NCBI GenBank assembly: GCA_016926755.1
Contig: JAFGNZ010000111.1
Span: forward strand, 1 to 55,212
DNA from: Myxococcaceae bacterium
Lineage (GTDB): Bacteria; Myxococcota; Myxococcia; Myxococcales; Myxococcaceae
Reading direction: 5' to 3'
DNA: 55,212 bases
The position numbers were made by a program, and so were the translations under genes. Below are positions 1-55,212 of this stretch, one piece after another. Numbering within the stretch: position 1 is the stretch's first letter; every line of letters begins with the position of its first letter. Under the pieces are notes generated by a model. That model did no database searches. It saw only the letters and a list, made by a program, of their open reading frames with translations, and was not told the DNA's origin.

Positions 1-590
1 CCAACGTCGACGCAGAAGTTGCAGCCGGCGATCAAGTCGCCGGTGGGAATGTCGGGCGTTCCGTTGCTGGCGTCGGAGTGGAGGGAGATGGCCTGGTAGG
101 GCGCCGGCAGGGGCCGCTGGATGCGGGTGGAGTCGAGGTCCAGGAAGGACAGGCCGCCGGAGTCCAGCCCGCTGCCGACGCCCAGCGTCAGCTGGTCGCG
201 CGTCGGGGGAGGGACCAGCTCCGTGCCGACGCCGGGAGGCGGCAGCGCGCGCTCGAACTCCAAGGCGTCCTCGATGCCGTTGGACAGATCCAGCACGTTC
301 CAGTCGGGAATGAGCGGTGGCAGGTCCGGACGCTCCAGCGTCTGGATGCGCAGGCGCTTGTCGGGCGTCTGGTGGAAGAACACGTAGTGAGGCGTGCCGC
401 TGCTGACGGCGCGCAGCTGGGCGGTGGTGATCAGGGCCGCGACATCGAACACGGCGTTGTTCACGCGGGCCTTGCCCACGCCGTAGACCATGAAGGTCAC
501 GGCCAGGGTGCCCAGGATGGTGAGGATGACCACGGCGGTCATCACTTCCATCAGCGTGAAGCCTCGGCGGAGTCGGGAGTGGGTGTGCAC
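1..590 (-). CDS. Type IV pilin-like / pseudopilin protein (partial, C-terminus off window)
   Basis: Reading leftward from a GTG at 590 gives about 196 residues before the window ends. The N-terminus has a short basic leader (His-Ser-Arg-Leu-Arg-Arg-Gly) followed by FTLMEV and a hydrophobic helix (MTAVVILTILGTLAVTFM). This is the prepilin peptidase site, with Gly at -1, Phe at +1 and Glu at +5, as in type IV pilins and type II secretion pseudopilins. An AGGAGG lies 7 bases upstream of the GTG and fixes the start. Known biology: such proteins are cleaved and N-methylated by PilD and assemble into pilus or pseudopilus fibres at the inner membrane. The remainder is Pro-rich and variable, as expected for a minor pilin. 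Which system it serves (T4P minor pilin or T2SS GspH-like) cannot be told here. Confidence 0.88.
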   Translation of the reverse strand, partial: MHTHSRLRRGFTLMEVMTAVVILTILGTLAVTFMVYGVGKARVNNAVFDVAALITTAQLRAVSSGTPHYVFFHQTPDKRLRIQTLERPDLPPLIPDWNVLDLSNGIEDALEFERALPPPGVGTELVPPPTRDQLTLGVGSGLDSGGLSFLDLDSTRIQRPLPAPYQAISLHSDASNGTPDIPTGDLIAGCNFCVDV

Positions 591-758
591 GCGAGCACCT
601 CCTGCGAGGCCTCGCACGTTGCAAAGTCCGGCCCTCTACGCCGTCCGCGCAAATGGGCGGAACCACGGCGTGTGGGAGGCGTTCGCCTGAAAGTCCTGCA
701 CCGGGCGGCACCTCGCAAACTTTGCACTCCGCAAAGAGTGAAAGGCGGTGCGACCGCC

Positions 759-1577
759 TCAGTCCGTCCGGGCCGCCTGCTCCTTCGAGATGGCGCCCGC
801 TTGCGGCTCGGCACCCGGCTCCCGGTCGAACTCACTGGCGGGGTAGGCCTTCGCCGCGTCCAGGTAGCGCTTGGTCTGGATGCGCCGACGATCCCTGCGG
901 CTGATCCACTCCGGAGTCATGAGCTGGGGCTCGCCGCCGGCGGCGGCCTCCACCGAGACCCCATCGCAGAAGAGCCACTCGGTGCGGCCGTTGGAGTACT
1001 GGCGCGCGAGGTACAGGTCGGCGCTGCCGACCACGGGATTGGGCGTGCACCACGTCTGCTTCGCCGCCGCCTCTCGCGCGGGCGCCTCCTCCAGCCACTT
1101 CCGCTGGGCCGCTTTCAACTCGGCCGCGGCCAGCGCCGCGGGGGCATCGGCGAGCCGGGCCCGGGCACTCTCCAGCAGCTCCTTGCCCCGCCGAGCGATC
1201 TCCGGGAAGGCTCCGGTCTGGTGGAAGCCGCACTCGCTCAACGCCGCCAGGTTTCGACGGTGGATCTCCAGCACGGGGAGCAGGGTGCGATTCGCCTCCT
1301 GCAACAGCGCCAGGTGCTCCGCGTGCTGGAGCGCCTCGGGATTCGCGGCCTCCTGCGTGCTGGAGAGGAACCGCGCGATCAGCCCGTTCACCGAGCTCAG
1401 CTCGTCCACCAGCCAGCGAGGCTCCGTGTCACAGAGGGCCGCCTGCGCCCCGGCGTAGTCCCGATACTCCGCGCGAGCCATGCCCAGCGCATACCTCTGA
1501 AGAGGAGCCGGCTTCCTTCCCGCGCATGCTCCCAACACGGCACACAGGCTCACCAGAAGGATTCGAGGTGCACTCAT
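759..1577 (-). CDS. Hypothetical lipoprotein
   Basis: 272 residues. The start MSAPRILLVSLCAVLGACAG is a compact type II signal peptide with lipobox LGAC, so the mature protein should be lipid-anchored; an upstream in-frame extension to 1847 has noncoding-like composition and was dropped. The body is Ala/Glu-rich and probably helical, and then contains a segment with W, C and Y residues (CTPNPVVGSADLYLARQY) and a basic tail. No domain recognised. It lies between the iron permease and the pilin gene on the same strand, 133 bases downstream of the permease stop. Function unknown; the lipoprotein call is seen, the rest is not inferable. Confidence 0.7.
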   Translation of the reverse strand: MSAPRILLVSLCAVLGACAGRKPAPLQRYALGMARAEYRDYAGAQAALCDTEPRWLVDELSSVNGLIARFLSSTQEAANPEALQHAEHLALLQEANRTLLPVLEIHRRNLAALSECGFHQTGAFPEIARRGKELLESARARLADAPAALAAAELKAAQRKWLEEAPAREAAAKQTWCTPNPVVGSADLYLARQYSNGRTEWLFCDGVSVEAAAGGEPQLMTPEWISRRDRRRIQTKRYLDAAKAYPASEFDREPGAEPQAGAISKEQAARTD

Positions 1578-1710
1578 GCCGCGGGAGTCTAGCGCTTGAT
1601 TTGAGGTCAAACAAACAAGGCCGTGACAGGCGGTCGCTATGTCGGGCAGCTGACGAGCGGCCTGGGGAGCCCCGCGGCTCCGGGAGGGAGGCAGTACCTG
1701 CTCGCGGCTC

Positions 1711-3597
1711 TTACGCGAGCGGCGCTCCCGCATCACCCCGGCCCTGCGAGGCGGCCGTGGTGAGCCGCGCGGTGCGGACCCGGCGCACGAGGGTGAAGGC
1801 CAGGGGCCCCAGCGCGAGCAGGAGCTGCGGCCCGAGCGAGAGCACATCCGGATAGACGCCGAGGAACTCCACGGTGATGAAGGGGATGGGCGAGAGTGGC
1901 AGCAGGGCCACCTCCTGGAGCGCGTGCAGGCCCTTGCCCAGCAGGAGGACGGCGGTGACGACGAGCACCACGGTGGACGCCTGGAAGAGCGTCTTCATGG
2001 GCAGCTTGTAGCCCACGCGGTTCACGAACAGGACCAGCGCCACGAGCGCCACGGCGCCGGCCGCGCAGCCCCAGGCCACGCCCGACGGCGAGTCGAGCGC
2101 CAGGCCCTGGAGGAACACCGCCGTCTCGAAGCTCTCGCGCAGCACCGCGGTGAAGGCGATGGCGAAGAGGCCCAGGGTGCTGCCGCTGCCGAGCGCGCCC
2201 TGCATCTTCTGGCGCAGCTCGCCCATGAAGCGGCTCATGTTGCTGCGCGCGTTGAGCCACAGCGCCGCGTACAGCAGCAGGGCCACCGCGGCGAGCGCGG
2301 CCACGCCCTCGAGCAGCTCTCGGTTGGCGCCGGCCAGCAGGTGCCGCCCGAAGAGGAACGCCAGCGCGCCCACCCCGAGCGCGGACAGCCAGCCCCCGTG
2401 CACCACGCGCGTGTGCCGCGTGGCCCCCATCTTGCGCAGGGCCGCCAGCAGCGCCGCGACGATGATGGTGGCCTCGAAGCCCTCGCGCAGGAGGATGAGG
2501 AAGGTGAGCCAGAGGACGGAGAGCATGCCCACCGCCGAGCCGCTGCCCCGCCGCGCCTCATCCAGCAGGGCCAGCAGCGCTCGCCCCTCGTCCTGGAGGT
2601 GAGGGCTGCCCCGCTCGGCGGCGAGCCGCGCGTCCAGGAACGCCTGCTCCAGCCGGTTCACCAGCTCCGGGCTCCGAGCGCGCAGCTTCGGCTCCACCGG
2701 CTCCAGCCCGTTGAGGTACGCCTCCAGCAGCGCGTTGCGCGCGCCTGTCATGTCGCCCGAGGCCCCCTTGCGCAGCGCCTCCTCCACCTGGGTGCGCGCC
2801 ATCAGCAGCGCGCGCTCCTCGTCCGCGTCCGGCAGCTTGCGGCGCAGGCAGGCGAGGTTCTCCGCTCCATGCGCGGCGATCAGCTCCGGGTCCGTGGAGG
2901 TGGCCAGCCGCTCCCGCGACACGCTCGGCGGAGTGCCCTCGCAGGGGGGCTGGCGGAGGGTGAAGACGTAGAAGGCGAGCGACCAGCGCTCCTCCTCGGA
3001 GAGCGTGGGGAAGCCGGGCATCGCCGTGCCAGGGACGCCGAAGCTGGTGGTGTTGAAGGCCTTGTACGGCGTGAGCCCGGCCATGGTGTCCGGATCATGG
3101 AAGTTGGCGGGCCGGGGCTCCATCGTCTGGGCGATGCTCACCTGGGAGCGGCCGTCGGCGCCGTGGCAGGCGGCGCAGGCCACCTGGAAGAGCTGCTCGC
3201 CCCGCGCGAGATCCGGCGGCCGGCGCGGGCTGCGGGCCAGCCCTCCCGCGAGCACCAGATCCTCCACGAGCGCGCCGCAGTCCCGGCTGACGCCCTCCGG
3301 ATCCTTGGCCTGATCCACCCGGGCCTTCACCTCCTGGATGCGCGGGAGGAAGGCCGTCGCGGCGGGGCCGATCTCCTGGGCCGCCACCACCGCCTCGGCG
3401 ATGAAGCTCTTCTGCTCGGTCAGCTCGAACTCGGACTGGGACTCGATGGCGGCCGGGTAGTCCGCCTCCAGGTACTGGAGGATGCCCACCAGCCGGTGCC
3501 AGGCGGATCCCTGGGACGCGGCCTCATCATCGGCCCGCGCCGCCAGGGGCAGCGAGAGGATCAGCGACAGCAGGAAGTAGGCGCCGGTGCGGTTCAC
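1711..3597 (-). CDS. Cytochrome c-FTR1 family iron permease fusion
   Basis: About 628 residues from a GTG at 3597 (VNRTGAYFLLSL, a signal peptide ending near AARA). A TTG extension to 3633 is possible but would run toward the putative Fur site. After an N-terminal helical segment there is a c-type haem motif CAACH near residues 141-145, with a downstream Met (TAMPGF) as likely axial ligand. The C-terminal half is a polytopic membrane domain with two REXXE motifs, REGFEA and RESFET. Those motifs define the FTR1/EfeU iron permease family, where the Glu residues carry Fe across the inner membrane. A haem domain fused to the permease fits oxidation-coupled ferrous iron uptake (inference). A Fur-box-like sequence lies about 40 bases upstream of the start. 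Lead or other divalent metal transport is an alternative for the family. Confidence 0.9.
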   Translation of the reverse strand: MNRTGAYFLLSLILSLPLAARADDEAASQGSAWHRLVGILQYLEADYPAAIESQSEFELTEQKSFIAEAVVAAQEIGPAATAFLPRIQEVKARVDQAKDPEGVSRDCGALVEDLVLAGGLARSPRRPPDLARGEQLFQVACAACHGADGRSQVSIAQTMEPRPANFHDPDTMAGLTPYKAFNTTSFGVPGTAMPGFPTLSEEERWSLAFYVFTLRQPPCEGTPPSVSRERLATSTDPELIAAHGAENLACLRRKLPDADEERALLMARTQVEEALRKGASGDMTGARNALLEAYLNGLEPVEPKLRARSPELVNRLEQAFLDARLAAERGSPHLQDEGRALLALLDEARRGSGSAVGMLSVLWLTFLILLREGFEATIIVAALLAALRKMGATRHTRVVHGGWLSALGVGALAFLFGRHLLAGANRELLEGVAALAAVALLLYAALWLNARSNMSRFMGELRQKMQGALGSGSTLGLFAIAFTAVLRESFETAVFLQGLALDSPSGVAWGCAAGAVALVALVLFVNRVGYKLPMKTLFQASTVVLVVTAVLLLGKGLHALQEVALLPLSPIPFITVEFLGVYPDVLSLGPQLLLALGPLAFTLVRRVRTARLTTAASQGRGDAGAPLA

Positions 3598-3636
3598 GCC
3601 CGCCGTTCTATCAGCCGGAGCGCCACATTTCAATCT

Positions 3637-3651
3637 TGAGAATCAAAATCA
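3637..3651. promoter_or_regulatory. Putative Fur box upstream of the FTR1 iron permease
   Basis: TGAGAATCAAAATCA matches 11 of 14 specified positions of the 7-1-7 Fur consensus TGATAATnATTATCA. It sits in a short AT-rich island (3630-3660), which stands out in this GC-rich region, about 40 bases upstream of the GTG start of the iron permease on the minus strand. Location and target gene both fit iron repression. Binding is inferred, not shown. Confidence 0.5.
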
Positions 3652-3724
3652 AAATATGAGCCTGGCGATCGGCACTTTCGGGAATGTGAGGAGGCAGGCA
3701 CACGTGTCGGCCCTGGAGCGAGCC

Positions 3725-4207
3725 TCAACGCTCGTAGGTGAGGAAGGAGAAGGGGAGCGCCTCTGGGCCTGAGGCGGGGTGGTGCTCCTCTTCGATCAGC
3801 TTCCACGAGGAGAGGTCCACCTCGGGGAAGTACGTGTCGCCCGGGAAGTCGCGCTCCAGGCGGGTGAGGTAGAGGCGGTCCAGCCGGCCCATCGTCTGCG
3901 CGTAGAGCTCCGCGCCGCCGGCGATGAACACCTCGTCGTCTCCCTGCGCGAGCGCGAGCGCCTCGTCCACCGAGTGCGCCACCTTCACGCCCTGGGGCGC
4001 GTAGCCCTGCTGGCGCGTCACCACGATGAAGGTGCGGCCCGGCAGCGGGCGACCGATGGACTCGAACGTCTTGCGGCCCATCACGAGCGTGTGCCCCAGG
4101 GTGAGCCGCTTGAACCGGGCGAGATCCGCCGGCAGCCGCCACGGGAGCTGGTTTCCGACGCCGATCACCCGATTGGCCGCCATGGCCACGATGGCCGAGA
4201 GCCTCAT
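3725..4207 (-). CDS. folA: Dihydrofolate reductase
   Basis: 160 residues, the usual length for chromosomal bacterial DHFR. It reduces dihydrofolate to tetrahydrofolate with NADPH. Recognisable segments are the N-terminal strand and Met20-like loop with [15 protein letters not shown] (the Asp/Trp substrate pocket), [17 protein letters not shown] (NADPH binding), and FIAGGAELY near the C-terminal third. The start ATG at 4207 overlaps the thyA stop in an ATGA. Thymidylate synthase produces the dihydrofolate that this enzyme recycles, so the coupled order thyA-folA is the classical arrangement. Confidence 0.97.
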
Positions 4208-4998
4208 ACGGCCACGGGCGCCTTGATGGCGGGGTGCGGCTCGTACCCCTCCAGCGTGAAGTCCTCGTACCGGAAGGCGAACAGATCCTTCACCTCCGGG
4301 TTGAGCTTCATCCGGGGCAGCGGGCGCGGCTCTCGCGCGAGCTGCGTCCGGGCCTGCTCCACGTGGTTGAGGTAGAGGTGCGCGTCGCCCAGCGTGTGGA
4401 TGAACTCGTGCGGGGTGAGCCCCGTCGCCTGCGCCACCATCATCGTCAGCAGCGAGTAGGAGGCGATGTTGAACGGCAGGCCGAGGAAGAGGTCCGCGCT
4501 GCGCTGGTAGAGCTGGCAGGACAGGCGCCCGTCCGCCACGTAGAACTGGAAGAGCACGTGGCAGGGCGGCAGCTTCATCGCCGGCAGGTCCGCCACGTTC
4601 CACGCGCTGATCAGGTGGCGCCGCGAGTCCGGGTTCTTGCGCAGCCCCTCGACGAGCTGGCGCATCTGGTCGATGTGCTCGCCGTTGGGCGCGGACCACG
4701 AGCGCCACTGGTGGCCGTACACGGGGCCGAGGTTCCCCTCGGCGTCGGCCCACTCGTCCCAGATGGTGACGCCCTCGGCCTGGAGCGAGCGCACGCTGGT
4801 GTCGCCCCGGAGCATCCACAGCAGCTCGTGGATGATGGACTTGAGGTGCAGCTTCTTGGTCGTCACCACCGGGAAGCCCTGGGTGAGATCGAAGCGCAGC
4901 TGGTGGCCGAAGAGGCTGAGCGTGCCGGTGCCGGTCCGGTCACCCTTCTTCGTGCCGTTGCTGAGGACGTGTTCGAGCAGCGCGAGGTACGGTTTCAT
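4204..4998 (-). CDS. thyA: Thymidylate synthase
   Basis: 264 residues, the same length as E. coli ThyA. It methylates dUMP to dTMP using methylene-tetrahydrofolate and yields dihydrofolate. Visible signatures are [12 protein letters not shown] at the N-terminus, WDEWAD, the catalytic Cys in [12 protein letters not shown], the [16 protein letters not shown] dUMP-binding block, and [12 protein letters not shown]. Starts at ATG 4998, only 15 bases from the divergent adenosyltransferase start, so its promoter must lie inside that neighbour or it is weakly led; no Shine-Dalgarno sequence is apparent. Overlaps folA by 4 bases. Confidence 0.98.
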
Positions 4999-5013
4999 GG
5001 GAGGTTCGAGGGC

Positions 5014-5574
5014 ATGAAGATCTACACGAAGACGGGGGACGCGGGTGAGACAGGGTTGTTCGGCGGGGGGCGCGTTCCGAAAGACGACGAAAGGGTGGAC
5101 GCCTACGGCGAGGTGGACGAGCTGAACGCGACGCTGGGCCTGGCGCGCAGCCTCTCCATGCCGGCGGATCTGGACGGGCTGCTCCAGCGACTGCAGGACC
5201 AGCTCTTCACGGTGGGTGCGGCGCTGGCCACACCCCCGGGCACCAAGGCCTCGGCGCACATCCCCCCGCTCAGGCCCGAGTGGGTGGAGGCGATGGAGAA
5301 GGCGATCGACGGCTACGAGACCGAGCTGCCGAAGATGACACACTTCATCCTCCCCGGGGGCAGCCAGGCCTCCAGCGCGCTGCACCTGGCGAGGACGGTG
5401 TGCCGACGGGCGGAGCGGCGCGTCGTCCCGCTGCTGCGCGAGGGGAAGGTACCCGCCGAGGTAGGGGTATTCCTGAATCGGCTCTCGGACCTGCTCTTCG
5501 TCATGGCTCGGGTGGCCAACCACCGGGTGGGCGTCCCAGATGTGAAGTGGATACCGGAGAAGCCCGAGAGGTAG
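5014..5574 (+). CDS. Cob(I)alamin adenosyltransferase, PduO/MMAB type
   Basis: 186 residues. It transfers the adenosyl group of ATP to cob(I)alamin to make coenzyme B12. The N-terminal [20 protein letters not shown] block with following [14 protein letters not shown] is the ATP-binding signature of the PduO family, and the C-terminal [12 protein letters not shown] is the conserved Arg-rich helix that pairs with it. GGAGG precedes ATG 5014. The gene is divergent from thyA and lies 38 bases upstream of queG, itself a cobalamin-using enzyme. The likely physiological client is methylmalonyl-CoA mutase (an epimerase gene lies at 18394), but no mutase is in the window. Confidence 0.93.
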
Positions 5575-5612
5575 CCCCCTCGGGGCACGTGGAGCGTTAG
5601 AAGAGAAGTGCC

Positions 5613-6632
5613 GTGAGCCCGCTATCCACCACCTACCTGCGTCAGCTCTCCGAGGCCGTCGGCTTCGAGCTCGTGGGCTTCGCGCGCGCGGAGCCCATCC
5701 CGCCGGACGCGCTCTATTCGTGGATCGAGGCCGGGTACGCGGCGGACATGGACTGGATGACGCAGCGGGCGGCCGAGCGCCTGGATGTCTCCCAGCTCCT
5801 GCCGGGAGCGAAGACGGTGGTGGTCTTCGCCAACAACTACTACCGGGACGATCCGGAGGTGCAGGACTCGCCCATCGCGAAGTATGCGCGGGGGCGCGAC
5901 TACCACTCCACGCTCCGGGACCGGATGAAGGCCTTCCGCAAGGCGATCCAGGGGGCGTACCCGGGGATCGGCACCTACGGGAGCGTGGACAGCGGCCCGC
6001 TGATGGAGAAGGTGTGGGCGGCGCGCGCGGGCCTGGGCTACGTCGGCAGGAACGGCTGCTTCATCACCGAGCCCTATGGCTCGTGGGTGCTGCTGGCCAC
6101 GGTGGTCCTCGACGCGGAGGTGGACGCGTACGGGGAGGGGCCCACGGCGGACCGGTGTGGCCACTGCCGCAAGTGCCTCATGTCCTGTCCCACGGGCGCG
6201 CTGGTGGGCAATGGCCGCGTGGACGCGCGCGCGTGCCTCTCGTACCAGACGATCGAGAACCGCGAGCGCGAGGTGCCCGAGTCCTTCCGCGTGCAGATGG
6301 ACAACATCGCCTTCGGCTGCGACATCTGCCAGGAGGTGTGCCCCCTCAACCGCCGGCCCGTCTTCGCGGAGCACCCGCGCTTCGCCCCCCGCGCCGTCGC
6401 GGGCCTGGGGGTGCTGGAGCTGGCCGGGCTCACCCCCGAGCAGTACGAGAAGTTCATCCCCGGGACGGCGCTCGCGCGGGCCCACTACGACGGACTGCGG
6501 CGCAACGCCATCTACGCGCTGGGCGCGGCACGCGAGTCGCGCGCAAGGCCCCTGCTGGAAAAGCTCAGCGGGGATTCGAGCGAGCTGGTACGTAGCGCCG
6601 CGCAATGGGCGCTCCGACAACTGGCGCAGTGA
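5613..6632 (+). CDS. queG: Epoxyqueuosine reductase
   Basis: 339 residues from a GTG at 5613. QueG reduces epoxyqueuosine to queuosine in the wobble position of GUN-decoding tRNAs, using cobalamin and two [4Fe-4S] clusters. Visible signatures are the two ferredoxin-like motifs, [15 protein letters not shown] and [11 protein letters not shown], together with the [17 protein letters not shown] stretch typical of the cobalamin-binding domain. The C-terminal about 70 residues look like the HEAT-like tail of the long QueG form. Located just behind a cobalamin adenosyltransferase. Stop overlaps the start chosen for the following permease. Confidence 0.95.
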
Positions 6633-7573
6633 GCAGCACACCGCTCTCCCCGGCAGCCCTCGGCAGGGTGTACGCCGCGCTCTTGGTCCAGGTGCTCATC
6701 AGCGCCGGGACGTACCTGGCCGGAAAGCGGGCCATGGAGGAGCTGCCGCCCTCCACCACCATCCTCTGGCGCTTCCTGCTCAGCGGCGCGGTGTTCGCGC
6801 TGCTGCTGGCCTTCACGCCGGGGCCGAAGCTGCCGCCGCGCGCCGAGTGGCGCCGGGTGCTGTGGCTGGGGCTGCTGGCGGGGCCGGTGAACCAGCTCCT
6901 CTTCTTCAACGGCCTGGCGCGCACCCCGGCGGCGCATGGCGCGCTGCTGTACGCCTTGACGCCGCTCGGCGTGTACCTGACCAGCCTGCTTCGAGGCCAG
7001 GAGCGGGCCTCGGCGCGGGCGCTGGCGGGAATCATCACGGCCTTCGCGGGCGTGGCGGTGCTCCTGCTGGGGCGGGGGCTGGCCAGCGCCCAGGGCTCGC
7101 TGGGGGGGGATCTGCTCATCCTCGGGGCGGTGGTGGCGTGGGTGCTCTACACGACGGAGGGCCGCCCGTTCGCGTCGAGCCATGGCCCCATCCGCGCCAC
7201 GGCCTGGAGCATGCTGGCGGCGACGGTGCTCATGCTGCCGATGGCGCCCTTCGCGCTGCGGCCCGTCGAGACGCTGAACGCGAGCCTCACCGCGCAGGCC
7301 TGTGTGCTGTACGTGGCGCTGCTCACCTCCGTGGTGGCGTACCTGATCTGGTACTACGCGCTGTCCAAGGTGCCCGCGTCGAAGGTGGCCATCTTCTCCA
7401 ACCTGCAGCCGGTGGCCACGGCCATCGCCGCCTGGGCGCTGCTGGACGAGGCGCTGCACGGGGCGCTGGCGGTGGGGGGCGTGCTCGTCATTGCAGGTGT
7501 CCGGCTCACCCAGGGCGCCAGCGTGCAGCCCCCCGCAACACCCGCGGGGAGCCAGGGGCGCGGCGTCCGGTAG
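6629..7573 (+). CDS. EamA/DMT superfamily permease
   Basis: About 314 residues with ten predicted hydrophobic helices in two repeats, the drug/metabolite transporter pattern. Typical features are FLLSGAVFALLL, GVYLTSLL, GIITAFAGVAVLLLG and, in the second half, YALSKVPASKVAIFSNLQPV, which resembles the conserved EamA helix that ends in Glu/Pro. The GTG at 6629 overlaps the queG stop (GTGA), suggesting translational coupling; an in-frame ATG at 6605 inside queG is the alternative. Substrate not predictable. The tail beyond residue 300 is low complexity. Confidence 0.88.
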   Translation: MSSTPLSPAALGRVYAALLVQVLISAGTYLAGKRAMEELPPSTTILWRFLLSGAVFALLLAFTPGPKLPPRAEWRRVLWLGLLAGPVNQLLFFNGLARTPAAHGALLYALTPLGVYLTSLLRGQERASARALAGIITAFAGVAVLLLGRGLASAQGSLGGDLLILGAVVAWVLYTTEGRPFASSHGPIRATAWSMLAATVLMLPMAPFALRPVETLNASLTAQACVLYVALLTSVVAYLIWYYALSKVPASKVAIFSNLQPVATAIAAWALLDEALHGALAVGGVLVIAGVRLTQGASVQPPATPAGSQGRGVR

Positions 7574-7644
7574 CGCACGGATGACAGGGGGGCCTTGTAC
7601 AACGTCAGCCTCGGAGGCAACCTATTGGGGAGGATGGCGGCAGG

Positions 7645-7659
7645 TGACGTGGCACGTCA
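7645..7659. promoter_or_regulatory. Perfect 15-base palindrome upstream of Uma2 gene, operator candidate
   Basis: TGACGTGGCACGTCA is a perfect inverted repeat around a central G, ending 24 bases before ATG 7684, in the 110-base gap after the permease. Size and position are those of a dimeric repressor or activator site. No regulator gene lies next to it. Assignment as an operator is inference. Confidence 0.35.
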
Positions 7660-7683
7660 GACCGGGGTGTTAAACACGCGCTC

Positions 7684-8274
7684 ATGGAAATGGGGATGGG
7701 CGTTGGAGAACATGGGGATGGAATGGGACGCAAACCGGCCAGCTACGCGGATCTGGAGGCGCTGCCTCCGAACGTGGTGGGGGAGCTCATCGCGGGGGAG
7801 CTGTACGTCAGCCCTCGCCCGGCGTTTCCCCATGCGGTGGCCGCCTCCCGGTTGGGAATCAAGATAGGCGGTCCATTCGACCTGGGAGAGGGTGGCCCCG
7901 GCGGCTGGCTCATCCTCTACGAGCCGGAGCTGCACCTGGGGGACGACGTGTTGGTGCCGGACGTTGCGGGATGGCGGCGTGAGCGGATGCCCGTGATTCC
8001 GCGCTCCGCGGCGGTCAACCTGGCTCCCGACTGGGTGTGTGAAGTGCTCTCTCCCTCCACGGCTGGGCTGGACCGGAACGTCAAACTGCGGGTGTATGCA
8101 CGCGAGGGCGTGAGCCACCTCTGGCTGGTGGACCCAGGGAAGCGGACGCTGGAGGTGCTTCGGCTGGAGGAGGGGCGCTACTCGCTGCTCGGCCTGTACG
8201 AGGGAAAGGCCCGCGTGCGTGTCGAGCCGTTCGAGGTGCTCGAATGGGAGCTGGCCGTCCTCTGGACGGACTGA
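7684..8274 (+). CDS. Uma2 family (DUF820) restriction-endonuclease-fold protein
   Basis: 196 residues from ATG 7684; an internal ATG at 7723 (MGRKPASYADLEALPP) is an alternative start that removes a Gly-rich lead. The fold markers are YADLEALPPNVVGELIAGELYVSPRP at the N-terminus, LVPDVAGW with the PD residue, and WVCEVLSPSTAGLDRNVKLRVYAREGVSHLWLVDP, the E...K core of the PD-(D/E)XK nuclease superfamily. This family is greatly expanded in cyanobacteria and some myxobacteria, and its biological role is unsettled. The following kinase gene begins 11 bases later, so the two are probably co-transcribed. Confidence 0.9.
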   Translation: MEMGMGVGEHGDGMGRKPASYADLEALPPNVVGELIAGELYVSPRPAFPHAVAASRLGIKIGGPFDLGEGGPGGWLILYEPELHLGDDVLVPDVAGWRRERMPVIPRSAAVNLAPDWVCEVLSPSTAGLDRNVKLRVYAREGVSHLWLVDPGKRTLEVLRLEEGRYSLLGLYEGKARVRVEPFEVLEWELAVLWTD

Positions 8275-8285
8275 GAGGTGTCTTC

Positions 8286-9662
8286 ATGGAGACTGTCCCC
8301 ACGGTGAATCCGGCCGCGCTTCCTCCTGGCACACGCGTCGGGCCCTGGCGCCTCGTGGCCCTGGTCGCTCAGGGCTCCCATGGCCTCGTCTTTCGCGCGG
8401 AGCATTCGGTACACCCTGACATGGGGCCCTGTGCCCTCAAGCTCGCGCGTCAACCGCGGGATCCTCGCTTCGCGCGGGAGGTGGAGCTGCTCTCTCGCAT
8501 CCACCACCCGAATGTCCCGCGCCTGCATGACGCTGGTGAGTGGATGGGCCCGGGCGGCACCCCGTTCCCCTTCCTCGTGATGGACTGGATCGAGGGGCTG
8601 TCGCTGTATGCGTGGGCGCGGCTTCAGCGCCTCTCGTCCCGCCAGGTGCTGCGCCTGCTGGCCCAGGTGGCCCGCGCCCTTCAAGCCGTTCACGAGGCGG
8701 GGGGATTTCATCGTGACGTCAAGGGCGACAACATCGTGGTGCGCTCGGCGGATGGGCAGGCCCTGCTGACCGACTTCGGCTCGTGCACCTGGCGCGGTGC
8801 CCCCGTGCTCACCCGACAGGCTCCTCATCCGGGCACGGACCACTACTTGAGCCCTCAGGCTCAGCTTCACCAGTGGCGGTATCGTCGACATGTCTTCACC
8901 CGCTACGAGCCCACCCCGGAAGACGACCTCTATGCCCTGGGTGTCACCGCCTACCGCCTCGTCGCCGGCAGGTACCCGCTCATCGCCTCCGAGCCGGAGG
9001 GAGAAGAGGATGACGCGTTCTCGCGCTTCCCGGCCCTGGTCCCCGTGGAGAGCCTGGCGCAGCTCTGCCCGGAGCTGGCGCGGTGGATCGGGCAGATGCT
9101 CAGCGAGCAGCCCTCGGCTCGAGGCAGCGCGGTGGAGCTGGCGCTGGGGCTGGAGCTCGCGGCGAAGAAGGCTGGGCGCACGGCGGACCGGCCTGTCACT
9201 CCGCGGACTGCGGGTGAGCGGGCTGCACCGGAGGCTCCGCCAGGGCCGGTGCGTCCTCCGCTCGCATGGCGGAGGTGGCTCGTTCCGGCGGCGCTGAGCG
9301 TGGCGCTGGCCGTCTGTCTCTGGAGCCAGGGGCATGCGCCACGGGGGGAGTCGCCCGGGAAGCTGGCGGCTCAGGAGGGAGGAGCCGTGAGCCTGGGCGA
9401 GGCTGCCTCCTCAGCGGCCGTGAGCGCCCCGGAGCCGCTGCCCGAGCAAGCGGGGATCGGCGCGAAGGTGCCCAAGAATCCGCTGCCCGGTCAACGGCTG
9501 GCTCCGTGCAGGAGACCCGAGGTCGAGATCCAGGGCGGGTGCTGGATCCCCGTGGCCGGTGAGGCTCCGCCTTGTGTCCCTCGCACGTACGAGTGGAAGA
9601 GCAGTTGCTACTGGCCTTCTTTTGGCCCTCCGCACCCAGCGACCTCGGGGGAGAAGCGGTAG
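8286..9662 (+). CDS. Membrane-anchored Ser/Thr protein kinase (Hanks type)
   Basis: 458 residues. The N-terminal kinase domain has a degenerate Gly loop (AQGSHGLVFRAE), the ATP-binding Lys in CALKLA (K52), the helix C Glu in REVELL, catalytic loop FHRDVKGDN and metal-binding DFGS. The APE motif at the end of the activation segment reads SPQ. After a Pro-rich linker there is one membrane helix (WLVPAALSVALAVCLW) and a short Cys-containing outer segment with PCRRPEVEIQGGCW. It should be an inner-membrane kinase whose catalytic domain faces the cytoplasm. Myxobacteria carry very many such kinases. Partner and target unknown; it follows the Uma2 gene by 11 bases. Confidence 0.92.
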   Translation: METVPTVNPAALPPGTRVGPWRLVALVAQGSHGLVFRAEHSVHPDMGPCALKLARQPRDPRFAREVELLSRIHHPNVPRLHDAGEWMGPGGTPFPFLVMDWIEGLSLYAWARLQRLSSRQVLRLLAQVARALQAVHEAGGFHRDVKGDNIVVRSADGQALLTDFGSCTWRGAPVLTRQAPHPGTDHYLSPQAQLHQWRYRRHVFTRYEPTPEDDLYALGVTAYRLVAGRYPLIASEPEGEEDDAFSRFPALVPVESLAQLCPELARWIGQMLSEQPSARGSAVELALGLELAAKKAGRTADRPVTPRTAGERAAPEAPPGPVRPPLAWRRWLVPAALSVALAVCLWSQGHAPRGESPGKLAAQEGGAVSLGEAASSAAVSAPEPLPEQAGIGAKVPKNPLPGQRLAPCRRPEVEIQGGCWIPVAGEAPPCVPRTYEWKSSCYWPSFGPPHPATSGEKR

Positions 9663-9696
9663 GCGCCTTGGCGGGCCAGCCTGCTCCCCTCCTGCG

Positions 9697-10335
9697 TCAC
9701 TTCCCGTCGGGATCCCAGTCGGAGATGTCCTTCTTCTTGGGCTCTGTCGGCGGCTGAGTGCGCTTGGGCGCCGGCTTCGGCTTCGGCTTGGGTGGGGGTG
9801 GCGGTGGGGGCGGCGCCTCGTCGACGAGCGGTTCCTCCTCCGCGGGCGCCGTCGCCTCCGCGGGCTTCGGCTCGGGCTCGGTGGGCGCGGGAGTCTCGGG
9901 CTCCGAGCCCTTCACGGGCTCCGGCTCCGCGACCTCCGAGGCCCGGTAGACACCGCGGCGCACGCCAGGCTCGTCGGGCTCGCTGCTGTCTGACGGGGCG
10001 GCATTGTCCTCGGGGGAGCCCTCCGCGGCAGAGGCGCTCTGGCCGGGCTCCTCCGGCGGGACAGGGGTCGGCGAAGCGAGGGGAGGTTCGATCTCGAGCT
10101 CCTTCTGCTTCTGGAGCGCGCGGTGAAGCTCACGGCACTTGTCGTACCTGTAGTTGCAGGTCCCCAGGCAGGAGCCGAGCTTCTTGTAGTTGCGAGTGCT
10201 GCTCCCGTACTCGACGGAGCAGTCCTCCCGACAGGTGATCCTGTCCTCCTTGCATCCGGCAGGGGGGCCCGAGTCGTCCTGGGCGGCGGCCGGCCCGGCG
10301 AGGAAGAGGAGGAGAAGAAGCGGCTGTGCACGCAT
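9697..10335 (-). CDS. Secreted Cys-rich, proline-rich hypothetical protein
   Basis: 212 residues. It starts with a clear signal peptide (MRAQPLLLLLFLAGPAAAQ). The next about 45 residues hold several Cys (CKEDRITCREDC, SCLGTCNYRYDKC), likely disulfide-bonded in the periplasm. The rest is acidic/Pro/Ala-rich and ends in a run of Pro followed by a KPKPKPAPK segment, as in periplasm-spanning linkers such as TonB. No catalytic domain recognised. Divergent from the phosphorylase gene at 10421 and convergent with the kinase. Confidence 0.75.
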   Translation of the reverse strand: MRAQPLLLLLFLAGPAAAQDDSGPPAGCKEDRITCREDCSVEYGSSTRNYKKLGSCLGTCNYRYDKCRELHRALQKQKELEIEPPLASPTPVPPEEPGQSASAAEGSPEDNAAPSDSSEPDEPGVRRGVYRASEVAEPEPVKGSEPETPAPTEPEPKPAEATAPAEEEPLVDEAPPPPPPPPKPKPKPAPKRTQPPTEPKKKDISDWDPDGK

Positions 10336-10420
10336 GACAGTTCGAGAAGTTAGCAGTCTTTCCCCCCCTGGCGCGCGGGGCCGCGCTATCGTCCTGCCAC
10401 CAGCGCCACGGAGGAGGCAC

Positions 10421-11305
10421 ATGGCAGGCATCCGGGTGGGCATCATCGGCGGCACCGGGCTCGGGGAGGCGCTGGGGGCGGGGAAGGCAGAGCCGCACTT
10501 CATCGAGACGCCCTTTGGCCCCCCCGCTGGCCCGCTCCTCACCACGGAGCTGGAGGGTGTCCCGGTGGTCCTGCTGGCCCGCAACGGGGCGGGGGCGCAG
10601 TTCGGCCCCACGCGGGTGCCCTACCGCGCCAACCTCTTCGCCCTCAAGGTGCTGGGGGTGACCCATGTCCTCGCCTGCGGCACGGTGGGCAGCCTCCGCG
10701 AGCACATCCACCCGCGCCACCTCGTCATCCCGGATCAGGTCATCGACCGCACCTACCGGCGGCCGTGCACCTTCTATGACGAGCTGGCGGTGCACGTGGA
10801 GATGGCCAACCCCTTCTGCGAGACGCTGCGGCAGGTGCTGGCCGGGGCGGCCGAGGGGAACAGCACGGTGGTGCACCCGCAGGGGACCTACGTGTGCATC
10901 GAGGGGCCCGCGCTCAGCACGCGCGCCGAGAGCCTCATGTACCGGAGCTGGGGTGGGGATCTCATCGGCATGACGGTGATGCCCGAGGCGAAGCTCGCGC
11001 GCGAGGCGGAGCTGCACTACGCGCTGGTGGCCCTGCCCGCGGCCTATGACTCCTGGAAGCTCACGCCCAGCTCCGAGCCGGATGAGATCAACACCGCCAT
11101 CCTCGAGAACCTGCAGGCGGTGAACGCGAGCGGGCTGGCCCTCATCCGCCGCGCCCTGTCCCGGGTGGCCACGGCGCCCGTGGCCTGCCGCTGCGACTCC
11201 GCCCTGGCGCTGGGCATCTGGTCGGACCGCAACCGCATCCCCAACGAGGTGTGCGCCCGCCTGCGCCCGCTGCTCGGCAAGTACCTGCCGCCTGAAGTCG
11301 TCTAG
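10421..11305 (+). CDS. MTAP-family purine nucleoside phosphorylase
   Basis: 294 residues with GGAGG upstream of ATG 10421. It belongs to the family that phosphorolyses methylthioadenosine or related nucleosides in methionine/polyamine salvage. Family blocks are GIIGGTGLG (phosphate), RNGAGAQFGPTRVPYRANLFALK, CGTVGSLREHI, IDRTYRRPCTFYDE, CIEGPALSTRAESLMYRSWG and the Met in MTVMPEAKLARE that contacts the sugar. The purine-binding segment reads PAAYDSWK where human MTAP has ATDYDCW, so the Asp that recognises the adenine N6/N7 edge is replaced by Ala; substrate may be methylthioinosine or another purine nucleoside. The C-terminal about 55 residues extend past the usual end. Confidence 0.88.
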   Translation: MAGIRVGIIGGTGLGEALGAGKAEPHFIETPFGPPAGPLLTTELEGVPVVLLARNGAGAQFGPTRVPYRANLFALKVLGVTHVLACGTVGSLREHIHPRHLVIPDQVIDRTYRRPCTFYDELAVHVEMANPFCETLRQVLAGAAEGNSTVVHPQGTYVCIEGPALSTRAESLMYRSWGGDLIGMTVMPEAKLAREAELHYALVALPAAYDSWKLTPSSEPDEINTAILENLQAVNASGLALIRRALSRVATAPVACRCDSALALGIWSDRNRIPNEVCARLRPLLGKYLPPEVV

Positions 11306-11389
11306 GTGACGCAGCCAGGGCTCGCCTGCCTGCCTGCTGCATCCCCGCCGGCCCATCCCCACCTTCTCCGCCCAAGCCTGGGAGGGCGG

Positions 11390-12436
11390 ATGAGGCTGTT
11401 CAGGCTCAAGTACCTGACATGGCGCGAGTTCGGCCGCCGCCTGGTGAAGGAGTTCCAGGAGGACACCGTCACCGACTGCGCGGCCCAGCTCTCGTTCTAC
11501 TTCCTCTTCTCGCTCTTCCCGCTCCTGTTCGTCCTCGTCACGTTGGTGGCCTACCTGCCCTTCGCGCCCGGCGCGGTGGAGGCCATGGTGGCGCGCCTGG
11601 CCCCGCTGGTGCCGGGGGAGGCCATGGCGCTGGTGGACGAGCACCTGCGCTCCCTGGTGAACCAGCCTCGGCCGAAGCTGCTCACGGTCGGCATCGTGGT
11701 GGTGCTGTGGACGGCCTCGCGCGGCGTGGACGCGCTGCGCAAGGCGCTCAACATGGCCTACGACGTGCCCGAGTCCCGGCCCTTCTGGAGGACGCAGGGG
11801 GTGGCGATGCTGATGACGTTGGTGGGCGCGCTGCTCATCCCCGTGTCCTTCACCGTGTTCCTGCTGGGCGGCAAGGCGGGGGCGTGGCTCGCCGAGCGGC
11901 TGGAGCTGGAGGAGGCGTTCCACCTGATCTGGTCCTGGCTGCGCTGGCCCTTCACGGCCTCGCTGGTCATGCTGATGCTGGCGCTCTGCTACTACGTGCT
12001 GCCGGATGTGAAGCAGCGCTTCAAGTACATCACCCCGGGCTCGGTGCTGGGGACGAGCCTGTGGATGGCGTGCACGTGGGGCTTCACCTGGTACGTGGAG
12101 CAGTTCGGCAGGTACAACGTGACGTACGGCTCCATCGGCGGGGTGGTGGTGCTGCTGCTGTGGCTCTACATCACCGGCCTCATCTTCATCACGGGCGGCG
12201 AGGTGAACGCCATCCTCGAGCACGCCTCCCGGGACGCGAGGGCGAAGGCGAAGGGCGCGCGGGTGCCGGGAGTGCCCGCTCCGCTCGAGCCGCCCCTCAA
12301 GACGGCGGGCGCGGCCAAGAGCGCCAGCAGCGCGCGCAAGACGCGCTACGCCTTCTGGCGCTGGCGGCGGCGCGTGGCCCGGGGGCAGGCCCCGGAGCCC
12401 TCTGGCACCGAGCCGCCGAATCCCACGGTGCACTGA
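11390..12436 (+). CDS. YihY/BrkB family inner-membrane protein
   Basis: 348 residues. The pattern is the YihY/UPF0761 family (formerly tRNA-processing ribonuclease BN): an amphipathic N-terminus, AAQLSFYFLFSLFPLLFVLV at helix 1, ASRGVDALRKALNMAYDV, FKYITPGSVLGTSLWMACTW and FGRYNVTYGSIGGVVVLLLWLYITG. About six membrane helices. The chosen ATG at 11390 follows GGAGGGCGG; an upstream GTG at 11306 gives an unlikely Pro-rich lead. The basic, Ala-rich C-terminal 90 residues should be cytoplasmic. Exact biochemical function of the family is not established. Confidence 0.9.
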   Translation: MRLFRLKYLTWREFGRRLVKEFQEDTVTDCAAQLSFYFLFSLFPLLFVLVTLVAYLPFAPGAVEAMVARLAPLVPGEAMALVDEHLRSLVNQPRPKLLTVGIVVVLWTASRGVDALRKALNMAYDVPESRPFWRTQGVAMLMTLVGALLIPVSFTVFLLGGKAGAWLAERLELEEAFHLIWSWLRWPFTASLVMLMLALCYYVLPDVKQRFKYITPGSVLGTSLWMACTWGFTWYVEQFGRYNVTYGSIGGVVVLLLWLYITGLIFITGGEVNAILEHASRDARAKAKGARVPGVPAPLEPPLKTAGAAKSASSARKTRYAFWRWRRRVARGQAPEPSGTEPPNPTVH

Positions 12437-12520
12437 GGCAGGGCAGAGGTGCTACCGGGGCCCTCCCGCCGATGCTGGCGGCGGACAGGCACGCCCTCGG
12501 CGTGCACCCGAGGCCCCGAC

Positions 12521-12943
12521 ATGAACAGATCCGCCCGCTCGTTCCTGGTTCTCTCCCTCATGGAGATCTCCAAGGACGTCGACTCCATCAACTCGTTCTA
12601 CGCCGTCGACTACAACGAGGGGCTGGACCTCTACTCCCTACGCTTCGGAGATGGGGAGGTGCAGCTCGACGGCCGGGTCACCCGTGCCTACGTGCTGTCG
12701 GGTGGGGTGGAGCTGAGCCTGCCGAGTGAGGTGACGGGCGGAGGCGGGGATGGAGGCATGGGGTCCGCTGACGCGGGCCCGGGCAGCCCCGGCGTCCCGC
12801 TCTCCCTGAGCCCACCGTCCGCCAGCGTTGAACCCTTTCGAGCTCCCCTCGCGGCACACTCTTGCCGAACCTGTCTGGCTCCTGCCTATGTCGAAAACCT
12901 CGTGGACACTCCGCTAGAATCTCTCCCCAGGGAGCGTAACTGA
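12521..12943 (+). CDS. Hypothetical protein, doubtful
   Basis: 140 codons from ATG 12521 to the stop directly in front of the rubredoxin ATG. The first about 70 residues look like protein (MEISKDVDSINSFYAVDYNE, with balanced composition), while the second half is Gly/Ser/Pro-rich and could be untranslated leader read in frame. A truncated or frameshifted gene is possible. No family recognised. Confidence 0.4.
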   Translation: MNRSARSFLVLSLMEISKDVDSINSFYAVDYNEGLDLYSLRFGDGEVQLDGRVTRAYVLSGGVELSLPSEVTGGGGDGGMGSADAGPGSPGVPLSLSPPSASVEPFRAPLAAHSCRTCLAPAYVENLVDTPLESLPRERN

Positions 12944-13108
12944 ATGAAGAAATACCGGTGCCTCGCGTGCAGCCACATCTATGACCCGGTGCTGGGGGAT
13001 CCGGAGGGCGGCATTCCGCCGGGGACGGCGTTCGAGGACATCCCCGACACCTGGTTCTGCCCGGACTGCGGCGCCACCAAGGCCGACTTCGAGCCCTACG
13101 AGGAGTAG
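12944..13108 (+). CDS. Rubredoxin
   Basis: 54 residues, typical of a single-domain rubredoxin. It carries one Fe bound by four Cys in two knuckles, [12 protein letters not shown] and FCPDCGATK, and has the conserved aromatic/Pro core [23 protein letters not shown] 12944 comes immediately after an upstream in-frame stop. It is a small soluble electron carrier used by alkane hydroxylases, oxidative-stress reductases and others; no partner is adjacent, although an SOD gene lies 4 kb away. Convergent with the M48 peptidase gene. Confidence 0.95.
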
Positions 13109-13130
13109 CCGGGGCACCTCGGGTTCACGG

Positions 13131-13158
13131 GACGGCTGAGCCCGAGGCGGGAGCCGTC
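13131..13158. terminator. Hairpin between convergent rubredoxin and M48 genes
   Basis: GACGGCT (13131-13137) pairs with AGCCGTC (13152-13158); a second possible stem pairs CCTCGGG near 13118-13124 with CCCGAGG (13141-13147). No U-tract follows on either strand. It overlaps the M48 stop codon. Possible bidirectional terminator. Confidence 0.35.
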
Positions 13159-13981
13159 ACTTGCCGCCAAGCTGCTTCTTGATGGGCGCCAGCCGCTCCG
13201 TGCCCGTCTCCGTGCCGCGCAGGTTCTTCTGGGCGATGTACTGCTCCAGGTGTCGGATGCGGTCGGCGTTGGTGGGGTGGGTGCTCAGCCACTTGAGCAC
13301 GCCAGGCGTGTCGCCCTGCATCTTCCGAAGCTTCTGGAAGAAGGTGATGAGGCCCTTCGGATCGTAGTTCGCCGCCGCCGCGTAGCGCGCGCCGTACTCG
13401 TCCGCCTCCGTCTCTTCGCTGCGGCCGTGCGCCAGCAGCGCGCCCCCGCCCACCAGCTGCGCGGCGATCTTCGCCGCCGTGCCCGGATCCTTGCCCAGCG
13501 CCAGCTGGGTGATGGTCTGCAGGCCGTAGGCGTGCACCATGGCGCGCGCCGAGTGCCGGCCCACCACGTGGCCCGCCTCGTGCGCCAGCACGCCCGCCAC
13601 CTCCGCCTCCGTGTCCGCCGCGAGCAGCAGGCCCGTGTACACGTAGAGGTAGCCACCCGGCGTGGCGAAGGCGTTCACCGTCTTCGGATCGTTGATGACG
13701 TGGACCTTCCACTTCACGCCTTTGCGATCCTTATTGGCCGCCCGGAGGATGGGGGTGACCACCCGGTTCACGTACTCCATGATGGCCGGATCCTGGACGT
13801 ATTGGATCTTCTCCTTCTGCTCGAGCTCCTTCTTCACCTGCGCGCCGATCTGCTCCTCCTGCTCATCCGAGATGAACGCCTGCGCGACCGCCTTCTCCGC
13901 GCTGATGCGCTGCGCCGCACAGCCTGAGGTGATGCCCGCCGTGAGGGCGAGGCCCAGAAACAAAGCGAGGGTTCGCTGCAT
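13157..13981 (-). CDS. M48 family zinc metallopeptidase, lipoprotein
   Basis: 274 residues from ATG 13981 (a GTG two codons upstream is also possible; AGGAAGGA serves both). N-terminal signal ends in ITSGC, a lipobox-like site. The zinc site HEAGHVVGRH with third ligand Glu in EETEADEYG is the M48 gluzincin signature, and NDPKTVNAFATPGGYLYVYTGLL precedes it as in BepA/YfgC and LoiP. Known relatives are periplasmic, outer-membrane-attached proteases that degrade or help fold outer-membrane proteins. Divergent from the Ku gene with 249 bases between the starts. Confidence 0.93.
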   Translation of the reverse strand: MQRTLALFLGLALTAGITSGCAAQRISAEKAVAQAFISDEQEEQIGAQVKKELEQKEKIQYVQDPAIMEYVNRVVTPILRAANKDRKGVKWKVHVINDPKTVNAFATPGGYLYVYTGLLLAADTEAEVAGVLAHEAGHVVGRHSARAMVHAYGLQTITQLALGKDPGTAAKIAAQLVGGGALLAHGRSEETEADEYGARYAAAANYDPKGLITFFQKLRKMQGDTPGVLKWLSTHPTNADRIRHLEQYIAQKNLRGTETGTERLAPIKKQLGGK

Positions 13982-14230
13982 GGACACGGGTCCTTCCTTT
14001 CCTGACGCTGCGTGAGGATTCGCCGGACTCGTAGTCAGAGGACGGGAGCACGGCAAGCATCACGTGCCGCGGTCTCTGCTGGGACGGGGGAGGGTGGCAG
14101 CTATGCAACGCTCCCGGGCGTGTCCCCCTGGCCGGCACCCCGCCGAGGTATCGGGCGCCCCTTGTCGCGAGCGAGCGGGGGATGGAGGTTTAGCTCGGCG
14201 CTCCGCGCACGGACGCCTGGGAGGCCCGAG

Positions 14231-15184
14231 ATGTCACGCCCTTGCTGGGTCGGCTCGCTGAGCTTTGGTCTGGTCCACGTGCCAGTGCGGCTCTACGCCG
14301 CGGTGCAGTCCAAGCAGGTGAGGTTCCACCTGCTGCACGACGAGGACGGCGCGCGGATCCAGCAGAAGCGGGTGTGCACGATGGACGGCGAGGAGGTGCC
14401 CTACAAGCACGTGGTGAAGGGCTACGAGCTGCGACCCGGCCAATATGTGGAGGTGACGCGCGGCGAGCTGGAGGCGTTCGATCCGAAGTCCAGCCGCACC
14501 ATCGAGCTGGAGGACTTCGTGGAGCTGGGGGCGATCGATCCGGTGTACTTCGAGGCCGCCTATCACCTGGTGCCGGAGTTGGGGGCGGAGCGCCAGTACG
14601 CGCTGCTCGTCACGGCGCTGCACCGCTCCGGCCGGGTGGGGCTGGGGCACCTGGTGATGCGCCACAAGGGGCACCTGTGCCTGGTGCGGCCCTTTGGCCG
14701 AGGGTTGGCCCTCTCCACGCTGCACTACGCCGACGAGCTGATCTCCCAGGACACCCTGCCGGAGCTGTCCGTGATGGGGCCGCGTCCCTCGGAGCAGGAG
14801 GTGGAGATGGTGCTGCGTCTCATCGAGGCGCAGTCCACTTCCTTCGAGCCTCGCCGCTACCATGACGCCCACCGGCAGCGGCTGCTCTCCTTCCTGGAGC
14901 GGCGCGGCCGGGCCCAGGCGAAGATCGCCGGGCCGATGGCGCCGCCGGCTCCGCCGGAGGAGCCCGAGGCCGCCGCGGCGAGGATGGAGCTGTTCCGGAA
15001 GATCGAAGAGGGGATTGCGGCGCTGCGCCGAGGCCGGGCCGGGCATGGGCGGGCGGAGCGGGCGCTGCCCGTGCAGGGCGCGCTGCGGTACCGCCAGCAG
15101 GCCGCGCACGAGGTCCGGGATTACTCGGGGGAGACGGAACCCCCCCGGACACGGCGGGGCCCAGGCGAGCCCGAGTCCTCTTGA
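14231..15184 (+). CDS. ku: Ku protein for non-homologous end joining
   Basis: 317 residues. Bacterial Ku is a homodimeric ring that binds DNA ends and recruits LigD. Diagnostic blocks are the start MSRPCWVGSLSFGLVHVPVRLYAAV, FHLLHDEDGARIQQKRVC, GYELRPGQYVEVTRGELEAF, the beta-barrel core YHLVPELGAERQYALLVTAL, and RPFGRGLALSTLHYADE. The C-terminal 70 residues are a basic, Ala/Arg-rich extension that could bind DNA or ligase. No ligD or ligase lies in the window. The gene is preceded by a 249-base region with no other gene seen. Confidence 0.96.
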   Translation: MSRPCWVGSLSFGLVHVPVRLYAAVQSKQVRFHLLHDEDGARIQQKRVCTMDGEEVPYKHVVKGYELRPGQYVEVTRGELEAFDPKSSRTIELEDFVELGAIDPVYFEAAYHLVPELGAERQYALLVTALHRSGRVGLGHLVMRHKGHLCLVRPFGRGLALSTLHYADELISQDTLPELSVMGPRPSEQEVEMVLRLIEAQSTSFEPRRYHDAHRQRLLSFLERRGRAQAKIAGPMAPPAPPEEPEAAAARMELFRKIEEGIAALRRGRAGHGRAERALPVQGALRYRQQAAHEVRDYSGETEPPRTRRGPGEPESS

Positions 15185-15262
15185 GCCCCGGCGCTCGCCC
15201 CTGGCTCCTTGCCCTGCGGACAGTCATGCGGCGATGAGGACATGGGGTTAGCATGGCGCACC

Positions 15263-16696
15263 ATGTCCGTCGCGCTCGAAAACCGCCTCGAAGTGCTCCG
15301 CTCCTACTCCCGGTTCCGTGCCCAGAGCGTCGATCGCTTCGCGCGCTTCATCGAGACCGCGCCCGAGGAGGTGCTGTTCCGGACCAGCCCCCTGCACTTC
15401 GCCGCGAGTGAGGGCGTGCCGGAGAACGAGGCCATCGATCTATTCCTGCGCGCCACCCACGCGGGCATCCTCGAGTTCACCTGGGGAGTGCTGTGCTGGG
15501 GGTGCGGCTCCTTCCTGACAACGCCCGCGGCCCTGCGCTCGCTCCAGCGCGCGCGCGACTGCCACATGTGCCGCGTCAGCGTGGAGGTCGGGGATGACAA
15601 CATGGAGGTGGCCTTCAGCGTGGCCCCCGCGGTGCGGCGCATCCGCTTCCACCAGCCCGAGTCGCTGGATCTGCGCAGGGATCTGCTCTCGCTGATGTTC
15701 TCCCAGAGCCGCGACATCCCGGAGGACATCCGGCGCACCGCCAGCGAGTCCGTCGTCGACGCGATCAGCCTCCCGCCCGGCGGCGTCCACCGCTTCACCG
15801 CGAGGCTGGAGGAGGGACAGACCTGGTTCCTGGCCGTCCCGCTCCATCACCTCTGGTGCGAGCTGGAGGTGTCGCCGGAGGCCCGCACGAGCGCCGTCGA
15901 GGCGGAGCTGATGGACGGCAGGCTGCTGCCGGGCAAGGTCCAGGTGCGCGCCGGCGAGGTCTCCGTGACGCTCCACAACCGGACCCCCTCGCCCTCGCGG
16001 GTGGCGCTGGTGAAGTTCTGGATCCCCAAGGCGCAGCTCGCCTGTGGCATGGACGGGCTGCCCCCGCCGCCTCCGATGCGGCGCTACCTCAGCGGCAAGC
16101 GGCTGGTGACGCACCAGACGTTCCGCGAGCTGTTCCGCGCGGAGAGCATCCCCTCCGAGGGCGGGCTCGAGTTCAAGTCGCTCACGGTGCTCTTCACGGA
16201 CCTGAAGGGCTCCACGGAGCTGTACGAGCGCATCGGCGACTTTCGCGCCTACGGGCTGGTGCGCGAGCACTTCGGTGTGCTGCGGGACATCATCGCCGAG
16301 CGGGGCGGCTCCATGGTGAAGACGATTGGAGACGCGGTGATGGCCAGCTTCGCGGAGCCCACGCCCGCGCTGGAGGCGGCCACGGCGATGACGCGGGAGG
16401 TGCGGCGGGTGAGGCGGGAGGGCGCGCAGCTCCAGCTCAAGGTGGGCCTGCACACGGGGCCCTGCATCGCGGTGGAGCTCAACGAGCGGCTGGACTACTT
16501 CGGCCAGACGGTGAACGTGGCCGCGCGCGTGCAGGGCGTGGCGGCCGCGGACGAGATCGCCATCACCGAGCCGGTGTACGGGGCCCCGGGCGCCCAGGAG
16601 CTCATCCGCGCCGCGGCGCTGAGCGCCACGCGCGAGCGGGCCCTCCTCAAGGGCGTGGAGGGGGAGACCACCGTCTACCGCCTCCGAGAAGCCTGA
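15263..16696 (+). CDS. Class III adenylate/guanylate cyclase with N-terminal sensory region
   Basis: 477 residues. The first about 310 residues form an uncharacterised module of the DUF5939 type found ahead of bacterial cyclase domains; it contains a CWGCGSF...CHMCRV set of four Cys that could bind zinc. The C-terminal catalytic domain has metal Asp in FTDLKGSTELYERIGD, second Asp in TIGDAVMASF, and LKVGLHTGPC...DYFGQTVNVAARV, the Asp and Asn/Arg of the active site. It makes a cyclic nucleotide, most likely cAMP, in the cytoplasm; no membrane helix is seen. An upstream in-frame start at 15209 is less likely. Convergent with the SOD gene. Confidence 0.92.
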   Translation: MSVALENRLEVLRSYSRFRAQSVDRFARFIETAPEEVLFRTSPLHFAASEGVPENEAIDLFLRATHAGILEFTWGVLCWGCGSFLTTPAALRSLQRARDCHMCRVSVEVGDDNMEVAFSVAPAVRRIRFHQPESLDLRRDLLSLMFSQSRDIPEDIRRTASESVVDAISLPPGGVHRFTARLEEGQTWFLAVPLHHLWCELEVSPEARTSAVEAELMDGRLLPGKVQVRAGEVSVTLHNRTPSPSRVALVKFWIPKAQLACGMDGLPPPPPMRRYLSGKRLVTHQTFRELFRAESIPSEGGLEFKSLTVLFTDLKGSTELYERIGDFRAYGLVREHFGVLRDIIAERGGSMVKTIGDAVMASFAEPTPALEAATAMTREVRRVRREGAQLQLKVGLHTGPCIAVELNERLDYFGQTVNVAARVQGVAAADEIAITEPVYGAPGAQELIRAAALSATRERALLKGVEGETTVYRLREA

Positions 16697-16762
16697 TCTT
16701 TTCGTGGCGCCAACAGCAGGCCTTGTTGGGGGCCTCCGCCGGGCCGCGCCGCCCAGGCCTGA

Positions 16763-16799
16763 AAAAGCAGAGAGGCCCCCACGGTTGCGGGAGCCTCTC
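16763..16799 (-). terminator. Intrinsic terminator downstream of SOD gene
   Basis: On the minus strand GAGAGGC pairs with GCCTCTC around a CCC/GGG inner stem, followed by TGCTTTTTC. The stem begins 27 bases after the SOD stop. The hairpin could also serve the convergent cyclase gene, though no U-tract follows on that side. Confidence 0.65.
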
Positions 16800-16825
16800 G
16801 AGAGCCCGGGTCGGGCGACGGGCGA

Positions 16826-17422
16826 CTACTTCTTCAGGCGGGCCTCGGCGGCCTCGTAGTCGAGGTTGGAGAAGTACGCGTCCACGTACTTGGCGCGCTC
16901 GTTGGCCTTGTAGTCCGGCACGAAGGCGTGCTCCCACGCGTCCATCACGATGATGGGCGCGAAGCCGGCGATGTTGTTCGTCTCGTGCAGGGTGATCCAG
17001 TGGTTGGACAGCCACCCGGTGCGCGGATCCTGGAACGTCACCGCCCAGCCGATGCCCGGCATGGTGGAGATGGCCTTGAAGTCCGCCAGCCACGTCTCGA
17101 AGGAGCCGAAGCTCTCCTCCATCGCCTTCTTCAGCTTCGCCGGCGGGGCGCTGCCGCCCGCCTTCAGGTTGCCGAAGTAGTACTCGTGGAGGATGACGCC
17201 GTTGTACTCGAAGCCCAGGCGGCGCGTCATCTCCGCGTACATGGGGTTGGTCCCGGCGGCCTCGCCCTTGGCGGCCATGCCCGAGAGCGTCTCGGTGAGC
17301 TTGTTGGTCCGGTTGACGTAGCCCTCGTACAGCTTGAAGTGGACTTCGAGGACCGCGTCGCTGATGCCCTTGAGTCCCTTGCAGTTGGGGAACTGCATCG
17401 GCGTGTACTTCTTGTCGGCCAT
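16826..17422 (-). CDS. Fe/Mn superoxide dismutase
   Basis: 198 residues; AGGAGG sits 5 bases before ATG 17422. It dismutates superoxide to oxygen and peroxide. Metal ligands are H28 (LEVHFKLYEGY), His in GVILHEYYFGN, and Asp/His in VMDAWEHAFVPDY; GIGWAVTFQDP is the usual core strand. No signal peptide, so cytoplasmic. Fe or Mn preference cannot be read reliably from sequence. Its leader contains two stem-loops, one with a T-rich tail, and the gene ends at a good terminator. Confidence 0.95.
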   Translation of the reverse strand: MADKKYTPMQFPNCKGLKGISDAVLEVHFKLYEGYVNRTNKLTETLSGMAAKGEAAGTNPMYAEMTRRLGFEYNGVILHEYYFGNLKAGGSAPPAKLKKAMEESFGSFETWLADFKAISTMPGIGWAVTFQDPRTGWLSNHWITLHETNNIAGFAPIIVMDAWEHAFVPDYKANERAKYVDAYFSNLDYEAAEARLKK

Positions 17423-17440
17423 ACTGCCTCCTGTTAGGTG

Positions 17441-17505
17441 AGGAAAAAATGAAAGCGCCTCATTAGAAGAGGCGCCCGCGTTTGGCCCGCGCAACTTGTC
17501 GCGGG
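17441..17505 (-). promoter_or_regulatory. Tandem hairpins with U-tract in SOD leader, attenuator candidate
   Basis: Read on the minus strand, CCCGCG/CGCGGG (17486-17505) is followed by GCGCCTC/GAGGCGC (17455-17475) and then TTTCATTTTTT, all upstream of the SOD AGGAGG and ATG. The upstream gene here is divergent mutM, so a terminator in this place would act on SOD's own leader transcript. Regulation is inferred from layout only. Confidence 0.45.
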
Positions 17506-17569
17506 TGTACGCACTTCAACAAGTAAGAAATGCGCGGCCCCGGCGCACGGTGCTATGGGGCCTGGGTGG

Positions 17570-18397
17570 ATGCCTGAGCTTCCCGAGGTAGAGATCGCCG
17601 GGCGGAACCTGGTGCGGTGGCTCCACGGCCGCCGCGTGGTGAAGGCCGAGGCGGAGGACACCCGTGTCTTCCGGGGCGCGAAGCGCGCGAAGTTCTCCGC
17701 GCTGACGGGGCGCCTGGAGTCCCTGGAGCGCCGGGGCAAGTACCTGCTGCTCACCTTCGAGGGGGGCCGGGGGCTGCTGGCCCACCTGGGGATGACGGGC
17801 AAGTTCGTCCACCGCCCGGGGGGCGTCGCGGAGCTCCACAGCCGCGCCCGCTTCTTCCTGGATGACGGCACCGTCATCCACTTCAAGGATGCCCGCCTCT
17901 TCGGGAGGATGGAGCCGGTGGCCGCCGCCCGCCTGCGCCAGCTCAAGGCCGTCCAGGCGCTGGGCAGGGATCCGCTGGTGGACGGGCTCACCCCGGAGCA
18001 GCTCCGGGAGGCGCTGGGCCGCACCCGGCAGGACCTCAAGGTGGCGCTGATGGACCAGGGGCGGGTGGCGGGCGTGGGCAACATCTACGCCGCCGAGGCG
18101 CTCTTCCTGGCCGGCCTGCACCCGGCGCGCAAGCCCGCCTCCTTGAAGCCGGAGGAGTGGGCGCGGCTCAGCCAGGCCATCCTCGACACCTTCGCCTCCG
18201 CCCTGGCCGCGGAGCAGGGCGAAGAGCCGGTGTACCTGGAAGAGAGCGGCTCGGAGAACACGTTCCGGGTGTATGGCCGCGCGGACAGCCCCTGCACCCA
18301 GTGCGGGGCGCGCGTGCAGTCCTTCACACAGGGTGGACGCACCACCTACTTCTGTCCGAAGTGTCAACCCAAGCGCAGCAGGGGAAGGAAGCGATGA
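17570..18397 (+). CDS. mutM: Formamidopyrimidine-DNA glycosylase
   Basis: 275 residues. MutM/Fpg excises 8-oxoguanine and formamidopyrimidines and cleaves the abasic site. The start MPELPEVE provides the catalytic N-terminal Pro and Glu after Met removal; the helix-two-turn-helix region and GVGNIYAAEALFLAGLHP with Asn/Tyr contacts follow; the C-terminal zinc finger is CTQCGARV...TYFCPKC. An in-frame ATG five codons upstream is rejected because it would bury the catalytic Pro. Divergent from SOD, consistent with an oxidative-damage theme, and overlapped by mce (ATGA). Confidence 0.97.
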   Translation: MPELPEVEIAGRNLVRWLHGRRVVKAEAEDTRVFRGAKRAKFSALTGRLESLERRGKYLLLTFEGGRGLLAHLGMTGKFVHRPGGVAELHSRARFFLDDGTVIHFKDARLFGRMEPVAAARLRQLKAVQALGRDPLVDGLTPEQLREALGRTRQDLKVALMDQGRVAGVGNIYAAEALFLAGLHPARKPASLKPEEWARLSQAILDTFASALAAEQGEEPVYLEESGSENTFRVYGRADSPCTQCGARVQSFTQGGRTTYFCPKCQPKRSRGRKR

Positions 18398-18810
18398 GCG
18401 TCAAATCCAAGGGCCTCGACCACGTGGCCATCGCCGTGAAGGACCTGGACAAGGCCATCGCCCTGTACCGGGACACGCTGGGCCTGGAGCTGGCCGAGCT
18501 CGAAGAGGTGCCCGAGCAGCAGGTGCGCACCGCCATCTTCGGCCACGGCATGGGGCGGGTGGAGCTGATTTGTCCTACCTCCCCGGACACCGGCGTGGCC
18601 CGGTTCCTGGAGAAGCGGGGCGAGGGGCTGCACCACATCTGCATCGAGGTGGAGGACATCGAGGCCTCCATGGCGGCGCTCCGGGCCAAGGGGGCGCCGT
18701 TGATTGACGAGACGCCCAAGCCGGGGGCCGGGGGCGCGAAGGTGGCCTTCGTCCACCCCAAGGGGAGCCACGGCGTGCTGGTGGAGCTGCGCCAGGGACC
18801 CAAGCCCTAG
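18394..18810 (+). CDS. mce: Methylmalonyl-CoA epimerase
   Basis: 138 residues, standard length. It interconverts (R)- and (S)-methylmalonyl-CoA in propionate degradation and in making methylmalonyl-CoA extender units. VOC/glyoxalase fold with two beta-alpha-beta-beta-beta units; metal ligands fit His in GLDHVAIAVKD, Glu/His in GEGLHHICIEVEDI and Glu near the end in VLVELRQ. ATG 18394 overlaps the mutM stop. The B12-dependent mutase is not in the window, but an adenosyltransferase for its cofactor is at 5014. Confidence 0.93.
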   Translation: MSVKSKGLDHVAIAVKDLDKAIALYRDTLGLELAELEEVPEQQVRTAIFGHGMGRVELICPTSPDTGVARFLEKRGEGLHHICIEVEDIEASMAALRAKGAPLIDETPKPGAGGAKVAFVHPKGSHGVLVELRQGPKP

Positions 18811-18844
18811 TCGTTCACCGGTGAAGGGGGCGGTGTGGTTGGCG

Positions 18845-18874
18845 TTGACACCCCTCCCCCCCGTGGCTTAACTC
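18845..18874 (+). promoter_or_regulatory. Possible sigma-70-type promoter for the outer-membrane protein gene
   Basis: TTGACA at 18845-18850 is a perfect -35 hexamer, with TTAACT 18 bases later as a weak -10. It lies in the 114-base gap before ATG 18925. Confidence 0.4.
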
Positions 18875-18924
18875 GCCGGCCCTCTTGACTCGGCCGCCCC
18901 GGGCGGTCCTGGAGAAACGTGCCC

Positions 18925-20802
18925 ATGTCCCACGTCCTGCTGGCGGCGTTGCTCGTCGCCTCCGCCACGGCCACCGCCCAGACGTCTCCCAAGACGCCGG
19001 TGCCCGAGAGCGGGACGCCTGCGCCGGCCCAGCCTGCCCCCGCGCCGGCGCCGGCTCAGCCCGCCACCCCCGCTCCCTCCACCCCCGCCGCCGAGGGCGC
19101 CGCGCCCCCAGCGGAGCTCACCCCCGAGATGCAGGCCGAGCTCGAGCGCCGGCTGGAGGCGGCCAAGCAGGAGATGCGCGAGGAGATCCGCGCGCAGATG
19201 GCCACCCAGTCCCTGTCCTCCGACTGGCAGCAGGAGTGGACGGAGGAGCGGCGCAAGCTGGAGATCTTCACGCTGGATGGCTACTTCCGCGTGCGGCCGA
19301 ACCTCTTCTACAAGTTCGACCTGGGCAAGGCGCCGGAGCGCTCGCTGTTCCCCACGCGCTCCATCACGGAGAACACGCAGGCGGGCGCCAACATGCGCGT
19401 GCGGCTGGAGCCCACCTTCAACATCTCCGAGGAGGTGCGGCTCAAGCTCCAGGTGGACGCGCTGGACAACATCCTCCTGGGCTCCACGCCGGACAGCGCC
19501 TTCACCGGCAGCAACCGGGACATCTTCACCCTCTTCTCCCAGAGCCAGGAGCCGCCCTCCGCGGGCCTCAACGCCCTGAAGGACTCCATCTCGGTGAAGC
19601 GGGCCTACGGCGAGGTGAGCACCCCGGTGGGCATCCTGCGCTTTGGCCGCATGGGCAGCCAGTGGGGCCTGGGCGTGCTGCACAACGACGGCAACTGCCT
19701 GGACTGCGACTTCGGCGACAACGTGGACCGCGTCCAGTTCGTCACCGAGCCGCTCTCCGGCTTCTACGTGACGCCGATGATCGACTTCAACTCCGAGGGC
19801 GTCGTCGGCAACCGGGATCCCGCCGAGGGCGAGCCGTTCGACTTGTCGAACGCGGATGACAGCCACAGCTACGTGGTGGCGATCGCCCGCCGGGACACGG
19901 ATCAGCAGGTCAAGGACAAGCTGGAGAACAATCAGGGCGTGCTCAACTACGGCCTGCACTTCACCTACCGCGCGCAGCGCTGGCAGGAGCGCGGCTTCGA
20001 GCCCTCCGCCCCAGTCGTCCCGGGTGAGCCGGCGCCCGCCACCCCCAGGGGCTTCATCCCGCGTGACTCCACGCTGTACATGCCGGACCTCTGGCTGCGC
20101 TACGAGGAGCGCCTGTTCCGGGTGGAGGTGGAGCTCGCGGCCATCTACGGCAGCATCAACAACCGGGCGCAGGCGCTGGCCGATGCGGCCGACCCCACGC
20201 AGAACCAGTCGCTGGACGTGCTCCAGTTTGGCGGCGCGGCCCAGGGCGAGTACAAGATGCTGAACGGCAACCTCAACCTGGGGCTGGAGCTGGGCTTCGC
20301 CTCGGGCGACAAGGCGCCCGGCTTCGGCAACTACCCGGGCCGCAGCGGCTCCGGGGCGGAGGGCGAGACGCTGGCGGGCGACCGCGAGGGCCCGCAGTTC
20401 CGCTGCGGTACGGGCGGCTGTGCCGACAACGCCATCCGCAACTTCCGCTTCAACCGCGCCTACCGCGTGGACCTCATCCTCTGGCGCGAGCTGATCGGCG
20501 GCCTCACCGACGCCGTCTACATCAAGCCCTCGGTGAAGTACTCGCTGGCGGACGGCTTCGATCTGTACGGCAGCCTCATCTACTCGCAGGCGCTCTATGC
20601 GGAGTCCACGCCCTCCACCACCAGCACCAGCCTGGGCGTCGAGGTGAACGCGGGCGCGCGCTACGAGACCGAGGACGGCTTCGTCGCGGGGCTCACCTGG
20701 GGCATCCTCTTCCCCATGGGCGGCCTGCAGGAGATCCCCGCGCTGCGCCGCGACTTCGAGACGGCCCAGGCGGTGCGCGGCACGCTCGCCATCCGCTTCT
20801 AG
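18925..20802 (+). CDS. Predicted outer-membrane beta-barrel protein (TIGR04551-like)
   Basis: About 625 residues. A signal peptide (HVLLAALLVASATATAQ) is followed by a Pro/Ala-rich segment, a helical charged stretch (about residues 60-105) and then alternating amphipathic strands such as VRPNLFYKFDLG, NMRVRLEPTFNI and VRLKLQVDAL, and the protein ends in an aromatic residue (LAIRF), all typical of a barrel in the outer membrane. The overall build resembles a porin-like family I recall as confined to Cystobacterineae; this is from memory. ATG 18925 or the GTG at 18919 may start it (GGAG at 18911). Substrate unknown. Confidence 0.8.
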   Translation: MSHVLLAALLVASATATAQTSPKTPVPESGTPAPAQPAPAPAPAQPATPAPSTPAAEGAAPPAELTPEMQAELERRLEAAKQEMREEIRAQMATQSLSSDWQQEWTEERRKLEIFTLDGYFRVRPNLFYKFDLGKAPERSLFPTRSITENTQAGANMRVRLEPTFNISEEVRLKLQVDALDNILLGSTPDSAFTGSNRDIFTLFSQSQEPPSAGLNALKDSISVKRAYGEVSTPVGILRFGRMGSQWGLGVLHNDGNCLDCDFGDNVDRVQFVTEPLSGFYVTPMIDFNSEGVVGNRDPAEGEPFDLSNADDSHSYVVAIARRDTDQQVKDKLENNQGVLNYGLHFTYRAQRWQERGFEPSAPVVPGEPAPATPRGFIPRDSTLYMPDLWLRYEERLFRVEVELAAIYGSINNRAQALADAADPTQNQSLDVLQFGGAAQGEYKMLNGNLNLGLELGFASGDKAPGFGNYPGRSGSGAEGETLAGDREGPQFRCGTGGCADNAIRNFRFNRAYRVDLILWRELIGGLTDAVYIKPSVKYSLADGFDLYGSLIYSQALYAESTPSTTSTSLGVEVNAGARYETEDGFVAGLTWGILFPMGGLQEIPALRRDFETAQAVRGTLAIRF

Positions 20803-20815
20803 GCAGGGCGCTCCC

Positions 20816-21022
20816 TTGGATCATCTCCCTCGCGCCCGTGTCCTCCTGCTGGCCCTGGGCCTCCTGCTAGGGGCCGGGGCCGGGGCCTGCGGCATCAAGG
20901 GTGCGCCGCGCCCGCCGGAGGCTCCGCCGCCGCCCACGACGGAGACGCAGCCGCCGAGGGAGGCTCCCCGCGGCCCCCTCGCGCCCGCCGGGCCGGGCCC
21001 CTCGACGGACGCAGGGACGTGA
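20816..21022 (+). CDS. Small LptM/YifL-like lipoprotein
   Basis: 68 residues from a TTG at 20816. Signal peptide LLLALGLLLGAGAGAC ends in a lipobox and is followed by GIKGAPRPPEAPPPP, matching the CG(L/I)KG-Pro-rich mature start of LptM (YifL), which helps assemble the LPS translocon LptD/E. In Pseudomonas and enterics this lipoprotein also lies immediately next to lysA or dapF, which supports the assignment. Its stop overlaps the lysA GTG (GTGA). Confidence 0.75.
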   Translation: MDHLPRARVLLLALGLLLGAGAGACGIKGAPRPPEAPPPPTTETQPPREAPRGPLAPAGPGPSTDAGT

Positions 21023-22260
21023 ACCACTTCACCTACCACCGAGGCATCCTCCACGCGGAGCAGGTGCCTCTGGCGGCCATCGCCGAGGCGGTGGGGACGC
21101 CCACCTACGTCTACTCCACCGCCACGCTCACCCGGCACTTCCGGGTCGTCACGGAGGCCTTCGGGCAGCACCCGCACCTCCTCTGCTACTCGGTGAAGGC
21201 CAACAGCAACCTCGCGGTGCTGCGCCTGTTCGCCCAGGGGGGCGGTGGCTTCGACATCGTGTCCGGTGGAGAGCTGGCGCGCGTCCGCCAGGCGGGCGGA
21301 GCGCCGAGCAGGACGGTGTTCGCCGGCGTGGGCAAGACGCCGGACGAGATGGAGCAGGCGCTCGCCGCCGGCATCCTCATGTTCAACGTGGAGAGCGCCG
21401 AGGAGCTGGAGATGCTCGACGCGGTGGGGCGCCGGATGGGCACGCGCGCTCCGTTCGCGCTGCGCGTCAACCCGGACGTGGACGCGCGCACCCACCGCTA
21501 CATCGCCACCGGCCTGAAGACGTCCAAGTTCGGCGTGCCCTTCGAGGAGGCGGTGGCCCTCTACGCCCGCGCCCGGAAGCTCAAGGGCCTGCGAGCGGTG
21601 GGGCTGGACTGCCACATCGGCTCGCAGCTCACGAGCGCGGCGCCGGTGAAGGCGGCGATCTCCAAGGTGGCCGGGCTGTACCGCTCGCTGCGGGAGCAGG
21701 GGCACCCGCTGGTGCACCTGGACATCGGCGGCGGCCTGGGCATCACCTACGCGGAGGAGACACCCCCCTCGCCCCAGGAGTACGCGCGCACCGTGCTGGA
21801 GGCCGTGAAGGGCACTGGGGCCCACCTCATCCTGGAGCCGGGGCGGGCGCTGGTGGGCAACGCGGGCGTGCTGCTCACCCGCGTGCTGTACCGCAAGCGC
21901 ACGCCGGCGAAGCTCTTCGTGGTGGTGGACGCGGGGATGAACGATCTCATCCGCCCGGCGCTCTACGAGGCGCACCATGGCCTGCGGCCCGTGGTGAAGC
22001 GGCGGGGCAAGGCCGTGGAGGTGGACGTGGTGGGGCCGGTGTGCGAGTCCAGTGACGTGCTGGCCCGGGCCCGCCCGCTGGTGCTGCCCCAGCAGGGCGA
22101 GCTGTACGCGGTCATGAGCGCCGGGGCGTATGGGATGAGCATGGCCTCCACCTACAACTCGCGGCCCCGGCCCGCCGAGGTGCTCGTGGACGGGGCAGCC
22201 TGGCGAGTGGTCCGCGAGCGCGAGCGCGTCGAGGATCTCTGGCGCGGCGAGCGGGCCTGA
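21019..22260 (+). CDS. lysA: Diaminopimelate decarboxylase
   Basis: 413 residues, GTG start coupled to the preceding lipoprotein. It decarboxylates meso-diaminopimelate to lysine with PLP. Visible are the PLP lysine in CYSVKANSN, FDIVSGGEL, CHIGSQL, the Gly-rich phosphate loop HLDIGGGLGI, EPGRALVG, and CESSD with the active-site Cys from the partner subunit. First enzyme gene of a lysine/peptidoglycan precursor run with dapA and dapB. Confidence 0.97.
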   Translation: MNHFTYHRGILHAEQVPLAAIAEAVGTPTYVYSTATLTRHFRVVTEAFGQHPHLLCYSVKANSNLAVLRLFAQGGGGFDIVSGGELARVRQAGGAPSRTVFAGVGKTPDEMEQALAAGILMFNVESAEELEMLDAVGRRMGTRAPFALRVNPDVDARTHRYIATGLKTSKFGVPFEEAVALYARARKLKGLRAVGLDCHIGSQLTSAAPVKAAISKVAGLYRSLREQGHPLVHLDIGGGLGITYAEETPPSPQEYARTVLEAVKGTGAHLILEPGRALVGNAGVLLTRVLYRKRTPAKLFVVVDAGMNDLIRPALYEAHHGLRPVVKRRGKAVEVDVVGPVCESSDVLARARPLVLPQQGELYAVMSAGAYGMSMASTYNSRPRPAEVLVDGAAWRVVRERERVEDLWRGERA

Positions 22261-22277
22261 ACATATAAGCGGCGGGC

Positions 22278-23159
22278 ATGAAGACCTTCGAAGGCTCCAT
22301 GACGGCGCTCGCCACGCCCTTTCGGAATGGGAAGCTCGACGAGGAGGCCTACCGGGCGCTGATCGATCGCCAGGTGGCCGGAGGCACGAGCGTCCTGCTC
22401 CCCATCGGCACCACGGGCGAGGCGGTGACGATGACGGCGGAGGAGCGCGCCCAGGCCGTCCGGTTGGCGGTGGACGCGGCGCGGGGGCGAGCGCCGGTGG
22501 TGGCGGGCGCGGGCTTCAACAGCACCGCGGAGACGATCGAGGCCGTGGGGCGCGCGCGCGAGCTGGGCGCGGACGGGGCGCTCGTCGTCACGCCCTACTA
22601 CAACAAGCCCACGCAGTTCGGCCTGCTGCAGCACTACCGGGCCATTGCCCGCGCCCACCCTGGCTTCCCGCTGATCGCCTACAACGTCCCGGCGCGCACC
22701 GGGGTGGATCTGCTGGCCGAGACGGTGATGTGGATGTGTGACATCCCCGAGGTGGTGGCCCTCAAGGAGGCCACGGGGAACCTGGCCCGCGCGGTGGATC
22801 TGGTGGAGAAGTGCGGCGACCGCATCACGCTGCTGTCCGGGGATGACTTCACGGTGCTGCCCTTCATCGCCTGCGGCGGCAAGGGCGTCATCTCCGTCTC
22901 CGCCAACGTGGCGCCGCGGATGATGGCGGACCTGGTGGCGGCGGCGCGGGCCGGAGAGCTGGCGAAGGCGCGCGAGCTGCAGGTGCGGATGAACGCGCTG
23001 CACAAGCTGCTCTTCATCGAGTCCAACCCCATCCCGGTGAAGGCGGCGCTGCACATGATGGGCGTCTTCGGCCCGGAGATCCGCCTGCCGCTGACGCCGA
23101 TGGCCGAGCCCCAGGCCTCCAAGCTGCGCGAGGAGCTGGAGCGGCTGAACCTGCTATGA
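22278..23159 (+). CDS. dapA: 4-hydroxy-tetrahydrodipicolinate synthase
   Basis: 293 residues. It condenses pyruvate and aspartate semialdehyde via a Schiff base. Signatures are [10 protein letters not shown], the YYNKP tyrosine pair motif ([11 protein letters not shown]), and the Schiff-base Lys in [10 protein letters not shown]; the pattern [20 protein letters not shown] follows. TIM barrel, tetramer in relatives. 17 bases after lysA, 49 bases before dapB. Confidence 0.97.
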
Positions 23160-23208
23160 GCCGCGTTGCCGCTCCTCCTGGGAGCGGGCGAGGGCGTCGA
23201 GGAGCCTC

Positions 23209-24024
23209 ATGCTTCGTACCGTCATCACCGGCATCACGGGCCGCATGGGCAGCACGCTGCTGCGGCTGGCGCGCGGCGCCCCGGGCCTCTCCGTCGTGGG
23301 CGCCACGGCTCGGCCAGGGAGCGCCGCGGTGGGGCAGGACGCCGGGCTGGCCGCCCGCTTGAGCGATCCGCTGGGGCTGGCGGTGGTGGACACGCTGGGT
23401 CGGGCGATCGAGGCCGGGGCCCAGGTGGTGATCGACTTCACCAGCGCGGAGGCGAGCGTGGAGCACGCGCGGCTGTGCGCGGCGCGCGGCGTGCCCATGG
23501 TGATCGGCTCCACGGGCTTCACCCCCGAGTCCCGCGCGGAGGTGGCCGCCGTCGCCCGGGCCATCCCCGTGGTGCTGGCCCCCAACACCTCGGTGGGCGT
23601 CAACGTCGTCATCCAGGTGGCGGCGGAGCTGGCGCGGGTGCTGGGCGAGGGCTTCGACGTGGAGGTGCTGGAGGCGCACCACCGGATGAAGAAGGACGCC
23701 CCCTCGGGCACGGCGCTGCGGCTGGCGGAGGTGCTCGCCGGGGCGCTGGGGCGCACGCGCGAGGAGCTCGTCTTCTCTCGCCAGGGTGACGTGGGCGCGC
23801 GCACGCAGAAGGAGATCGGCGTGCAGGCCCTGCGCGGCGGGGACGTGGTGGGCGAGCACACCGTCTTCTTCTTCGGCGAGGGCGAGCGCATCGAGCTCAC
23901 CCACCGGGCGACCAGCCGGGATCAGTTCGCCAAGGGGGCCCTGCGGGCGGCAAACTGGGTGGCGGCGCAACGCCCGGGGCTCTACGACATGGCCGATGTG
24001 CTCGGCCTCAAGAGGACAGGATGA
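23209..24024 (+). CDS. dapB: 4-hydroxy-tetrahydrodipicolinate reductase
   Basis: 271 residues. NAD(P)H-dependent reductase acting after DapA. N-terminal Rossmann motif [38 protein letters not shown] and the DapB signature [20 protein letters not shown] with the catalytic His pair and Lys. The stop overlaps the ATG of the next gene (ATGA). Confidence 0.97.
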
Positions 24025-24791
24025 CCGTCACACGCTACTGCCGCTTCCTCCACGAGGGCCGTGCCTGGTACGGGCGCGTCGAGGGCAACGAGGTCGTCGT
24101 GCTCACCGCCGCGCCCTGGGCCGGGGGCAAGGAGACGGGGCTGCAGCGCTCATTGGCCAGCCTCACGCTGTTGGTCCCCTCCGAGGCCTCGAAGGTGGTG
24201 TGCATCGGGCAGAACTACCGCAAGCACGCGGAGGAGATGGGCAAGCCCGTCCCGCCCGAGCCCCTCATCTTCATGAAGCCCTCCACCTCCCTCAACGGGC
24301 CGCGCGCGCCCATCCGCCTGCCCAAGGCGAGCGAGGAGGTGCACTACGAGGCGGAGCTGGGGCTGCTCATCGGCGAGCGGCTGAAGAACGCGGACGAGGC
24401 CACCGCCGCGCGCGCCATCTGGGGCCTCACCTGCTTCAACGACGTGACGGCGCGAGACATCCAGCGCCGCGAGGTGCAGCACACCCGCGCCAAGAGCTAC
24501 GACACCTTCTCCTGCGCCGGGCCCTGGGCGGTGACGGGGCTGTCCCCGGCGGACCTGCGCATCCTCTGCCGCGTGAATGGCCAGGTGCGCCAGGACAGCC
24601 GCACCTCCGACATGATCTTCGGCCCGGCCCGGCTGGTATCCTTCATCTCCCACATCATGACGCTCCTGCCGGGAGACCTGGTGAGCACGGGGACTCCCTC
24701 GGGGGTGGGGAAGCTGGCAGCCGGGGACACGGTGGAAGTGGAGATTGAAGGAATCGGGACGCTGTCCAACCCGGTTGAGATGGAGCCGTGA
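24021..24791 (+). CDS. Fumarylacetoacetate hydrolase family protein
   Basis: 256 residues. FAH-family core with [28 protein letters not shown], metal-binding Glu residues in [11 protein letters not shown] and the Asp in [11 protein letters not shown], and [13 protein letters not shown] near the end. Members include oxaloacetate tautomerase/acylpyruvate hydrolase and hydratases of aromatic degradation. Genomic setting (between dapB and folK) does not point to aromatic catabolism; a housekeeping role such as oxaloacetate proofreading is more plausible (inference). Confidence 0.93.
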
Positions 24792-25318
24792 GCACCGCCA
24801 ACGTCTATGTCGGACTGGGGTCCAACGAGGGGAACCGCGAGGCGCACCTCGTGGGGGCCCTGGAGGCGCTCTCGCGCATCGACGCGGTGGCCGTGCTGCG
24901 CTGCTCCTCGCTCTTCGACAGCGCGGCGGTGGGCCCGCCCCAGCCTCGCTTCCTCAACGCCGCGGTGGCCCTGGAGTGCGGGCTGGCTCCCCAGCGGCTG
25001 CTGACCATCCTCCAGCGCATCGAGCAGGACCTCGGCCGCCGCCGCAATGGCTCGCGCTGGAGCCCTCGGACCATCGACCTGGACATCCTCCTGTGGGACG
25101 GTGAGGTGGTGGCGGACCCGAACCTCCAGGTGCCGCACCTGGAGCTGCACAAGCGCCGCTTCGCCCTCGAGCCGCTGGTGGAGCTGGCCCCCCACTTGAA
25201 GCACCCCGTACTGGGCGTGACGGTGAAGGATCTCCTGATCCGCCTTGATCCGCAGGATGTCCGCAAGCTGATGGCCACCCAGTGGCCCGAAGCGAGCCCT
25301 CTGGTGAACGAGTCATGA
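24788..25318 (+). CDS. folK: 2-amino-4-hydroxy-6-hydroxymethyldihydropteridine pyrophosphokinase
   Basis: 176 residues from a GTG overlapping the previous stop (GTGA). HPPK transfers pyrophosphate from ATP to the pterin in folate synthesis. Signatures are VYVGLGSNEGNRE at the N-terminus, the FLNAAVAL strand and the two catalytic Asp in RTIDLDILLW, then PHLELHKRRFALEPLVELAP. It supplies the pathway used by folA/thyA at 3725-4998. Confidence 0.96.
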   Translation: MSTANVYVGLGSNEGNREAHLVGALEALSRIDAVAVLRCSSLFDSAAVGPPQPRFLNAAVALECGLAPQRLLTILQRIEQDLGRRRNGSRWSPRTIDLDILLWDGEVVADPNLQVPHLELHKRRFALEPLVELAPHLKHPVLGVTVKDLLIRLDPQDVRKLMATQWPEASPLVNES

Positions 25319-26814
25319 ACCTCTGCCTTGCCCTCGCGACCGCGGCCCTGCTCGCCGCTGAGCCCTCCAACCTCCCGCCCAACCACCCGCCGATCCCGAA
25401 GGGGACCGAGGCCTCGCCTGCCCGCCCCTCCGGCGCGGGAGTGCTGCCCGAGGGGCACCCGCCCATGCCCGCCGGGGGACAGCCCGCGCAGGGCGTGCTG
25501 CCCGAGGGGCACCCGCCTCTGTCTGGGGGGGGAAAGCCCTCGGCCGCCGCGCCAGGGGTTCTCCCCGAGGGCCACCCGCCCATGTCCGGGACGGGACAGG
25601 CGCCCCCCAGCGCCGAGGAGCTGCTCAAGCAGCTCGACGAGGCGGAGGGGCTGCGCACGCGGGAGAAGACGTTCGAGATCGCCGCCTCGCTGGGCAAGCT
25701 CTACTACTCGAACGGCCGGCCGTCGGAGGCGATGATGTACTTCCTCCAGGCGGAGCAGAAGGCGGTGGCGACGCGGGCGCTGTACCTGGAGCAGCGCAAG
25801 AAGCTGGGGAAGAAGCCCGTGCCGAGCGCCGAGGAGGCCGGCTGCGGCTTCACTCCGCAGACCTCCGTGGAGGCGATGGCGAAGGCGGCCGAGGAGCGCG
25901 CGAAGAAGGGTGACACCGCGGGCGCGGCGGCCTGCGCGCGGGCGGCGCTGGCCCCGGTGCTGGAGGTGGAGGTGCTGCGGGGCCACTCCTTCTATCTCAC
26001 GAATGACAAGGCCAACGCGCTGGCGGTGTACGAGCGGGTGCTGGAGGTGGCGCCCTCGAATGAGGAGGCGCTCTTCTCGCGCTCGGCGCTGCTGTACGAG
26101 ACGAAGGGCGAGGACATGAAGGCGCTGCAGGCGGCGCATGATGGCTTCGAGGCCTTCCTGGCGGCCTACCCGGACTCGCCCCGCGCGACGCTGGCGAAGC
26201 ACCTCAGCCAGTACGCCCAGGAGGCGGCGAAGGCGGGCGGCCGGGAGAAGTGGAAGAAGTCGCGCGAGGAGGATCGGCGCATCCGCCTGTCCCAGCAGGC
26301 CGCGGCGACGGGCCCCATGGCGGGCTCGGGGCCCATGGCGGGCTCGGGGCCCATGGCCGGGGCGACGGGCCCCGCGGCGGGCAAGACGGGCGCGCCAGGG
26401 GCGGACGCGCCTCCCGCGCTGACGCAGGAGATGGTGGACGCCATCCAGAACACCGAGCGCACGCCGGAGCTGGAGGCGGGCCTGGCCAAGCTGGTGGAGG
26501 AGGGCGAGGAGCACCTGGCGCGGGGCCGCTACGACGAGGCGCTGGGGGTGTACCGGCGCGTGGTGCCCTTCCAGCCGGACAATGGGCGCGCGAAGGCGGG
26601 CATGGCGTGGGCGCTGGTGGGGCTGCAGCGGCCCATGGCGGACCGCATCTGGGGCGTGGCGGTGGGCTCGGACCCGGGCGCGGTGGAGAAGCTGGGCGAC
26701 ATGCTGATGGCCAAGGGCGACGCGAAGGGCGCCAAGGCGCTCTGGGCGAAGCTGCTGCAGTCCGTGCCGAACCTCCCGAACAAGGCGGCCCTGCAGGCCA
26801 AGGCGGATCAGTAG
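25315..26814 (+). CDS. TPR-like secreted protein with His-Pro repeat N-terminus
   Basis: 499 residues, ATG overlapping the folK stop. A short signal peptide (MNLCLALATAALLAAEP) leads into four copies of a (V)LPEGHPPM/L-type unit, residues about 20-100 (NLPPNHPPIPKG, VLPEGHPPMPAGG, VLPEGHPPLSGGG, VLPEGHPPMSGTG). TPR-like helical pairs follow (about 105-330), then a GPMAGSGPMAGSGPMAG low-complexity hinge and a final TPR-like pair. The His-rich repeats could bind metal or haem, or be a flexible spacer; neither can be read out. Probably periplasmic. Last gene of the lysA-folK run. Confidence 0.8.
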   Translation: MNLCLALATAALLAAEPSNLPPNHPPIPKGTEASPARPSGAGVLPEGHPPMPAGGQPAQGVLPEGHPPLSGGGKPSAAAPGVLPEGHPPMSGTGQAPPSAEELLKQLDEAEGLRTREKTFEIAASLGKLYYSNGRPSEAMMYFLQAEQKAVATRALYLEQRKKLGKKPVPSAEEAGCGFTPQTSVEAMAKAAEERAKKGDTAGAAACARAALAPVLEVEVLRGHSFYLTNDKANALAVYERVLEVAPSNEEALFSRSALLYETKGEDMKALQAAHDGFEAFLAAYPDSPRATLAKHLSQYAQEAAKAGGREKWKKSREEDRRIRLSQQAAATGPMAGSGPMAGSGPMAGATGPAAGKTGAPGADAPPALTQEMVDAIQNTERTPELEAGLAKLVEEGEEHLARGRYDEALGVYRRVVPFQPDNGRAKAGMAWALVGLQRPMADRIWGVAVGSDPGAVEKLGDMLMAKGDAKGAKALWAKLLQSVPNLPNKAALQAKADQ

Positions 26815-26831
26815 TCCCCTGCCTCCGCTGG

Positions 26832-26852
26832 AGCCCGGCGCCGGGCCGGGCT
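26832..26852. terminator. Hairpin between convergent TPR gene and small ORF
   Basis: AGCCCGGC pairs with GCCGGGCT, eight perfect GC-rich pairs around a five-base loop, in the 45-base space between two stop codons. No U-tract. Possible bidirectional terminator. Confidence 0.45.
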
Positions 26853-26859
26853 GTCGTGC

Positions 26860-27093
26860 CTACCCCGCGAGCCGCAGGTCCGGCGGCGCCAGGCGGCTGG
26901 CCACGAGCTCCAGGGCGACGTGGGCGCCCAGCAGCACGACGGCATCCGCCTCGGCTTCGCGGTAGGCCTGCTTGGCGGAGTGGAGCACCGTCCGGGATTC
27001 GAGACTCCCGTCCAGCTCCGCGTACGCCTTGAGCACTGCAACCTCCGCCTCTTCCAGGCGCTGAGCCAGCGCCACGCTCTTCAGAGTGTCCAT
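26860..27093 (-). CDS. Small hypothetical protein
   Basis: 77 residues, charged and probably all-helical (ALAQRLEEAEVAVLKAYAEL, then an Ala/Leu-rich second helix ending PPDLRLAG). No signal peptide, Cys or known motif. No clear Shine-Dalgarno sequence. Lies downstream of the sugar-phosphate isomerase on opposite orientation to the TPR gene. Composition suggests it is translated, but function unknown. Confidence 0.55.
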   Translation of the reverse strand: MDTLKSVALAQRLEEAEVAVLKAYAELDGSLESRTVLHSAKQAYREAEADAVVLLGAHVALELVASRLAPPDLRLAG

Positions 27094-27164
27094 GGAGGAC
27101 GGAAGGTGCAGCCGGCGTGCCGAGGCCAGGCGCGCCGCGCGTTCTCAGTTTCGGAGAGGGCGAG

Positions 27165-28223
27165 TCACAGGAAGCGCGCGGCGAGCAGATCCTGCACGTC
27201 CAGCAGGCCCACGGCGCGGCCCTCGGCGTCCACCACGGGGAGCTGGTCCACGCGGGCCTCGCGCATCTGCGCCGCGGCGGTGAGCACCAGCGTCTCCGGG
27301 CTGACGCACTTGGGCCTGCGGCCCATCACGTCGCGGAGGGGGAGGGTGAAGTCCGTGCGGCCCTGCTCCACGAGCCGGCGCAGATCTCCGTCCGTGAAGA
27401 TGCCCACCAGCCGCCCGGAGCGGTCCACCACGTTGGTGGCGCCCGGCCGGCCGGGCGTCTGGGTCATCACCCCCACGGCCTCGGAGAGCTTCGCGGTGTC
27501 CCGCACCACCGGGTTGGCGGGGCCGGTGCGCATCACCTCGAAGACGCGCTGCACGGAGCGGCCGATCCTCCCTCCCGGGTGCAGCAGCGCGTACTCCTCG
27601 GTGCCGAAGGTGCGCGAGCGCAGCAGCGTCATCGCCAGCGCATCGCCCACGGCGTGCAGGGCGGCGGTGGAGGCGGTGGGCACCAGGCCCATGGGGCACG
27701 CCTCCTCGATCCGGCCGATGTCCAGCACCACGTCCGCGCCCCGGGCCAGCGGGCTCTCCGGCTCGCCGGTGAGGGCGATGAGGGGCGTGCCCAGGCGGCG
27801 GAACGAGGGCAGCAGCCGCAGCAGCTCCTCGGTGGCGCCGCTGTTGGAGAGGGCGAGGATGACGTCCCCGCGGCCCACGCGCCCCAGATCGCCATGGACG
27901 GCCTCGGCGGGGTGGAGGAAGACGGAGCGGATGCCGGTGGAGGCCAGCGTGGCCGAGAGCTTCTGGCCGATGAGGCCCGCCTTGCCCATGCCGGTGACGA
28001 CGGCCTGGCCCTGGCACTCGCGCAGCAGGCCGAGCGCGCGCAGAAAGGACTCCCCCAGCCGGACGCCGAGGATGGCGTGGGCCTCGGCCTCGAGCACGCC
28101 TCGGGCGTAGGCGAGGGTGGCCTCGGCCTCTTCGAGGCGAGGGGGCAGGCGGGCGGTGGCATCCCTGCCGGGGAGGGCGCGGAGGCGAGGCTTCTTGGCG
28201 GTGGAGCGAGGGGCGCGGGCCAT
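27165..28223 (-). CDS. KpsF/GutQ family arabinose-5-phosphate isomerase
   Basis: 352 residues from ATG 28223, with a basic 30-residue lead. A SIS domain comes first ([52 protein letters not shown]), followed by [20 protein letters not shown], and then two CBS domains ending with [23 protein letters not shown]. The family interconverts ribulose-5-P and arabinose-5-P for Kdo, the sugar that starts the LPS core. Divergent from the aldolase gene at 28366, which also acts on sugar phosphates. Confidence 0.92.
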
Positions 28224-28365
28224 GGATCGCCGCTCTTCTACCCCTGGGCTGGCCGGGGCCGCTACCCTTGACGAGGTGTGGGGCATCGGTTACGCGCTCG
28301 CACGTCCGGCCCTCGGGCTGGAACGTTTACCCTGTACTCGCAGGTTTTCCCAAAAAGGGGATGAG

Positions 28366-29013
28366 ATGAAGTTCTTCATCGACACCGCGGACGTTGGCGA
28401 GATCCGCAAGGCATACGAGATGGGCTGTGTGGATGGCGTCACCACCAACCCGTCGCTCCTGGCGAAGGTGGGCCGAGGCCTCGAGGAGACCATTCGGGAG
28501 ATCTGCTCCATCGTGGACGGGCCGGTGAGCGCCGAGTGCGTCTCGCTGGAGGCGCCGGAGCTCATCAAGGAGGCGCGCACGCTGGCGAAGATCCACGACA
28601 ACGTGGTGGTGAAGATCCCCATGGGCGTGGAGGGGATGAAGGCGGTGAAGGCGCTCACGGCGGAGGGCATCCGCACCAACGTGACGCTGGTGTTCTCGGC
28701 CAACCAGGCGCTGCTGTGCGCGAAGGCGGGGGCGACGTATGTGTCGCCGTTCGTGGGCCGGCTGGACGACATCTCGGAGGATGGGATGGAGCTGATCTCC
28801 CACATCATCGAGATCTACGGGAACTACGACTTCAACACGCAGGTGCTGGTGGCCAGCGTGCGCAACCCGATCCACGTGCTGCAGGCGGCGCGCATGGGGG
28901 CGGACGTGGCCACGCTGCCCTTCAGCGTGATCAACCAGCTGGCGCAGCACCCGCTGACCGACATCGGCATCAAGAAGTTCCTGGCCGACTGGGAGAAGGT
29001 GCCCAAGAAGTAG
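28366..29013 (+). CDS. fsa: Transaldolase / fructose-6-phosphate aldolase family
   Basis: 215 residues, the short TAL/FSA class. Opening [20 protein letters not shown] and GVTTNPSLL, then [14 protein letters not shown] with the Schiff-base Lys, [29 protein letters not shown] and VLVASVRNP. Whether it acts as transaldolase or fructose-6-P aldolase depends on active-site details that are not safe to call here. AAGGGG precedes ATG 28366. Followed by a 10-bp-stem hairpin. Confidence 0.93.
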
Positions 29014-29026
29014 CCAGCAAAGAAGA

Positions 29027-29056
29027 GAGCCACCGCCCGGACAGGCGCGGTGGCTC
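29027..29056. terminator. Hairpin between convergent aldolase and Ig-like lipoprotein genes
   Basis: GAGCCACCGC pairs with GCGGTGGCTC, ten perfect pairs with a ten-base loop, between the stops at 29013 and 29081. On the minus strand it is followed by TCTTCTTT, a weak T-rich tail. Confidence 0.55.
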
Positions 29057-29080
29057 GAGTCTTCCAGGCTGCGGCTTCAG

Positions 29081-31447
29081 CTACTCGAACTCAGCGTTGA
29101 AGTTCTCACTCGTGGAGGACGAGAAGGAGTGGTTGGCTCGGATGGTGATGATGCCGGGAACCGGCGGCGGCACTCCTCCGTCTGGCAGTTTCTGTTGCTG
29201 CGTCGTGGCGCCCTCCAGGCGGATGGTTCCCGTATTGCCGCCTGGCAGGAAAGAGAACTCGTTGACACGAACGCAGCGGGTGAGGACAGGAGAGGTCCCC
29301 GAGTCGGGCGGAGAGTCCTTGCCTGTGTCGCAGTTGGGACCGAGTGCGATGCCGCCGTCAGCCAGGGTGGTGCCTTCCCGGGTCTGCTGGGCAATGGCGA
29401 AGCCGCCATAGGCGAAGGCGTTCGCGTCATTGGGCTGCAGCGTGGCCTTGCCCCGGGTCCCCGACTTCGACACCGTGAAGCCCGCTCCATCCGTGGACAT
29501 CCGGTTGAAGTAGGCGTCGGACCAGCGGAAGTTCACGTCGAGGAGGCCGTTCACGGGCAGGAGGTAGCCATTGGGGGGTTGCGGCGGGCTGAGGGTGAAG
29601 TCCTGGACCAGGGCCCCCGTGTAGACGAGGTGGATGGCTCTCCAGATCTGGGTGTCGTTGTCCCAGCAGCCATTGGGCCCGTCCCACTTGTTGTTTCTCG
29701 TGCGCTGGGCCGTCGGGTTCGCGCAGTCGATGCGCTCGGTGTCGATGAACTCCTCACCCGAATCCCAGATGCCGTTGTCGTTGCGGTCGACCAGCGGCTC
29801 ACCCAGGTCGACGAACCACTCGCCTGGATCCCATCGGCCGTTCAGCTGTCCCGCGGTGGGGCCGTTGCCCGAGCCGTCGGCGAACTCCTCCTCGCCGGCG
29901 ACGACCGCGATGATCGTCACCGCCATGTCACGAGGGTTGCGGGCGGCCGGGTCGCTCGCGCTTCCCTCGAACCGCTCGCCTGGCCAGGGTGCGACGGCGT
30001 ACGGGGGGAAGCTGCCCGCGGTGTTGAAGATGGTGGTGGCCAGGCCCGTGTCCGCGGCGGGATTGGGGCCGGTCTGGACCTTGGAGTCGACCGGGCTGTT
30101 GATGGAGCCGGCCTCCGGATACCACTGAACGGAGGTGGCCAGGCCCACCGGGTTGCCGAAGCGGTCCACGAGTTTGGCGGTGCACGTCGTGTTGAGGGAC
30201 CGAGGGGGCGGGGTGGCGTGCAGCGCTCCCAGGTTCTTCTTGGTGCAGTCCACCAGCAGGCCTTCGTCAGAGGGTTTGCCACCCACGATGGGCGTGCCCG
30301 AGTGGGAGGTGGACACCTCGGGCGTCGAGCCGATCGTGGCAGTGACGGTGGCCTTGACGATCACGAGGCCTACCTGGTCGCCGGAGCGCAGCGTGGCAGT
30401 GGCGAGGCCCTGGGCGTTCGTCACCGCGGTCGGCGTGACGGACGCACCGCCAGCTCCGGACGCGGTGAAGGTGACCTCGATATCGGGCACGGGCTGCTGG
30501 CTGGCGTTGATGACCTTGAAGGAGATGGGGGTGGTCGTCTCACGCCCGGAGCTCTCGATCCCGAGCAGCGCCTTGGCGGAGCCCGTAACGTAGGAGATGG
30601 AGGAGACCGCCGTGAAGTTGATCTCCTTCGTTCCGGTACCATCTTCATGTGTGGCGGTGATCACTGCCTTCCCCGGCCCCATGTTGGAGACGTAGAGCGA
30701 GACCTGGGCCTTACCAGAGGCGTCCGTGGTCGCCTGTGCGGTCGTGGTTCCCGCGGCGGGTGTAAACGAGCCGAGCGTGGTGTCGAACATGACCTGAACT
30801 CCCGAGACCGCCGCGCCGTCGGCGAGGCGGGTCACCGTGGCGGTGACGAGGGTCTGATCACCGGTATTGGCCACCAGCAGGGGCTTGCTCGTCTCCACGA
30901 CAACCTTGAACGTGGCCGTTCCTCCATCTGGCAGGCCGCCGTCGGCGCCGCCGCCAGAGCCGCCATCAGCGCCGCCATCAGCGCCGCCATCCTTGCCGCC
31001 ATTCGTGCCACCATCGGAGCCACCGTCGGAGCCGCCGTCGGAGGCAGGGGGGCTCGAGCTGACTGCCACCGTGGTGCTCGCGGTCGTGGAGTTCCACGTG
31101 CCGTCGATGCGCACGTTGCCCGCACACTTCGGGTCCACGAGCTTGTTGCAGGTGAAGCTCGTGGGCGCCTTCCCGTTGGCAAGCGTCAGCGTCTCTTCCG
31201 CGGCGTTGTTGCCGAGCGCTCCCGCAGTCGCCTTCAGGGTGACGGTGCCCGTACCTGCCGTGCCATCGGCGTTGGTGGCGGTGACAGAGATCTGGGAGGA
31301 CTGGCCCTGATCATAGAGCTGCCGCGGGGTGGCCGTGATGAGGAGCTCGGGCTCCTCCTCCTCCGGCTTCTCGCCTCCGCCGCATGCGGCGACGATTCCC
31401 AGGGCCACAACCAGGGCGGCACCCAGGCGCCAAATCGGACGTTGCAT
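29081..31447 (-). CDS. Large Ig-like (Big) domain lipoprotein with Ca-loop segment
   Basis: 788 residues. Signal peptide ends in VAACGGG (lipobox). At least three bacterial Ig-like repeats carry the invasin/intimin-type pattern VTLKATAG and T..ATV..NAQGLATATL (roughly residues 35-400). A DGG-rich linker (about 135-170, repeats of DGGSDGG/ADGG) separates the first from the rest. In the second half, segments such as DRNDNGIWDSGEEFID resemble calcium-binding DxNxDGxxDxGE loops of dockerin/thrombospondin type. Expected on the cell surface. Divergent from the acyl-CoA dehydrogenase. Confidence 0.85.
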   Translation of the reverse strand: MQRPIWRLGAALVVALGIVAACGGGEKPEEEEPELLITATPRQLYDQGQSSQISVTATNADGTAGTGTVTLKATAGALGNNAAEETLTLANGKAPTSFTCNKLVDPKCAGNVRIDGTWNSTTASTTVAVSSSPPASDGGSDGGSDGGTNGGKDGGADGGADGGSGGGADGGLPDGGTATFKVVVETSKPLLVANTGDQTLVTATVTRLADGAAVSGVQVMFDTTLGSFTPAAGTTTAQATTDASGKAQVSLYVSNMGPGKAVITATHEDGTGTKEINFTAVSSISYVTGSAKALLGIESSGRETTTPISFKVINASQQPVPDIEVTFTASGAGGASVTPTAVTNAQGLATATLRSGDQVGLVIVKATVTATIGSTPEVSTSHSGTPIVGGKPSDEGLLVDCTKKNLGALHATPPPRSLNTTCTAKLVDRFGNPVGLATSVQWYPEAGSINSPVDSKVQTGPNPAADTGLATTIFNTAGSFPPYAVAPWPGERFEGSASDPAARNPRDMAVTIIAVVAGEEEFADGSGNGPTAGQLNGRWDPGEWFVDLGEPLVDRNDNGIWDSGEEFIDTERIDCANPTAQRTRNNKWDGPNGCWDNDTQIWRAIHLVYTGALVQDFTLSPPQPPNGYLLPVNGLLDVNFRWSDAYFNRMSTDGAGFTVSKSGTRGKATLQPNDANAFAYGGFAIAQQTREGTTLADGGIALGPNCDTGKDSPPDSGTSPVLTRCVRVNEFSFLPGGNTGTIRLEGATTQQQKLPDGGVPPPVPGIITIRANHSFSSSTSENFNAEFE

Positions 31448-31491
31448 AAATTCTGGACTCCTGATGAAGAGTTTGGTTCGGCAGTATTTCC

Positions 31492-31508
31492 ACGGAGGCG
31501 CCCTCCGT
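31492..31508. promoter_or_regulatory. Inverted repeat in divergent promoter region, operator candidate
   Basis: ACGGAGG-CGC-CCTCCGT is a perfect 7-bp-arm inverted repeat. It lies midway in the 104-base gap between the divergent Ig-like lipoprotein (start 31447) and acyl-CoA dehydrogenase (start 31552), about 44 bases from each start. A fatty-acid regulator site is one possible reading; this is inference. Confidence 0.35.
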
Positions 31509-31551
31509 CAAAGCGGCGACACTCCGTTTTCTCTCGCCTGCCGAGGAACGC

Positions 31552-32688
31552 ATGGACTTCCAGCTTTCGGACTCTCAACGCGCGCTCCAGGAGACCGCCC
31601 GCAAATTTGCCCGGGAGGCCATCCGCCCCAAGGCCCCCCACTATGACGAGACAGCCGAGTTCCCGCGGGATCTCATGTCCACCGCGTACGAACTGGGCTT
31701 CATGAACCAGGGAATCCCCGCCGAGTACGGCGGCTCGGGGCTGTCCCACCTGGAGCAGGTGCTCGTCTGCGAGGAGCTGGCCTGGGGCTGCGCGGGCGTC
31801 ACCACCTCCATCTTCGCCAATGATCTGGCCAACCTGCCCATCCTCCTGTTCGGCACCGAGGAGCAGAAGCAGCGGCTGCTCAAGCCCTTCGGCGAGCGGA
31901 TGAGGCTGTCCTGCTTCTGTCTCACGGAGCCGAGCGCCGGCTCGGATGTGGCCAACCTGGGCAGCACCGCGCGGCGGGACGGAGACCACTACATCCTCAA
32001 CGGCTCCAAGTGCTTCATCAGCAACGGCGGCTACGCGGACCAGTTCACCGTCTTCGCCACGGTGGACAAGGGCCGGCGCCACAAGGGCATCACCTGCTTC
32101 GTGGTGGAGGGCAAGCCGCCCGGGCTCACCGTGGGCAAGCACGAGAACAAGATGGGGCAGCGCGCCAGCAACACCGTCTCCCTCACCTTCGAGGACGTGC
32201 GCGTGCCGGTGGCCAACCGCATCGGCGAGGAGGGCCAGGGCTTCCCCATCGCCATGGAGACGCTGGACCACAGCCGCCCCGTCACCGCCAGCTTCTCCCT
32301 GGGCATCGCCCGCGCCGCCCTGGAGCACAGCCTGGAGTACAGCGCCCAGCGCCAGACGTTCGGCAAGCCCATCCGCGAGCACCAGGGCCTGCAGTTCATG
32401 CTGGCGGACATGGCCATGAACGTCCAGGCCGCGCGCCTGCTCACCTGGCAGAGCGCGTGGATGCTGGACAACGGCCAGAAGAACACCCTGATCTCCAGCT
32501 ACGCCAAGTGCTTCGCCGCGGACATGGCCATGAAGGTCACCACGGATGCCGTCCAGGTGTACGGCGGCTACGGCTACATGAAGGACTACCCCGTGGAGAA
32601 GCTGATGCGCGACGCCAAGCTCATCCAGGTCTACGAGGGCACCAGCCAGGTCCAGCGCATCGTCATCGCCAAGGAACTGTTCAAGTAG
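31552..32688 (+). CDS. Acyl-CoA dehydrogenase
   Basis: 378 residues, standard length. FAD enzyme that introduces a double bond into acyl-CoA. Visible: CFCLTEPSAGSDVANLG and KCFISNGGYAD (FAD/acyl site), RQTFGKPIREHQGLQFMLADM, QVYGGYGYMKDYPVEKLMRDAK, and the catalytic Glu in IQVYEGTSQVQRIVIA at the C-terminus, the position used by short- and medium-chain enzymes. Its electrons go to ETF, whose genes etfBA follow on the same strand after a stem-loop. Confidence 0.96.
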   Translation: MDFQLSDSQRALQETARKFAREAIRPKAPHYDETAEFPRDLMSTAYELGFMNQGIPAEYGGSGLSHLEQVLVCEELAWGCAGVTTSIFANDLANLPILLFGTEEQKQRLLKPFGERMRLSCFCLTEPSAGSDVANLGSTARRDGDHYILNGSKCFISNGGYADQFTVFATVDKGRRHKGITCFVVEGKPPGLTVGKHENKMGQRASNTVSLTFEDVRVPVANRIGEEGQGFPIAMETLDHSRPVTASFSLGIARAALEHSLEYSAQRQTFGKPIREHQGLQFMLADMAMNVQAARLLTWQSAWMLDNGQKNTLISSYAKCFAADMAMKVTTDAVQVYGGYGYMKDYPVEKLMRDAKLIQVYEGTSQVQRIVIAKELFK

Positions 32689-32702
32689 AAAAGTAAATCT
32701 TC

Positions 32703-32745
32703 GGCATCTGTCGGATTCCCGTTGCCGGGGCGGGAGTCGGATGCC
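32703..32745 (+). other. Long intercistronic stem-loop between acyl-CoA dehydrogenase and etfB
   Basis: GGCATC (32703-32708) pairs with GATGCC (32740-32745), and GATTCCCG pairs with CGGGAGTC inside it with one G-U pair. The distal end is not followed by a U-tract (TATTACTCC). It could be a partial terminator or an mRNA processing/stability element that sets unequal expression of the dehydrogenase and ETF. Confidence 0.5.
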
Positions 32746-32808
32746 TATTACTCCAGCCCGTTCGCGCGGTGCGTCAACACCCCCGCGCGCCCAAGGAGAA
32801 GGACCGCC

Positions 32809-33606
32809 GTGAAGATCCTCGTGACCGCCAAGCGCGTGGAAGACCCTGAGTCCAAGATCAAGGTGAAGCCGGACGGCTCGGGCATCGTTCAGGAGGGGCT
32901 GAAGTACAAGATCAACCCCTTTGACGAGATCGGCGTGGAGGAAGGGCTGCGCCTGGCCGCCAAGCACGGCGGCGAGGTGGTGGTGGTGTCCATCGGCGGC
33001 AAGGAGGTGCAGGAGCAACTCCGGCACGCGCTGGCCATGGGCGCCCACCGCGCGGTGTGGGTGAACCACACCGGGACGCTGGATCAGCTGGCCCTGGCCG
33101 GGCTGCTCCAGAAGGTGGCGGAGAAGGAGAAGCCGGACATGGTCATCCTGGGCAAGCAGTCCATTGATGACGACCAGAACCAGGTGGGCCAGTACCTGGC
33201 CGAGTTCCTGGGCTGGAGCCAGGCCACGTTCGCCTCCAAGGTGGAGTCGCTGGAGAGCGAGCAGGAGAAGAACAAGGTGCCCGCGCTGCAGGTGGGCGCG
33301 GACGGGAAGACGGTGCGCGTGGTGCGCGAGGTGGACAACGGGCTGGCCACGCTGGAGTGCGCCCTGCCGGCCGTCGTCACCACGGACCTGCGCCTGAACC
33401 TGCCGCGCTACGCCAGCCTGCCCGGCATCATGAAGGCCAAGAGCAAGCCCATCGAGGAGCTGACGCCCGAGAAGCTGGGCGTGGACGTCACTCCGAAGAT
33501 CCAGGTGCTGAAGATGTCCTCGCCGCCGCCGCGCAAGGCCGGCATCAAGGTGCCGGACGTGGCCACGCTGGTGGACAAGCTGCGCAACGAGGCGAAGGCC
33601 GTCTAG
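32809..33606 (+). CDS. etfB: Electron transfer flavoprotein beta subunit
   Basis: 265 residues from GTG 32809, with AAGGAGAAGGA upstream. Typical start [70 protein letters not shown] (AMP binding) and [26 protein letters not shown] with the recognition loop. Partners with EtfA to carry electrons from acyl-CoA dehydrogenases to the quinone pool. Confidence 0.97.
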
Positions 33607-33645
33607 GCCCGCCCCTTCAACCGCTTCGAGAGACTGGAGTCCAAG

Positions 33646-34614
33646 ATGCCGATCGTTCTCATCGTCGCCGAGCAGCAGCCGGATGGGCACCTGCGCAAGG
33701 CCACCCTCAACGCCATCTCCGCGGGCCGCACGCTGGCGGAGAAGGCGGGCGCGGAGCTGCACCTGGCGCTGCTGTCCAAGGATCCCTCCAAGCTGGCCGA
33801 GGAGCTCAAGGTCCAGGGCGTCAAGGCGGTGCACACCGCCGCCGCGCCGGAGCTCGAGCACTACCTGGCCGAGGTGTACGCGCCCGTCATCGCCGGCCTG
33901 GTGCAGGAGCTGAAGGCCGATTACGTGGGCATGGCCTCCACCGCCATGGGCAAGGACCTGATGCCCCGCGTGGCCGCGCGCCTCAAGGCCGCCATGGCCA
34001 CGGACGTGATGGCCTTCAACGGCAGCGGGGCGGACATCTCCTTCACCCGGCCCATGTGGGCGGGCAACGTCTTCGCCGAGGTGAAGCTCACCACGCCGGT
34101 GAAGGTGTTCAGCGCGCGCGCCACCGAGTTCCCCGCCTCCACGGGCGGCCAGCCCGCGGGCGAGGTGAAGGCCTTCACCCCGAAGCTCGAGGCCTCCAAG
34201 ACGAAGTTCGTGGACTTCAAGGAGGTGAAGAGCGCTCGGCCGGAGCTGACCGAGGCGCGCGTGGTCGTCTCCGGCGGCCGCGGCACCAAGGGCGACTTCA
34301 AGGAGATCGAGGCGCTGGCCGACGAGCTGGGCGCCGCGGTGGGCGCCTCGCGCGCGGTGTGCGACGCGGGCTGGGTGCCGAACGACTTGCAGGTGGGCCA
34401 GACGGGCAAGGTGGTGGCCCCGCAGCTCTACATCGCCGCGGGCATCAGCGGCGCCATCCAGCACCTGGCCGGCATGAAGAGCTCGAAGACGATCGTCGCC
34501 ATCAACAAGGATCCCGAGGCCCCCATCTTCCAGGTGGCGGACTACGGCCTGGTGGCGGATCTCTTCAAGGTGCTGCCCGAGCTGCGGGAGGCCCTCCACA
34601 AGCTGAAGGAGTAG
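33646..34614 (+). CDS. etfA: Electron transfer flavoprotein alpha subunit
   Basis: 322 residues. N-terminal alpha/beta domain, then the FAD-binding C-terminal block: [90 protein letters not shown]. It binds the FAD of the ETF dimer. 39 bases after etfB, same transcript. Followed by a strong two-part hairpin. Confidence 0.97.
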
Positions 34615-34635
34615 GGCCCTCGGCCCGGACGCGCG

Positions 34636-34671
34636 GAGGGGCGGTGGCGAGTGATGCTCGCGCCGCCCCTC
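34636..34671. terminator. Strong two-part hairpin between convergent etfA and membrane protein genes
   Basis: GAGGGGCGG pairs with CCGCCCCTC (nine pairs) and, inside, GCGAG pairs with CTCGC. It fills the 69 bases between two facing stop codons. No U-tract on either side. Confidence 0.55.
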
Positions 34672-34683
34672 TGGCGTTGCGGG

Positions 34684-35250
34684 CTACAGGTTGATGTCCT
34701 CGCCGCCCTGGCCCTCCTCGCCGCCCTGGCCCTCCTCGCCGGCCTCATCGGGTGGGAGGATCTCGTCCGGGGGCGCCGGCTCATCCCCGGGAGGCAGCGC
34801 CCGCCCCGGCTGCGCGCCGCCCTCCATCTTGCCCGTCAGATCGATGGGAGTCCGGCCGGGCACCTCCACCTGGAGGACGTGGAAGGTCCACGCTTCCCCC
34901 ATCTTGGAGGCCTGCACGCGCAGGGCGCCCTTGGCCTTGGGGCCCTCCAGCGGGATGGTGAAGTCGGCGCTGCCCCTGCCGTTCTCCGTCTTCACCGAGC
35001 CCTGCAGCATGCCGGTGTCGATGGGCGAGCCCAGCGCCTCCTGCACCTCGGGATCCGCCATCGCCACCTGCACCGCCTCCACGTAGGCCGTGCTGCTCTT
35101 GATGGCGGAGCTGGCGGCGAAGAAGGTGAGGGCCCCCAGGCACCCGCAGGAGGCCAGGATGCCCAGGCACCCCACGGGGACCACCCACTTCCAGTTCCGA
35201 CTCCACCAGCCGCGCTGCGGCGCCATGTTGCCTTCCGGCGACGTGTTCAT
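34684..35250 (-). CDS. Single-pass membrane protein, Coa1-like
   Basis: 188 residues from ATG 35250. After a short cytoplasmic lead ([20 protein letters not shown]) there is one membrane helix, and then an outside domain with [49 protein letters not shown] and TFHVLQVEV. That build matches proteins annotated as Coa1-family cytochrome oxidase assembly factors; in bacteria the true role is not established. The acidic Pro/Glu/Gly tail repeats [15 protein letters not shown]. Convergent with etfA. Confidence 0.75.
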
Positions 35251-35454
35251 GGACCCTCCCAGGTCTCCGCCCACTCGAGAGGCTGGGCGCGGCCTCGTCA
35301 TATGCGGTCCCCGGCGTATCGCCCAAATCCTTGTTCGGGGAGCAGGCAGGGGGGCCAGCCTCTTGGTTCGGGTGGAGGGGAGCGGGTAGCATGGCCGCGT
35401 ACTCCGTGCCGGGGGGGCTCCCTGGCATTCCTTCCCGAATCTGGAGGCGAGCGG

Positions 35455-35766
35455 TTGACGGGTGCTGGCCAGGACGTGCTACGCGCCGTGCCCCGGCTGC
35501 ACCCGGAGGCGGGCCTGCAGCGCGTGAGAGGGAGCCTGCTGGCGGCGGGGCCGGACGACTTCCTGCACACGTTCGAGGATGGGGCGGGGGAGGTCTCCGA
35601 GGTGGCCGAGCGAATCCTGGAGCTGGTGGACGGCCGGCGGACGGTGGCGGACATCGTGGCGGTGCTGTGTGACGAATTCGAGGTGGAGCCTGAGGCGTGC
35701 CGTGAGGACACGGTGGCCTTCGTGAGGCTCCTCGTGGAGAAGAAGGTGCTGGTGCTCGGGCCGTGA
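35455..35766 (+). CDS. PqqD superfamily protein (RiPP recognition-element type)
   Basis: 103 residues from TTG 35455, with GGAGG 7-8 bases before it. The domain runs from LAAGPDDFLHTFEDGAGEVSEVAERILELVDG to TVADIVAVLCDEFEV...DTVAFVRLLVEKKVLVL, the winged-helix PqqD pattern in which the middle strand and third helix clamp the leader peptide of a RiPP precursor. The stop overlaps a GTG of the giant lipoprotein frame. It is the first gene of the 35455-43618 run that also holds a peptide gene with a leader-like KPYxxP motif. No modifying enzyme is fused to it. Confidence 0.8.
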   Translation: MTGAGQDVLRAVPRLHPEAGLQRVRGSLLAAGPDDFLHTFEDGAGEVSEVAERILELVDGRRTVADIVAVLCDEFEVEPEACREDTVAFVRLLVEKKVLVLGP

Positions 35767-35831
35767 AGGGCCGGGGCGCTCGCGCCGTGAACGGCGGGGC
35801 CGCCGGGGCCCGCCGAGAGGGTGAGAGACGT

Positions 35832-38800
35832 ATGCGCCGAGCGGTATCTCAGTGGCTGCTGATGGGCTTCGTGCTGGTGTGGGGCGCCTCCGGGTGCAAC
35901 TGCGGGGAGCCCCCCGTCGAGTCGGAGCTGACGGTGGCCTTCGACAGGCCCGAGGACGGGGCGCGGCTGGCGCTGGCGGATGACGCGGATCCGGCCACGG
36001 ACGGCTTCCAGTACGAGGTGGTGGCGCTGGCGCGCGACACGGCGGACCGGCCGGTGAAGCTGGCCAGCGCGAAGCTGGAGCTGCGGGTGCCCAGCGAGCA
36101 GACGTGGCAGCCGGGGCCGGAGGCCGTCATCGACGGGGGCACGGTGCGCTTCCCGGGCACGCTGCTGCAGCCGCGCACCAACGTGCTGCAGGTGACGGTG
36201 GTGGAGGAGGGCTCGCGGCGCACGGCCACCCAGCGCATCAGCGTGGCGGTGTCCACGGAGCCGCCGAGCGTGGACCTGACGCAGCCCGCGGAGGGCCAGG
36301 TGCTGCGCGAGGGGGACGACGCGGATCCAGACACGGCGGGCTACCAGCTGCGCTTCTCGGTGAAGAGCACGGGGCTGGCCGGGAAGGCGGGGACGATCTT
36401 CTGCGAGCAGGCGTGTGGCGTGCCCCCCACGGACTTCACCGTGAACAGCAGCGGGCTGACGCAGGTGTCGGTGACGCTGGATCCGTCCGCCGCGTGCGTG
36501 GCCCAGGAGGCCGCGTGCTACGCGGTGGTGCGCACCGGCAGCGGCACCCAGGATGTGCAGTCTGGCAAGCGCCGCATCACGCTGGACACGGTGGCGCCGC
36601 GCGTGGAGGTGAGCTCGCCCGTCGCGCCCGTGCCCTCGCAGACCTTCAAGGTGGAGGCGGTGGTGGGCTGCTGCGAGGACGGCTCGACGGCCACGCTGAC
36701 GCATGAGGGCGCGTCGCTGTCGGCCCGGGTGACGGGCGGCGTCGTGTCCTTCCCCGAAGTAAGGGCGTCGAGCGACGGGCAGTTCCCCTACATGCTGCGC
36801 ATCACGGACTCCGGGGGCAACGTCACGGAGAAGCTCATCCCGGTGCGGGTGGCCTCGACGCCCGCCACGCTGTCGCTGAACGTGCCGACCACCGTCACCA
36901 CGGACGCGGACAACAACCCCGCCAACGGCATCCAGGTCGACGCCACCGTGACGACGAGCGCCACCGATCCCGAGACGCAGATCGACTTCTACACGACCGT
37001 CACGTCCGAGCTGGGCAACCCCGTCCGGTTGGCGACGACGGCGGTGACAGGCGGGGGCCGCGCCGCCACGCTGCGAGTCTCGCTGGTCGAGGGCGGCACC
37101 AACACCGTGCGCGCCTGCGTCCGCAACCCCGCGCTGCCCGCCACCTGCCAGGCCCTGACGGTCAACGTCTCCACGGGGCGCCCCACCTGCCAGATCACCT
37201 CTCCGCTGGACGCGGACGTGTTCGGCGCCGCCGGCATCACGGCCCCGGTCGAGGTGGAGACGGACGCGGCCTCCGTGAAGGTCCGCCTGCTCCGCGAGGA
37301 CGGCAGCCTGGTCTCCTCGAATGATCCCGCCAGCAGCTCGGGGCTCACCTTCCTGGTGCCCGTCGCGCTGCCCGCCGAGGATGGCCCCTACCGCCTCGTG
37401 GCCGACTGCGGGGCGAGCGGCGTGAGCCAGCTGATCACGGTGGTGCGTGATGTGGCGCCTCCCAGCCTGGCGGTGGAGGTCTCCGGGGATGCGGGCGACG
37501 GGGTGCTCGGGCCGGCGACGCAGGACACCTCCACGCAGGCGGGCACGCAGGTGCGGGTGACCGCCCGCACCGAGCCCTTCACCGCCGTGAGGCTCACCGG
37601 CTGCGGAGCGGGGAACAGCTTCGACACCGTGGCCGATGCGACGGGCCTCGCCGTGCTGCGCGAGGTGTCCGTGCCTGCCTCCGGCGACTGCGCGCTCTCT
37701 ATCAGGGCCACGGATCTCGCTGGCAACGCAACCGACGTGAGCAAGCCGCTGGCGCTCGCCCTCACCCGAGGCGCCCTCTCCCTGGTGTCCCCGGCGGCGG
37801 ATCACGTGCTGGGGCTCTCGGACGGAGCGCCTGTCGGCGGTGGGGGGCTGACGCTGGACGTGAGGGTGGGGATCTCCGGCGGCGGCGCCGGGACGCTGAA
37901 GCTCTTCGTGGGGGCCAGCGAGGTGGGCTCGGTGGAGGTGGCGGCCGGTGACACGGAGAAGGTCTTCACCGGCGTGGCCCTGCGGGAGGGGGCCAACGTG
38001 GTGCGTGTCACCCTGAGCGGCGCGGCGGGGACTGCCGCGTGCGTGACGTCCCTGCTCACCGTGGACACCACTCCCAGCGCCGTCACGCTCGAGAACCCGG
38101 CGACCGCTTCCAGCTTCGGCCTGGTTGACGATCTCAGTGATGGCGCGCCCGGCATCCAGCGCACCCTGCGTTACTCGGTGAGCGCTGCCTCGGAGGGCGC
38201 GCGGGTGGACATCTGCTCCAGCAAGCCGCTCAAGCAGGGCGCCGCCCAGTGCCGGGACGGCTCGGACTTCTACACGCTGGCTTCGGACGTGGCGGCCTTC
38301 GTGTCCGACTTCAGCTTCCCGGACGGCCAGTACTCGATCAAGGCGGTGCTCGATGACGGCAGCTTCTCCTCCTCGCAGGAGGTGCCGCTGGTGGTGGACT
38401 CCGAGCGGCCGCGCGTCACCCGCGTCACCATCGAGGCAGACACCAACGGCGATGGTCAGCTCAGCCTCGCCGAGCAGCCCACGGGCGATCCCGCGCTCTT
38501 GGTGACCGTCGCGGGCCTGGAGGACGGCCGGAGCATCCGGGTGCGCGGTGCCGATGGAACGGTCTTCGGACAGGCCCTCGCCAGCGCGGGTGCCGCCCGG
38601 GTCGTGCTCTCCGGGCTGCCCAACCTGACGGAGGCCAGCTACAGCCTGACCGTGGTGGCCACTGACGGTGTGGGCAACAGCAACAACATCTCGGATCCGG
38701 CCCCGCTGGATCCGATCAACACGGAGGCCTTCCTCACGCTGCGCGTCGACCGCGCCGCGCCGACGCTCTCGGTCACCGCGCCCGGTAATCCCCTCCTCGG

Positions 38801-41669
38801 CCCCGCCGATGATGAGGATCTGGCGCAGGCGGGCTTCCAGGTCCGTCTCACCCTGACCACCAGCGCGGATGTAGGGACGGACGGGGTGGAGGCGACGCTC
38901 ATGCCCGGGGGAACCGTGCTGCGATGGACGCCCACCGAGCAGACGCATACCGTCTCCGAGCTGATCACGCTGCCAGCCTCCGGCGCTACGGTCCACGAGG
39001 TCCTCCTCAAGGCGACCGACAGGGCCGGCAACACGAACACTGCCAGTGCCTTCACGGTGGATCTCGAACCGCCGGGGCTCACGGTGACATCCCCGCAGGC
39101 TGGTGCGATCTATGACACCAACACCGTGCAGATGAGCGCCACTGTCACCGGGGCGGAGGGGGAGTTCGTGGAGGTTCGCCGCGCGCCGCCGGGAGGGCAG
39201 ATCGGGACGCTGGTGACCTCATTGAGGGTGGTGGGCGGGGTCGCGTCCGGCGCCGCTCCGCTGCCACGCGGCACTCACGATGTCATCTTCGAGGTGCGTG
39301 ACGCGGCGGGCAACCTCACCCGCCAGACGGTCTCCAACGTCCAGGTGATCTTCGACGGGTGTGATATTCGCTTCACGAAGCCGGTGGGGACGCCGGTGAC
39401 GCTCAACCAGCAGGACGACCTGGACCCGGGCACGGCGGATTTCCAGTACCGCGTGGAGGGCGAGGCACCTGTGTGCGCCGGGCGCCAGGTACGGCTGTAC
39501 CGGAATGCGGGGGCGACGCCTGAGGCCACCACCGTGGCAGACGCGGCGACCGGCGTGTTCGGCTTCGACGTGACGTTGCCGTTCGATCAGTCCACCACGC
39601 TGCGTGTCGAGATGGATGACGGGGCGGGACACCAGAACTCCGTGTCCGTGGAGCTGATCGTGGACATCTCGCCGCCCGTCTTCACCCAGGTGGTGCCGGC
39701 CGAGACGGTGCTCTTCTTCGTGGCGGACAGCAACGAGGCGCTCTTCTTGTTGCCGCCCACGCCCGGCTACGTTCGGGACCTCATGTCGGACGGAGATGCC
39801 GATGCGGAGCTCACCGCCTACGTCACCGGGGCCCAGTCAGTACGTGTCACGTACAACGGCACGGAGGTCACCACGCCGAGGCCGCCTGATGCGAATGGCA
39901 AGGTGACCTTGCCCATGATCCTGCCGCACAACACGACCGGGCCGTTGGTGCTCGCGGCGCGTGACGCGGCGGGCAACGAGGCGCGCCACACGATCAGCGC
40001 CACGGTGGACGTGCAGCCGCCGGCGCACCCCCTGCCGCAGGTGGCCCTGGCCCCTGGAGCCGAGCGCACCGCGACGGTGGACGTGACGTGGACGGCCGTG
40101 GGGGATGACGGGATGTCCGGCGTGCCGAGCGGCTATGACGTGCGCTGGGCGCATGAGGCGGTGCTGCTGGGGGGCATCACGGATGACGAGACGTTCTTCC
40201 GAGGGCGGGTGCAGCGGGGCTCGGGCTCGCTGCTGCCCGCCGGGAGCACGTCGTTCGTGCTCACGCCGCTGCCGCCCATGGAGAAGTACTCGATCCAGCT
40301 CCGCGCGCGAGACGAGGTGGGCAACTACAGCCGCCTCGCCCCCTCCCAGTCGCTGTCCAACATCCGCACCCGGGATGTGCTGGATCCAGGAGGCAACGGC
40401 AGCCACTTTGGCTTCCTCGTGGCCTCGAACGGGAACCTGGACGGCGTGGCCGGGGATGATCTGGCCATCGCGGACTACTCGGAGAACGGTGGTTCTGGAG
40501 CGGTGTACGTCTTCTCGGGCGGCGATGGGACGCCGCAAACGCTCGTGCCGCCGGCGGCCCAGACTGAGTCCTTCGGCTGGGACATGAGCATCGGCAACGT
40601 GGGGGATGCGGCGGGCGAGGGCAAGCCGGACCTGGTCGTGGGAGCGCCGGGCTGGTCCAGCGCCCGGGGTCGCGTCTTCCTCTACTTCGGACGGACCGGG
40701 GCGGGCGTCACGGGCGTGGACCCGACCCCCATCGAGCTGCGCGGCACGGCCAACGGCAATCGCTTCGGCATCGCTGCGCGCATCATCCAGGACATCAACC
40801 AGGACGGCTTGGGTGAGCTGGCCATCCCTGCCTCCAGCGAGAACGGCGCCGTGGGCAGGGTGTACATCTTCTTCGGGCGCAGCCGGGCCGCCTGGGAGGC
40901 CCTGCGGGTGGACGAGAGCACCGGGGTGGCCTGCACCGTGGCGACCACGGCCTGCATCGTCCCCACCTCGCGAGCGGACCGCGCCATCGACGGGGAGGAT
41001 GTGACCAGCTCCTTTGGCCGCTACAGGGGCCTGACGGGGCTGGGGGACATCACGGGGGATGGCGTCCCCGACTTCGGCATCCCGGCCTCCCGGGAGACGA
41101 TCAACCGCTACTACCTCTTCTCGGGTGGGGCCGTGCTTTCGTCCCCGGTCCCCACGGCCATCCCGGCCTCCTCGGCGCTCCAGCGCCTGCTCCAGCCTGT
41201 AGGCACGGAGCCCTCCAGCTTCAACGGCTTCGGCATGGCGGCCGTCGGCGGCCTGAACCTGATCGGCGGGGCGGGGCTGGACCTGGTGGTGAGCCGCGCC
41301 CGCGCGAACACCCTCTTCCTCTATGCCGATGGCGAGGCCTCGGGCTTCCCCAACCCTCCGGCGACGATCCTGGGTAGCGGGAACTTTGGCAACTCGCTCG
41401 CCTCGGGGGACATCAACCTGGACGGGAGGCCGGATCTGGTCGTGGGCACGGACCGGCTCGATCAGGGCTCGGCCTGGGTGTTCTACAACACCGCCACGGG
41501 CTTCGATCCCCTCACGGGCCAGTTCAACCAGGCCAACCTGGTTGGCAGCGGGGCGAAGGCCCTGGGCGTGAGCGTCGCGGTGGGGGACTTCAACGCGGAT
41601 GGCAAGCCGGACATCGCGGCGGGCGACAACCTCGATCCGATGGGTCGCCGGGTCCGGATCTGGTATTAG
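35832..41669 (+). CDS. Giant lipoprotein with Ig-like repeats and C-terminal FG-GAP repeats
   Basis: About 1945 residues from ATG 35832; a GTG at 35763 overlapping the PqqD stop is an alternative with a poor lead. Signal peptide ends WGASGC22 (lipobox). About residues 30-1440 are tandem Ig-like (Bacterial Ig) units with a repeated boundary motif, for example LADDADPATDGFQYEV, REGDDADPDTAGYQL, GPADDEDLAQAGFQV and NQQDDLDPGTADFQYRV. A fibronectin III-like unit follows, and the C-terminus is a set of FG-GAP (integrin beta-propeller) blades with Ca loops: DINQDGLGELAIPA, DITGDGVPDFGIPA, DINLDGRPDLVVG, DFNADGKPDIAAG. A surface or periplasmic adhesion-like protein. Confidence 0.88.
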   Translation: MRRAVSQWLLMGFVLVWGASGCNCGEPPVESELTVAFDRPEDGARLALADDADPATDGFQYEVVALARDTADRPVKLASAKLELRVPSEQTWQPGPEAVIDGGTVRFPGTLLQPRTNVLQVTVVEEGSRRTATQRISVAVSTEPPSVDLTQPAEGQVLREGDDADPDTAGYQLRFSVKSTGLAGKAGTIFCEQACGVPPTDFTVNSSGLTQVSVTLDPSAACVAQEAACYAVVRTGSGTQDVQSGKRRITLDTVAPRVEVSSPVAPVPSQTFKVEAVVGCCEDGSTATLTHEGASLSARVTGGVVSFPEVRASSDGQFPYMLRITDSGGNVTEKLIPVRVASTPATLSLNVPTTVTTDADNNPANGIQVDATVTTSATDPETQIDFYTTVTSELGNPVRLATTAVTGGGRAATLRVSLVEGGTNTVRACVRNPALPATCQALTVNVSTGRPTCQITSPLDADVFGAAGITAPVEVETDAASVKVRLLREDGSLVSSNDPASSSGLTFLVPVALPAEDGPYRLVADCGASGVSQLITVVRDVAPPSLAVEVSGDAGDGVLGPATQDTSTQAGTQVRVTARTEPFTAVRLTGCGAGNSFDTVADATGLAVLREVSVPASGDCALSIRATDLAGNATDVSKPLALALTRGALSLVSPAADHVLGLSDGAPVGGGGLTLDVRVGISGGGAGTLKLFVGASEVGSVEVAAGDTEKVFTGVALREGANVVRVTLSGAAGTAACVTSLLTVDTTPSAVTLENPATASSFGLVDDLSDGAPGIQRTLRYSVSAASEGARVDICSSKPLKQGAAQCRDGSDFYTLASDVAAFVSDFSFPDGQYSIKAVLDDGSFSSSQEVPLVVDSERPRVTRVTIEADTNGDGQLSLAEQPTGDPALLVTVAGLEDGRSIRVRGADGTVFGQALASAGAARVVLSGLPNLTEASYSLTVVATDGVGNSNNISDPAPLDPINTEAFLTLRVDRAAPTLSVTAPGNPLLGPADDEDLAQAGFQVRLTLTTSADVGTDGVEATLMPGGTVLRWTPTEQTHTVSELITLPASGATVHEVLLKATDRAGNTNTASAFTVDLEPPGLTVTSPQAGAIYDTNTVQMSATVTGAEGEFVEVRRAPPGGQIGTLVTSLRVVGGVASGAAPLPRGTHDVIFEVRDAAGNLTRQTVSNVQVIFDGCDIRFTKPVGTPVTLNQQDDLDPGTADFQYRVEGEAPVCAGRQVRLYRNAGATPEATTVADAATGVFGFDVTLPFDQSTTLRVEMDDGAGHQNSVSVELIVDISPPVFTQVVPAETVLFFVADSNEALFLLPPTPGYVRDLMSDGDADAELTAYVTGAQSVRVTYNGTEVTTPRPPDANGKVTLPMILPHNTTGPLVLAARDAAGNEARHTISATVDVQPPAHPLPQVALAPGAERTATVDVTWTAVGDDGMSGVPSGYDVRWAHEAVLLGGITDDETFFRGRVQRGSGSLLPAGSTSFVLTPLPPMEKYSIQLRARDEVGNYSRLAPSQSLSNIRTRDVLDPGGNGSHFGFLVASNGNLDGVAGDDLAIADYSENGGSGAVYVFSGGDGTPQTLVPPAAQTESFGWDMSIGNVGDAAGEGKPDLVVGAPGWSSARGRVFLYFGRTGAGVTGVDPTPIELRGTANGNRFGIAARIIQDINQDGLGELAIPASSENGAVGRVYIFFGRSRAAWEALRVDESTGVACTVATTACIVPTSRADRAIDGEDVTSSFGRYRGLTGLGDITGDGVPDFGIPASRETINRYYLFSGGAVLSSPVPTAIPASSALQRLLQPVGTEPSSFNGFGMAAVGGLNLIGGAGLDLVVSRARANTLFLYADGEASGFPNPPATILGSGNFGNSLASGDINLDGRPDLVVGTDRLDQGSAWVFYNTATGFDPLTGQFNQANLVGSGAKALGVSVAVGDFNADGKPDIAAGDNLDPMGRRVRIWY

Positions 41670-41691
41670 TAGGCTTGGAGGCAGGTGCTCG

Positions 41692-41844
41692 ATGGTGACC
41701 GAGGCCCAGAAGCCGAAGAAGAAGAAGCCCTACCGCAAGCCCGCGGTGCGCTCGGAGAAGATCCTCGTGGTGAACTTCTTCTCCACGGGGGGACAGCCCT
41801 GCGATCCGTTCTGCGACGGGCTCCCACCCATGCCGGATGCTTGA
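41692..41844 (+). CDS. Candidate RiPP precursor peptide
   Basis: 50 residues, GGAGG 10 bases upstream. The N-terminal half is basic with KPYRKPAVRSEKILVVNFF; the KPYxxPxxxxE pattern is that of leader peptides bound by PqqD-type recognition domains. The C-terminal half, from about Ser31, is FSTGGQPCDPFCDGLPPMP, with C37 and C41 and several Gly/Pro, like a core peptide. The next gene begins inside its last codons (8-base overlap), so it is co-translated with an HPr-kinase-like protein. No signal peptide. Being a precursor is an inference from size, motif and neighbours. Confidence 0.6.
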   Translation: MVTEAQKPKKKKPYRKPAVRSEKILVVNFFSTGGQPCDPFCDGLPPMPDA

Positions 41845-42640
41845 GGTCCTCGCGGGAAGGAGCGTCCTCCAGGTGGACCCGGCGCTCGTTCCCCTGCTCG
41901 CTCAGCGGTGCGTCCTCTCCCACCTGACGCCTCCGAAGAGCCCGGCCGAGGGGGGCCGGCTGACCTTGAGCCTGGCGCCCCCGGAGGCGGAGGGCTCCAG
42001 GTCGGGGATCCCCCTCGATGCGCAGCGCCCGGAGTGGGGCACCTTCGTCCTCCAGGAGGAGCGGGTGCTCGCGCGGATTGCGCCGGATCCCTTCGCCGCG
42101 GAGGCGGCGCTGCGGGCCGCGTTGCTGGTGGCCTTCCTGCGCCAGGGAGGCGTGCTGCTGCACGCCGCGGGAGTGGCCTTCTCCACGGGGGCGCTCGTCA
42201 TCGTGGGCCCGAGCGGCGCCGGCAAGTCCACGCTCGCCCGGTCCGCGGTGGCCGCCGGAGGAGCGCTGCTCTCGGACGAGACGGTGGGGCTGCTCCCGTC
42301 AGGCCTCGTCCATGGGAGCCCCTTTCGCTCGGATCCGGACATGGTCCCCGTGCTCGCGGAGGCCCGGCTGGTCCGGCTCGCCGTGGTGGTGAAGGGCGCG
42401 TTCGAGGCCACCGAGCCCCTGCCCGCGGCGGAGGCCGCGCGGGTGGTGCTCCAGCAGGCCTACCGGCCTCCTCCGGGGCTGGTGGGGCTGGGAGAGCTGG
42501 TGGCCCGGGTGGGCGTCTGGGTGGAGCGTGTCGGCGTGCACCGCTTCATCTGCCGCAAGGATCCGGCCGCGGGCGTGTTCGCCCGTGAGTGGGTGGAGCA
42601 GGCTCCGGTGGATCCTGGCCCGCTGCCGAGGGCATCGTGA
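41837..42640 (+). CDS. HPr-kinase-like P-loop protein
   Basis: 267 residues. Walker A GPSGAGKST (residues 124-132, K130) is preceded by GGVLLHAAGVAF and followed by SDET (146-149), the order seen in HprK-related proteins, where the Asp helps catalysis. No HPr protein or PTS gene is in the window, so it is probably not a sugar-PTS regulator. HprK-like kinases also occur in lasso-peptide clusters (paeninodin type), where they phosphorylate the peptide. The start overlaps the peptide gene stop by 8 bases; 12 bases separate it from the next gene. Confidence 0.75.
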   Translation: MLEVLAGRSVLQVDPALVPLLAQRCVLSHLTPPKSPAEGGRLTLSLAPPEAEGSRSGIPLDAQRPEWGTFVLQEERVLARIAPDPFAAEAALRAALLVAFLRQGGVLLHAAGVAFSTGALVIVGPSGAGKSTLARSAVAAGGALLSDETVGLLPSGLVHGSPFRSDPDMVPVLAEARLVRLAVVVKGAFEATEPLPAAEAARVVLQQAYRPPPGLVGLGELVARVGVWVERVGVHRFICRKDPAAGVFAREWVEQAPVDPGPLPRAS

Positions 42641-42652
42641 GGGAAGGGCGCG

Positions 42653-43618
42653 ATGACCGGTAGACACCCCGCCGATCTCGTGGACCTCGTCGAGGCGACG
42701 CCGACAGGCCGCCAGCTCTGGCTGCGAGGCGCTGGGCGCAGCCTGTATCCCCTGCTGCGCAGCGGGGACTCGGTCCGGGTGTTGCGCTGCGCGCCAGAGG
42801 CGCTCGCCCGGGGAGATGTGGCGCTCGTGAGGGTGGGGCGGCAGCTCATCGCGCACGTGGTGCTCTCCGCCCGGCCGCTGGTGACCGCCTCCCTGCTCGG
42901 CGGGAAGGATCCGGTGGGAGTGCCGCTCGGGCGCATCACCGCGCTGCGCCGCGGGGCGTGGATCCTCCCGCTGCCCCGGCTGGCGCGCCCCACGCTCTTC
43001 CTGGGGCAGCGCCTGCTCTCCGGGCTGTGGACCCGGCCCCGAGCCCGCGGGCTCTTCCGCCAGCTGCGGGACTTCACGGTCGCCGGGTGGTCCCGGCCAC
43101 TGCGGCGGCGGATGCTCGGGCGGCCCGAGGTGCGGCTGCTGCGGGAGGGGGACCTGGACGCGCTCCTCGTCTTCGCGGGAGAGCAGCTCCTGGTGCCGTC
43201 GGCCTTCCTGCGCCAGCAGCTCCTGGGGCGCTGGGCGCGCGAGAGCGGCGCGCTGGGCGCGGCGGCAGGGGCCTTCGCCAAGCGCGGGCGGATGTGCGGC
43301 TTTGCCTACCTGGACGACTACCGCGAGGAGGGGCTGGCGCTGGAGGGGCTGTGGGTGCGCTCGCTGGTGGTGGCGCCGCGGGCTCGGCGGATGGGGGTGG
43401 CCTACCAGCTCATCGGCTGCCTCGTGGAGGAGGCCCGGCGGCAGGGGGCGGACCGCGTCTTCGCGGACATCGACGAGGACAACTTCGCCTCCCTGAGGAC
43501 CTTCCGCAGGGCGGGGTTCCAGGCCTCCTCCTCCGAGCTCACCCAGCGCGTCAACGCCGAGTGGAGTGCCTCGGGCGGCGTCAAACCCCTGGTCGTCCTG
43601 GAGCGGGCCGTGGAGTGA
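42653..43618 (+). CDS. S26-type peptidase-like domain fused to GNAT acetyltransferase
   Basis: 321 residues, two domains. Residues about 20-95 resemble the signal-peptidase fold: WLRGAGRSLYPLLRSGDSVRV (S30) and RGDVALVRVGRQLIAHVV (H68), the Ser-His arrangement of SipW/S26B peptidases, in place of the Ser-Lys of LepB; no membrane helix precedes S30. From about residue 125 a GNAT domain follows, with acetyl-CoA loop VVAPRARRMGVAYQLIG and NFASLRTFRRAGFQ. A plausible job is removing a leader and acetylating the new N-terminus (inference). It follows the HPr-kinase-like gene by 12 bases. Confidence 0.75.
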   Translation: MTGRHPADLVDLVEATPTGRQLWLRGAGRSLYPLLRSGDSVRVLRCAPEALARGDVALVRVGRQLIAHVVLSARPLVTASLLGGKDPVGVPLGRITALRRGAWILPLPRLARPTLFLGQRLLSGLWTRPRARGLFRQLRDFTVAGWSRPLRRRMLGRPEVRLLREGDLDALLVFAGEQLLVPSAFLRQQLLGRWARESGALGAAAGAFAKRGRMCGFAYLDDYREEGLALEGLWVRSLVVAPRARRMGVAYQLIGCLVEEARRQGADRVFADIDEDNFASLRTFRRAGFQASSSELTQRVNAEWSASGGVKPLVVLERAVE

Positions 43619-43630
43619 TACATCCCCTCC

Positions 43631-44545
43631 ATGGCCGACACCGCGTCCTCCCTCGAACGGGCCCGTTTCCAGGCGGATGGAGTGCTGGTCCTCCTCACCG
43701 TCATCTGGGGCACCACCTTCGTGGTGGTGAAGGACGCGCTGGGCCATGGCGATGCGTTCACGTTCCTCGCGCTGCGCTTCGCCGTGGGCGCGGGGGTGCT
43801 GAGCCTGAGGGCCGGGCGCCGGCTGCTCTCCCCGGGAGTGCTGCGCCGGGGCGCCGTGCTGGGGGGCTTCCTGTTCGCGGGATTTGCCCTGCAGACGGTG
43901 GGGCTGGAGGACACCACGCCCTCGCGCTCCGCGTTCATCACGGGGCTGTACGTGCTGCTGGTTCCGCTGGTGGTGCTGGCGCTCTTCCGGCGGGTGCCGC
44001 GCGTGTCCTCGCTGCTGGGCGTGGTGCTCTCGGCGGTGGGGCTCTACTACCTCACGCGGGCGGAGGTGGGCGCGGCCCAGGGCATCTCCCGAGGGGACCT
44101 GCTCACGCTGGGGTGCGCCGTGGCGTACGCCTTTCATATCGCCTTCACGGAGCGGTATGCGCCGAAGGAGGGCGTGGAGGCGCTGGTGGCGGTGCAGTTG
44201 TGGGGGGTGGCGCTGCTGTCGGTGCTGTGCCTTCCCTTCGTGGAGGCGCGGGTGGAGTGGGCGCCGGCCTTCCTCGGGGCCGTGCTCTTCTGCGGCGTGG
44301 TGGCCAGCGCGGTGGCGCTCAGCATGCAGATGTGGGCCCAGGCGCGAACCTCGGCCGTGCGCGCGGCCATCGTCTACTCACTGGAGCCGGTGTTCGCCGG
44401 GGCCTTCTCGGTGCTGCTGGGGTACGAGCGGCTCGGGGGGCGCGAGTGGGTGGGCGGGGGCCTCATCATCCTCGGCGTGCTGGTGTCGGAGCTGGGCTCG
44501 GGCCTGTGGGATCGCTGGCGAGGCCAGGCCGTGCCCCAGGCTTGA
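43631..44545 (+). CDS. EamA/DMT superfamily permease
   Basis: 304 residues, about ten membrane helices. Typical EamA pattern: VLVLLTVIWGTTFVVVKDAL, FAGFALQTVGLEDTTPSRSAFITGLYVLLVPL, and near the end IVYSLEPVFAGAFSVLLGYERLGGREWVGGGLIILGV, with the conserved Glu-Pro. 12 bases after the peptidase-GNAT gene, so it may share its transcript; whether it exports the peptide product is not known and would be unusual for this family. Confidence 0.92.
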   Translation: MADTASSLERARFQADGVLVLLTVIWGTTFVVVKDALGHGDAFTFLALRFAVGAGVLSLRAGRRLLSPGVLRRGAVLGGFLFAGFALQTVGLEDTTPSRSAFITGLYVLLVPLVVLALFRRVPRVSSLLGVVLSAVGLYYLTRAEVGAAQGISRGDLLTLGCAVAYAFHIAFTERYAPKEGVEALVAVQLWGVALLSVLCLPFVEARVEWAPAFLGAVLFCGVVASAVALSMQMWAQARTSAVRAAIVYSLEPVFAGAFSVLLGYERLGGREWVGGGLIILGVLVSELGSGLWDRWRGQAVPQA

Positions 44546-44654
44546 GGAGGCCGCTCACGGGAGCGAGGGCTGCTCGGGTGCTGGGACGACGGGCAGGCGG
44601 GCCCTACATGGAAGACACACAGGCTCCGAGGCGCGCTATAGGAGGTGCTTCCGC

Positions 44655-45632
44655 ATGAGTGTCGAGCTGAGGCGAAACGGACTGCACCTGACGGGGACCC
44701 CGCTGTCGCTGGACGCGACGCGCAAGACGCCCCTGTCGTTCGTCAGCCACGGCCATACGGACCACATCGCGCGCCACGAGGCCACCATCTCCACGGCGGC
44801 GACGCTGCGCTTCATGACGCACCGGTTGGGGCCGGTGAGCGCCCCGCTGGCGGTGCCGTACAACCAGATCTTCGAGCTGGGCCCGCTGTCACTGGAGCTG
44901 CTGCCGGCGGGGCACATCCTGGGGAGCGCCCAGCTGCGCGTCATCCGCTCGGATGGGCGGCGCATCGTCTACACGGGGGACCTGAACCTGGTGCCCTCGC
45001 TCACGGCGGAGCCCGCGCAGGTGGCGGAGTGCGACGTGCTCGTCATCGAGGCCACGTTCGGCCACCCGCGCTACCGCTTCCCTCCCAAGGAGGAGGTGCT
45101 GGGGCAGGTGGAGGCGTGGGTGCGCGAGCAGCTCGAGCGCGGGGCCGTCCCGGTGCTGCTCGGCTACCCGCTGGGCAAGAGCCAGGAGGCGATGAAGTAC
45201 CTCTCGGGGCGGGGCTTCGGCCTGGTGGCGCATGCATCCATCTTCGAGGTGACCGGGCTGTACGGGGAGCTGGGGGTGCCCATCGAGCGGGTGCGGCGCT
45301 TCGACGGCAAGGTGGAGCCGGGGGAGGTGCTCTTCTTCCCGCCGCACCAGTCGCGTGGGGGAGGGCTGTCGGGGCTGTGGCCGAGGGCTACGGCGGTGCT
45401 GACGGGCTGGGCGGTGGATCCAGGCGCGGCATACCGCTACGGGGCACAGGTGGCGTTCCCGTTGTCCGACCATGCGGACTGTCCATCGCTGGTGAAGTAC
45501 GTGAAGGCGACGGGGGCGCGCGAGGTGATGACGCACCACGGGTTCAAGGAGGAGCTGGCCCAGGTGCTGCGGGCTGAAGGCATCGACGCGCGGGCGTTGG
45601 GTGGGAAGCCGCAGCAGCTCGCGCTGTTCTGA
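44655..45632 (+). CDS. MBL-fold exonuclease-like metal-dependent hydrolase
   Basis: 325 residues; GGAGG 9 bases before ATG 44655. Metallo-beta-lactamase fold of the CPSF/exonuclease group: SHGHTDHIARH (metal ligands), PAGHILGSAQLRV, VYTGDLNL, LGYPLGKSQEAMKYL, FPLSDHADC and a late His in MTHHGF. This matches the MBL-fold exonucleases often found with ATP-dependent ligases and helicases in bacterial DNA repair. No ligase is next to it here. The closing pattern ALGGKPQQLALF is typical of the group. Confidence 0.85.
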   Translation: MSVELRRNGLHLTGTPLSLDATRKTPLSFVSHGHTDHIARHEATISTAATLRFMTHRLGPVSAPLAVPYNQIFELGPLSLELLPAGHILGSAQLRVIRSDGRRIVYTGDLNLVPSLTAEPAQVAECDVLVIEATFGHPRYRFPPKEEVLGQVEAWVREQLERGAVPVLLGYPLGKSQEAMKYLSGRGFGLVAHASIFEVTGLYGELGVPIERVRRFDGKVEPGEVLFFPPHQSRGGGLSGLWPRATAVLTGWAVDPGAAYRYGAQVAFPLSDHADCPSLVKYVKATGAREVMTHHGFKEELAQVLRAEGIDARALGGKPQQLALF

Positions 45633-45642
45633 GGCCTGGGCC

Positions 45643-46005
45643 ATGAGCGCGCGGTTGACGGCGCGCACGGTTCGCGTCCTCATTGGCCCCGAGAGGGAGC
45701 GCCACGTGACACCCCGCGAGGGGCAAGGGAGGGGGTATGGCTTCCGATCTTCAGGATCCATCACAGCCCATGGGGACAGAGTGCTCGTGGAGAGGACGTG
45801 GCCTGTGGAGGAGCTCTCCGAGGAGAACGCGCGGAACACGGAGGCCATCTCAAAGAGAGCCGCGGAGCTGGCGCGCGCGCACCCTGAGGCCACGGCGGTG
45901 CTGGAGGCCTACGTGGCCCGCCAGCGCGAGGAGTGTGAGACGCTCGAGACACGCACCGTGAGCGCGCTGTGGCTTCTGGAGCGCGCACCAGACAGGCATC
46001 GGTAG
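45643..46005 (+). CDS. Small hypothetical protein
   Basis: 120 residues, starting 10 bases after the exonuclease-like gene. The N-terminal half is basic and poorly ordered; the C-terminal half looks helical and charged (ELSEENARNTEAISKRAAEL, AVLEAYVARQREECETLE). A start within, such as the GTG near 45780, would leave the helical part only. No domain recognised. Alternate frames here are Arg-rich and unlikely. Confidence 0.5.
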   Translation: MSARLTARTVRVLIGPERERHVTPREGQGRGYGFRSSGSITAHGDRVLVERTWPVEELSEENARNTEAISKRAAELARAHPEATAVLEAYVARQREECETLETRTVSALWLLERAPDRHR

Positions 46006-46026
46006 CCTGCGTGGAATGAGGCAGGC
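46005..46026. terminator. Hairpin after hypothetical gene, convergent region
   Basis: GCCTGC (46005-46010) pairs with GCAGGC (46021-46026) with a ten-base loop. A second, smaller CCCGTC/GACGGG stem lies further on toward 46070-46085. No U-tract. Convergent with the pentapeptide-repeat gene, which ends at 46148. Confidence 0.3.
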
Positions 46027-46147
46027 CTGTAGTCCGTGGGAGAGCGGGACGGCCGGTGCGGGCGGACCCGTCAGCCGACGGGGGGACGCGCACCGAGCCG
46101 AGGGACCCGCGACCTGCGTCCCTTCTGTCGCCCTCGTGCTCCTCGGC

Positions 46148-47608
46148 TCACTCCATCGTCGACTGGACGATGAGCTTCTCCTTGCCGCACACGTCGCAGC
46201 GCAGGTGGACGAACAGATCGTCCTCGCTCTCCTCCGGCACTTCGCCCTCGGGCACGCCCAGCTCCGCCTTCGCCAGCGCCGGCACCTTCGCCGGGATCTC
46301 CTCCGCCTTCAGCGACTGGATGTACGTCATCTCCCGATCGTGGCACTCACGCGTCTCGGGCCCCGTCAGCCACTGCGGCTCCATCCCCTCCGGCAACCGG
46401 CTCAGCAGCTCCAGGTTCGTCACCGTCTCCGCCAGGTACGCCAGCCGCCGCAGCCGCGCCTCGTCCGGCAGCGCCGAGAACACCTGGAAGCCCTCGAACA
46501 GCGCGTTGCGATCCTCCCCCGTCGCCAGCTGCGCCAGCTCCATCGCCGGCTCGGCCGACTCCAGCGCCTCCTCCCAGTTGTTCTCCGGCGTGAAGCCCGC
46601 CTCCAAGAGCGCCGTGTACAGCTGCGTCGCCGCCAGCCGCCGCCGCGCCTCCTGCAGGTGCTCCACCACCTCGTGCGTCAGCCGCAGCTCCAGCAGCGCC
46701 CCCGTCACCCGCGGATCGATCGAGCCCGTCAGGTCATCCACCTCCACCTCGGCCCGCAGCGCGTCCTTCAGCACCTTCGCCTCGGAGAACCGGAACAGCG
46801 GCACCACCCCCACCTCGCGCAGGTACATGGCCGCCACCGCCGCGTCCTTCGCGCCCATCCGCAGCGCCTTCTGCGCCCGCTCCACCGCCCCCGGGTCCGC
46901 CAACGGCTTCTTGTTCTCCAGCCGAGACTTCACCGCCTCGCGGTACATCGCCTCCAGCGAGGAGCCCGGCGGCAGCCGCTGCGGCACCAGCGGCCTCAGC
47001 CCCGGCACGTCCAGCACCCACACCGGTGGCGCCGCCTGTCGCTTCAGCGCTCGGAAGAACAGGGAGCCCGGCGGATCCTGCGGCTTGAACGGCGGCAGCT
47101 CCTCCCCCAGCGGCCCCACCACCGCCGCCGCGGCCGCGCCCAGCGCCTTCTCCCGCTGCTCGCGCGTGAAGGCCGTGATGCCCTGGGCCGGCGGAGGCGG
47201 CGGCGGAGGCGCTTCCTCCCCGTCCAGGCCCACCACCCGGTCCATGTCCACGTCCTCCATCTCCAGGTCTTCCAGCCCCTTGGCCCCGGTGAAGTCGCAG
47301 CGCAACAGCTTCAGCTTCTCGAAGGTAGCCCCCTCGAGGTTCGCGCCGCGGAAGTCACAGTCCTGTAACCGGCCGCCGTGGAAGTAGGAGTTGGACAGGT
47401 CCGAATCGCGGAAGTTGATCTTGGACAGATCGCACCGCTCCCACTCCGAGCCCACGAGCCCCAAGCCCGACAGATCCGCGTTGGCGGAGAAGAGCTGGGT
47501 GAACGTGGCGCCGGTGTGGTCACTCGGCACCTGGCCGGCCTTGCGGAGCTTGTTCCACTCGGACGAACCATTCTGCAGGAGCTTCTCGATACTGGGAGCC
47601 TTCGGCAT
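46148..47608 (-). CDS. Pentapeptide-repeat protein with large C-terminal domain
   Basis: 486 residues. Residues about 30-120 are pentapeptide repeats of the A(D/N)LxG type (ANADLSGLGL, CDLSKINFRDSDLSNSYF, CDFRGANLEGATFE, CDFTGAKGL), which fold as a right-handed quadrilateral helix. A poly-Pro run (EEAPPPPPPPAQG) separates them from a helical C-terminal domain of about 330 residues that ends in CDVCGKEK, a single Cys pair. No signal peptide; cytoplasmic. Divergent from the RluA-family gene by 43 bases. Possible roles (gyrase/DNA mimic or scaffold) cannot be chosen. Confidence 0.85.
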   Translation of the reverse strand: MPKAPSIEKLLQNGSSEWNKLRKAGQVPSDHTGATFTQLFSANADLSGLGLVGSEWERCDLSKINFRDSDLSNSYFHGGRLQDCDFRGANLEGATFEKLKLLRCDFTGAKGLEDLEMEDVDMDRVVGLDGEEAPPPPPPPAQGITAFTREQREKALGAAAAAVVGPLGEELPPFKPQDPPGSLFFRALKRQAAPPVWVLDVPGLRPLVPQRLPPGSSLEAMYREAVKSRLENKKPLADPGAVERAQKALRMGAKDAAVAAMYLREVGVVPLFRFSEAKVLKDALRAEVEVDDLTGSIDPRVTGALLELRLTHEVVEHLQEARRRLAATQLYTALLEAGFTPENNWEEALESAEPAMELAQLATGEDRNALFEGFQVFSALPDEARLRRLAYLAETVTNLELLSRLPEGMEPQWLTGPETRECHDREMTYIQSLKAEEIPAKVPALAKAELGVPEGEVPEESEDDLFVHLRCDVCGKEKLIVQSTME

Positions 47609-47651
47609 GGACCGGCCATTATTCGTGTGGTCTGGTCCTGTCGCCAAGAAA

Positions 47652-48617
47652 ATGATCGAGTACCGAATTGAAGATGACAGTACGGGCATGCGGCTGGACA
47701 AGTACCTGCGCAAGCGCCTGGCCAACGTCCCGACGAGCCACCTGTTCAAGATGATCCGGGTCAAGAAGGTCCGGGTGAACGGCAAGCGGGCCCAGCCCGA
47801 GCAGCTCCTGGCCGCCGGGGACATCATCACCATCCGTGGAGACGAGAAGCAGCTGCTCGGCCCCGCCGAGCCCGGGGAGCGCAAGCCGCCACCCGCACCC
47901 CCAGTGGATCCCTCCAAGCTCGTCATCCTCCTGGAGGACGACTGGATGATGGCCGTGGACAAGCCCAGCGGCATGGCCGTCCACACGGGCAGTGGCATCA
48001 CCGGGGGGACCCTGGTGGACTATGTGCGCGCCTACCTCGGCCCCAAGGCCGTCCGCAACGACTTCACCGCCTCCCCCGCCCACAGACTGGACAGGGAGAC
48101 CTCCGGCGTCATCCTCGTGGCCAAGCGCCGCCCGGCGATGGTCCATTTCACGGACGTCTTCACCCACAGTAAAGCCCGCAAGCGCTACCTCACGCTGGTG
48201 AAGGGGAAGATGCCGAAGGACTCGGGTGTCATTGACCTGCCGCTCTCGGAGCACCAGCAGACGGCCGAGTCCAAGGCCCGCCGAGGGGTGAACATGCAGG
48301 AGGCGCTCACGCGGTGGAAGGTCATCCGGCAGTCGAGCGAGGTGGCGCTCCTCTCCTGCTCCATCGAGACCGGGCGCACCCATCAGATAAGAAGGCACCT
48401 GGCCGCGGTGGGCCACCCGGTTGCCGGGGACAGGAAGTATGGTGACTTTGCGTTCAACCGGGACGTGCGGGCCCGGTGGGGCTTGAAACGTTTGTTCCTG
48501 CACGCCGAGCGCATCGAATTTCCTCACCCCCAACACGGCGGGAAGGTGACGGTGGAGGCGCAGTTGCCTCCAGAGCTGAAGGACATACTCAAACGAGCTG
48601 CGCTGGAACCGTCATGA
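47652..48617 (+). CDS. RluA-family RNA pseudouridine synthase
   Basis: 321 residues. N-terminal S4 RNA-binding domain (MIEYRIEDDSTGMRLDKYLR, then SHLFKMIRVKKVRVNGKR), a Pro-rich linker, and the catalytic domain with DDWMMAVDKPSGMAVHTG, the catalytic Asp in SPAHRLDRETSG, KRYLTLVKG and the RTHQIRRHLAAVGHPVAGD motif. Likely target is 23S rRNA, RluC- or RluD-like; which sites cannot be told. ATG 47652 begins the S4 domain. An in-frame ATG at 47607 overlaps the divergent gene's start. Its stop overlaps the PBP1A ATG. Confidence 0.95.
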   Translation: MIEYRIEDDSTGMRLDKYLRKRLANVPTSHLFKMIRVKKVRVNGKRAQPEQLLAAGDIITIRGDEKQLLGPAEPGERKPPPAPPVDPSKLVILLEDDWMMAVDKPSGMAVHTGSGITGGTLVDYVRAYLGPKAVRNDFTASPAHRLDRETSGVILVAKRRPAMVHFTDVFTHSKARKRYLTLVKGKMPKDSGVIDLPLSEHQQTAESKARRGVNMQEALTRWKVIRQSSEVALLSCSIETGRTHQIRRHLAAVGHPVAGDRKYGDFAFNRDVRARWGLKRLFLHAERIEFPHPQHGGKVTVEAQLPPELKDILKRAALEPS

Positions 48618-51268
48618 GCACACCCGACCCGAAGACCGTTGGCAGCCGCTTGAAGCTCGTCCTCCCGGAGGGGAAGAAGCGCCCCTGGTGGGTCTTCGCC
48701 CTCAAGCTCGCGGGCTGGCTGGCCCTCACCGGCGCCACCGCGGGTGTGGTGGGCGTGGTGGCCATCTACTACCTCTACTCAGAGGGGCTGCCCGCCATCC
48801 CCAAGGTGGACGAGTACTGGCCGCCCATCGTCACCGAGGTCTACACGGACGACGCGGTGCTGGCCGGCGAGTTCTACAACCAGCGGCGCAAGGTGGTGCC
48901 CTACGAGCGCATCCCCAAGCGGCTGGTGCAGGCCTTCATCGCCAGCGAGGACTCCAGCTTCTTCGATCACCTGGGCGTGGACGTGCTGGGCACGGTGCGC
49001 GCGGGCCTCAAGACGATCGCCTCGAAGCTGGGCCTGCGCAGCGGCGGCGTGCAGGGCGGCTCCACCCTCACGCAGCAGACGGCGAAGGCGGTGCTGATCG
49101 GCGCCGAGGGCTACAAGTCGGCCACCGCCAAGACGCTCACGCGGAAGATCCGCGAGGCCATCCTCGCCCGGCGCCTGGAGGCGGCGCTGACGAAGGAGGA
49201 GATCCTCTACCTCTACCTCAACAACGTCTTCCTCGGGCACCACAGCTACGGCGTGCAGAGCGCCGCGGAGAACTACTACCGCAAGGACGTGAGGGATCTG
49301 ACGCTGGGGGAGATGACGCTCATCGCCGGCCTGCCGCAGGCGCCCAGCCGCTACTCGCCCTTCCTCAAGCCGGAGGCGGCCCGGAAGCGCCGCACCTACG
49401 TGCTGCGCCGCATGCTCGAGGAGGGGATGATCACCCGCGAGGAGCACGACACGGCCAACGCCGAGCCGGTGCAGGTGTACCCGGTGGAGGATGTGTTCCA
49501 CGAGTTCGCCCCGTACTTCGTGGAGCAGGCCCGCCGCGACATCGTGGAGCGCTACGGCAACCCGGCGCTGCTGGAGCAGGGCCTGAAGGTCTTCACCACC
49601 ATGGACAGCGAGCGGCAGCGCGCCGCGCAGGAGGCCGTGCTCAACGGCCTGCTGGAGGTGGACAAGCGCCAGGGCTGGCGCGGCCCGCTCATGAACCTGG
49701 GCACCCCGGAGGAGCGCCAGGCCTTCATCGCCCGCGCGAAGAAGGCGATGGAGGATGAGGAGCTCGTCCTCAACCGGCTCTACGTGGCGCTGGTGACGAA
49801 GCTCGAGGAGAACGGCCAGGGCGCCGAGATCCAGGTGGGCCCGCACACCGGCCGGCTGCCGCTGCTGGGCATGCGCTGGGCGCGCAAGGTCAACCCGGAG
49901 TCCTACTACGCGCCGGGCGGGATGATCTCCTCGGTGAGGAAGGCGATCAACGTGGGGGATCTGATCGTCGTCCGCCACGTGAAGAAGAAGGATCTGACGG
50001 ACGACAAGGATCAGTGGGACAAGAAGCTGGCCGCGGAGATCCCCGACGACGAGGTGAAGCCCGCGGAGGGCGCCAAGGAGGGGGCAGGCGCCGCCACAGC
50101 CGAGGCCCTGCCCGCGAAGCCGAAGGGCCCCAAGCTCTTCCGGCTGGAGCAGCAGCCCGAGCCGCAGAGCGCGCTCGTCTCCATTGATCCGCACCGGCAG
50201 TACCTCACCGCCATGGTGGGCGGGTACGACTTCGACGACAACGAGTTCAACCGCTCCTTCCAGGCGTGCCGTCAGCCGGGCAGCTCCTACAAGCCCCTGG
50301 TGTACGCGGCGGCGATCGAGAAGCTCGGCTGGACGCAGGCCACCATCCTCGTGGACTCGCCCGTGGTGGAGCACGATCCGGACAACAAGGTGGCCTGGAA
50401 GCCGGAGAACTACACCTCGAAGTTCGAGGGCGAGGTGACGCTGCGCACCGCGCTCGTCAACTCGATGAACATCCCCGCGGTGAAGACGTTCGGCAAGGTG
50501 GGCACCAAGAACATGGCCGCGTGGGTCCAGACGCTCGGCCTGTCCACGCCGATGAACATGGACTTCTCCGCCGCGCTGGGCTCCTCGTGCGTCTACCCCG
50601 TGGAGCTGGCGGAGGTGTACGCCACCTTCAACCGCTACGGGCGCAAGAAGCCCACCTGGCTCATCCGCAAGATCGAGGATCGCTTCGGGCGCACGCTGGA
50701 GGACCACACCGCGTACGACGATCCGTGGGCGCCGCTGCGGGACCGGGTGGCCGCCAGCTACGCGCGCCTCTTCGAGCCGGGCGAGCAGGTGATGAGCCCG
50801 GAGACGGGCTTCATCGTCACCCACCTCATGCGCAACGTGGTGCTGGAGGGCACGGGCGCCCCGGCCCAGCGCCTGGGCAAGCCCGCCGCGGGCAAGACGG
50901 GCACCACCAACGACTCGTTCGACGCGTGGTTCGCCGGCTTCACGAGGGATCTCGTGACGGTGGCGTGGGTGGGCTACGACTTGAACCCGCACCCGCTCAA
51001 CCGCTACGAGACGGGCGGCCGGGCCTCGCTCCCCATCTGGCTGGATTACATGAAGAAGGCGCTCGCCAGCCGGCCCCAGGCGGAGTTCACGCCGTGGCCC
51101 ACCATGGAGCTGGTGCGCCTGCCCGTCGACGAGAGGACGGGGAAGCTCGTCGCCGAGGACTCCAGGAACATGGAGTACATGTACTTCAAGAAGGGCACGG
51201 AGCCGAAGGAAGCGGCGCCGCGCAAGGGCGAGGTGGACGAGCGCCAGTTCCTCATGGGCCAGCAGTAG
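48614..51268 (+). CDS. Penicillin-binding protein 1A (bifunctional transglycosylase/transpeptidase)
   Basis: 884 residues. Cytoplasmic lead, one membrane anchor ([20 protein letters not shown]), then a GT51 glycosyltransferase with [24 protein letters not shown] and the [13 protein letters not shown] motif, an OB-like insert, and a transpeptidase domain with the Ser in PGSSYKPL (SxxK), SMN in VNSMNIPA and KTG in [17 protein letters not shown]. It polymerises and cross-links peptidoglycan. ATG overlaps the pseudouridine synthase stop. The lysA-dapA-dapB genes of the same window supply its DAP precursor. Convergent with the SDR gene, 8 bases between stops. Confidence 0.96.
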
Positions 51269-51276
51269 CGCGGGCC

Positions 51277-52038
51277 TCAGCGCAGCTTGCGCACCAGCGG
51301 ATCGAAGAGCGAGTCGGGGATCGCCTTCACCAGCTTCATGGCGGTGGACATCTGCCAGGGGAAGGCGAACACCGGCACCCCGCGCGTGATGGCCCGGGCC
51401 ATCCGCTCCACCGCCTCCTCCGGCTCCAGCAGGAAGGGCATGGGGTGCTTGTTGGGCGCCGTCATCTCGGTCTTCACGAAGCCGGGGTAGATGCAGGTGA
51501 CGCGCACGCCGGTGCCCCGGAGATCCACGCGCAGGCTCTCCATGAAGGTGGAGAGGAACGCCTTGGAGCCGGAGTAGGCGGCGTTGCGTGGCAGCCCCCG
51601 GAACGCCGCGAGGCTGGAGACGCCCACCAGGTGGCCCTTGTTGCGCTCCACCATCTTCGGCAGCACCGCGCTCAGGGTGGCCGCCGCGCCAGTGACGTTG
51701 ACGTCGAGGATCTGCTTCACCCGCTCCCAGTTGAAGCGCTTCGCGTACGTCTCCAGGCCCACGCCCGCATTGGCCACCACCAGATCCAGCCCGCCGCAGT
51801 CCGCGTCGATCCGCTGGATGCGCTCGAGCGTCCGGTCCGCCTGGGAGACATCCAGCTCCACGGGCTCCACGGTGCCGCCGGCGGCGCGGGCCTCCTCGGC
51901 CAGCGTCCGGAGCTGCTCCACGCGACGGGCCGCGGCGAACACGCGCGTGCCACGTTGGGCGAACCACAGGGCCAGCCCGCGCCCCAGGCCGCTCGAGGCC
52001 CCTGTCACCAGCGCCGCTTCGTATTTCCTCTCCGCCAT
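51277..52038 (-). CDS. SDR family oxidoreductase
   Basis: 253 residues; AGGAGG 6 bases before ATG. Short-chain dehydrogenase with the nucleotide motif [11 protein letters not shown] near residue 12, NAGVG, a Ser in GVSSLAA, and the catalytic Tyr/Lys in AAYSGSKAF. The Arg near position 37 (AARRVEQL) favours NADP(H). The C-terminus [21 protein letters not shown] is like a class of SDRs acting on lipids or sugars. Substrate unknown. Confidence 0.93.
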
Positions 52039-52104
52039 CGGTCCCTCCTGGGCAACGGGGGCCCGACGCTGAGCCAGGCAGGCGCCGCCGTCAAGCCCGG
52101 GCCC

Positions 52105-53133
52105 TCAGAGCATGGGCCAGTAGGGCCGCAGCGCCTCGCGGCTCCGCGCCAGCGCGTGGGCCATGTCCGAGGTCGTCTCCCCCGTGGGGAAGCTGTCGCG
52201 CCGCCCCGCGAGCACCTCCACGCAGGCATGCACGGACTGGGAGAGCCCCTGCAGCGAGTAGCCCCCCTCCAGCAGCAGCACCAGCCGGCCCCCGCACACG
52301 CTGTCCGCCAGCTCCCGGGTCGCGGAGCACATCGCGGCGAAGCCCCGCTCGCTGAGCACCATCCCCCCAATGGGATCATGCCGGTGCGGATCGAAGCCCG
52401 CCGAGACGAGGACAAGCTGCGGTCGGAACGCGTCCGCGATGGGCAGGAACAGCTCCTGGAAGATCGCCCCGTAGTCCGCGTCCGTGGCGCCCCCGGGCAG
52501 CCCGCAGTTGACGGTGAAGCCCGCGCCCGCGCCCGCGCCCACCTCGTGCGCCGCCCCCGTGCCCGGGTAGTAGGGGTACTGGTGCACGGACTGGTAGAGC
52601 ACGTCCCGCCGCTCCCAGAAGGCCGCCTGGGTGCCGTTGCCGTGGTGCACGTCCCAGTCCAGCACCAGCACGCGCTCGGCGCCCTGCCGCCGGGCCGCCT
52701 CCGCCGCGATCGCCACGTTGTTGAAGAGGCAGAAGCCCATGGAGCGCCCCGGCTCGGCGTGGTGCCCGGGGGGGCGGACCAGCGCGAACGCGTTGCGGGC
52801 CCGGCCCGCCATCACCTCCTCCACCGCCTGCACCGCCGCCCCCGCGGCCAGCAGCGCCGCGTCATAGCTGTCCGGCGAGGTATGGGTGTCCGGATCAATC
52901 TGGGCCTCCGTTCCCGCCAGCCCCAGCAGGGAGTGCCGCAGCTCCGAGGTATGCACGGCGGCCAGCTCCGCCTCCGTCGCCGAGCGGGGCTGTCCCACCT
53001 GCGTCCCCTCTATTGGCGCCCGTGCCAGCACCGAGAGGATGCTCCGCAGCCGCGCCGGGCTCTCCGGGTGCCCCTGGCCAGGCTCATGTTTCAAGAAAAG
53101 GGGATCGGTGAGCAGCAGGGTGGGAGGCGTCAT
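52105..53133 (-). CDS. Histone deacetylase-fold (arginase/deacetylase) enzyme
   Basis: 342 residues. Zinc-dependent deacetylase family of the class II/acetylpolyamine amidohydrolase type. Visible: [25 protein letters not shown] (catalytic His pair), [15 protein letters not shown] (zinc ligands), [29 protein letters not shown] (third zinc Asp) and [12 protein letters not shown]. Bacteria use it on acetyl-lysine proteins, acetoin (AcuC) or acetylpolyamines. GGAG precedes ATG 53133. Divergent from the chemoreceptor; about 147 bases between the starts. Confidence 0.95.
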
Positions 53134-53280
53134 GCGGCGGGCTCCAGGGGGCGGGCGGGAGGGAGCTACTCTCCCCGTGGACCAGAATCCACGGTGATCC
53201 GGGATTCTTCCAGCCTCCCCGAGGGGACGACCTTCCCGTTCCTTGCCCTTTGTTGGATTCCCTCCGTAGATTCCAGGTCC

Positions 53281-55212
53281 TTGGCTCGTCGCTTCCAGAG
53301 ATTTGGTCTTCGCGGAGTCCTCTTCGGGTTCTTCACCGCGGCTCAGGCCACCCTCTTCCTGGCCCTGGCTTTCGTGGTGCCAGACCGGGTGGAGGAGTTC
53401 CTCGACACGCGGCTCGCCGCGCAGGGGCACGCGAGGGCGGTGGAGATCGCGCGGGAGATCTCCTCCGAGCGCCTGGCGCTCCTGCCCGGCGAGCGGCTGG
53501 GCGCCGTCCTGGAGCCCATCCGCCGCAACAAGGACTTCACGTTCGCCGCCGTCGTCAACCGGGAGGGGCAGCGCGTCGCGCTCATCAAGAGCCCGCCGCA
53601 GGGGCTCGACGCCCTGGTGGCCCGCCTGGCCAAGGAGGGGCTGCCCTCGGAGGTCAACCTGGACGGGGGGGACCGCCTCATCACCGAGCCCCTGGATCGG
53701 GATGAGGGGTGGGTGGTGGTCGGGATGAACTTCTCCGACATCACCGCGGAGGTGAAGTCCCTGCGGCTGAAGATGCTGGGCGTCTTCGGCGTGGGGATGT
53801 TGCTCTTCCTGCCCGTGTTCATCTTCGTCACCCGGGCGCGCATCCTCCATCCGCTGGACTCGATGATGTCCATGGCGCGCCGGCTGGCGGAGTCCGACCT
53901 GACGGGCCGGGTGGAGGTGGTGACGGAGGACGAGCTGGGCAAGCTGGCCGAGGCCCTCAACAAGATCGCCCAGAGCTGGCGGGAGACGCTGGGCCGGGTG
54001 CGCGGGGTGTCCGAGGGCCTGGCGGGGGTGATCGAGCAGATCTCCCGCACTGGCACCACCGTCTCCTCGGGCGCCTCCACCATCCAGTCGCGCGTGGAGG
54101 AGACGTCCTCCTCCATGGTGGAGATGCTGGCGAGCTTGCGGGGCATCGCGGACAACGTGGAGGTGCTCTACCAGAGCGCCGAGCAGAGCAGCTCCTCCAT
54201 CGTGCAGATGGCCGCCACCAACGACGAGGTGGCCGAGAACGTCCAGTCCATGGCCGCCAGCGTGGAGGAGACCACCAGCGCCATCGAGGAGATGTCCTTC
54301 TCCATCCGCGAGGTGGCCACCAACATCTCGGCCCTGTCCGGCTCCACCGAGGAGACCTCCTCCTCCATCAAGCGGATGGACTCCTCCATCGGCCAGGTGG
54401 AGACGAACGCCAACGAGACGGCGCGCCTGTCCGAGCAGGTGTCCGAGGACGCGCAGTCCGGCGTGGAGTCGCTGCAGAAGACGCTCACCGGCATCGACCG
54501 CATCAAGGACACGAGCCGCTCCGCCGCGGGCGTGATCGAGAGCCTGGGCCGGCGCATCTCCGAGATCGGCAACATCCTCAACGTGATTGACGACGTGGCG
54601 GAGCAGACCAACCTGCTGGCGCTCAACGCCGCCATCATCGCCGCCCAGGCGGGCGAGCACGGCAAGGGCTTCGCGGTGGTGGCCGAGGAGATCAAGGATC
54701 TGGCCGAGCGCACCGGCGCCTCCACCAAGGAGATCGCCGAGCTCATCCGCAGCATCCAGGAGGAGAGCCGCAACGCGGTGGCGGTGATGAACCAGGGCGT
54801 GAGGAACGTGGAGGAGGGCGTGCAGCTGGGCCGGGAGGCGGAAGGGGCGCTGTGGAAGATCAACGACAGCGCCCAGAAGGCCACGCAGATGGTGAAGGCC
54901 ATCGCCCGCGCCACGGTGGAGCAGGCCCGCGGCAGCCGCAGCGTGACGACGGCCATCCAGCGCATCTCCGAGACGGTGCAGATGATCTCCAAGGCCTCCA
55001 ACGAGCAGGCCAAGGGCGGCGAGCAGATCATGAACAGCGCCGAGCGGATGAAGGCCATCACCGCGCACGTGCAGCGCAGCAGCCAGGAGCAGGCGCACGG
55101 CAGCAAGCAGATCACCCGCTCCATCGAGAACATCAACGAGATGGTCACCCACCTCAACCGTGCCCAGAAGGAGCAGACCAAGGGCAGCGAGCAGGTGCTC
55201 AAGGCGGTGGAG
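53281..55212 (+). CDS. Methyl-accepting chemotaxis protein (HAMP-MCP), 3' end beyond window
   Basis: 644 codons open from a TTG at 53281 to the window edge. TM1 ([20 protein letters not shown]), a periplasmic sensor of about 120 residues, TM2 near residues 165-185 ([19 protein letters not shown]), HAMP, then a long coiled coil and the signalling tip [20 protein letters not shown] (441-460) followed by [18 protein letters not shown]. Two residues at the tip differ from the usual receptor: I453 and Q456 take the place of the conserved Glu and Arg that pack receptor dimers into trimers. Start codon is weak (no good SD), so an alternative TTG/GTG downstream is possible. Confidence 0.9.

Follow-up and report, generated by a model that had tools for sequence, protein, structure and literature searches.

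Five genes on one strand of a contig from a Myxococcaceae bacterium include a PqqD gene, a very large lipoprotein gene and a short peptide gene. Do these genes form a RiPP pathway, and does the giant surface protein belong to it? The window analyzed is a 55,212-nucleotide stretch of contig JAFGNZ010000111.1, and the five genes are as follows.

35455..35766, plus strand: PqqD-family RRE protein, 103 aa, TTG start (Pfam PqqD 1.3e-13)
35832..41669, plus strand: giant Ig/FG-GAP lipoprotein, 1945 aa from ATG (Pfam domains, lipobox GASGC)
41692..41844, plus strand: putative precursor peptide, 50 aa (leader motif; correspondingly placed micro-ORF in relatives)
41837..42640, plus strand: predicted HprK-like kinase, 267 aa (HprK_rel_A 2.7e-8, below cut-off; residue pattern)
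42653..43618, plus strand: predicted S24/S26-type peptidase and GNAT acetyltransferase fusion (residue conservation, fold match, Pfam GNAT 5.4e-12)

This layout, including tight 3′ packing, was described in the original prediction and was confirmed. The peptide and kinase genes overlap by 8 bases, and 12 bases separate the kinase gene from the peptidase-GNAT gene. An Rfam scan of positions 34600–44700 gave no match at the gathering score. Eight neighbor genes were scanned at the locus, and no ABC exporter (MsbA-like exporters included), NTP-transferase, lasso cyclase or B2 peptidase was found among them; PF14907 matches of the window genome lie on other contigs. The transporter near the locus is an EamA protein, which is also present where the cassette is absent.

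The window PqqD protein carries D85 and F89, with the spacing seen in LppB between the Asp that binds Tyr and the pocket Phe. Among 44 PqqD proteins, the acid four residues before the pocket Phe is Asp in 40 and Glu in 3, and one shows no pattern. A PqqD profile search of the PDB matched TbiB1 (5v1u, 4e-9), PbaB1 (9x90, 2.9e-6) and LppB (9x8z, 1.1e-3). The kinase has a GPSGAGKST loop, a His 15 residues before the loop and an Asp-Glu pair 17 residues after the loop Lys; the pair is present in 48/48 kinases compared and the His in 45/48. Genes for HprK-related kinase A adjoin a PqqD-like gene. The window kinase resembles this family (NCBIfam TIGR04352, HprK_rel_A) by a weak match of 33 bits that falls short of the curated cut-off of 200, and its PDB search returned mainly generic P-loop matches. 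From its residues, the protein is predicted to be an HprK-like kinase with a catalytic His, a Walker A motif and an acidic pair. BsfK has a similar residue pattern but carries Asp as its second acid where the window kinase has Glu (PMC10368454).

The fusion protein has a peptidase half (residues ~1–145, with S30, H68 and D86) and a GNAT half (~156–321). S30 is invariant, and H68 and D86 occur in at least 90% of 30 aligned rows. The window peptidase half scores below cut-off against Pfam S24 (E 0.27); matches to Peptidase_S24 at E up to 1 were obtained for 21 of the 30 aligned sequences, the window's included, with a best value of 1.8e-5. A PDB sequence search with this half returned nothing usable. 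Because a fold search with the whole fusion matched the GNAT half only, the peptidase half was modeled alone. The model matched the LexA/UmuD/SipA/SpsB fold with Foldseek probability 1.00, at a best E of 3e-3 and none below 1e-3, and a SpI/SipW-like Ser-His-Asp peptidase is predicted.

The lipoprotein contains a lipobox (GASGC), Ig-like domains (Big_13, 4.9e-18), a weak fn3 match and a C-terminal integrin-alpha-like FG-GAP propeller (FG-GAP, 1e-20) that matches integrin alpha-6 (7ceb) with an E of 6.5e-8. Its open frame starts at GTG 35763 (35763–41669), and ATG 35832 (MRRAVSQWLL...GASGC) is the likelier start. Lengths range from 1481 to 3023 aa among 42 lipoproteins counted. Among 42 relatives, a scripted search reported a lipobox in 36; in two of these 36 it picked the wrong place, though the true one is visible. 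Three of the six misses show a lipobox by eye.

The order PqqD-lipoprotein-peptide-kinase-peptidase occurs in all seven sampled genomes of the window's genus and in further genera, and the five-gene grouping recurs across the myxobacterial phylum. Among 81 class-sample loci, picked from search hits and read, the giant lipoprotein accompanies 44/44 that bear this PqqD, and the kinase is also present in 37, which argues that the grouping is not due to chance. Recurrence in relatives was a check named beforehand. The original prediction called the giant surface protein unexpected; it is instead the most constant partner of the PqqD gene and peptide. When 20 regions were sampled more widely across the phylum, nine showed no such lipoprotein (two of these represent a second locus type) and one was ambiguous. 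Radical SAM genes lie beside the set in four related loci of other families.

The kinase and peptidase genes can sit elsewhere while the peptide gene stays beside the lipoprotein gene. Peptidase and PqqD genes are on different contigs in 12 of 36 cassette genomes, with the kinase gene also apart in several of the 12. Cassette presence is patchy within the family. Two large genera (g4 and g6) include 41 genomes in which a peptidase-GNAT gene occurs without the cassette. Neighborhoods were read in 17 of these genomes, where the PqqD, lipoprotein, peptide and kinase genes are jointly missing between the same flanking genes; the other 24 were examined by PqqD search alone, and no PqqD of this type was found in them. 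The peptidase Ser and His are both retained in 35/36 cassette genomes, the exception being a frame without the Ser region, and in 10/41 cassette-less genomes, a count that leaves out G013, whose frame is unaligned and which was wrongly placed among the cassette-less genomes. The ten comprise one clade (G012, G014, G030, G042, G055, G060 and G077) plus G075, G083 and G105. Two Citreicoccus paralogues (dyad in 0/2) were counted apart in this tally and as cassette-less rows in a phylogenetically independent test of peptidase decay. The test found four cassette changes and six dyad changes, giving 2–4 independent pairs and a median sign-test p of 0.5.

The window peptide has a putative leader, K12-P-Y14-x-x-P17-x-V19-x-S21, and a tail with C37 and C41. 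A micro-ORF with the motif is found at the lipoprotein stop in 42/44 loci, compared with 99/1717 random anchors (5.8%), and in 18/19 loci outside the set that defined the motif. Of the two misses, L083 is a spurious lipoprotein match and L091 carries a family peptide missed by the pattern. The motif peptide was not found in L213, L223, L224 and L228. With near-identical peptides entered once, 34/37 have Lys or Arg two residues before the leader Tyr and 33/37 have Ser or Thr at Y+7. Leaders are constant and tails are hypervariable and often Cys-rich. The window peptide alone can be read as lasso-like (T32-G33-G34...D42), a pattern not common to its relatives. Purifying selection on the peptide frame, also a check named beforehand, was found: pN/pS is 0.05–0.56 in 13 pairs within g1/g19 or within g17. 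Pairs that include the window peptide are less constrained (0.56–0.76).

Two positions were considered for a phosphosite. Of 35 Cys-bearing peptides, 27 have a Ser/Thr no more than two residues from their first Cys, compared with 13.7 expected from shuffled tails. This putative site seems likelier than Y+7, which was set aside because phosphate is carried on core Ser3 in LPP and bsf as described (PMC13381572, PMC10368454).

The window lipoprotein is a mosaic by sequence comparison, and its parts meet at about residue 300 counted from the GTG start (~36660). The peptide, the kinase and the last five-sixths of the lipoprotein resemble those of Archangium, and the PqqD and peptidase are native. 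Trees place the window kinase (support 100) and lipoprotein residues 300–1968 (support 100) with Archangium, and own-genus groupings are rejected at p 7e-5 and p 9e-39. Lipoprotein residues 31–300 and PqqD group with the window's own genus, with Archangium groupings rejected at p 8e-4 and p 0.018; branch support for PqqD is moderate. These AU p values are optimistic since the groups tested were suggested by sequence identities. Over 16 loci, with the near copy L060 omitted, lipoprotein distances correlate with kinase distances at r 0.97 (0.96 once flanking-gene distance is removed) and with PqqD distances at r 0.56 (0.30 once removed). Joint exchange suggests, without proving, that the lipoprotein, peptide and kinase belong together; it could reflect mere physical linkage.

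The locus probably encodes an LPP-like RiPP pathway in which a phosphopeptide is made, its leader is cleaved and the mature product acts with the giant surface lipoprotein. This reading draws on features apparent from comparison of sequences, namely conservation of the genes and their order, the leader motif, predicted catalytic residues, purifying selection and joint exchange. By analogy with described systems (PMC13381572, PMC10368454), PqqD would bind the 50-aa precursor through its Y-x-x-P-x-V leader and offer it to a pair of enzymes. With help from the RRE, the HprK-like kinase would phosphorylate a Ser or Thr close to where leader and core meet; leader removal by the SipW-like Ser-His-Asp peptidase would follow. 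The N-terminus freed in this way may be acetylated by the fused GNAT domain. The peptide would leave the cell, and the mature Cys-bearing phosphopeptide may work with the giant lipoprotein as ligand, cargo or bound cofactor. Set against this reading are the lack of an ABC exporter among the eight neighbor genes scanned, the missing HQ and FET of the LPP consensus, and peptidase genes that lie apart from PqqD in 12 of 36 cassette genomes.

Constant leaders with variable tails, exchange of the lipoprotein, peptide and kinase, and patchy presence in the family also fit a toxin-immunity or predation system. Here a released modified peptide would harm other cells, the lipoprotein would bind or protect in the producer and allele swaps would reflect rivalry. 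We regard this as unlikely: no ABC exporter is among the eight neighbor genes scanned, and lipoproteins of 1481–3023 aa far exceed the size of any immunity proteins known to us. The missing exporter fits a cytoplasmic regulatory phosphopeptide that never leaves the cell and is phosphorylated, then degraded, to control lipoprotein synthesis or export, as does a peptide gene that stays beside the lipoprotein gene even where kinase and peptidase genes sit elsewhere. However, a constant leader followed by hypervariable and frequently Cys-rich tails is a better fit for a product, and the radical SAM genes found next to the set in four related loci fit peptide modification, so such a switch is rather improbable.

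A lasso pathway with its cyclase and B2 peptidase encoded elsewhere is very improbable and was disfavored, although YxxPx[L/V] leaders and an RRE are common to lasso pathways, in which HprK-like kinases are described (PMC13381572, PMC10368454). Transglut_core3 (B2 family) has no match in the window genome and weak matches, one just over cut-off, in four of seven genomes of the genus. No cyclase is among the eight neighbor genes scanned, a Thr(-2)-x-Gly followed by an acid 7–9 residues on is not common to the peptides, and another peptidase class is present. Five unrelated chance neighbors would fit the lone peptidase-GNAT genes of g4 and g6 but are scarcely credible and were rejected, given gene order kept across genera and families, the micro-ORF at the lipoprotein stop (42/44), the PqqD-lipoprotein pairing (44/44), and the joint absence of four genes in 17 neighborhoods and of such a PqqD in the other 24 genomes.

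If the LPP-like pathway is correct, it might tentatively be extended to a Myxococcota-wide class of surface recognition systems, a possibility we hold with considerable doubt. A phosphorylated, perhaps acetylated, RiPP would be the dedicated ligand or bound cofactor of an integrin-like propeller on a giant lipoprotein, with lipoprotein, peptide and kinase moving as an allele block. A locus for self/non-self or prey recognition would be expected to show such joint travel, and to our knowledge a RiPP that serves the producing cell's own surface protein instead of being released would have no precedent.

Searches of the open-licence PMC literature found no report of this myxobacterial system, and nothing was found for HprK with PqqD and RiPP kinase or for HprK with Myxococc and RiPP. 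A search for myxobacterial RiPP with PqqD and RRE returned work on ortho-tyrosine macrocycles, and FG-GAP together with PqqD returned the bsf paper (PMC10368454). LPP, described in 2026 from the Paenibacillus alginolyticus lpp cluster, comprises an RRE, an HprK-like kinase, a SipW-like Ser-His-Asp peptidase and a YxxP leader, and its products bear multiple phosphates on a core Ser; it is stated as restricted to Bacillota, with the role of its products unknown (PMC13381572). The main text of that paper contains no word starting Myxo, lipoprotein or FG-GAP. The original prediction held that the locus fits no known RiPP class, yet its RRE, HprK-like kinase, SipW-like peptidase and YxxP leader match LPP without the LPP NTP-transferase and exporter. 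The RiPP-like reading itself stands in part, since an RRE, leader-bearing precursor, kinase and predicted maturation peptidase are kept in relatives; the claims on class and lipoprotein do not.

As LPP is described in PMC13381572, both systems have a discrete RRE, an HprK-like kinase, a SpI/SipW-like peptidase, variable C-termini and [Y/W]xxPx[V/L] leaders in which a basic residue precedes the Tyr by two positions, and neither core set includes a lasso cyclase. The window peptide fits the LPP leader pattern [Y/W]xxPx[L/V/I/F/A], and the window PqqD matches as a discrete RRE (Pfam PqqD 1.3e-13; LppB 9x8z 1.1e-3). An NTP-transferase and an MsbA-like exporter set LPP apart from the window locus, as does the motif YxxPxVLxHQxIxFETxxS, whose HQ and FET are absent from peptides of the window and its relatives. 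The window differs in its giant Ig/FG-GAP lipoprotein, GNAT fused to the peptidase, Cys-bearing core and myxobacterial host.

Paeninodin-type lasso peptides (PbaB1, 9x90) are alike in RRE fold, leader-binding mode and HprK-like kinase and differ in WxxP leaders, a lasso cyclase and a C-terminal Ser phosphate, as described (PMC13381572, PMC10368454). The Bradymonas sediminis bsf phosphorylated lasso cluster shares the RRE, a YxxPxL leader and an HprK-like kinase, which phosphorylates core Ser3 (PMC10368454). It also encodes a lasso cyclase, a B2 leader peptidase, an ABC transporter and a nucleotidyltransferase (PMC10368454); no counterpart of these four was found in the window locus. LPP-type machinery, stated as Bacillota-restricted (PMC13381572), would extend to another phylum with a constant partner protein, which would make the role of such phosphopeptides testable in culturable myxobacteria. 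An FG-GAP repeat protein at the bsf cluster border was there taken as presumably uninvolved (PMC10368454), and our comparison suggests that it deserves a second look.

The window is the entire contig C183 of a 9.6-Mb genome. Five forward-strand genes encode, in order, PqqD, a giant frame, a 50-residue frame, a P-loop protein and a fused protein; re-reading of the coordinates bore out this arrangement and the intergene spacings of the original prediction. Upstream of the PqqD gene are etf genes and an opposite-strand Coa1-like gene, and an EamA transporter gene follows the fused-protein gene. PqqD, FG-GAP/Ig-like and GNAT assignments are backed by Pfam, whereas all matches of the kinase to HprK-related families fall under the curated cut-offs. 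For the giant frame, ATG 35832 is the most likely start and gives a protein with a lipobox; the C-terminal part of this lipoprotein matches integrin alpha propellers (7ceb, E 6.5e-8). A second lipoprotein-like frame with a Ser/Gly/Asp-rich stretch was read by eye 4 kb upstream (29081–31447, reverse strand). The same genome (G000) encodes two NTP_transf_5 (PF14907) proteins on contig C144 (16461–17192 and 32068–32808), and the cassette (PqqD, lipoprotein, peptide and kinase genes) is on a different contig.

Among 145 genomes of the class, the peptidase-GNAT fusion was matched in 84 (E up to 1e-6), PqqD in 50 (E 1e-6) and the 50-residue peptide in 14 (E 0.01, some weakly). The kinase was matched in 89, many of these being remote paralogues. 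Eighty neighbourhoods and the window were read; these 81 loci were picked from search matches, so their counts are not natural frequencies. PqqD is present in 44 of the 81, accompanied by the giant lipoprotein in all 44 and also by the kinase in 37, and the peptidase lies inside the same stretch in 25. Hosts include Archangium lansinium (G129), Archangium violaceum Cb vi76 (G117), Citreicoccus inhibens (G002) and Myxococcales MAGs.

All 23 first-batch cassettes have a 45–65-residue frame with the motif [Y/W]-x-x-P-x-[VIL] directly 3′ of the lipoprotein gene, followed by the kinase gene in 22 and the peptidase gene in one (L080). The pattern, derived from these 23, was recovered in 18 of 19 additional loci. 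Motif frames occur at the lipoprotein end in 42/44 loci versus 99/1717 random anchors. Tails are variable: most of 37 peptides have two to eight Cys and two have none, and tails from families f4 and f11 are Cys-poor, ending in Tyr-Gly/Phe and a basic Pro-rich stretch. pN/pS was 0.05–0.56 over 13 peptide pairs (within genera g1/g19 or within g17) and 0.56–0.76 for the window peptide versus three others. Together, motif recurrence, tail comparison and pN/pS show a real peptide frame with a constant leader and a variable tail. Six loci (L100, L107, L108, L215, L216 and L225) pair the same leader with a second core type, the Cys-poor Tyr-Gly/Phe and basic Pro-rich tail.

Kinases keep the pattern of BsfK, the HprK-like kinase of the Bradymonas sediminis phosphorylated lasso cluster (bsf), with Asp-Glu in 48/48 and His in 45/48. 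PqqD has an acid four residues ahead of the pocket Phe in 43/44. In LppB, the RRE of the Linear Polyphosphorylated Peptide (LPP) pathway of Paenibacillus alginolyticus, the corresponding Asp, D70, ahead of F74, bonds the leader Tyr (PMC13381572).

The peptidase half of the window fusion has Ser30, His68 and Asp86, compared with S29, H68 and D93 in the LPP peptidase LppS (PMC13381572). Its predicted model has an S24/S26 fold (mean pLDDT 78; best Foldseek E 3e-3). Ser and His are both retained in 35 of 36 cassette genomes, the remaining frame starting past the Ser; the peptidase is on a different contig from PqqD in 12 of the 36. Where a genome lacks PqqD, lipoprotein, peptide and kinase, the fused protein persists, with both residues kept in only 10/41. 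This difference in residue retention points to the cassette's product as the substrate of the peptidase and to a separate use for the GNAT half. Peptidase Ser/His loss and cassette loss represent few events, and the paired test was not significant. A Citreicoccus peptidase-GNAT paralogue (L059, 5001–5873, reverse strand; L061, 13501–14376, forward strand) is without the catalytic Ser/His and has no cassette around it.

The window lipoprotein is a mosaic. Identities were computed in 100-residue blocks versus five genomes of its own-genus group (the own group) and three Archangium. Residues 1–300 share 61–85% identity with the own group versus 57–67% with Archangium; past 300, means are about 45% and about 54%, respectively. 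Over whole genes, the kinase is 63–67% identical to the three Archangium versus 41–43% to the own group, and peptidase-GNAT is 74–80% identical to the own group versus 45% to Archangium. In trees, kinase and lipoprotein 300–1968 join Archangium, PqqD and lipoprotein 31–300 join the own group, and the alternative groupings were rejected, the groupings tested having been suggested by the identities themselves. Trees show a second such case in two further Archangium-genus genomes, G096 and G107, which have Citreicoccus-like lipoprotein and kinase; their PqqD groups with Archangium with weak support. Across 16 loci, the distances for lipoprotein, kinase and peptide are mutually correlated (r 0.84–0.97), and those for PqqD less so (0.54–0.56). 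This covariation fits a unit of specificity made of lipoprotein, kinase and peptide, and linkage alone could produce the same pattern.

In a phylum sample of 195 genomes, including the class sample, the PqqD profile matched 112, many remotely. Ten of 20 regions read have PqqD and a same-strand giant lipoprotein, with the kinase in seven, once on the opposite strand; no giant lipoprotein of this kind was seen in nine, and one (L222) is ambiguous. The motif peptide follows the lipoprotein in 6/8 regions scanned. A radical SAM gene adjoins the PqqD-giant lipoprotein-kinase set in L215, L221, L224 and L226 of other families, with SPASM in L221 and L226. Two of the nine regions hold a second LPP-like locus type:

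L213, 3350–8789, reverse strand: S24-type peptidase, PqqD, PQQ-like propeller protein and kinase
L214, 2784–8087, forward strand: S24-type peptidase, PqqD, PQQ-like propeller protein and kinase

Their propeller protein is secreted-looking and about 1020 residues long. In L214 a YEPPAV...C...C peptide (7037–7279) overlaps the propeller-gene end ahead of the kinase; a motif peptide scan of L213 found none. In Rhizobiales (L159–L174, L177, L179 and L181, mostly Mesorhizobium), a PqqD gene precedes one for an HprK-like kinase, and profiles found no giant lipoprotein or motif peptide in these records. Gammaproteobacterial MAGs (L175, L176 and L180) encode an HprK-like kinase, a KPWTPPRLET peptide and PqqD. 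These are probably phosphorylated lasso clusters, because the L175 frame between peptide and PqqD resembles asparagine synthetase by eye.

The LPP kinase adds several phosphates to core Ser3 and the leader is removed by an RRE-dependent SipW-like peptidase (PMC13381572), and the bsf HprK-like kinase phosphorylates core Ser3 with RRE assistance (PMC10368454). Compared at the sequence level with LPP, the window system matches in parts, leader and catalytic residues. It would work like LPP, yet we do not file it as a member because LPP's NTP-transferase, exporter and the remainder of its consensus are absent. The giant propeller lipoprotein is the window system's own mark, and the peptide product would act together with it at the cell surface.
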